From Diadema setosum (taxonomy: Eukaryota; Echinodermata; Echinoidea; Diadematoida; Diadematidae), in the NCBI RefSeq assembly GCF_964275005.1, contig NC_092686.1, positions 43,398,333 to 43,462,332 on the forward strand: a stretch of DNA of 64,000 bases, written 5' to 3'. The position numbers were made by a program, and so were the translations under genes. Under the pieces are notes generated by a model. That model was given only the letters and a program-made list of their open reading frames with translations, was not told the origin of the DNA and made no database searches. Below are positions 1 through 64,000 of this stretch, one piece after another. Every line of letters starts with the position of its first letter. Positions within the stretch are counted from its first letter, which is position 1.

Positions 1-85
1 CTGGCCCCGAGCCATGATCGAGCCACCGCTAATGTCGAGTCCTGATCAGGAGTGGTATTTACGTGGGTAAAGTTTTTCTACCGGT

Positions 86-2003
86 CATGATTACGGGTGC
101 ACGTCACGAGACCGACACCCACGAGTCACACAGCCCACAAGTTATTCAGCTCACAAGTCATACAGCCCATTGTTGCACGAGTCATACAGATCACAAGTCA
201 TACAGCCCACCAGTTATACAGCCCACGAGTTCGACACTGACTAAATAAAGTCCACGAGTTTGACATCAAGTAGAATAAGCCCAGGAGTTATACGGCTCAC
301 GAGACCGACACTACACACAAAAGGCTCATGAGACCGACAGTAAGCAAACAAAGCCCACGAGACCGACACTACACTTTAAAGGTCCACGAGACCGACGCTA
401 CGCATGCAAGGCTCACGAGACCGACATTACGCAAAAGAGGTTCACGAGACCGACACTAAGCATAGAAGGCCCAAGAGACCGACAGGATGAACAGCGCCAC
501 CTATAGACCAATAAATTGTTTAGGGTGTCCTGATAATAGCATAGGAAGATATGAGAGATGGAAAAGAAGAGTTGCCATCTCCGGCACTGTGTTACCCCAT
601 CAGTTGCCCCCCCCCCCCCCCCTGAAATGATCAGGATCTTTAATTGTGTTTGCATGGGTGCACTCTAAAAACACAAATGTTAAATTAGCATTTAAAAGGG
701 CCGAGGAGTGACAACATTTTGAAAGTGTTGGTTTTCCTGCTAGATTCAACATTTAAAATGTTATTTTAAAAGTTGGATGCAACACTTCAAAAAATGCTGT
801 CACTCCTCGGCCCTTTTAAATGTTGATTCAACATTTGCGTTTTTAGAGTGTGCGTGTTTGTGACAAAAAAAAAATGGACAAAATACAGTAAAAGTGTGTA
901 ACAGATCTTTCCACAATAAACCTCTGAGGGTGTTGATTTAGTATTAATAAAAAATAAAAAATAACGGAATCGTCTATTAAGGTAGCGTTAGGGATTCGGA
1001 AAAAACCAGATGCATCCATGAAAACAGCTATTACGTATTTCACGATAAAAATGTACTGTTCGGAGGAGAATAACACAAGCCACAAAATTTGGATGAATCC
1101 CTGCGATATGAAACGTTTTAATCAGTAGAATTACATTATAGTTACAGAGAAAATGACAAATAGATCTTACTGCAAAACGTCAAAGCAGGAGGGTAGAATA
1201 TATAAAATAGAATAAGTAACTAGTGAATCGGGAAAGAGAAGAGGTAAAATTTATATCTTGTCCATCATCCAGCTAAAAACTGAGAAAGCCTATTAAAAAT
1301 AGCATGATGGCATTATCAAAGCTCTAAAATTAATCCATACATCGTTATTGTCCTCTTTTAAATTCATTTGTGTTTTTGTCTCTTTTTGGGGGCATGAAGA
1401 TAACAATTCAATTGTTCTACTTGATAACAATGTCGCTCCCGGACACACTTGCCCCCCCCCCCCCCCCCTCCCCAGAAGTATGTAGAAATACATATTTGAT
1501 GTCGTTCATAATTATGTAGATGGTCACCATCTTTTAATTGATAGCGTTACGAAATTACACCCGCCAATATGTTATTTTTCCGTTCATGGAACACCCTGTA
1601 CAGGTGATTGACATGTAGATGGCGCTGTTTATCCTGTCGGTCTCGTGGGCCTTCTTTGCCTACTGTCGGTCTCGTGGGCTTTCTTTGCTTAGTGTCGGTC
1701 TCGTGAGCCTTTTTAGCTTAGTGTAGGTCTCGTGGGCCTTTTTTGCCTACTGTCGGTCTCGTGGGCTTTCTTTTGCTTAGTGTCGGTCTCATGAGCCTTT
1801 ATCGCTTAGTGTCGGTCTCGTGGGCTATGTTTGCTTAGTGTCGGTCTCATGAGCCTTTTGTGTGTAGTGTCGAACTCATGGGCTGTATGACTCCTGAGCC
1901 GTATAACTCGTGGGCTGTATGACTCATGGACCTATTATTGATGTCGGTCTCGTGGACCGTATGACTCGTGGGTGTCGGTCTCGTGGGATGCCCCCATGAT
2001 TAC
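86..2003. mobile_element. Foldback (TU/MULE-like) transposon with tandem-repeat inverted arms
   Basis: Both ends carry arrays of a unit of about 27-30 bp built around CACGAGACCGACACT. The left array (about 95-500) reads forward and the right array (about 1620-1994) reads in reverse complement, with the same order of unit variants from outside inward. The outermost units are the ACAGCCCACGAGTCATAC type and the innermost are the AGACCGACAGGAT type. The inner arm edges also match: a 'gccacctataga' or 'atggcgctgtttatcc' segment next to 'gggtgtcc' or 'acaccctg'. The direct repeat CATGATTAC lies immediately outside both ends (86-94 and 1995-2003) and looks like a 9-bp target-site duplication. The central ~1.1 kb has no credible coding region and hosts a nested MITE (661-850). 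Sea-urchin TU elements have this architecture, and 9-bp duplications are typical of Mutator-like elements. Assignment to either family is inference. Confidence 0.8.
661..850. mobile_element. Foldback MITE nested in the 5' foldback element
   Basis: This is a 190-bp hairpin whose two ends are inverted copies. It starts CACTCTAAAAACACAAATGT, ends with the complement (TTTTTAGAGTG), and the arms share 'TTTAAAAGGGCCGAGGAGTGA' interrupted by small differences. It has no ORF. It is non-autonomous and its superfamily is not identifiable by eye. Confidence 0.75.
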
Positions 2004-2268
2004 AAAGGAGAAGGGGAAAAAGAACCTCTACCTCTTTGCTCACAGTGTGAAGCCTTTGCAAAAGGCTACGCGCTGTGGCCGACTTTCAGACGTGCAAATA
2101 TGAAGGGCCGACTCTGACGCCTGAAAACTGTTCCACGGGATATCCGTCAAATTTACGAGGCGCCTTATACGAATGTAATGTTTGCCAGTCATTTCAACAA
2201 TGACGACTGTAAACCACAAATTTGCTCTTTCTCAAATTGTTTAAAATGTTTCTTCTGTTGACTCCCCC

Positions 2269-2321
<53 letters not shown>

Positions 2322-3053
2322 CTTACATGCTGGTCATTGAGAACATGTCGCTTGGGAAAATACACTCTTAGGATCTGGGGCCAATCCGGGCGTGGCTTAG
2401 AGCCAAATAAAGGCTTTCGTGTTCATAATGGTTTCACTTCCGGAAAAAAAAAAAGGGGGGGGGGGGAGGGAGTGGTGTGTAAGCCTACACGAATTGCCAT
2501 TCAACGTACCGATAAACATCAAACATTTCTTTTCTTCATGATGAAGCGAGCATGATATATTTTTTTTTTTTAATCACTTATAGTGACATGGTCGATATTT
2601 GGTCCTTTTTTTTCGACTGCTCTTATTTTTTTTTTTTTTTGGTGCGTCTGTATATGCGGTTGGCCTATTCAGAATTTGAAAATATTTCCAAATTGTCAAA
2701 TACACTTTAAAAAGTATAGCAACGAGCTATAACGGAAATGCTTACACATGTCTACTTGTATAGCATGTATAATAGTAATAGGCCTGTGTAATACGTGTAA
2801 ATTGAATTTTCTATGATTCTGGGAGCAAGTGAATTTCTCTAGCCAGGGGTCCGTTTCGTAAAGTCATCACATAAAAGTCTTTACATAAATCTCAGAATGG
2901 CCAAAGTTGCTCAAAGATGATGTTGCAAGAGATCTTCTGTGAAGTAATATCCATTTCATGAATTCTCTAGTAAGTGCCGTGTCTTTATAAGAGCGGACAG
3001 TCTTTCATCAGACTTTCATGAAACAGACCCTAGGTCAAGTTTATTATTAGGTG
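2004..3053. other. Non-coding stretch without recognised gene
   Basis: The stretch contains a (CA)n microsatellite at 2270-2315, a G-rich tract at 2455-2468 and several T tracts. No ORF with plausible codon content and no inverted-end element was recognised. Confidence 0.5.
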
Positions 3054-3110
3054 ACACACACTCACACACACACGCACATACACACACATACATGTACGTG
3101 TGTGTGTACG

Positions 3111-3163
<53 letters not shown>
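3054..3163. repeat. Compound (CA)n/(TG)n/(TA)n microsatellite
   Basis: CA-rich, then TG-rich, then about 24 TA units. The Ile-Tyr-rich ORFs that cross it on both strands are artefacts of the dinucleotide repeat. Confidence 0.95.
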
Positions 3164-3165
<2 letters not shown>

Positions 3166-3189
3166 AGTAGGTTGTCCACGTGTTGGCAA

Positions 3190-3400
3190 GATAAAAAGAT
3201 AAAAAAACAAAACTGGAACAAAGTTCATGCTGTATTCACCAATGGTTTATTTCTGTACACAACATTTCGAGCTACTCGTTCTTTCTCAAGTGTTGATTAT
3301 CAACATTTGAGAAAGAGCGAGTAGCTCGAAAATTTGTGTATGGAAAAAAACCGTTGGTGAATACAGCATGAACTTTGTTCCAGTTTTGTTTTTTATTTTT
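3190..3400. repeat. Long hairpin / palindromic MITE
   Basis: The left arm (AAAACAAAACTGGAACAAAG, then 'ttcatgctgtattcacca') is repeated in reverse complement at 3350-3395. The axis is near 3300, around 'gttgattatcaac'. It is flanked on both sides by TA repeats, suggesting insertion into a TA microsatellite or expansion of a TA duplication. Confidence 0.8.
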
Positions 3401-3418
3401 ATATATATATATATATAT

Positions 3419-6400
3419 GGGTGAAAACGTTGAACGATGTACAATTAGGCAAATCAGGGGTCAAAATTAAAACATGTGACTCATTGATATAAATATATCT
3501 CAGTGAAATGTCATTATTGTCAGCTTTCTTGCAAACCCAATTATACTGGGATATCTCCAAGGGTGTTGTTTTTATTCAAGGTTAAATAGAACTGTGACAT
3601 AATGGCGAACGTCTCTGACTAAAATAAACTTCGTTTTAGTGAAAATTCAAATGAAGGGTGAAAAAACATTCAAATGAAGATAGTTTAATCTTGTTCATAC
3701 TTTCGAAGACTGTGTTAATTTGTTCCTAAAATATTGTTTACCTCCTGTGAAGTTTACAAAAGCTAATACACATGGAAGTTAAAGAAAAAGTGGAGTTTTT
3801 GTCATTTAAGCAGAGATTTTCATATTCTTATCTTCACTTTCATCTCATTTGAACAAAACATGTAGCAGGGGTCTCATTTGTTTAAATGTTAATGTTCAGT
3901 AGATACTAATAATGAATTTAGTGCATTTCGTTTGATCAAATCACCATAAAAGCCCTATACAGACGCTGGAAGTAAGACATGTTTTGATCAGAGACGTTCT
4001 GGTTTCACTCATAGACGTTCCTCAGACATAGGCAATACAAAATAAATGATGTCCTTTGATCCATATCTAAGAGTTTTGTGAACAAACATTTTCCTTTATT
4101 AAACACATTCTAATCTTTTGTCAACAATTCAGAATAGTAACTTGAATTATTTTTCATACTAACTGATTGTAACTACGAATCTCCAAATTGTAAGAGGAAT
4201 TTCGATTTCTGCACCAAAAATCAACAACAAGCCTGTTCTTGATATATTATTCAGATCTTACAACACCTTTTAATGACAGACAACAAAATTACATGAAAAA
4301 CTTGCAATTTCAACTACTTTAGCTAATTACTCATTTATATCAGAGACATTTGCTTTTCCATCAGGGACGTTTCGGCTGTAAGTTATCACTAAAATTAAAC
4401 ATCAAACTCCCTATTTTAAAAGATGCTCGCAACTGGACATTCCACATTCATTGAGAAATCATTTACCTAAGCCTAAATGTCGAGAATTGTTTTTGTTTAT
4501 GATGACCACTACTTTGCATTTTACCTTCAGGTGTATATGCAGGTGTGCCCACACGCTATCAATTTTGTATATGTTTGCTTTCAATTGTAGTCCAAATCTA
4601 TAACAAAGGTACACACAAATTTATTGATACTAATTTAATTTGCCCCCTTAGTCTAAAATATGATTGTATGAGTATAAGCCAGTTTGGATTTTCATTAGGG
4701 ACCGTACCTGTGCCACTGTATGATGTCGTCTCAGAAAGCTGTAATTAACCTTATCCTAGAAGCATCAAATTTCGCTGCGCTTTTTTTTTTCATACTATGG
4801 CAGATATAAATTGTAAACAATGTAATGCACTTGCCACAACACCAAACTCAAAAGAATATCGACAGTATGGTATAGCAACTGTTTGTTGACCAAAAGTGAA
4901 CTGAAAACCTCTTTCAAGAGGTTGGCAATGATACCATAACAATATCACATTTTATCTGTCACATCGTTAGGGGATTATTAATCCTTCTTCCTTCAACTCA
5001 AAGGCGATGCATAGTGTTCATAGTGGAAACCAGGTAAGGGACATTCTTAATAGACGTTTCTTTGTTTCAACACAGACGTAAGTAGTTTTCCTTTTCTCGT
5101 GTATTTGGCTTACAAACCTCAAAAATATCACTAGTATTTTCACCTTACTTCCAAAGGAAAAAGCTTCATTAAAGGGGAAATTCAGCCCAAATGTATAACG
5201 TTATTCGCTGATAAGAAAGAAAATCATACGGGCTCCACAAAAATGAGAAGGTTGTGACATTTTGAAGTTTCGCTAGTTCTTCAGTAAACAGTTTTTGAAT
5301 GGTCATTATGAATCTGCAAATGGCAAAATGAGCGTGTCATCTCCTCACAACTTGCCATAACATTTGAACATAATATTTTGAAATTTCCAGTTTTTCATTC
5401 GAACATAATTATGCCCCTGGCTTAAATCCGGGTATATAGTAACTGATCACTATTCCGAAGGTAATCAACCAGGAATAGCATTATGTTTCAGATTTCAATG
5501 CCAGAAACATTAAATTTTCGTTATTTTTTGTAGGCCTACACGATCAATGGAAAATGGAGAGGTTATGACATGGTTAGCTCACTCATTTGCATATTCTTAT
5601 CCACTGTACAAAAACCTTATTTGCAGAAATTGGCAAAAATTCATAAAGGCAGTTAAGTAAGGGTGCAATTAAACATAATTAAGGGTTCAAGTGTGTCCTG
5701 CCATTGTTTCAAATTGGGTGCAAATTATTTGAACCTTTACTTCTTAGCGTAAGCCTCAAATTTCACAGGCTCAAAAGCAAACGTAGTGACGTGCATTAAA
5801 AACGGAGTCGGCATTATAACATTGAACTGAATTTCTCCTTCATTTGGTATTCAATGTCCTGAATCAGTGCATAGTATCGACTGTGTCGCTTGCGATACCT
5901 GAAACCGGGGTTGGGAAAGTCATTATTGTGTAAACAGATGGCACCTCCAAGATGTCCGTCCGGTCTTGCCAGTACCCACGGCCGTGGTCTGGAACTTGTA
6001 GGCTCCATGAACATGACTGAGACTAAAGATCTTAAACAGGATATTCGGAGTGTTTACAATCCATCCGGTCTTCCCATCTTTCTGTAAGAAAAAAAAAATA
6101 GAGTAAAAATGATATTGTTAACTTACCATGCACTGGAGCAATGTACGCACAAAATGAACGTCTCTGATCAAAATTATAAAATCAACATTGTTTTTAGATT
6201 GCGCAAATTACCTAGAACAATGTTATATGTATTCGAGGGCCATCTACTGTGGAATAATGAAAGATCTACTCCCAATTGTAGTAGTTGAAAATATGTAAAA
6301 CGTCCCGTATAACGTCTCTGACGTAAACATCTTTGCTTATCAGTTACAAGATATATTAGCATTATATTTGGATTGAGGAACCTATGTGCTACAAACGTAG

Positions 6401-7943
6401 GCAGCAATTCGCCATGATGGGTCATTAATATTGGTCTGAGAACAGATCTTATTTGTTCAGAGAACGTCCCTGACCTAAACCCGTTTTTCTTACATTTCTG
6501 CTTTTCTCACAAAAAATACGTAATTCAAAGTGACTACTACATTATAACTATAGACTACTGACCTATTACTAGTCATAAAACACAGTTTCTGTCCAGGCAT
6601 TGTGTTTACACTTGCTCAATCAACAGAAAACCTTAAATTTGAAACTCTTCTACTTGTATTTTCAACATCTTTCAGGAAGCTTCATTTTTCTTAATATTAT
6701 AACACGCCCGTGTAAACTTTGTTCTTCTTGTTCCTATAATACTAACCGCACCCATCAAGACCTAATTTTACTTTAATGTTCTCATAATTTGTAGAATGGA
6801 TGTCTTTATTTCATAAAACAGTAATTATCAGAGACGTTTTGCTCAGAGACGTGCGGTCTTTGATCTTCATGTAGAATCTTACATATCTACTGTCTATCCT
6901 TCTTTAATTTATTTCTAATCCAAAGATTAAAATACATAATTTCACAGATGATACTAATTGGCAAATCTACGGAATGATAACTCTTATAAATCGGCACAAA
7001 CACCAGGAAAGTTTTTGTTATTACTCACATTTTCAGGATTTGTGGGCATTTCCGTTGTTGAATTATGCCGACTCGATTCCAGGATGGCGCGTCAGTGCGT
7101 AATATAAGCGCGCAAATAAAGTATCATGCAGTGTGTAAGTATCAGATGAGGGAATATCCCTTCAGAGATTTTCAATCAGAGACATTCGCTTTGATCAGAG
7201 ACGTTTGCCAATTTGGATTTTCAACCCGAACTCATTTTTATGGACAGTATGTTGCTCTTGTTGCCAATCATCATAATCGCCTGGCTCACACTGACGTACT
7301 GATCACCAGTTTTTATCTCAAGTATAATCAACTTTCATTAATGACACCATTAACCAATCGAACATCTCTGATGGTTATTCAGTATAATTTTCTTTTATGA
7401 GCCACCACGCGATTATTTTATACAGCTCACTCACAAATTTTGATGGAATGGTAGTATGAATAAGACGCCAAATAAATATGGCCTTACATGTTTTCATATT
7501 CATCCTGAAGTTTTTGCGTCAAGGAAAAGATAATTCATTCAGAGACGTTCTTTTTCAGACATGAGTGAATTCAAAAGTTCCTCATAAGATAAATAATAAA
7601 CACGTTCATGGCAGAAGTACTTGATTAAATAGTTGGAGTATGTGGGCTTACTCACAAGGAAAAACAAACCTGTAGAATTGGATAAGAACAAAAATTGCGA
7701 CGTCTGATTCTGGGATTTTTTCATAAAATATGTATTTTTGTCCATTTTTTCAGCTTTAAGGCATTATTTTTTAAGGAAATGCGGTAACAGCAATACAAAG
7801 TGTATATTTTCTGAAAGGCACAACACTCCCCTACCAAATGATACCTAAAACTATGAAAAAATACCCACAGGTGACAATTTTACAAGGGTTTGAATATCGC
7901 AAAGCCCGAAAATGGCCAATTGTACATCGTTCAACGTTTTCAC

Positions 7944-7945
<2 letters not shown>
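3419..7945. mobile_element. 4.5 kb inverted-end element with dispersed GAGACGTTC motif
   Basis: Near-perfect ~30-bp inverted termini start GGGTGAAAACGTTGAACGAT at 3419 and end with the complement at 7945; both are bordered by TATATA. The interior is AT-rich. It carries at least 15 copies, in both orientations, of a short motif with consensus TCAGAGACGTTC (for example near 3608, 3990, 4362, 6152, 6315, 6464, 6830, 6844, 7193, 7541). Two paralogous internal segments begin with similar short ORFs (MPTR[YF]Q at 4545 and 7065). No intact transposase was recognised. The element may be non-autonomous or decayed. The repeated motif could be a protein-binding array; that is inference. Confidence 0.7.
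5814..6087 (-). pseudogene. Possible decayed coding segment inside the 4.5 kb element
   Basis: On the minus strand a splice-acceptor-like 'ttcttacag' (about 6088) precedes sequence with protein-like composition. One frame (6014-5814) gives 66 aa containing NDFPNPGFRYRKRHSRYYAL, followed by a stop. The same frame has a stop upstream of its first Met, while an overlapping frame beginning with KDGKTGWIVNTP is open until 'HLFTQ*'. This could be an eroded exon of an element-encoded protein. The family is not recognised. Confidence 0.3.
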
Positions 7946-7989
<44 letters not shown>

Positions 7990-9052
7990 TATTATATATA
8001 TACACATGTATATATGCATGTACTATATGCAAACTTACATCCGATCAATTTGAATTCTGTCTTGTAATTGTGATTCAATACTAATATTCAACTCAAGAAA
8101 AGTTTTAAGCAGTGTCATTTCATATTTTGGTATAACTGAATGATTTATTGGGGTTACTTTTCATAATATGCAATTTACACAAAGTATGTACATGTACATG
8201 TACATGTGTACCAAAACATGTACAAATACAACCAAGAAGTGAATGGTTCACTGACTCCATGACAATGTCAAAATCAAAACTAAATCCTTTCTAAAATGTG
8301 CTACTATTCAGCCAAATCGTAATTTTGGGCAAGAATTTGACAGACACACAAAAACATGCTCACAATTTAAGAGACTATTCCAAGCGTAATACTTAACACA
8401 CATCAGATGTATAGGCTACACATTTTTGTTTGTATGCTTTGGTAGATGCAAGACTTTTGTTCATTTGTAAACAATATTTATATATCAATCATGGCAGCTT
8501 CATATTTATCGAGATTTTGCAAAGTGTGAAAGAGAAGAGCTAAACGAAAAGACACACCATGTAACAGAGAGGTAAAATGACTGCATGCCGAGCTTTCAAG
8601 TTTGCAGGCATTCTTCTATGGCACATACAGGAGCATTTGTTTATGGCACAAGATTTTTTTCCTTTTCTTTTCCTTCAATATGCTACCTGAGAAAATGAAT
8701 CATGAGAAAGGTATAGATAACAATAATATTCAAAAGACTAAATGCAATTAAGTCAGAAGGATTTTTTTTATCTGCAGAAATAACCATCCTGTTATCTTTA
8801 AATCAGCAACTTTGAATTTCACTGGATTTCATTTATTGGCAAAAAAAAAAAAAAATCAGACAGAAGGGGCTAAATCAATTCATACACATTTATTAATTTT
8901 GAAAATAATTATAAATTCCACAATTAAGAAGCTATTGAATATTTTTTCAAACTCAACCAAACAAAGATATACATGCAAACAAGTGGCTCAAAATGTTATG
9001 AAAGATACAAGTACAATTAACAGCAAATATTATGATAATAATGTTAAATAAC

Positions 9053-9087
<35 letters not shown>

Positions 9088-9309
9088 TAATGCAGCACCA
9101 AATCACAAGAAAAAACTAGTGTGTAAACAGGCATCATTGCATTGATTCGTGCTTAACAGTAACAGTACTTTTGAGAAATGTCCATAAGGTAACTGCACTG
9201 TATTACAAGAAGACACTGCTAATCCTGGTGCCTGCAACTGTGTCTACAATCTCACATTACAGACTGTTACACAGGCAAGGATAAGAGAGGCACTGCCTTC
9301 ACTTTATGT

Positions 9310-9343
<34 letters not shown>

Positions 9344-10760
9344 TTTGCAGCTTTTGGCCTTTGTTTAACCTTGATTCATTACATACATCAATAGACATAC
9401 TATTGAACAGACACATTTCATGCACTACGTGCAATGCATTTCAGAACACCTCTCATACGTTGTAATTCAGAGTCAGATTTGTCCTTTATCTCATGAGCTC
9501 ATGACTTTGTTTGTTTGTTTGTTTGTTTTTTAATTCTTCCTAATTCCCTAATCTTTCATGATAATGTTGGGTAAACTTTGATGAAAATTGATGTCCAAAT
9601 GATAGATTTAAGGTTAATCCAATTGTTCCATGGTTTTTGTTTGTTTGTTTGTTTGTTTGTTGTTGTTGTTGTTTTTGGTAGGGTGTTCCTTTACTACTCT
9701 GTATTCTGTTAAATAATCTTTTCTACTTTTGTTATTTTGTAAGCGCTCTGAGCCTCATGGGAAGAGCGCATTAGACATTAATTGTATGGTAGTGTATTGA
9801 AGACAGGCAGGGCAGTCAAGAATGCAATCAGCAGTGACCATCCCTCTTTCTGCTGTTCACTTTGGCCATTATGCGATGAGATGAATTCTTGTGAACTGGA
9901 GGTAACCATAAATGCAACACTGACCAGAAGACTATTCTGGGCTGCATAGAGGTGATTACAGCAAGCATGGAAACCTTTGCCTCTTTACAGCAGAAATTTG
10001 ATGATAATACAGTCAAACCTGTCTATAGCGACCATCAAAGGAAGATGAAAATAGTGGCCATTATTGACGGGTGGCCGCTACAGACAGGTTATCCTACATT
10101 TTGTGTGTATCACATACATTGACATGTATCCTGGTTGTATACCTCTATGAATACCTTCGTGTCTATGTATGTGTATAGATAAACATGCTTCATGCATTCC
10201 ACAATTTATTGATTCAGTCATTGATTGAGCTTTTGCTGTAATGCCAGCTTGCATACAGTAAGTATAAAAGCTTTTCATGAATTCATTATCATGCTTGAAT
10301 AGCATGTGAATGCAGCCGTGGTGAACACTGAATGCTGAATTATCGCCTCAGCTCTGGCTCCACATGGGTCTGAGGCTGCTATCCATAAGTAACCGTACTG
10401 CAGGAAACAAAATTGGTGGCCACTGCCTGCCTTGGACAGGTGGCCACTATGCACAGGGTCTTTAACATGTCTTTTCTCTCAGGGGATATTTCAGTGGCTG
10501 TGTGTGTGTGTGTCCGTGTGGGTGCACGTGCACAACAAGGTGGAACTGGGAAAAGTTTATTTTTCACCATATTGCTTCTATCTTCAAATCCAATGAAATC
10601 TTGATCGAGAATCACCATCTGTCTTTGAATCACAAGTGCTGAAATTTACTGCAATCATAATAGGAAGTCGCCTGGCAGACTTGTTGAGATATGGCCATTC
10701 TGACTGAACCCTACCACAATACTTTCAGCCAGGATGCTGTACCTGGAACTCAGACAGTCT

Positions 10761-10796
<36 letters not shown>

Positions 10797-10907
10797 GTTG
10801 GTGTAAATAGCTAATATCAGTCTGTAAAGTTATCTGTACACTCAGGAAACAATATATCCCATATGGTGTAACCACACATCCATCAAATATACATTTGTAC
10901 TGTATAT
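7946..10907. other. Non-coding flank 3' of VEZT
   Basis: Contains (TA)n at 7948-7990, an AAT/ATA tract at 9048-9083, (CT)n at 9309-9341, short (GTTT)n tracts near 9505 and 9640, and a poly-T tract at 10766-10795. Part of this could be a long 3' UTR of the minus-strand VEZT gene, since TTTATT (AATAAA on minus) occurs near 8148, 8823 and 8886. None can be singled out as the poly(A) site. Confidence 0.4.
10010..10460. mobile_element. Pogo/Tigger-like MITE remnant(s)
   Basis: Starts after TA with CAGTCAAACCTGTCTATAGC. The inverted partner TGGCCGCTACAGACAGGTT lies at about 10074-10092, and a further 'ggacaggtggccact' copy at about 10434. CAGT-type termini with TA flanks resemble pogo/Tigger MITEs. 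The outer boundary is uncertain. Confidence 0.4.
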
Positions 10908-12212
10908 GTGACCGCCCAGCTCAAAACCCTCAAATAGTAGGCCAAAATGAATTTCCGCTTTTCTGCATACAGTAGTTCAAAAGAGTAAGCTCTAAGCTTT
11001 AAATCGACATAATTTTAAAGCTTAAAGCTTACTCCAGTGATATATATATATATATATGGTTACAATTGGACCATCCTAACCCATTCAAAAAGTGAATGAA
11101 ATAAGAGACAGTTAAGAGGTTCAGTTCCATCAAGGAGGTTTAAGAGATGGAGTTCCAACTGGCTGTAATTATTCAAACAGTTGTCACTTTTCTATTGATG
11201 TACAAAAGAATTCCACAGGTGCATCTGTGCCTTTGGTGGCGGGGTTTGATGCCGCCGTCTTGCTGAGCAATCTGAAGATTCATTTTGAACGTTAACTTAA
11301 TGTTGGCTATATTTTGCTTGTTTATCTATTAAATGAAACGAAATCTCACTTAATGATAAAGCTCATTAAACAAAGGTCAATCCCTTCAAGAAATATGTGC
11401 AAAAGTATAAATCAGAGCTGTATCATGTGAAAGTATTTAAAACTGTACCCTCCTGGAAGGCCGGTTTTATCGCTTTTCCACTTGATTCCTCCAATTAAAA
11501 CTGATATGGAATAATCTTCGAGTATAATTATATATTAATAGATGTATCAGATTAGTGGCCGGGCACGGCCAGTCGAGTAATTTTCATTTTCATTTCATCA
11601 TTTTTTGCGCAATTTCTATTCGCGCATCCCCGTGTCTTTACCAGTATATACCAACTATCTTTTATAAGTAGGGATGGCGAAAAGTAATTACCATCACAAA
11701 GACATATTTTCATTAGAAAGTGACTGATGATTATGCAATGAGACATGAGTCAATTGTCTTCCTATCTGTGCGGCAGATCCAGTTTGCCACATGCTTCAAA
11801 TACTTTCGAGTGGCGACATCAAACGTGACTTCAAAGGAAATACGACAGTTGTGACTCCACTCTCTTGAACCTCCTTGGTTCCATAGAAAAGGGAGAAATT
11901 AGGATTTCAAGATTGGAGTCATTCAAGCATACTGTGGAAAAATATCAATGAAAACAAGTTTCATTTCCTTGTAAAAGCAGCACCAGTCCACAAATGTATG
12001 GTAAAAAAACTCCACAAAAACAAAACTGCTAATATCTCAATTTCAGTTTTGCTTTAAGCTGTTTAAATTTTGTCAGTAGTTAGAAAAAAGATTACTCTCC
12101 CAGGGAAGACAAACTTTAAAAATTTGAGTTGGTCAACCTACATAACTATTTTGGTCCACTTACAGAGAATCATAATCTGTGACTTTTTGTGGGTTTTGAG
12201 CTGAGCGGTCAC
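10908..12212. mobile_element. 1.3 kb non-autonomous element with 22-bp inverted ends
   Basis: It starts GTGACCGCCCAGCTCAAAAC at 10908 and ends with the matching complement (GGGTTTTGAGCTGAGCGGTC, then AC) at 12212, flanked by AT on each side. The interior has no plausible ORF and includes a small AAGCTT-rich palindrome and TA repeat near 11000-11056. A short 'aacctcctt' / 'aaggaggtt' pair inside suggests inner symmetry. Confidence 0.7.
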
Positions 12213-12683
12213 ATTATGATCCATCTCCAAACGTAGATATGATAAATATCAGATTTCCTGTCTAACAACATTCTTATTTTTTTCCCTCACTTCCTCATTT
12301 ATCAAGATGAATTGATATATCGCAGTTACCATTGACAGTAAGCATGAGTGATGTTTACAAAAATTCTAAGCCTAGCTTTGGAAATATTTCTGATTTTTTG
12401 CATGATATTGTTCTACCCTTATTTGGGATGAAAATCAGACTTTGATGTGGACTGTTACTCAGATTTGGAGAAAGTGTCAATAATCATTGGTGGCACTACA
12501 TTTTCAAAGTGAGGGGGCTGACTTTATGGGAACAGGGATGTTGATTCATTCTCATTTTGTCTGAAAAAATCGGCTGACAAAGAAAAAATAAAAGTCTTCA
12601 TAGTCTTTCCCAGCAATTCCCAAAAAAGTAAGACCAGACATTTTCTGCAGACCCTATATCATCATGCGTATGGCAGAATGTCG

Positions 12684-12776
12684 TTAACCCGCTTCCCCGA
12701 GCATGGCAGAATGTTTACCCCTATGCGTATTTCCACAAAATAGCGACAATCTGCCATATGCAGGGAAGCATGTTAA
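12684..12776. mobile_element. Small TTAA-flanked MITE
   Basis: TTAACCCGCTTCCC at the left is inverted as GGGAAGCATGTTAA at the right, about 93 bp in total including TTAA at both ends. TTAA duplications suggest a piggyBac- or Kolobok-type source; this is inference. Confidence 0.5.
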
Positions 12777-12918
12777 CAACAATATCTTCCACAAAAATGT
12801 ACAGTACTGAAATCTAAAAGGGACATTTGTCTACTTTCACTGAATTACACTGGCATGCTATTCACATCCATGGTGACAACAAACACGACGCCCATGCACT
12901 TCGACTCGAAGGCGATAT

Positions 12919-30060
<17,142 letters not shown>

Positions 30061-30454
30061 AAGCCTGTGCATTCAGCAAACACTGGTCGCTCACTTTGAT
30101 CTATATGCATCTAAAATTATCGTGCCAAGCAGCTAGCCAAGTCATCGCTCAGCCACCCTCAAGATACAAAATGCCCACAAGCTTCCCGCGGCCTCATGTG
30201 TGTGGGTTGCGCGCGGCGTCTGCTCCACCTCCGTGCTCTGGATCTTCGTGTTACGAGTACTGTACAATGTACAATGTAGGGTTGGACCTACTGTACATAC
30301 TAGCAATATGCAATCGCAAGTTGGCGCTCGCTACAAACAAACGCACTTACCATGTTGTGTCTTGGGTAAAGATGTTATAGAACTTCTTTGGTCTTGGGCT
30401 TCCTGTTATTGTCGTTATTTTTTTTTTATTAATTTGTTTAAAAATAAATTAATC

Positions 30455-31278
30455 GTGATTGGTTGAAAGAGCTTCACGTGATTATAACTAAAATGATACT
30501 TTAAAGGGGAACGCAAACTCAAAGAAAACTCAAAGAAAAACTCAAAGAAAACTCAACAAAAATTCATTTTTCTAGCATTATGAAAGAGCAGTTGATTAAC
30601 CGCTTTCAGAAAGCAGGGGGAATATTATTGCTACCCTTTGTCAGTATCAAGTTGATGGAATTTATAATCTTCAAGAAAATAAATTCTTGTGGAATTTTCT
30701 TTATATTTTCTTTATATTGTTGTCCACTCATACGTCATAACCTCTATTAGTCTCCTCATCCAGCGGTTCCAACACCAAAACTTTAAAAATTCATAACTTT
30801 TGCATCGATTGTCCGATTTTCCTCAAGCTTTCACTGATGTGTTCTACTAATGTTGCTGCTTTCACTCAATTCACATTGCTCTTTGGGTTTGCATTCCCTT
30901 TAAGATGAATAGAGGCCCCATAGTTTTAGCCAGAAACTCGAAATTAGGCAGAGTATATTTGTTTGAAGTTTGGGATAAAACATCTAAACAAGAGACGGGG
31001 AATAAAATACAAAATGTAGGAGGCAAGTAGTCGTGTGGTGGATGCAAAATCAGAGTGACCTTACGAAGCAGGGCGCGATTATTTGCCTAATGTGCCATTT
31101 CACGAAGTGACCGTAAAGCAGCGTGCGATGTCAGATCGAATTGCATCACATGGGGTCACAAAGGTAATTACTGAGTTGTGATTTCACAAATAGTTAACTG
31201 TGGGGTGTAAAACAGGACAACATTCTGAAATAGTTGATATAATATAAATAATCACATGAAGCTCTTTCAACCAATCAC
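30455..31278. mobile_element. Inverted-end element upstream of VEZT with nested MITE
   Basis: GTGATTGGTTGAAAGAGCTT at 30455 is inverted at 31248-31278 with one mismatch over about 30 bp. The span includes the TTAA MITE at 30501-30903. It begins about 400 bp upstream of the VEZT start codon, in the shared VEZT-HAL intergenic region. Confidence 0.55.
30501..30903. mobile_element. TTAAAGGG MITE, copy 1
   Basis: TTAAAGGGGAACGCAAACTC at the left and GGTTTGCATTCCCTTTAA at the right. Much of the interior, including 'aaccgctttcagaaagcagggg' in pieces, is shared with 33589-34154. The left arm is shorter than in that copy. Confidence 0.75.
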
Positions 31279-32723
31279 TAAAGTAGTATCAGGGTAATCA
31301 TCCCCCCCCCCCCCCCCCGGCCCCCGAACAATTACCCCGGCTACATACTGTTTAGTGATAACGGTAGAATAAATAATATAGCTTCAGGATTAGGATTAGG
31401 ATTACGATTACGATTACTATTTTTGTCAGGGAAAGGTCCGAGGTAATTGTCCAGGGGGTAATTGCCCTAGATCCACTAAAAGATTATTTTTTTTTTCCAT
31501 CCAAAATATAACTTCGACTATTTCAATTTGTTGGCATGAATTGACACTCCATGATAGGCCCTATACAATTTCGAAATATGTCGTCACTTCATTTACAACA
31601 ACATTTTTCAAATCCCCCCCCCCCAAAAAAAAGCACGTAAGCAAGATGAGGAAATAATGCAAGAACAGAGACACAACAACCTGCAAGTCTGCAGGCACAC
31701 ATTGAGCAAACAAAGTTAGGGCCTAATTACCTTCACACAAAAGTTCATTGACTTTCCTCTTTTTTTCCCTAGTGGGAAAGGAGAAATGTGACAGGCAGAC
31801 CGGTAAAGGAGGGGGATGTTCACGGGATTCAAACAACCCTCTCCCCACCCCACCCCTAAAAAAAAAAGGAGGAAGGAATAAAGGTGTAACTTCGTCTCTA
31901 ATCTCCAGATGCGATAAGAGACTGTGTTTAAAAATATATATATATCGAAGTCTTACAAATAACCTTGTGCGTAGGCCCTCAAACAATACGTACGGGTACC
32001 CAGTACTGAGGTGGAAAGATCTCTTTTCACCTCCCTGGTACGAATAATGAATTTCTGTGGATGAACGCACTCTTGCCTACAGCCCGACCAGACGCTGTTA
32101 TGTCGCGCTACGTACGTACAGCGACTGGGCTGTGTATAGTTATCTTGCCTATAAAGTTTATCAACCGCTTGCATGTACACTCATTCCAGGTGTGCATGAT
32201 AGTCCTACTATACGGTGCAATCACGGGGTAAAAAAAAATGCTATGGGAGCAGTCCTGAGATATGATAAGTTTTGATGAAATAGGCAATCAAATATCAAAG
32301 TTAAGGCATCTAAAATGGAGAATATTACTCAATAATTTGCCAAAGAAATTCGAGGAAGTTCAAGCATGGAAGAGCTGCAGTGTGATCATGCTTTTTGCAT
32401 GATATCCCTCCCCTTTTTTCAGTGAGTCGGTGCATCGAATATTCGTACGAAACAATCTAGTTCGAAAAGGTCTCTCTGGCTTAACGTGGAGAGTGACGGT
32501 CAGTCATCCATTTTCTGACCTTTTCATAATGTTTTTTTAACTGTATTATTCGTTTCTAAACCCGTGTTTTGAGCCGTACATGCGAGGACGCATGTTCAAT
32601 CATACAGTGTGATGCGTGATCTCTTGGAGTGAGGGCAGTATAAAAGTTTAGTTCATTGAGATCATAAACACCCATAACCACACCTTCGATCTGAGCTGTA
32701 TGCCATAAACGTTTGCACCAGCT
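31279..32723. other. VEZT-HAL intergenic remainder
   Basis: Contains poly-C tracts (31303-31318, 31614-31624), a GGATTA/GATTAC short tandem at 31386-31418, and a small inverted repeat 'aggtggaaagatc...tcacct' near 32010-32034. No TATA box or other convincing core promoter was identified for HAL. The 5' UTR presumably lies in the last few hundred bases. Confidence 0.4.
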
Positions 32724-35700
32724 ATGAAAGTCAGAGCAAGACTGCGTGGAGAATGGATCCTTATCCCGTGCAAGAGCAACAAAAATACGGTGGACTGGTT
32801 GGGGAAGGAAAGTCTTTCGCGGTACCGTTCGATGAAGAACTATGTCGTGGAGGATGAGGTAGTCGAAGTCAGGAAGGCCCAATGTAGATCCCAGCTGTAT
32901 GCCAACGACTTTCTGACCGACGTCCTGGAAGAGATCGACTTTGTTCACATTGGTAAGCATAAGTTGCTCTAGTTTGAAATTCTTTCAGATAGAATTAAAT
33001 CACGATAACTACATGGACTGTTCCCACAATACATGTGACGCATAAACAATCGAAATAATAGTGATAGCAGCGAAAAGCAACATGGACACAAAGAACGTTA
33101 ACGATAATGAAAATGTCATCGCATGTAGTAATGAAAATAAACTATAGATAACGATTCAGGGTAGTCACAGTGTCAGTGTTCGCCAAAGCAGACGACAGTG
33201 CTGTCTCCCAGCATTGACGGGTAACCATTTCAGTATAATCAGACTTGTATCAAGAACGGCAATGCTGGTAGGATATCTCATGGGCAATTGCCAGAATTCA
33301 AACCAAGCAGCTCGTGCTCAAGAGTGAAGAATAAACCATCATTCATAGATACATAGATCCATAGATAGATAGATAGATAGATAGATACAAATTTGTAGGT
33401 AGATATAGATAGATAGATAGATAGATAGATAGAGATAAATCTATCATATCGACTATAGATATAGATAATATATATGATCTGCATACATATAAGTAGATTT
33501 ATGTCGTATAAATTATTTATTATATGCAAATTCATGATAAAGATATCAGGAACGGCCAGATTAAAATAATGTTTCTACCCTTCAATTATTAAAGGGAAGG
33601 TAAACCCAAAGAGCAATGTGGATTGAGTGAAAGCAGCAACATTAGTAGAACACATCAGTGAAAGTTTGAGAAAAATCGGACAATCGATGCAAAAGTTATG
33701 AATTTTTAAAGTTTTGGTGTTGGAACCGCTGGATGAGGAGACTACTAGAGGATATGACGTATGAGTGGACAACAATACAAAGAAAATATAAAGGATATTC
33801 AACAAAAAATAACTTTTCTAGAATTATGACAGAGCAGTGGACCAACCGCTTTCAGAAAGCAGGGGGAATAACTGCTACCCTTAACATATGTCAATATCAA
33901 GTTGATGGAATTTGCAATTTTCATGAAAAATGGATTTTTGTAGTATTTTCTTTATATTTTCTTGATATTGTAGTCCACTCATACGTCATAACCTCTAGTA
34001 GTCTCCTCATCCAGCGGTTCCAACACCAAAACTTTAAAAATTCATAACTTTTGCATCGATTGTCCGATTTTCTTCAAACTTTCACTGATGTGTTCTACTA
34101 ATGTTGCTGCTTTCACTCAATCCACATTGTTCTTGGGGTTTATCTTCCCTTTAAAGCTACATTTCATCCACAATGATGTATTCCTTTTAAACTGCACCAA
34201 CTACGGCGTTCAAAAGTGCAACTCAAAGCAGTATATGGGTTACACTGCAACTTCATTGTCTCTGTACTGCTTTTATACCTGTGTTGGATATTACTGTCTT
34301 GCAGTACTGAAGACTGATAAATCGAGTGTGGATCAGCCGGGGTCGGATTGTCTTAGTGCGGACTTCACTTCACCTATTACAGAAGCCATGTATCCTTGAA
34401 TTGATCTTGATACATAGATAACCAAAATGTCTTAGATTTCGTGTCTTTTGTTTGTTAGTTTGTTTGTTTGTTTGTTTGTTCAACTATAGAGCGCCTTGCA
34501 GTTACTGAATCATTCACGTTATTCTATTTATGATAAGAGCAGGTAAATTGAATAGTTAACGTCCACGGGAAAAAAAAAAAGAATGAATAATTGAATAAGT
34601 CTTTATTCGTTATAGGATTCCATTTCTTTGTTGTCGTCGTTGAAAATATCGGTCACTATAAAATTCCTGTGATGCCACATAAACTAAATGCAATAGATCC
34701 TACATCTGTCTGCAGTACACCAATGGGATTAGAATTTAAACCTTAATAATGTTTACCAATTTTTACCAGATTGCTTGAAAATGGAGTATGCAATAAGCCG
34801 GTGAGTTTGTGATTTCTGCTTTGTTTTTGTTCCAGAGTCATTCCACAGTGTCACACGTCATGATTATTGCATGCATGCTTCTGACACAATACATGCCTCG
34901 AACCTCACCAAATTTTACTCACACATTCATGTTCTATTACGTCTGCCAAATTACTGGCGACGAAAATATTTCGTATATGATATAAGAATTCTATTCTATC
35001 GTATTACATTAAATAAATACTCTATCGTATTACATTAAATCACATTACTCTCTAAAATAAATCGAGTGAAAATATTCACTCTTAAAGGAGTGAATACAAA
35101 AAAAGAGTGAAATTGGAGTGAATTTTTAGTGAAAATGTTCATTTTGGAGTGACCTCAGGGATCACTCGAAGATTTTGGAGTGATCCCTGAGGTCACTCTA
35201 AAACGAGTGAAAATTAACATTTTCACTCAAAATTCACTCTTTTTTGTATTCACTCCTTTAAGAGTGAATATTTTCACTCGATTTATTTTGAAGGAGTATA
35301 GTATACTCATTATATTATTATTAAATGTCATATTATAACACATCATGTCATATCATATTCAAACACGTGTACCAGTAAATAAGATTCAATCATCATAATT
35401 GTTCCCTCGTCATCTAGGTAACGGTATAATACTGGTAATATTAAGAGTATTTGACTACTTGTGTGATTTTCATTTCAAAACGGAAAGGCATGAGCATGAC
35501 TTATTGATGATACTGATCATGGCCGGCGGAGCCGTGGGGGCCGTGTGGGCTCGGGCCCCCACACTTTTTGTGCATCATACATCAAGGAATACATAAGGTG
35601 TCATCACTTTGGGCCCCACACTTTTTTCAACCCTGAAGTACGTAAGTGGCACTAAATGGAAATAGATAGAGATCTTGCCACCCCCCCCCCCCCGTCCCCG

Positions 35701-38700
35701 GTCCCGCAGCCCCACCCCCCCCCCACACACACACACTGAAAAACGTTCCGCGGCCCCTGTAATGTACTGTAAACCTATGATTAATACTATGAGTTCTCTC
35801 GTGAACTAAATCGACCTTGATATCGATTCATGTGACAGTAATCTGTAAATGATTTGGACAAAAAAAAAAACCAAAAAAAAAAATTTACACTATTCGCAAT
35901 GTACACTATTCCAAAAGAGTGGTCCACATTTTTCAAAAGAATTAAGAACATAGGGGCCTTCACGAAGATCATATAACGATTCAACAGTTCTCTATTAATG
36001 TCCTGTGTGTGTGCTGCGTATGTGTATGACACATTGTGTGCGACTTGGGTGTGCTCTATTATTCAAGACTATTTACCTGGATGGCTGCAGCCTCAAACCA
36101 GAGGAGCTTGTTCGTCTGGGTCGTGGAGGTCATAACATTGAGGTAAGTAGTAATCCTATATACATCTCATCAGTGGAGTAAGGTATAGGCCTGACCTTCC
36201 CTTTGTTTCTTAAAAATCTGAAGAAAAAATGTATTGCATGATGAGCGAGATACTGGTATTAGATTGTCTCACATATCGACTACCGGGTATAAACTAAGTG
36301 TGTTAAACATATGTTAAACATGTGTTAAACATTTGTTAAACGTCCTTTCAACCAGCTCCATTGTGACATCAACCTTTGTGTACTTTGTTCATGTTGTTAG
36401 GCATCCTCTTGGTTTTTGATATAACTGCTAAAATCTATATCATTTCAGGTAAAATGCGTGCTTTCATGTACGCAGGAAATCGCAGTCAATTTTCCTGATG
36501 GGATGCGTGATAGTGCGGTTGGTGCATTTATAACAGGCCCCATGTCACAGTGGAAATTGACAAAAGTTGCCAAAAATTGACAAAATTGACCAAAGTTGCA
36601 CAAAATTGTACAAAATTGCATAAACTTTTCACAAAGTTGCTCAAAATTGCGCAAAGTTGTACAAAGTTGCATAAACTTTTCACAAAGTTGCACAAAATTG
36701 TACAAAGTTGCACAAACTTTTCTCAAAGTTGCACTAAATTGCGCAAAATTGTACTAAGTTGCACAAACTTTTCTCAAAGTTGCACTAAATTGCGCAAAAT
36801 TGTACAAAGTTGCACAAACTTTTCTCAAAGTTGCACTAAATTGCGCAAAATTGTACAAAGTTGCACTAAATTGCGCAAAATTGTACAAAGTTGCACTAAA
36901 TTGCGCAAAATTGTACAAAGTTGCACTAAAAATTGCGCAAAATTGTACAAAGTTGCACTAAATTGCGCAAAATTGTACAAAGTTGCACTAAATTGCATAA
37001 ACTTCTCACGAAGTTGCACAAAAATGTGCAAAGTTGTACAAAGTTGCATGACCTTCTCACAAAGTTGCAAAAAATTGCGCAAAGTTGTACAAAGTTACAT
37101 TAACTTTTCACAAAGTTATGCAAAATTGCGCAAAGGTTCACAAAGTCACATAAAATTGTACTAAGTTCCATTAACCCGTTGAAGACGAGCTGATTTTGCT
37201 ATTACACGCAATTCTTATGACCCCAGCCCGATTATACCCGGGACTCGTCTTCAACGGGTTAACTTCTCACAAAATTCCACTTTAATTCTTCTCCCTTCCC
37301 CAAATGAGGTCCAAATGTGCTTGCTCCGTGCATTCTGTGCGCTTTCCTATCTTGCTAACTCTAATATCTTTGGTACTATCAAAGAGTTAACAAGATAGGA
37401 AAGCGTGCAGTATGCATGGAGCAAGCACATTTGGACCGCAATCGGCAGTCAGGCACAAGATCGAAATACCGTTCTTCCCCAAAAGAACGGTTTATGGCTG
37501 TTTTGGGGCCTGATGAATAATACATAAACCTTAGTCCCGTCATGCTTTGCGATGCGTTGCGCGTTATACCTATGGCCAACAAATGTTTGGTTTGCAGTAC
37601 CGTTTTTCAAAAAATATTTACGGAAAATGTCATGGCTCAATATTTTTTACAAAACGCATGAATCATGAAGAATACATAATGATACTTCTCTGTTAATATA
37701 AAAGAAAATGAGCCATGACATTTTTGAGAATTTCCACTGGAATACGTAATTAGGCTCGATATTTTTGAAGATTTGAACGAACCGTTCCTTATAGACGTGT
37801 TCAAACAGGCGCTTTGTCAAATAACGCAATCTGGTAAGGGTATTGTTTGTTATCAGTTGGGTTGCAACTCGCTAATGTTTATCAATGTAACATCTTATCG
37901 TGAAGCTCAGAGACATAGAGTAGAAGGGGGGGGGGGTGGAGCAGAATAGATGATTTGGTAATGTAGACAAACTATGTATTCACCTGTCAAATACAACCAC
38001 ATCACAATAGTCAGAAGGCGAACTGCATACATTAGTATTGCCAAGTCGGACAAACATTGTAGCTTGTCAAACCTATAGCAACATTCACTGCGGGTGACGA
38101 TCATTCCATCCATTACAATGTTATTGTTTGTTATCAGGTGAACAAATGTTTGCTTATCGAAATTTAACAAAGGTGTGTGCATGAAATTTGACATTACGAA
38201 ACCCCTCTATTGAACCGGGGGGTAAGATTATGTAATTGTACTTGTTTTGATTTCTTATATACCAAGATATGCAATTGAATTATGACAAACGAGCAGGGGA
38301 AAACATTCTAAAACGGTACTAAAAACATCTCCCGCTCTGCGTATAATTTTGGGTCAACACCCTGTTTGGTTTTCAAATTATGGGGTTTGCTTCTCCTACT
38401 TGACCCCCCCCCCCCCCCCCCCACCAAGCATGCACATCAGGCCAGGTAGTTTTTGGACCATAGTAATCGCGAAATGGAACTGCATTGTCTTAGAATAAAA
38501 GCGCTACATATTGAGACACTAAAAATATGTGTGTTTGTGTGTATGTATGTATGTGTGTGTGTGTGTGTGCGTGTGTGTATACTACTAATAACGTAACAAA
38601 ACTGCAATACCTTCAAAAAGAAACTATACTGAGAAATATTCTGTGCATGTGTGTGTGTTTGTGTGTGTGTGTGTGTGAGAATGAAGTTACCATGTCACCC

Positions 38701-40405
38701 GTTCACGTATACGCAACTCCTATCATTCTTGCGTGCAGATCGATTAATAATTTTGATGTTTTTGGTTGTTTTGAATAAACGACTGCGTAGAGTCTATGTA
38801 GCACGATCTCAAATTCTACGCCATCACGCGGCGGGTGATTGAAAACAGCCAAAAACCATTCTTTTCCATAAGATCGGTAAATCGATCTTGCGCCTGACTG
38901 ATCGGGCAGAACTATAATCACAGAGCTAAGAATACAACTCAGTCCGCCCGCAAGCATTGATTATTTATAAGATAAATGGTGTTAATATTATCTTAAAACG
39001 ATTTTAAAATTATACACGATTTTTGTGATATAAAGTGCTTGAATCGTAACAAAATATTTTAGAAAAATAAGGATTAATTCGTGTACATGAAAAATAGGCA
39101 ATGCCACAATACGCCAAAACACAATCAGTGACTAAAGAAATACGCGCATCAATCACCAATCAGTTGCGTCGAATTTATTGATCACGCGCCTTGCCATGAT
39201 CAAGTTTCACTGCGCAATATATGGGTGATTGCGCACGCGTCCATTTGTATTGTACATTAATTGGATATTGCGTACCACTATAACTGAGAAACTACCCACC
39301 AAGTGCGACTGAGTATACCCGCGTATGAATTAATTAGCACGCTTGATGACCGCGCGCTGTCCATTTGTTTTGTACATGAAAATCGCGCAGTTTCCAGTCT
39401 TTTCAATTAAGCGTCTTTGGTACTATGCTATATCCAGTGGTTATAGAGATCGAAGGATAAAACCCAAACAAACTAAGAGATGACGTCATTTCGATTCATG
39501 GTGCGCCGGACGTGTCAAAACTTGAACTACTTGAAAAACGATTCTTTGCAAATTTGCGGCTGTTTCATTGGTTGAAAGTTAAAATGAGGTCTGTATCGAT
39601 ATTCACAAGAGATATCGATACGCCATCTTCATTCTTTTTCTCAAGTCGAATACTGTATAGTCGAGTCGAGTCAAGATACAAAAATATGTCGTCAAAAGCG
39701 AGCCCACTGCTGAAGAAACTCATGGAGTCTCATTTAGATATTAGACCAAGTGACTTGATCATTATTAATGATAAACACATAAAACAAATTATTTCTGATT
39801 TACGCGATTTCTTTAATTTTAAAGTGTTTATAATTCCATTTGATCAATTATTATTTTTTTTTTTTAAATCATGATGATTATAATTTCATACCCCACATGT
39901 TACCGGAACAAGATAACACAGGAAGCCATGTACATGGCATCTGATATAAAGGTAAGCCCTAAGATTTATATTACTATTAGTCTATTCGAATTTGGAACAA
40001 TTTAAAAAATATATATTTATTTATTGTTTTGTGTTTGTTTTTATTTACATTTTTTGTGTGTGTTGTGGTTGTAATAGAACGTGGCTCTAAAGGCAGTTTG
40101 GATTATTTAGGAATGGGGTGGGGGTTTTTCATTGCATTAGGCAGCTTTCTAACGCCAGACCGAACGTCAAGCTTAGTACGAGGTGACGTCTCAAATTCTT
40201 ACCCTCGGGTCGTCTTCTAAATCTGAGGACGGGAGTCGGTGGAGATTTCCCCGATTCCACGTCGTCGCGACTTGTAACGACGTGAGTGACACTGTATTTC
40301 TTTGTAAGGCCTAGATCTATATGATTATGGATAATAATCTAATTCTGCTAGTTTAATCTTCACGGGCCTAAAAGATAGATTGAAGTGTTAAAATTCACAT
40401 AAGTT

Positions 40406-40438
<33 letters not shown>

Positions 40439-43400
40439 GGGGGGGGGGGGTTATGAGGCATTTCCCCCATCAGAAATGTCCCCCCCCCCCCCCCCAGTTA
40501 ACCCAAACACTAAAAATGACCTCTAACATGTTGTTAGAGACTTTAGAGGTCAATGACTGTCTAACATTGGCAGTCGCCAATTCCCCCGAAAATGTCAATC
40601 CAACTTAACACCCCAGGTTCTTCCTTCCCCTTGGCCTTCTTCTTCTTTCCTCTTTTTTTTTTTTCTCTTTTCCTTTCCCCTTTCTCTTCTTCCATACCTA
40701 AAGAAAATTTGTGACAAATTTTAGACAAGTTGTCTGATTTTACCAACATCAGCAAAGAATAAGGGGAAAGCACGAATGACAATAAATCAGAGCGAAGAGA
40801 TTGTGTTACATGCAGTCTCTTCGGCTCGAAGAAACTTGACACCCCACCTCTCTCCCCTTGTGGAAATTTCCACAAAAGCAGGTGCCACACCCAGGTGCGT
40901 GCCAGACGAAAGAATGCGCGCGCTGGAATAAACAGCGTGTAAATATCCTGGAAATATCGATCGAAGAACCAGCTCATTAAGTGAATTAAAGGAATCATTG
41001 CAAAGATATCGTGATTCTATAGCCTTTCTTTTGGCGCATAGTAGGAAACATCAAACAGTCGAATATAGTGTACTTGATCGAATATCTTATGTTCCCTGAA
41101 CACTAAAAAAAAAAAAAGATCGATTAATCAGTCAATTAAAAATGCAATCACAGAAATAAAAAGGTCTCGTATGCCCAGAGAAATTCACTACGAGTAGGTT
41201 CAATGAGATGCAGTCATCACCTGGTTAAGACAGCAAAATCGTGACAATTAATTTCAGTTCACGCTCATCATAACTGCTTATTACTTATCAAAGTTTTGGC
41301 CAGGGAGGTCTTTCTTCCACCTCCCTGGTTTTGGCTATCAACATTCGTTCGTACGTGTTTTTTGTTTGTTTGTTTTGTATGTTTTTCCTCAAGTGAAAGA
41401 CGTAATGATTTCTTCGTATCGAACGTAGACTATGTTTACCGTTTATCCAAACAGTAGGCGCCTAGGCGTACTTTCTGAATATATTCAGAAATTTCTATCA
41501 ACATTTTAAATATATTACAAGACTCCCAAATACCAGTTGAAAAAAAAAATAAGAAATCGAATTTTTGAGATATGAACAACAACAAAAAATAACTAGATCT
41601 GTCGTCTTTGGGACACGATACATACATGGTATAAGTATGAACTTGATAGGCATAGCACTTTCTGAGCTAACCTCTGCACAACTTTTGGGGAGAAATAAAG
41701 AAAGAAAGAAAGAAGAAGAAGAAGAAGAAGAAAGAAAGAAAGAAAGAAAGAAAGAATCCGTACAGATACAGAAGGTGATTCGAGAGGATACTCGGATCAC
41801 CTAAAAATGCATAGGAAAAGACCACTTCAACTTCGAATGACTTCGAATTTCTCAAAACCGTTCCCTAGTTCATGGACATCCCATAGAAACGCGTGTTTTG
41901 ATATATAGGCCTACACGTTGCTATGGCATGTCCTCGAACTATCTAGTTTCGCGAAACTACGGCCTGGCATGGCCACAGTAATTTTTTTCCGTAACCTCCC
42001 GCCTCCCCTTCCCCGATTCGAAAACAGCTTGATTGAAGCCCCTGCCTATATTTAAACACGAACCTTATTAAACCCTAAGTTAGGTACATGGTTTATATGG
42101 CTAGTGTTTGAATAGAATTTACTATTTTAAGTTAATAATAGACTGTCAGTATTGCAACTGATTAACAAATTGCCCTACATCGACGTAAATATTTTGTTCA
42201 TAAATATGAATAAGACTCTCATACGTAGTTCCATAATCGTTTGTGTGTCGATCGGCAGGTTAGGGTTACGGAAAAAATAATCGCGGCCTGGCCTCTGCTC
42301 TGCCATGCCTCGTCTTCTGTACACGTGTATGTACGCCTGTACTGTACGCCTGTACTGTATACATGTACAACACGGTCCACATCACGCACATGGTTTTGCA
42401 GCAGATTTCACGGTCGACGGTCCGTCGATGCTACACTACAGCAGTGAATGCGATTGAAGGATAGCGAGCTTCGCGATGCCGCGGGCTGTATGTGATGATT
42501 TTAATCACAAATCGTGTTTGGTAGTGTGTTTTTTTGAGCAAATTTGTGCTCAAACCTTCTGAAAAGACCTTTAGTCTGACATCAGATAGAAAAAGAAGAC
42601 ATACGAGAATGAAGTGAGTATCAGTATGTTATAATAAAACTGAATGAAAATTGTGTCATTTTCGCGTTTTCAGGAGCCGGTGAATTCGCCCGGCTCGCGA
42701 TCGCGAGTTTGTTTTATTCTGTTACGGAGGGATACCATGCAAGAAGCCTCGCAAAATTACATGACGGTCCTATTAACGAACCTTTTGACACACTCTGGTT
42801 AAATGACCGACTATGACGCACATAATGGGTCAGTATGTGACGGACATTTTGCTCCCGTGACGGTACCACGCGTCATCAAATTGGTGGTACTTGACGCGAC
42901 AATGGGTGCGTTTATCAACTCTCCTTTCTCGGCAGAAACAGGTTATCCAAACAGCTTTCAAGGAATTTTCACGAGTTGATAAACGCAAAGCTGTTTTGAT
43001 AGCCCTTTAGGAAAGCCTTTTCGATAGCCCAAAATTTGTGACGATCCAAACAGGTTTCCTAAACAGGTTATCAGAAACCTGTTTGTAAAAGCCTTTCGAA
43101 GTTGATAAACGCAAAGCTGTTTTGAAAGCCCTTTAGGTCGCCCTATACTGCGGTTGCGCAACCATGCGTTTCCAGTTTCTGAAAAGACGCGCGCCACGTA
43201 AAGTGCACACGAGTACGTGTACACAGGTGTATACATACAGCTGTGTGTAATGCACGCATATGCTTGGAACAAGGAGATGTTTCTCTCACCAACAAGGTTT
43301 GAGAAATAAAGTAACAACAGTCTCATTCCCTTTGATCCCATGTCTCATGCCGCTACTCAGAAATATTTGAAGTATGTGCTAAACTGGAGCTGCCTCACAG

Positions 43401-46400
43401 ATAGGAAGACAATAATTGATTCATTATTATTGATTCATGTGGCATTGTATCATGACTCCTCACTCTCAACAAAGGAAGATATGTCTTTATGATGGTAATT
43501 GCTTTTCGCCGTCCCTTCTTAGAAAACAAGCGGCACATTAATAGTACAGGCAGTCAGGGCTTTGGAAAGAGCTCTCGAAAGGGCTATGGAAAGGGCTATG
43601 GAAAGGGCTATCGAAAGTTGATAAACGCAGCCGACGAAAACAAGCGGCACATTAATGGTACAGGGAGTGGAAAGGGCTTTCGAAAGGGCTATGGAAAGGG
43701 CTATCGAAAGGGCTATCGAAAGGGCTTTCGAAAGTCGTTTAAACTGGGGAAAGTTGATAAACGCAGCCCATGACGCACTTTTCCCGGGGGTCAAGAGGTG
43801 CGTCATACAAATGACAGCTGCATAAACATATACACTCGTGGCTATCTGGTTCAATGCTCAGACACTTCTTCTTGGAGAACAGTTGCTCTAGTTTGCGTTC
43901 CTAACAAGAAATATTATCCGTAGTGTTGCTCCACATAACAAGTCATGATGTACAATTTTATTATAACTAGCGGGTACCCGTGCTTCGCAGTGGCCATGGC
44001 CACTGTGCACAATGAACGCGTCGCCGCAGTTACCGTGCATTCGCGTCTGACGCGAGCATCACCGTCATCGCGCGTATAACATGACCCTGGTTGATAAAGT
44101 TTAGTGATAATGTTTGTGAGACAAATATTTCACCTTTATAAAACATTGTTAGAATTACACGCTTCATATAAACTGTGAAAAGTGTTAGTCATGATGAGAA
44201 GTACATAGGCTTAGGACATGATGATTTTGATTGGTGGGGGGGGGGGGGGGTTGGGACTGAGATGCAATGAAATTTCTGTCCAATGTTATGCATTCCAGGA
44301 GGCAAAGCTACTTGGCAGGGGTTCCAGGGGGAAAGCACCTTATTGAGGATCATGGCAAAAATGTGACCGTCCACAACGAATCACTCGTTAAGTTGGTACC
44401 AAGGTGAGTCTGGTTTCTGGGTTCTGTTTGTTTCCAGTGGAAGAATTGAACAGGTGTTCTCTACGATAATGTGATCCATGGGCGTTTGTTTGCATTGATT
44501 GAATGAAGTATGTTATACATGACCGACCCAGTTACCACCCATTGCCTTTTATCGTTCTTCGTAATCAACAATGCCCAGGGATTGCACTATGGTACAGAAC
44601 ACCTAATCAATTCTTCTACTGAAAACGAACAGAAACTAGTCTCAAATCGGATCCGACTTTACAAGCGATTTGTGGTGGATGGTCACAAATATGCTGATGC
44701 CTTAATGAGATAATGAAGGTCTAGTAGATTTGTTCATAGGGTCTTCCTTTGCATATGAAGTGATGGCTTGAGAAAACTACTGGTAACCACAGTGTTTCTT
44801 GTGTTTTTACTACTATGTAAAGTGTGCAAAAGCTTGTGCATGTCAACAACAATCAGTATCAGGTAGCCATTGCACATAGATATACCACTATTGTTATTTA
44901 TATTAGGCCATATGAGCCGACCCATTCATTTTTAACAGAATTTTTATTGGACTTTTTTATGGGAGTATCCGCTACAGACCCTATATGCATTCCACCATGC
45001 GGAACAGCATTACAATTGAAATTGCCGCCATCGTGGAGGGCATGGCTTGTCATGTACACCATTTCGCTGGTTTGCATCAGAGTTGACAACCCATTGATAC
45101 CGGGAATCGGTTGACCAGGCAACATTTCAATATAACCATTGTTTTCTGGCATCTTGTAGGGGCAGAAATTCTATGCATAGGGTCTATTGCATTTGCAAAT
45201 GAAAGTGAGTCAGAATTCCCAGTTACACCAGCCCAAATCAAATTATTGTCCCCTGGATTTACATTTGGAAAACTGTTTATAAACAATGTCCCTGCTGTAC
45301 ATGTATCACAAGCAGTGGTGTGTGTATTGTGTAAAAGTATATTTCTTATATTTAAGAATCCCTATATTCCTTAGTTTCTTTTTGTTTGTTTGTTTGTTTT
45401 GTTTATTTTTTAAAGATATCGAAATGACAAAACTGGCTCAAAGCCTGTTCACTTACTCCTTTATCTAATTTTTATTTTCTTGTGACAGCTTCTAAAATCC
45501 ACCAGGAACTAGTAAGAGAACTTAAGTCTGATGGAAAATGTCAGAAAATTGTAACAAGCTCCTCTGCAGCACAGATGCTTCGTTTCTCCTTTATGAGTTT
45601 GACCGATTCAGGAGCATGACTGGCAAAGTTTATGGCGATAAGACCTATGAAGTACTGACAATAAATCCAGTTATGTTCTGGTGTCCAGTGATGGACTGTA
45701 AATCAAAGAAAGATATGATACAATTATCTATAATGGAGCTCTAGGGTCATTCCATGCCAATTCACCCAATGAAAGTGCAATTTTGCACCCTTCCGTCTCA
45801 GAATTTGCTCAAATTTGGTACACATAAAGTTTAACATTACCTTCCCATGAAACAAAAAAAAAAAATTAGCATTAACGGTCCGTCGGTTTCCGAGCTATGG
45901 CCCGCCCTATTTGATTCGTTTTGGCAAAAATGGTTGTGACCTTCCATTTCAACGGCACAATGCGCCTGAACTGGTTGACCAATTTTTGTGAAACTGGTAC
46001 CATTCAAAAGGAAATTCGAAGAGGAATTCAAAAATGGTATCAAACATATTGGAGAAAGTTAAAGTGCTATGACCTTTGACCTTTCCTTTAACCTTGCTTT
46101 TGCCCCCCAGACGAATAATATTTTTACTTGATTTTTATGTATGTTAATTGTCAGTATAGTATTAACATAACATGTAAATATCTAGGATGATATTTTATTT
46201 CTTCACCTTTAAAAACTCTTTTTAATGCAATTTACAAAGTTACTGTTACCCCCACATACTGATATTGTGTTGGTAATGTGTGTACAAGACTCCATTATAA
46301 ATGAATACTTTCAAACTAAAGTAACATTACAATCAAATGCAATAATGTATTCCATATCTGTTGCTGATGCTTCAAAGATCTCAAGGATGTATCCAGTTTG

Positions 46401-49400
46401 GGACAGTAGAGCTGACTACATGTAGGAAGCATTTTGTTTCTGTCAAAACTGCAGATTTCTGATGATTTGTATATGTATACCTATTGCACCCCAATCAAAA
46501 GGGCTAAACAAATGTCTCTCTTCATAAGCAAATGGAGTCTACGTACATGTATACATTATCATTGTGTTTAATGTTTCCTTTATTACCTGAAATGTTTAGT
46601 TTTCTGTTTTAATTGAATGTAATTTAACTTCAGTTTGGAAGTATTCAAGTAAGCCTGAAGACACGTGTAAAGAACGTCGCTGCATTATTTTTTTTTGCAA
46701 AAGTTCTTAATTTTTTTAATTATTATAATTTATGCAAATGAGGTGCATCAAATTTCATAAAATTCACAAATATATCAATATTTCCTTCAAAAATTATAAT
46801 TGGATTCTAATTCTTTGCAGAAAGTATCCCAGAAGCATTGTCAACAAGATTATATGGTAATATTTTCAAATTTCAAAACATTTTCTTTGTATTGTATTGT
46901 TTTCCGAATTTCTTATGTATTCTATTGTTTTTATTTCTTATGTATTTCTTTGTTTTTAAGATTTTTTTTTTTCTAATCTAAAATTAGTTGATGTGAAGTC
47001 ACATAACATCTTTTAAATGGCCTAGAAGATTGAAAAAGCTGTGTTTTAGAGCAATTTATGAAATATGCTGCTTTGCACACAAACGTATGGGAAAAGCAGG
47101 TTTTTGCCAAATTTTGGGCAGACATGCACTTACGAAATGTCACGTGACCTCGCGACCGGTGGTCGGATTTTCGCAAAATTTATTTCAAAAGAAAAAAAAA
47201 GTCACCAAAAATTATCACGCGATCAGCGGCGGTCGCGCGGCAGCAGAAAATTTTGTACGGGGGGGGGGGGGGTCAATTTGACCCCCCCCCCCCCAGTGGA
47301 CATAGGGTTAAGGGAATCTCTTAACCATGATTAAGTTAAAGGAAGCACATAGTTTAAGGGACTCATGGCGAGTGTTTTATTACACAAGTGTTAATGGTGA
47401 AAATGGCCACAGGACAAAAGTTCCTTCTAAGTCAGCAATATTTAATTCTCCATTTTCAGTGCCACAAAAATCTTCTTAATGTGTGTAATTATGGAAGTTA
47501 TATCTCACTATGATAAATGCTTTTTCCTGACCCCCCCCCCCCCTACTATACTTCATGATCAATTTTGCCAAAACTGGTTTATGTCATTAAGAGACAATGC
47601 CGACGAACTGTTCAATACAGTTAGAGGAAGGGTAGTAAACAAAATCCAGCAGTCATATCACATGTATCACATTTTAAGTATAATAAATTGTTTCTTCCAT
47701 TACAAAATATTTTTGCAAGCAGGTCTTTTTATTTTGTTCACTAGTACCACATAAAATACTCCAGGCATTGCATGTCATCGTTAGATTTGCGATAGTATAT
47801 TTAATTAGTTAATGCTAGAGTTCCATGTAATTATCTCCCAAAGAATTTAAAAGGTGGGTGATCCGTTCCACAGCATCATCCCCCACTTTACCGTATTGCA
47901 TATATGGAGATTTTGGAACCACATGAATGTTAATATTTTCTCCATGATCCCTTTAGATATGAACAAAATATTATAGAGGGCTAGAGGATTAAAAAATTAA
48001 TAAAGAAATCTTTTATATACATGCACATCTGACATTGCACCATTCTTGGTGTCCTCATACTCTGTGACTGAAGTACATGTATGAATACAGAGTTTCAAAG
48101 ATGATGTTCAACTATGTGATTGTTTGGCAGAAGTGCATGACCACAGGAAAGATGCAATAGTATTGTTATAAAGTCCTGATATTTGAAATCATATACAAGA
48201 TAAGATTTTGAGACGAATGAAAGAGAGCAGGCACCAAAAGTCAATATATTTTGAAAACCTGCTCAAAGTGGCATTGTATTGTGTGCAGGTGCTAAAAATT
48301 GCTAAAAAATGTTTGATATTGTGCAAAGTTCCCTTAAATTGTGCAAACTTTTCCAAAGTTTCCTGAAAATGTGCTAAGTTGCACAAAATTGCTGGAAATG
48401 GCGCAAAGTTGGGCAAAATTGCCTAAAATGGCGCAAAGTTGTACAAAATTGCCTGAAATGGTGCAAAGTTGCGCAAAATTGCCCGAAATGGCGCAAAATT
48501 GCTGGACATGGCGCAAAGTTGCGCACAATTGCCGGAAGTTGCGGAAAATTGTCAGAAATGGGCACAAAATTGCCGGAAGTTGCGGAAAATTGCCAGAAAT
48601 GGGCGCAAAATTGCCGGAAATGGCGCAAGGTTGCGCAAAATTGCCGGAAATGGCGCAAGGTTGCGCAAAATTGCCGGAAATGGCGCAAGGTTGCGCAAAA
48701 TTGCCGGAAATGGCGCAAGGTTGCGCAAAATTGCCGGAAATGGTGCAAGGTTGCGCAAAATTGCCGGAAGTTGCGGAAAATTGCCAGAAATGGGCGCAAA
48801 ATTGCCGGAAATGGCGCAAAGTTGCGCAAGCAAATGCAAAGTTGCCTAAACTTGCATGTCAACTTTGCATAATGTTGCGCAATCTTTGTCAATTTTGTCA
48901 ATTTTTGGCAACTTTTGTCAATTTCCATTGTGACATGGGGCCTTATAACTTATTATGCATGATGAATATCGTGACCTTTGAATGACAAAGAAATAAAAAA
49001 AAAAAGATTGGCGCACATAGATAAGGCAATAACACAAGTGCCTCTCAAATTTTTATCTGTTTGCAACGATTTATCGTTTGAAGTAAGTTCAAATGGATGT
49101 TACTTCTTCCGCGCGCATTAAAGTACATGCAGATCTATGTATTGTTATACTGTAAGCATAGTGGCCTTCGGCATCCAAAAGAAATGTAACGTCTTCTTTT
49201 TCTTACACCATAGCTGACTCCAACAGCATGGAAGAATGTTGCCAAAGCTCGAGACATGGTTAATCAAATCCTGAATGAAAATAAAGGTAACGACATGCTA
49301 TAGATATTGTGAGAAGATAAGCATAATCATCATAGTAGGGCTCTATACCGGTCCTGAAAAAAAAAGAAGAAAAAAAAACATTTGTCAGTTATATAGAATA

Positions 49401-49448
49401 GATAGATAGATAGATACCCTATACCATAGATAGATAGATAGATAGATT

Positions 49449-49489
<41 letters not shown>

Positions 49490-52400
49490 GTAAGTAGATT
49501 ACTAGATATAGATAGATAGATTCAAATTGTTTGAGTTATACAAAACGTCAAAATATGTACTCATGCTTTAAGTAACAGAATACATTATAGTCATGTAAAA
49601 ATGTGCAAAATACCTAGAACGCATCATGTAATTTTGCAATTATATTGTAAGCAAAGCAAACATACAATTCTTTCTTTCTTTCTTTCTTTCTTTTTTTGGT
49701 GTTGTTTATAGCAAGAAGGTACTAGGCTTGCCTGTATAATTATAGTACCTTTTTGGTTATAGATGACATTCTTTTATTTGGCAGTGAATTTCTTTCCAAA
49801 AGATGCAAACCATGCGTGAACCACATTGTATTGCACTTTTACATCTGATTACTGCAGGGTTAATCCAAAATAGTGTTGTTTAACATCGCTACATGGAAAA
49901 ACGTAGAACATTTCTAGTTAGATAGGCTTCCAGTTGAAACAAACAAACAAATAAACAGGAGTATCACAAAGAGCCTGAGGCTCTCTGACATACATCACTT
50001 CATCACTGCCAGAACTGTAAGAAGGAAATCTAAGACCACTGGCGATAGATTTGAGGATTATGTAATCTACCACCAACATATTTTTTTTTCTCAGTACACC
50101 GAATGGCACTAAGTTAAAAAGAGATACTGATTCTTTTACTCTTTTCATTTCGTTTTTAATCTTATTCTTATTTTAATCGGGGAATATGCAATGTGGTTGT
50201 AGAAACCTCGTCTTTTTCCTCAACTGTACTCAGTGATGGCAAATTGGCTGACGTCAAAGAAGAGTCACATTATTGAGGTCTTCTGATGTAAACTAAGCAA
50301 CGCCTAATGCAGAATTTGTCGTCTGCGTGTGTGTGCGTGTGCGTATTTGTGTGTGTGTGCGTGTTGGTGTGTGTGTTTCTGTTGGTGTGGATATCTATCT
50401 GCCCTTTCGGTTTTAACCCATCATAACATTATTGTTACATGAACTTCAGTGTCCACCGTCACGCATTATTTCGCATTCATTGCATATTTCACTCCTATAA
50501 CACTCCTATAATTATTAATAATATTAATTATTGATAATATAACTCCTATTTCACTCCTATAATTATTGTTCTTATTATAATTATTGTTCTTACCCCATGT
50601 CCCTTTGCTGACTATCTTTCTCTCGGTATTATGTTTGGAATTGTTTGTCAAAAATACATTCTGGTGCAGATCACAAAGCCGGTTCACTGATGCAGAAGGC
50701 GCTGCGAGTTTTACTCGTAAACAATATCATTGTACTCCATACTTGAATCTACACCTGCCATAATATGCCCATGCAGTGATAACTCTATACGCCACAACGG
50801 TCTTTTAAGTGTATGACTCTACATGGAACAGGTCGGGGTGCTATGACCGGGGCCTGACTCAAATATACAACTCAAACATGCCCCAAAGTATCACTGATAT
50901 AATATTATTAGGTGATCCGAGTATCCTCTGATATGCTTGTCAACTCATTTACTTTCTCTTTACAAAATGGACGAATGTCCAGCTCACAAAGAAATGGTGT
51001 TATTACCTTGATACCAAAAAAAGACAGAGATGTCTCCTATTTGAAAAATTACAGACCAATATCTCTCTTCACAGTAGATTATAAAATCTTAGCCAAAACT
51101 TTAGCAAACCGCCTCAAAAAATGTCTTTCAGACTTGATTCACCCAGACCAATCTGGTTTTTTGAAAGGAAGGCATATTGGAAATAATATCCGACTAATTA
51201 TCGATGTAATTGAATATACAGAATTAAATCAAATCCCTGGTGGAATCCTTCTCCTTGATATCCAAAAAGCCTTTGACAGTGTTTCCCATAATTTCCTTTT
51301 TCATGTACTTAGAAAATTTAATTTCAGCGATGATTTCATTGATTGGATAAAGGTTTTTTATTCAGATAGAAAAAGTTATGTTTCAAACTATGGATATTTG
51401 ACCAAACCAATTGATATGGAAAGAGGTATTTTCCAAGGGTGTCCCATATCCCCATACTTATTTTTGTTAGTTATTGAATCTATGGCTCTTGCTATTCGAC
51501 AGAACCCCAATATCAAAGGTATCCCAGTTTTAGAAAACGAACTGAAAATATCTTTGTTAGCAGATGACTCTACTTGTTTTATTGATGGCTCAGATAACTC
51601 CTTTAGAGCATTATTTGACACTATTGCTTTATTTTCTGAGTGCTCTGGCTGTAAACTTAATATTTCTAAATCCGAAGCAATATGGATTGGCTCTATGAAA
51701 GGTTCTCAAAGATTTCCATTTTCCGAGAAAGGACTTAAGTGGAATAAGTCTACTTCTAAAACTTTAGGCATTCACTTTTCTTTAAATCTAGACCAGTTAT
51801 ATGAACTTAACCATAAGATAAAACTTAAATCCATTGAAAATACCTTAAATTGTTGGCGCGCAAGAAATTTATCTCTGGTTGGGAAGATCTGTGTCATAAA
51901 GACCCTATTGCTGCCACAAATTCTTTATTTTTTTTCAGTGCTGTGTATTAGAATTCCTAAGAAATTTTTTAAACAGCTGAATACTACACTGTACAAAATT
52001 GTGTGGAATGGTGGCAGTGATAGGGTCAAAAGACAACTGGTGTGTAATGACTATTCTTTAGCAGGTTTGAAAATGATTGATTCATACACGTACTCAGTTG
52101 CCCAAAAAATGTCATGGGTCAAAAAGCTTCTTGATGACAACTTTCAAAGCATGTGGAAGTCAATTGAATTGTCAAATTTAAATAATTTTTCTACTTTAAA
52201 AGATATATTATGGAAATCACATGCTCCGACAAGTGTCTTAAGCAAATTGAGATCAACTCAATTAGCTGAATCTCTTCAAACATGGTACATATTTAGAGAA
52301 AATTCTCTCGGATCACCTTCTGTATCTGTACTGAATCTTTCTTCTTTCTTTGTTTCTTTCTTTATTTCTCCTCAAAAGTTGTGCAGAGGTTAGCTCAGAA

Positions 52401-54841
52401 AGTGCATTGCCTCTCAATGTCAAACTTATACCATATATGTATCATGTCGCAAAGACGACAGCGCAAGTAAAATCATAGTGATCAGTCGACCGTGACGTCA
52501 CTATGACGTCATTGTATGAAAACACATTTTCATGCATATCTCATTAATGGAATCGAATGTTTCAATGAAATTTACGTCACATATATTTCAAGTCAAGCGC
52601 ATTCTACTCATATTCTCAAAATTCATTTTTATCTCAAAACGCGCGCGTACGCGCGCGTTGAAATATTTGTATGCTCAAATCGAGCTCAAAATTGTTTTGC
52701 ACACGTTTCAGACCATTTGGAGCATTTTTTGAAAAATTGAAAAAATTGGACGGACGCGTACGCGCGCGCACATATTCGCACGCACAGCTAATATGAAATA
52801 GAAATTTTCAATTTTTTCACACGGATCGGATGTCCGAAATGTCAAGGAATATTTCTACCAAGTTTCAAGTCGATCCGATTCAATATGACGTCATACGGGC
52901 CCGTCAAATTCAGAATTCCGCGCGTGCGTCAATGGGGATACACAGTGCAACTATGCCAAAAAAACGCCAATTTTAAATCGGATTTTACTCGTCAGGATGG
53001 ACAGTGACCCCCCATTTTCTTGGCATATTCTGAAAACTGATGAGTTGTACATTTCATTTCATGGGCTGGCTATGCTGACAAAATGATTAAAAGATATCAA
53101 ATTTCTTAATAAACTAAAAAAAAGTAAATTTTCAAAATGACGTCATCAAATTTCAAGTTTGCTCGAGCGTATCTCATTTATCCTTTGCCAATTTTCACCT
53201 AAATTTCAATATGTTGTAGCTTATGATATGCTCTTTCATAAATGTAATTACGCAATTTTGATTAGATGACGACATCACCTCGAAAAAATGGATTGAAGGT
53301 AAACTTGTCAAATTTGACCAGTTTACGTGTAATCTCTATGGGAGTGCAATTTTTATGGAAATGAAAATTGACATGACTATCTTTATCGAGCACTAGCTCA
53401 CTTATGCTTCGATGAATTTCTCTAAGATTTTAATATGTTGTAGCTGAGACGTAGGGCTATCGCTAATGTGCCATTCGTTTTTTCATACGTTGTCGGGATC
53501 ACGTGAAAAAACTTGGTTGAAATTAAAGCTTATCTTCGATGTATTGTAATATTTCTTTCTTTTTACAACTTTATGTGCAATAACTCAAGAAAAACATACC
53601 CTATCACCACCATATTTTGCACAAGTTTAGTTCATGTCACGAACATTATTTCATAAAATAACAACTACTTGATCAGACGCCATCTTGGGTATGTAAATTA
53701 GGGTCAAAGGTCATAGATGTTTCATCCTGTATCTTGGTGAATACATGTTTTATCTTTCCCATATTTTGCACACGTAAAGACCATGTTACAGGGATCATTT
53801 CATAAAATAACCACTTTTTGCTCAGATGCCATCTTGTCTTTGCAAAGTGGGGTCAAAGGTCATAATTATGTACTTCTTTTTCTATCTTCGCTATGACGTA
53901 TTATCTCTATGGGAGGGAATTTTTTAGATGTGAAAATTGACATGACTCTCTTTATCGAGCACTATCTTACTTATGCTTCGGTGAATTTCTCTCAGATTTT
54001 AACATGTTGTAGCTGAGACTTTGCACTATTAAAACTCGAATCATTGATTTAAAAAAAATCGGATCACCTTAATTTGTCAGTGATGACAAATTACAATCTC
54101 TAGTTTGTCAGTTTATGGTTGACATGGCAACCAGCAGTGTTGTATATTAAAGAAATAATCAAAATGTTCGCAATAGAAGATCAACGATATAATATGCACA
54201 ATAAATTGTTTTACTACGTTTGGGGGGAATGCACTCTACAAGCTTTGCTTCTTCAGCATTCCTCCCCATCTCCTGCATTTTCTAAACTTTAGAATGTTTT
54301 TTTTTTTTTGTGTGTGTGTGTGTGTGTGTGTGTTTTTCTCACCCTATCTATATCCTTAAATATCATTTGATATTAATTTGTACTGTTGGCACATACATGT
54401 ACTTATGTTTTATGTGGAAAAAATGTATTAACAAGTTCTGTTGGAGATGGAAAAAATGAATGAATGAATGAATGAATAAAACTTGATGTAAAGTCACCAA
54501 ATTTGGTTGATATCGGATTAAGGCCGTAAGAGTGGCAAATAAGAATATGGAAGGGGTGCATTGTGCCCCCTTGAGTTTTACCATTGGGAGCAGTGATAAA
54601 AAATGTTCGAGTTATCACACTGGATGCATGTTTATATTTCAGTTATATTACAAAGTATCCAACCGTATAAAAAGTCCCCAACAAAGCAACAAATATGAGG
54701 AGATATCACTACATTTCTCAATAAATCAAAAGAGTAGGCGGTTTATTGTAAAAACAATTTTAATAAAACTATTGTTCACATGTTTTATACCGGTATTTAA
54801 GAATATTTAATATTGATTATTACTAATTATTATTATCATTA

Positions 54842-54887
<46 letters not shown>

Positions 54888-55458
54888 ATTGGTTGGTTTT
54901 TTTTTTTCATCTGAAAATGGCAAAAAGTGACTTTAAGACAGGGGAAATCAGACGACACTAGTTCTATGCGTTGTTTTGTCTGCGACGTATTTTGCACCGA
55001 GGAATATTTCCGACTTATCACTACTCGGTAAAGTGAGATACGTTGTATCATGCACCAGCGAAAATAATACCGGTAGTTCTGATGCCTGTTCTTTTCAACA
55101 TCTTTCCCGTATAACAACAGCGCTGTATGTGTGCGTTATAGCTGATCGAACTTTAACAAGAGAGATGCGCCTTTTATCATGTATTCCCACATTTTATCTT
55201 TTTAACTGTGATTACCAGACCAGTTATTTTGATCGGTAATGATATTGACTGATTAGTTGACTGCGCCAACTGGGCAGAGAGTTGATGTGAAACACGTTAT
55301 ACATTATATACACGCTTTACTTATGTACAATGCCTCATGGTGCCCAATGCATATTATGATGGTGATGTGACACACAATGGAAATGTGTAATGCTTGATTT
55401 AATTTTCCCCACAATCTCTCCCCCTCTTTCCCTCTCTCTCTCTCCCTCCCTCCCTCCC

Positions 55459-55497
<39 letters not shown>

Positions 55498-55580
55498 CTC
55501 TTGCTATCTGCAGTTTGCTATGGCATCAATACTGGAATAGGCAAGTTTGCAAGGGTAAAGATCGCCCCAGAGCAACTGAA
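32724..55580 (+). CDS. HAL: Histidine ammonia-lyase, 5' half (partial gene)
   Basis: HAL converts L-histidine to urocanate and ammonia, the first step of histidine catabolism. Exons seen: 32724-32952, 36068-36142, 49214-49286 and 55514-55580, all with AG/GT borders. Exon 1 encodes RGEW..PC..NTVDWLGKES, the family's N-terminal region (human RGEWLAVPC..LTVGWLGREA). The second encodes IYLDGCSLKPEELVRLGRG, matching human YIELDGDRLTTEDLVNLGKG. The third encodes LTPTAWKNVAKARDMV. The fourth encodes CYGINTGIGKFARV, the conserved YGxxTGxGKFA motif whose Tyr is catalytic in bacterial HAL. Phases agree from the second seen exon onward. Exon 1 leaves one base while the next starts in phase 0, and about 25 residues present in human are absent, so one linking exon is unseen. 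The MIO Ala-Ser-Gly loop and the C-terminal half are not found before 64000. Confidence 0.93.
33355..33440. repeat. (GATA)n microsatellite
   Basis: AGATAGATAGAT units interrupted once, in the first HAL intron. Confidence 0.95.
33589..34154. mobile_element. TTAAAGGG MITE, copy 2 (full length)
   Basis: A large palindrome, with TTAAAGGGAAGGTAAACCCA at the left and the complement near the right end. The arms (33589-33770 and about 33975-34154) are inverted copies containing 'caacaccaaaactttaaaaattcat'-type sequence, and TTAA lies at both ends. Sibling of 30501-30903. Apparent ORFs are non-coding. Confidence 0.85.
35046..35298. mobile_element. Large perfect-like palindrome made of GAGTGA motifs
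   Basis: Two arms of about 120 bp are inverted copies with an axis near 35172 ('tcgaagattttgga'). Within the arms the words GAGTGAAA, GGAGTGA and TTCACTC recur, so the hairpin contains smaller hairpins. Outer ends read TACTCTCTAAAATAAATCGA and near complement. It lies in a HAL intron and is likely a foldback MITE. Confidence 0.85.
36536..37290. repeat. Left arm tandem array of the giant element
   Basis: Short units alternate CACAAAGTTG, CACTAAATTG, CGCAAAATTG and TACAAAGTTG, with a higher-order period of about 39 bp. The 204-residue Lys/Cys-rich ORF across it (SCTKLRKIV repeats) is a repeat artefact. The array is interrupted by a TTAA MITE at 37171-37262, after which 'cttctcacaaaattcc' resumes the array. 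Confidence 0.9.
37171..37262. mobile_element. TTAA mini-MITE, copy 4, inside the left arm
   Basis: TTAACCCGTTGAAGACGAGC at the left and ACTCGTCTTCAACGGGTTAA at the right. Removing it with one TTAA restores 'ttccattaacttctcacaa', which matches other units of the array. That is direct evidence of TTAA-targeted insertion. Confidence 0.85.
37308..37437. repeat. 130-bp long hairpin
   Basis: GGTCCAAATGTGCTTGCTCC at the left is inverted at 37418-37437. The arms are about 57 bp with few mismatches around a loop at 'ctttggtactatc'. It could be a MITE or a pre-miRNA-like foldback; nothing in the sequence decides. Confidence 0.8.
39512..39951 (+). CDS. Unassigned exon-like ORFs in the giant element (left cluster)
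   Basis: A 120-codon ORF (39512-39874) contains an internal Met at 39686 followed by SSKASPLLKKLMESHLDIRP, with ordinary amino-acid composition. About 10 bases downstream, another frame reads RNKITQEAMYMASDIK and ends at a good donor (AAAG|GTAAGC at 39951/39952). I do not recognise the protein. The segments could be exons of an element-encoded gene or of a small gene in the HAL intron. No family motif is visible. Confidence 0.3.
41599..41802 (-). mobile_element. Fragment of the AGGTGATCCGA element, inverted copy
   Basis: Reverse complement of the element at 50911-54068. Reading minus from 41802 it runs AGGTGATCCGAGTATCCTCT, then 'cgaatcacc', a (CTTT/TTC)n tract and 'agttgtgcagaggttagctc', and stops matching after 'aagacgacag'. 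Unlike the 50.9 kb copy it has no insertion at 'tcctct|cg', so it provides the empty-site sequence. The long Lys/Glu ORF over the GAA tract is an artefact. Confidence 0.8.
42801..43815. mobile_element. 1 kb foldback element with (GGGCTATCGAAA)n arms
   Basis: TATGACGCAC (42812) and its complement GTGCGTCATA (43807) mark the ends. AAATGAC lies just outside each (42801 and 43809), a likely target duplication of about 8 bp. Inside, TGCGTTTATCAACT and its complement open arms built from a 12-bp unit GGGCTATCGAAA, in one orientation near 42950-43140 and the other near 43550-43750. The Lys-Gly-Tyr-rich ORF (KGYGKGYRK) is a repeat artefact. It has the same architecture as 86-2003 and 36528-48950 with unrelated sequence, and is nested within the latter. 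Confidence 0.75.
43967..44060. repeat. Dispersed repeat motif (ACTAGCGGGTACCCGTGCTTCGC)
   Basis: 'TAGCGGGTACCCGTGCTTCG' is a widely recurring word in invertebrate interspersed repeats. Borders and family are not resolvable here. Confidence 0.4.
44299..44403 (+). CDS. Unassigned coding exon inside the giant element
   Basis: Bordered by 'gcattccag' and AAG|GTGAGT. One open frame encodes YLAGVPGGKHLIEDHGKNVT followed by VHNESLVKLVP, with a natural composition. The other two frames have stops. It is a good exon candidate. No family is recognised, and the partner exons are not established. Confidence 0.45.
44510..45744 (+). CDS. Cluster of unassigned exon-like ORFs in the giant element
   Basis: Three segments look protein-like. 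At 44579-44713, GLHYGTEHLINSSTENEQKL runs to KYADALMR and a stop. At about 45161-45300, after 'cttgtag', AEILCIGSIAFANESESEFP runs on to LLSPGFTFGKLFINN. At about 45489-45625, after 'gtgacag', SKIHQELVRELKSDGKCQKI runs on to AAQMLRF. A later one at about 47548-47630 reads FCQNWFMSLRDNADELFNTV. Phases do not chain simply (44403 to 44579 would hit a stop). They may be exons of a cargo gene, a decayed gene or chance ORFs. Confidence 0.3.
45745..46095. repeat. Probable dispersed repeat
   Basis: Begins GGTCATTCCATGCCAATTCA and ends in 'tatgacctttgacctttcc'. The style matches invertebrate interspersed repeats. It is non-coding and the borders are approximate. Confidence 0.4.
47258..47296. repeat. 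Inverted poly-G / poly-C pair
   Basis: About 13 G, then 'tcaatttga', then about 13 C: a short GC clamp hairpin inside the giant element. Confidence 0.9.
48250..48942. repeat. Right arm tandem array of the giant element
   Basis: Units of about 29 bp (TTGCGCAAAATTGCCGGAAA plus TGGCGCAAGG) occur as five nearly identical copies at about 48610-48760, with more diverged units outward. Long ORFs in several frames on both strands are repeat artefacts. It ends in the inverted terminal sequence at 48885-48942. Confidence 0.9.
49389..49520. repeat. (GATA)n microsatellite
   Basis: ATAG units over about 110 bp with two interruptions, about 100 bp downstream of the HAL exon ending at 49286. Confidence 0.95.
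50911..54068. mobile_element. DNA transposon with GGTGATCCGA ends, interrupted by an L1 fragment
   Basis: GGTGATCCGA at 50911 and TCGGATCACC at 54059-54068 are perfect inverted ends, with TTA flanking both. Without the inserted L1 piece the element is about 1.8 kb. The interior is non-coding. It includes alternating purine-pyrimidine tracts (ACGCGCGCGTACGCGCGCG near 52638 and ACGCGTACGCGCGCGC near 52755) and two related ~300-bp blocks with 'cgagcacta.ct.acttatgcttcg' (near 53390 and 53955). A truncated copy lies at 41599-41802. It sits in a HAL intron. Confidence 0.7.
50930..52308 (+). pseudogene. L1/Tx1-like non-LTR retrotransposon reverse transcriptase, internal fragment
   Basis: The open frame carries reverse transcriptase blocks in order: NGRMSSSQRNGVITLIPKKD, YLKNYRPISL, DYKILAKTLANRL, DQSGFLKGRHIGNNIRLI, LLLDIQKAFDSVSHNFL, GCPISPYLFLLV and the catalytic box LLADDST (usual form YADD or FADD), then a thumb/connector with WRARNLSLVGKI. 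Both ends are missing: there is no ORF1, endonuclease, RNase H or 3' tail. The reading frame runs in from and out into the host element, giving a chimeric 493-codon ORF (50912-52393). CTCT borders it on both sides and the 41.6 kb copy shows the unoccupied site. RT motifs are intact but the fragment cannot be autonomous. Confidence 0.88.
54301..54887. other. Non-coding HAL intron segment with microsatellites
   Basis: (GT)n at 54312-54333, four GAAT units near 54457-54475, and a TTA/ATT tract at 54834-54887. No gene signal. Confidence 0.7.
55409..55498. repeat. Polypyrimidine (CT)n/(C)n tract next to the HAL exon 55514 acceptor
   Basis: About 90 bp of almost pure pyrimidine ends 15 bp before the exon at 55514. 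It acts as, or extends, the acceptor's polypyrimidine tract. Length variation here could affect splicing; that is inference. Confidence 0.85.
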
Positions 55581-58500
55581 GTAAGTCTGTGGGGAAAATG
55601 CATATTTAAAAATAAAAGAAAGAAAGAAAGGCGCACAAACAAACGCAAAAGTGAACTTCAAGTTCAGTTTGTACTAAATACGGTAATATATGTACATTAT
55701 AAGTTTAGATCTTCCATACATCCTGTTAACTAGCTAGTATAACTTATATCATGAAAATTTCTTTCAAAGTATGAACAAAATGCGTTGGGACAAGTTAAGG
55801 ATTTGAACAGAAATTGCTACAGTCTATATACTTACGGGAACACCCCCCCGTTAGTGCACCAAAACTTATTTGATGACCAGACTTGTTTTCAAATGTATTA
55901 CTGAGTTTTATCCAAATCAATTTAACATTACATTTAGCATTTAAACATCGGAGGGCGAGGGTACCATGCCATGGCTACAGTTCGTTATTCCTAACAAGGG
56001 TGGTAATTCCGAAAATGAAATGTGCTTTGAAATTTCGAAAGTTAGTTCAGCCGAAAATGGCTGAAGGTTCGTTATTCCGGAAAAGAAAGAAAGAAAAAAA
56101 GGTCCGTTAGTAGTATATGAGGGTCATTTGACCGCCATTTGGAGGGAAATTTTTGAGGATCACTCGCGGAAAACAATAGATAATCCCCTAGAGAACAATA
56201 GCGATCCTCAAAAAAGAACAATAGGAGTGAGGATCTCAAGAACAATAGGAGTGAGGATCCTCTGCGGACTGAGGATCTCAAGAACAATAGGAGTGAGGAT
56301 CCTCCGCGGACTGAGAGTGCGCTGAACTGAGACGGTCGGTGACCGTACACTGATGGACTTGAGACAGTTCTCTCTCTCTCTCACTTTTTTTTTTATTTCT
56401 TTTTTATTTGAGCGCATGGGTTATGGTATTGTCACCAGAAATAAGAAGAGTAGGGTTACATCATCATGTACACTGGTATAGTGCTGCGATGTTGTTTCAC
56501 AGCTATGTTGGCCAGGATTGATGAGTGAAATCTATACTGTATGAATAATGAATGATGGTACTGCAATAATGCTTCTGGTTAGGAGTGTTGACTGAATGTC
56601 GTGTTGCGTTGTGAAATAGTCATTTCCGATATGTCATGTTGTCGTTTGTTTGTTTGTTTGTTTTTTTTTTATTCATCTTTGGCAGCAAGGGATATTCCAT
56701 TTTGGACATAACGGTTAAAAGAAGTTGCATCTCATGCACGTTAAAGTATGATTTTTTTTCTTTTGTTTGTATAGCAACTCCCCTATAGCGATTACCATTT
56801 GGCATGATGAAATGGTTTGTACTCCGAAACAGCTAGCTGGCATTGCCATTGTTAGCAAACACTCCCGCAGATACACACCGATGAATGATATTCAATGAAA
56901 GCATTCATCGCGGGCTAACGACATAGATGTAGTTGAGAAAGAAACTACGATGAGGTTCCTGATGTCGCAAGATGTGTGTCTCTTATACCACCTAAATCAT
57001 CGTCTTCTTAAGGTGCGACAGTCTTATCCGCGAAAGACCATCGATGATGGTTATAGTGTTTCTTGCTGAAAAGTTATTCCATATTTCTATACGTCGTTTT
57101 GTCACAATACTAGAATTGTAATTCCAGTCTGTTGGGGTGTAGGTTTACACACCCAGCATCTCACTCGCATTTATGTATACCACTCCGAGGATATATACAC
57201 ACATATTATGTGATTTTATATGTATTGTGATATATATATATATATACATATATACATTCCGCTAGTGAAAGGGCTTGGACCTTTTTGAGGCTTTCTCCCG
57301 TCATGTTCCGAATCCGTCACAAGGTTGTTGATGTTGCTATAGTTACAGGTTATACGTTAAAAGTTCAGTAGTGACTGATAAACCCGCTTGTTGCCGTTGT
57401 TGTTCAGATATTTGTTGATTGGTTCGCATAACTCTTCTTGAGGAACGATAGAACGAGCTCATCTCTGTTTTATCACTACAATGTGGCTGTTCAGCAGGTG
57501 TTGAATCAGATATTATGAAAATGTCTACATGTTCGACGTAGTGGCCCTTCCAAAAGAGTTTCCAACCAAAGCGGCTAAGAGAACCAACGAAGGAAATGAG
57601 TGTCAGTCAGGTTTGTCATTCTTGTAAAGGTGACAACAAAACAGTTCCATCGCAGTTATCTATAGAAAGTGCTCTACAGACAAAATCGATCGGCAGTACC
57701 GTTTCACCCTCTATTCTTCCATTATTTGATGGGCAGTCAAAGTGTCCGAAATAGAAGGACAGCACGGGCGTGAGGTCACAGCAAACCTCTCCTTTCAGTG
57801 CCTTTTGTGAATGAGACACGTTGAGACGTGTTCTCGAGGTGTCTAAATAGGGTGTATACAAACAGGTCGCCAGGATCGCAGACGTCTGAGCAGGTAAGCC
57901 ATATAGACCAGCATCTCATTTCATTACGAATATGGGATAATCAAAAATTATCCGCAGCTATCCCGCAAATAGTAGTCATGTTATGGTGGCAGAACTAACG
58001 AGATCCTCGCAAACGGTGCTTTCATCCAATGTCCATTATTTTTAGAGTAAAATGCGGGGAACCTACGATCGGTGTATGCATGGACAGTCACGTGACATGC
58101 TTTAAGTTTGTGACTACGAGTTAAAGTGAACGCTGTTAACAGACTGTGCCACTCGATTATACATTCATATTATTGCGTTGATATGTTTTATCTGCAATGA
58201 TCAATGTTTCGTGCATTATAGGAATGTTCCGTTTAAGCAGCGATTGACAGCTGCGAGGCCGCATAAACAAAATAGAACTCATAACGATGATTGTAACGCA
58301 AGCGACGATATTTATAACGAATCTGCTGATAATGCCGGATATGGAGACTGTGCGCCGTTCATTTTTGCAGTACTATACACTGTGTTGTTAAATTGTCAAC
58401 AACATTATACAGCGATAAACGAGTTATTTCACCCGTGATACAAAATTAAATGTCGGGATAGAGGGACCATGTTATTTACTGTGTATACGCATGACTGGGC

Positions 58501-59128
58501 AATGATTGTACATCACACGCAGATGACAATGTCAATGGTCTGTACCGACGAGTACAGTATAAGGTAATTATAGCCTTGCAACGGAAGAGGGTCAAAGAAA
58601 TACACTCGTTAGTATCATTATATGTCAGTATACGACAACCAATAGTGAAATGAAAACGTGAAGTTTCGTACATAGTTGAAATGTTATTGTGTCATTGCTT
58701 GTTTTCAGAGATTACGGAATTAATGTACCAAATCGGCCAGTGTCAGCGATAGAAATAACGCCCACGGAAAATGATTGGATGTTGTGTTCAGTTGTTTAAG
58801 CATGTTGTATTAGCTGGAAATACGTCTCAATAATGATGAATGGGAAAATGGTCTTTAAAGGCGTCGGGCTGATGATGTTTAATGCGCAGCTTGTGCAAAA
58901 CACGAGATACATGAACAGTAAAGGTATAAGGATAATCAATTCTTGTAGGCAAAGTTAAACAAAGAACACATACCATTTTATCTTTTCACACACCAGACAC
59001 ACTTGAATGAGATTAACCGCAACGAAAATACTGAATGAGGCATGTCGCAGATCGCAAAATACATTCGCACTGAACTCCAATTCAAGAACGCTGTCGCCAA
59101 AACTAAGACATGTACGTGTATTGTACCG

Positions 59129-59224
<96 letters not shown>

Positions 59225-59600
59225 CTTCTTTTCTTTTTCCTCTTCGATATTATGGCATGGTGGCATAAAAGAAATATCAACTGTGTTGGTATTTCTATAT
59301 GCACGATATGTCATTTCTTAACAATGACGGCTCTAATTGCATGTATTTACTGCTAACTACGCAGCTAAGTACAGAATAACGTTTATAGCACAGTACGTAT
59401 TTGTATGAACACGTTGGCCCTACTTCGAGAACTCACCCACTCAATCAATAATTTATTCTGAGCGAAGAGAGTGTGTATAACCCCCCCCCCCCTTGAGGGA
59501 ATTGAATGAAAGTTCTCCAGACAGTAATATGCAAATAGCGTGTGAAAGGGGTGTATTGACGTATACTAGGGTATCGGCAAACTCACTGAACCATAAGGGG
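55581..59600. other. HAL intron / non-coding stretch
   Basis: No further HAL exon was found. A minus-strand ORF at 57861-57616 (81 aa, with VCCDLTPVLSFYFGHFDC) has a normal composition but no recognised family. Microsatellites: (TA)n near 57229-57247 and (GT)n then (TA)n at 59131-59218. A C tract lies at 59480-59490. Confidence 0.4.
56213..56315. repeat. Short tandem repeat (AACAATAGGAGTGAGGATC)
   Basis: Three copies of AGAACAATAGGAGTGAGGAT, two followed by 'cctc.gcggactgag'; the larger unit is about 50 bp. Confidence 0.85.
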
Positions 59601-59611
59601 TATTTGTTGTT

Positions 59612-61170
59612 GCTATATAAACAGATAAAAGCTCCTATATATTACGCAACGCAGACACCTGCATCATCACTCGAGCTCTACATCTTCGTGTTCACTCTGG
59701 AAGACAGAAGGTTGACCATCTGATATACATCATCTGTAGACAGCTCCAACTAGACACCGTGAGAAGTATCAAGCAATTTTACATGTTCTTCGTTGCATTT
59801 CATCGTTTAACAAGTGAGACGGAAACGTGTGGTGCGTATTGAAATATTAAACCAGGCCAACAGTTCCTATTAATAAAGCTTAGCATGTGTGCAAAGGCGT
59901 ATGTATGTTGTGATGGAGGCAGGGAGTATATCGGTAGATTCAAGGTGTTATTTTGTAAAAAATATCTCTGTGTTCAGTGTTGCGTATACGTGTACCTTGT
60001 TTAGCATGAACAGAATGGTCGCAAAGACATTCATAATCATATTTGTTTTCGTCATCTTAGCATAATTATCACGAAGAATATCTTTGATAAGTAGAATTTC
60101 GACAAAAATAATGATAGTTGACTGGTTTCTGTTCGTTTGTCTTATCTAATATGTCATAGACCTGGTGGGAGAAGAGAGTTGTGTATACCTAGGAGTGGCT
60201 CGTAACATCATCACACTTGCATCCATCAAGCTATTCTTGAGTCCAACATCGAGAGATTAGTTCGGTAAGTCATATAAAAATCAAGAATTATATTGATCAG
60301 TGTGTTTTAACGTCACATGAATAGGCCCTGCTTTCAGTTATGGGTCAGGTGGTTATACCCATTACGCTCGATATGTAGGTATAATTGGTAGATGAGTATA
60401 ATAAAAAAAAAAAGAAATGAGCAATAACACAAATAATATGATCACTGCTGATTTCGTCAACATGTTTGAGGGTTATTTTAACACAACTTTGGTCCACGAG
60501 TCATGCATAGTTCACGACTTTCATTTCGAAATCTATGTGGAGTTAGCTCGTATACTCAGTGCTAACCACATTTCTTTTTCTTTTCTCGGTAGGTTATGTA
60601 GGCTTAACACTCGTTTGAAAAAATGACAAAATGCACATAATATTTTGTGAAATTCATGTCGTACCAAAGAATGCATACTTAGATGACCAGAATGGTCGTT
60701 GTATCAACAGTTGGAGCACCATATTTCATTTCATCGTTTTGCATTGAATGCATGAAACATGTTCTTCAATTAATATTGGGAACTATACCCAGGCTTGCTA
60801 TGAGGTGGATTGTGCTGGCAAGCACTCCATTTTTAAAGATCAGTTGAATCCATTGCATCACCTATGCTGATGTCAGTAAATTATGATCGTCGCTGGGGCG
60901 ACAAGACCTCGTATCTGAAATTTTGGTGAAAATGACTTTTTTGTTGTTGTTGAATTAATGGTCAAATAATGGGTTAAGTGATGTCCTGTTCAAATCCCTA
61001 CGGTCTCTTCCAAAAATAAAGCCACCACAGCATGTCAAAGGAAAGGCTTTTCCATTCGCTATAGTGCTTTGGCCGCCATGTTTGTTTGTTTGGTTGTTTT
61101 TTTTTTGGCTCTCCTGAACATTTGACATTTTGTAGATACGAGGTGTTGTTGCCCCAGCGACGATATATAG

Positions 61171-61211
<41 letters not shown>

Positions 61212-61647
61212 CATATATTATACAAACTAGTTAATCGTGTAAAAGAGAGATCAGATGCTCACATTTTGCACTACAGGATTTAAAGGTTGTGATCATGACA
61301 CTTAAATCGATGGTTGAATATGTCAGAAAACGGAATGATCTGTGTTTGTACAGACGAATTAGACTGTGGCATCTCTGTTGAGAATAGTATGTCTTTATTT
61401 TTGATACTTCGACAATATAACCATCCTAATCACTGTTGTTTGTTAAATCAAAATCTTTGGCTTCACGCACTTGAAAATGAGTCCTATCATTTGAAACAGT
61501 TATTGTTTATATTAGTTATCGTTGTGTGTATATAGTGTAAACGAATTACGAACTCTGTTACATAATCTTCCAACAGATCCAAGCATACTGGAAATCCGAA
61601 CATCTTTTGTGCCTCATTAACCAAGGAAAGCATCGGTGCCACAACAC
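59612..61647 (+). promoter_or_regulatory. Upstream TATA promoter and possible non-coding exons
   Basis: A TATA box (CTATATAAAC at 59613-59622) precedes a plausible start near 59645. Exon-like segments with good splice signals follow: 60160-60264 ('gtcatag' to TTCG|GTAAGT) and 61577-61647 ('caacag' to ACAC|GTAAGT). Neither is long or open. They may be 5' UTR exons of the zinc-finger gene at 62960; linkage to it is inference. Confidence 0.35.
60886..61164. mobile_element. 270-bp MITE, copy 2 (opposite orientation to 15475)
   Basis: ATCGTCGCTGGGGCGACAAG at the left, with the complement GCCCCAGCGACGAT at the right. Interior words are the reverse complement of 15475-15748 ('gcatgtcaaaggaaaggc', 'gtgctttggcc'). 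It is followed by (TA)n. Confidence 0.8.
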
Positions 61648-62319
61648 GTAAGTATATCAGTACATATGAAACATGTATACATAATATGTGAAATAGGGTA
61701 GAAAGAGTTGCACGAGACTATGTTAACTGTGAAATATGAACAATGGTAACAAACGGTGACATTTTGCTTACAAGTGCTAATCGAATACTGGTCTTGATAC
61801 AGGGTGTATTGTTCGGTGACGAGCTATGGCTTCCTGTATCTATCTGCGTGTATAATCATGTTTCTTTACGTCATTATGAAATGCATTGACTTGTAATCTT
61901 TCTCTAAAGTATTTATACAATATTATTACATCGCAACATTAAAGGGAAATCCGTATTACAACCCACATCTTTTTACATTGTACGCAAATATAAAACCCAG
62001 GTTAACGTACCTTCTTTGCCTTGAACGCGTGTGGGCTTAGGTGATACATGCAATATTGTATCCCGCAGTAGGACGTTCGGATCCTGCACAGTCATCCCAG
62101 GACATTAATGCACATTGTTGTTGTTGTTTTCTCATTGACCCAAACATAAAATTACAACTATGGTGTGTAATTTGCCTTTTTTTTCTTTTTTAATCCACCT
62201 TTGCATATTCACCTCTCGACATCTCAAATATATTTCGATTCTTTCCCTTTAAATCGGTGTTTGTTCGCTTTATTTTTTTTTTATGTTGTTAATGACGCTC
62301 TCAAAATTTAGTATAGCTT

Positions 62320-62345
62320 GAAATGAAATGATATATATATATATT

Positions 62346-62381
<36 letters not shown>

Positions 62382-62405
62382 TATACATATATATATATAT
62401 ATGCA
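62320..62405. repeat. (TA)n microsatellite
   Basis: Interrupted TA units about 250 bp upstream of the zinc-finger gene promoter. Confidence 0.95.
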
Positions 62406-62654
62406 TGAGGTACGCGGTGTGCTGTCCACAAAATAATTTGTTTAAATCATATTTAAAGCAACATTGGAAGCGAATTACTTTATTATTCATAAGCCGTGAT
62501 GTAATGCGTATTAGCATCCTGATATCATACAACCTAATATGGTATGTGACTTGAAGCGTGACATTAACTCCATCCACTCTCAAAAAGGGGCGTGGCCTAC
62601 TTTATTTCAATTGATTTGATTGGCTGCTACAAATGAAATGAATCATCTGAGGAT

Positions 62655-62811
62655 CTATAAGAAGGTGACTCAGTAGGGTTTCATCTCAGTTTGTCATTTG
62701 GCAGCTATACTATTCGCATCGTGGAAGATTTGTCTTATCTCAAAACGACGTGGTTCTGCTCTAAAGACACACTGTGAAAACAGATTCGTGTCCTTTCGTA
62801 CGTGATACACT
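62655..62811 (+). promoter_or_regulatory. Core promoter and 5' UTR exon of the zinc-finger gene
   Basis: TATA-like CTATAAGAAG at 62655-62664 and an AP-1-like TGACTCAG at 62667 precede a likely start near 62685 (TCATCTCAGTTTG). The leader exon ends at CACT|GTAAGT (62811/62812). A 96-bp intron ends at 'ctttacag' (62907), and the leader continues to the ATG at 62960. Confidence 0.5.
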
Positions 62812-62959
62812 GTAAGTTGGCTCATGACGTATGATGTACCAGCATATTCATGCTGTGGTTTAATGTTTCTTTGAAGTAAAATACGCTTTCCACTCTTATC
62901 TTTACAGATTACACGGGAGAGAAGTTCTTGTACGTCTATTAGCCAACACTCCTATCATC

Positions 62960-64000
62960 ATGCCTGCCATCACGGAAACCATCAACTGTCACACATGCGG
63001 AGCAGTCTTCCAGCACTGGACAAATCTGTATCGCCACAAGAGGATCTACCATCCAAGTGATAAACATACTCATCACATGTGTGATATTTGTGGAAAGGTA
63101 TTCAGTCGACGCGATAACCTGTTGAGGCATACGAAATTTCATACCTCCGATGTGGAGAAAGCAGGATGCCGGAAGTGTGAAGTCCAACTGTCTCAAGAAA
63201 ATGATGTACGGCGTCACGGACATCCTAATCATCGACCTCAAATGTACGCTTGCGAAATTTGCGAAAAAGAATTTACTCGGAAAGACAATTTGGCTCGACA
63301 CCAAAAAATTCACGATGCTGACAGCGGCAAGACCGACGACTGCAGGGCGACACCACCCCAAACAGACACCGACGATAACACATTACCGACTGAAGCGGAT
63401 ATCCTTGCAAAGCATCGGAAACTGATACAAACTTATTCACGGACATCCAACAAGGTGCGACATCTTTTTAATTTTGAACTGGCAAACTTTGATGACGAGG
63501 AGATGAAACAGTTGGCGAGACAAGTGTTTGACAAACAAAGGACGGCATTCAAGGTGAACGTGGCATTTGGGTTCATCTTACGAAATAACGAGACGGGGGA
63601 GTTAAGATATCACTACGCCTCTACCAACAATCGATTATTCCCTGCTCCCCATCAGATCACGGACCAAACATCTTTCGATTCTTTTTTGAATGACCTCGAG
63701 AAAGCGGACTACCTCGAATACGCGAGACAACAGAGACCAAATTCAAAATGGACCGTCCAGCGCATCACCAACCTGTCATTTTACATTTACCCATTGCGAG
63801 ATTTCCCTATCGGATGCCAAAGAGGTTCTCTACCTGATTACATTATTCGGAACAGATCTATCCTTGACCACTCTCTGATGAACCTTGATGAGAATACCAA
63901 CCTGTGCTTCTTCCGTTGCCTGGCCGCCCACTTACAACGGCGTAGCCAGGATTTGATCTTAGGGGGGGCGGTTAGTCTGCGAGGGAGCGAAGCGACCGAG
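62960..64000 (+). CDS. C2H2 zinc-finger protein of a mobile-element-associated family, N-terminal part
   Basis: The frame is open from ATG 62960 to the window edge (347 codons, no stop). Residues 8-30 form a C2H2 finger (CHTCGAVF...HKRIYH), and residues 43-63 a second (CDICGKVF...HTKFH). A degenerate CRKCEVQL unit follows, then a fourth finger (CEICEKEF...HQKIH) near 97-117. A conserved region follows (AFKVNVAFGFILRNNETGEL, LEYARQQRPNSKW, DFPIGC, LPDYIIRNRSI, NLCFFRCLAAH). I recall this arrangement from large invertebrate proteins that continue into a B-family DNA polymerase or nuclease region in virus-like or Polinton-like elements; that link is from memory. The downstream domains are not visible. 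After NLCFFRCLAAH the sequence changes to a repeat-like tail (63939 on), so the gene may be interrupted. A spliced leader precedes the start codon. Confidence 0.7.
   Translation, partial: MPAITETINCHTCGAVFQHWTNLYRHKRIYHPSDKHTHHMCDICGKVFSRRDNLLRHTKFHTSDVEKAGCRKCEVQLSQENDVRRHGHPNHRPQMYACEICEKEFTRKDNLARHQKIHDADSGKTDDCRATPPQTDTDDNTLPTEADILAKHRKLIQTYSRTSNKVRHLFNFELANFDDEEMKQLARQVFDKQRTAFKVNVAFGFILRNNETGELRYHYASTNNRLFPAPHQITDQTSFDSFLNDLEKADYLEYARQQRPNSKWTVQRITNLSFYIYPLRDFPIGCQRGSLPDYIIRNRSILDHSLMNLDENTNLCFFRCLAAHLQRRSQDLILGGAVSLRGSEATE
63939..64000. mobile_element. Start of an interspersed repeat breaking the zinc-finger ORF
   Basis: GGCGTAGCCAGGATTTGATC followed by 'ttagggggggcgg' and 'gagggagcgaagcgaccgag' is a repeat-type sequence with the self-similar GAGCGAAGCGA word. 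It is unlike the preceding coding sequence and continues past the window. Confidence 0.6.

Follow-up and report, generated by a model that had tools for sequence, protein, structure and literature searches.

Starships and Teratorn are very large elements of variable content. Sea urchin TU elements belong with the foldback elements and are treated here under that group. Target site duplications of 6 bp are reported for Polintons in the cited parts of PMC10045372, PMC8969392 and PMC8097293; the ends of vertebrate Mavericks are given as (AG)3 or (AGT)2 in the cited part of PMC8097293. IS3EU/GingerRoot elements also have 6-bp duplications, with TA..TA or occasionally TG..CA termini (PMC10045372, in the part cited). 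Dada elements are described, in the cited part of PMC3706591, as being without terminal inverted repeats (TIRs) and as inserting into multicopy small RNA genes.

The window analysed here is a stretch of 64,000 nt from Diadema setosum (NCBI RefSeq GCF_964275005.1, NC_092686.1, 43,398,333-43,462,332, forward strand). It carries a mobile element that is read, with a probability of roughly 0.7, as a non-autonomous copy, with an internal deletion, from a young family of giant TIR DNA elements. The best reading of this family is that it is mostly non-autonomous and new; no paper describing such a family was found in the open-licence literature, searched below full-text level. In our judgement, and with respect to that literature, young animal DNA-element families tens of kb long without a recognised enzyme are unusual.

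The element sits between two exons of a HAL-like (histidase-like) gene; one exon ends at 36142 and the other starts at 49214. The intron without the element would measure ~655 bp. The first-pass annotation had named a HAL intron, and the name is kept as HAL-like on two bases: three ordered tblastn matches (E 3e-6, 0.17 and 0.046) obtained with a human sequence, and splice sites read directly in the sequence.

Limits and end structure of the element

36535-48943, plus strand: whole element (12,409 bp)
36529-36534: left 6-bp target site duplication, TATAAC
48944-48949: right 6-bp target site duplication, TATAAC
36535-36618, plus strand: left TIR (84 bp)
48860-48943, minus strand: right TIR (84 bp)
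36554-37167, plus strand: left subterminal array, units of ~10 bp, TTGCACAAA-like
48318-48829, plus strand: right subterminal array, units of ~10 bp, in direct orientation relative to the left array

The termini are AGGCCCC...GGGGCCT (end sequence AGGCCCCATGTCACA) and the two TIRs differ by 9 mismatches, 1 of which lies within the first 56 bp. The first-pass annotation had correctly described ends that are inverted (GGCCCCATGTCACA...) and have tandem arrays on their inner sides, and a single unit of ~12.4 kb, which is one mobile element between the TATAAC duplications. The 8-bp duplication that it gave (TTATAACA/TTATAACT) is replaced by the 6-bp TATAAC, and the arrays that it placed in mirror orientation match each other on the plus strand (70% over 356 bp; at most 48 bp and 20 bits on the minus strand). 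An Rfam scan of 36400-49100 gave no match.

The foldback structure proposed for the locus falls with these corrections, since the inverted part is only 84 bp and the arrays are direct. A true foldback or TU-type element of the Mutator kind would account for the subterminal arrays of ~10-bp units, which resemble those of foldback elements, and for a window copy without clear coding. The arrays are direct rather than inverted, however, and the duplication is 6 bp in 23/23 copies, against 8-10 bp for Tetris and Mutator-type foldbacks in the cited part of PMC4079207; on array orientation and duplication length this reading is rejected as very improbable.

Copies in the genome and evidence of insertion

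A 25-base end pattern has 50 matches in 912.7 Mb (48 exact; reversed control, 0), and the ends form 23 left-right pairs. The family comprises at least 27 copies. The genome search suggested for finding other full-length copies returned 23 two-ended ones, with perfect 6-bp duplications in all 23 (22 read by script and one, C10c, by eye) instead of the 8-bp duplications expected; the 22 read by script are mutually different. Lengths range from 11.9 to 45.1 kb (median 19.4 kb), plus one span of 151 kb with a nested copy. One copy is located at a contig end. Relative to the window copy, substitutions in the common blocks amount to 0.5-0.8% (0.48-0.78%), and these blocks are colinear in 7/7 copies compared. 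The copies are near-identical, and their interiors are mosaic or deleted.

Arms and interior had been taken as one insertion, and this holds: each of the 23 pairs of left-type and right-type ends shares one common 6-bp duplication, and the interior recurs in other copies (a right-A interior probe finds 18 places, 16 of them within two-ended copies). Independent solo insertions of the arms are thus ruled out by the paired duplications, and a single-copy host intron as interior is ruled out by the recurrence of the probes; no point in favour of solo arms around a host-intron interior was found, and its probability is close to nil. Two right-B places on C15 are tied to no bounded copy.

Segmental duplication or an assembly artefact, instead of transposition, would agree with copies 99% alike in their common blocks, with the 151-kb span and with the position of one copy at a contig end. 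Against this, the flanks differ, seven whole copies that were compared lose all identity beyond the termini (zero matches in 594-604 outer bases), and C10a has two unoccupied paralogous sites, which align to its joined flanks over 153/153 bp (98.0% and 97.4%); such an origin is highly improbable. Unoccupied sites were found for 1/23 copies (C10a) and none was found for the HAL site.

Modules, candidate gene and enzyme

The window copy is divided as follows.

36535-40748, plus strand: common-left block, present in the other copies fetched
40749-43734, plus strand: left-A module, common in part to C6b, C7 and C8, with a gap at 42776-42891
43886-44089, plus strand: short middle block, found in most copies
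44088-46656, plus strand: right-A module
46656: internal deletion junction (right-B absent), also in C6b, C7 and C8
46656-48943, plus strand: common-right block

The first-pass annotation had proposed this copy as a possible autonomous source. It is judged not to be one because it is internally deleted, a block of ~6 kb that holds the 3′ part of the candidate gene being missing; the one large exon that remains has a 1-bp deletion and no GT donor. The junction is found in 3/9 other copies examined and is absent from C1, C4a, C4b, C6a, C10c and C24. C6b, C7, C8 and the window copy each have a different target duplication. The same junction in several copies suggests that deleted copies moved, presumably in trans, although gene conversion could, in principle, also have spread such a junction. 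The enzyme acting in trans would recognise the TIRs, the arrays perhaps serving it as repeated binding sites, and would insert the whole unit via a staggered cut of 6 bp and with low target specificity. The fuller ancestor, ~19-25 kb long, probably had a multi-exon gene on its plus strand, mostly lost from the window copy.

Candidate coding features of the window copy are the following.

39461-39871, plus strand: candidate ORF of 137 aa (150-161 aa long in certain other copies; indels between copies change its length)
44299-44403, plus strand: exon of the first-pass annotation, with a strong donor (AAG/GTGAGT) and a phase that misfits the best chain of fuller copies
45160-45204, plus strand: candidate exon AEILC, identical to C10c
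45489-45712, plus strand: candidate exon SKIHQ, which in the window copy has lost 1 bp and reads AT where the GT donor would be

Taken as a gene of the window copy, the exon-like ORFs with good splice sites noted earlier score no better than chance (best chain 8.4, reached by 2/60 shuffles; best intron control 8.0); two of them correspond to exons of a gene for which fuller copies give better support. In these fuller copies there seems to be a candidate multi-exon gene with an RS-rich start, an orphan middle and an acidic repeated tail. The earlier suggestion of an undescribed transposase or cargo gene thus survives as an undescribed gene that fuller copies seem to carry; no transposase was recognised by Pfam in the ORFs scanned.

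This candidate gene bears on a reading in which the family moves itself: an undescribed transposase would be encoded by its own multi-exon gene, or would require that gene, and window-type copies would be defective derivatives. The exon chain of C1 scores 35.7 (none of 60 shuffles exceeds 9.6, and no intron control exceeds 8.0), five exons combined from C1 and C10c join open over 464 residues, and indel columns are fewer in exons (2/1170 against 197/15808 in the remainder, C1 reference). However, the chain score is inflated by the two longest exons, which are coded by tandem repeats, and the antisense strand of C1 also reaches 14.0. The best chains of C10c (23.4) and C4b (31.9) choose partly different middle exons, and exons show no reduction in substitutions per base compared (0.0056, and 0.0051 elsewhere; C10c reference). 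All exons occur together in no copy examined: C10c is without the ELMAT and KVTLS exons, the centre of C24 is lost to a private insert interpreted as DIRS-like, a large insert interpreted as gypsy-like lies in C12 (seen over 30 of its 45 kb), and the middle 6.5 kb of C10b is mostly another tandem array. The first exon screen was too strict and thresholds were relaxed after inspection of the HAL splice sites; the chain finder was adjusted with the terminal exon already known (an earlier version joined it to a tiny first exon) and is therefore not blind. Substitutions between copies are too few for codon statistics to inform.

No catalytic domain was found in the candidate product. The profile searches suggested for the ORFs were run with Pfam and recognised no transposase in those scanned; nor did the shared core scanned yield any recognised domain of a transposase, integrase, polymerase or capsid. 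This core scan took in the window copy and seven others and left out C10c, C24 and parts of C12 and C10b; further copies were viewed at their ends only. With the limit set at E 1, ten ORFs of the window gave two weak matches below cutoff. At E up to 0.01, sets of 127 and 84 ORFs were scanned (202/291 listed ORFs plus 9 others, flank, array and retroelement-overlapping ORFs being omitted): the former gave three weak unrelated matches (SUR7, DctQ, Tuberin) and the latter retroelement domains with weak matches to GxDLY, Herpes_UL87 (E 0.0046), Mito_fiss_reg and Dam. A further set, scanned 239/239, gave three weak matches. The rve and RVT_1 matches come from two ORFs, one gypsy-type in C4b and one LINE-type in C8, and the Phage_integrase match from a private insert of C7 read as DIRS-like. 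No homologue was found for the spliced candidate (residues 185-378) or the 161-aa ORF in the set searched, which says little about this organism since a host-exon control was equally empty; a PDB search gave no match.

On this balance a self-mobile family is unlikely. Also unlikely is a new superfamily of giant animal DNA transposons, in which an intact form of ~20-25 kb, in this genome or other individuals, would encode a spliced protein, RS-rich and with an acidic tail, that acts as the transposase or is needed by it, the present copies being recombined or deleted derivatives still moving in trans. With copies nearly identical and their 6-bp duplications clean, one can test directly which enzyme is able to shift 12-45 kb in the germ line of an animal; the family further offers several recent large insertions, including one in an intron of a metabolic gene, and a candidate orphan gene.

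Comparison with known systems

Foldback elements (Drosophila FB, Tetris) resemble the family in short-unit tandem arrays inside the ends and little coding content; they differ in inverted rather than direct arrays and, in the source part cited above, in duplications of 8-10 bp rather than 6 bp, the family being 12-45 kb long. With Starships and Teratorn the family has its very large size and variable content in common; it differs in that captain recombinase, piggyBac and herpesvirus genes were not recognised in its shared core, the matches to note here being the Phage_integrase one in the private insert of C7 and the weak Herpes_UL87 one among the 84 ORFs. Dada elements have duplications of 6-7 bp, close to the 6 bp found here, whereas the family has TIRs and 22 different target sequences, the window copy lying in a HAL-like intron. 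IS3EU/GingerRoot elements share the 6-bp duplication; the family differs in its AG..CT ends and in that no transposase was recognised in the core scanned. With class II TIR transposons the family has in common its TIRs and a fixed 6-bp duplication (23/23 two-ended copies).

From Polintons/Mavericks the family differs in its direct 10-bp arrays inside the ends, in its AGGCCC ends, which have only AG in common with the motifs given in the cited source part and no repeated (AG)3 or (AGT)2, and in that polymerase B, integrase, ATPase, protease and capsid domains were not recognised in the shared core scanned. It resembles them in the 6-bp duplication, in ends that start with AG and finish with CT, in a size mostly within 12.7-24.6 kb, and in a TIR of 84 bp, which falls in the range of 46-1447 bp published for vertebrate Mavericks. 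By analogy, a retroviral or Polinton-type integrase would best fit the 6-bp duplication together with the AG...CT ends, an assignment that is possible and offered tentatively.

Bounds and setting of the window copy

The element in the window is a shortened, non-autonomous member of a real and young family of giant elements with terminal inverted repeats (TIRs). The assembly comprises 912.7 Mb in 102 contigs, the window being C2:43398333-43462332.

Features of the window copy (window positions)
36535-48943: element of 12,409 bp, TATAAC at either side
36554-37167: left array, ~10-bp units, inside the left end
48318-48829: right array, ~10-bp units, inside the right end

The single unit of 12.4 kb proposed by the first-pass annotation is thus bounded by TATAAC duplications, and its size holds. 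The foldback structure and mirror-image arms also proposed there are wrong: inversion is confined to 84 bp, of which 9 positions mismatch, one of them within the first 56 bp, and the two arrays have the same (direct) orientation, being 70% alike over 356 bp, inverted matches being trivial. The flanking exons resemble HAL (human sequence as query; matches weak but ordered), and the intron would measure ~655 bp after subtraction of the insertion.

Other features in the window
33578-33817 (-) and 33992-34396 (+): same peptide stretch PLVVSSSSGSNTKTLKIHNFCIDCPIF, once per strand; inverted duplication lying upstream of the element
37300-37445: hairpin within the element, arms 63 nt, 87% complementary, loop 20 nt
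37624-37724: second hairpin within the element
50912-52390 (+): 493-aa ORF within the HAL-like gene, downstream of the element, resembling by eye a LINE reverse transcriptase
62864-64000 (+): 379-aa open frame extending past the window edge, coding score 23 (rough codon table)

A young family with 6-bp target duplications

Both ends and a 25-base end pattern (≤3 mismatches) were used as queries; counts are lower bounds. At least 50 ends were matched, 48 exactly; the other two belong to copy C10c and have one C fewer each. The reversed pattern, used as control, gave 0 matches. A single base distinguishes left-type (24) from right-type ends (26). Both ends were found for 23 copies and one end for four (C15d, C3, C20, which has N at its left end, and C59, at a contig end). 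Ends with 1 or 2 mismatches are missing from the matches listed, so no decayed older copies are seen.

Lengths of the two-ended copies (kb; median 19.4)
11.9, 12.4 (window), 12.6, 14.9, 15.8, 16.3, 17.1, 17.2, 18.9, 18.9, 19.2, 19.4, 19.4, 20.1, 20.8, 21.9, 23.2, 23.3, 24.7, 27.4, 36.7, 45.1, 151.3

The longest (C6outer, G000:C6:34594138-34745471) has matching ends and an AAAAGG duplication, and contains the nested copy C6b. A perfect 6-bp duplication was found by script in 22/22 standard-end copies, all 22 differing; C10c has GCTTCT at both flanks (by eye). The genome search suggested in the first-pass annotation yielded further copies, with duplications of 6 bp, as at the window copy, instead of the 8 bp expected. 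When the flanks of the 23 copies were joined, one duplication removed, and compared with the fetched sequences, those of C10a spanned the junction over 153/153 bp (98.0% in L018, 97.4% in L025), both matches being unoccupied paralogous sites; the other 22 gave no junction-spanning match in these sequences. Insertion as one unit with a 6-bp duplication, into many different targets, is shown, as are recent spread and the presence of a deleted form at several sites.

Interior modules, deleted form and private inserts

Interiors were fetched whole for C1, C4a, C4b, C6a, C6b and C7 and in part for C8; later, C10c and C24 were fetched whole and C12 and C10b in part. Colinear blocks are common to the window copy and the first seven, with 0.48-0.78% substitutions relative to the window copy. 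The modules run from common left through left-A or left-B, a short middle, and right-A, right-B or both, to common right. The right-A probe matched 18 places (16 in two-ended copies, one in C59, one near C15d, ~41 kb off its left end) and the right-B probe 14 (11 in two-ended copies, one in C20, two on C15 with no bounded copy attached). Six two-ended copies carry both.

The window copy lacks right-B and is not the autonomous source that had been proposed. Its 40-base deletion junction recurs in C6b, C7 and C8, and was not found in C1, C4a, C4b, C6a, C10c or C24. No two of the four insertions sharing this junction have the same duplication, and from this it seems that the deleted form has itself moved, which would imply an enzyme acting in trans; spread of the junction by gene conversion is less likely. 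Such an enzyme would bind the TIRs, the arrays possibly serving as accessory sites.

Segments private to one copy are often other elements.

Private inserts
C4b: gypsy-type ORF
C8: LINE-type ORF
C7: ORF with a Phage_integrase match, read as DIRS-like
C6b, 13080-32500 (L021-L023): nested insert of 19.4 kb, own inverted ends TCGTCG..CTCAATGGAAAAAGGGGTTA

The C6b insert has an apparent TA duplication when compared with C8, where the sequence is empty, and its interior contains large tandem duplications; it is possibly a second giant element. C8 also has a 1.5-kb private insert (14888-16396, L028), nearly all of which is repeated within it in inverted orientation (96%), direct copies also lying inside. 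In the middle of C10b (L073), most of the shared core is replaced by a long tandem array in which both strands carry open frames.

Candidate gene and comparison with known groups

The shared-core ORFs submitted to Pfam gave weak unrelated matches and no transposase, integrase, polymerase or capsid domain. The undescribed gene attributed to this element class may exist: a plus-strand candidate with compatible exon phases stands out in fuller copies.

Exons of the candidate gene
RS: C1 7501-8053 (+)
ELMAT: C1 10019-10084 (+)
AEILC: C10c 9718-9762 (+)
SKIHQ: C10c 10047-10271 (+)
KVTLS: C1 13246-13421 (+)
Terminal: C1 14590-14964 (+), acidic 27-bp repeats

With a home-made chain finder, C1 scored 35.7 versus ≤9.6 in 60 shuffles and ≤8.0 in intron stretches. 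The window copy scored 8.4, a value reached by 2/60 of its own shuffles. Several points tell against the candidate: repeats code its two longest exons, the C1 antisense strand scores 14.0, the finder's C1 chain terminates in another exon of its own, the best chains of C10c and C4b take partly different middle exons, and tuning of the finder took place only once the terminal exon had been noticed. Between-copy variation gives mixed support: indel columns are fewer in exons (2/1170 versus 197/15808 outside, C1 as reference), whereas substitutions per compared base are not lower there (C10c as reference).

SKIHQ is absent from C1 and C6a and interrupted in C4b by the gypsy-type insert; KVTLS is absent from C4a, C4b and C10c, and, judging by how far apart their right-A and right-B matches lie, C10a, C15b and C16a seem to lack it too. 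The window copy retains AEILC and SKIHQ, but its SKIHQ has a 1-bp deletion and its GT donor is missing. The candidate protein gave nothing beyond weak noise in Pfam and no match in PDB or in a large protein set; in the last, a control host exon gave none either, so the lack of a match there means little.

Among groups with 6-bp duplications, IS3EU/GingerRoot resembles the Diadema family in this respect but has TA..TA ends (PMC10045372). Dada differs in having no TIRs and in targeting RNA genes (PMC3706591). Polintons share both the 6-bp duplication and AG...CT ends with the Diadema family, and vertebrate Mavericks share its size range (PMC8097293). A Polinton-type integrase would rank first as the moving enzyme, an assignment that is tentative and at well below even odds.
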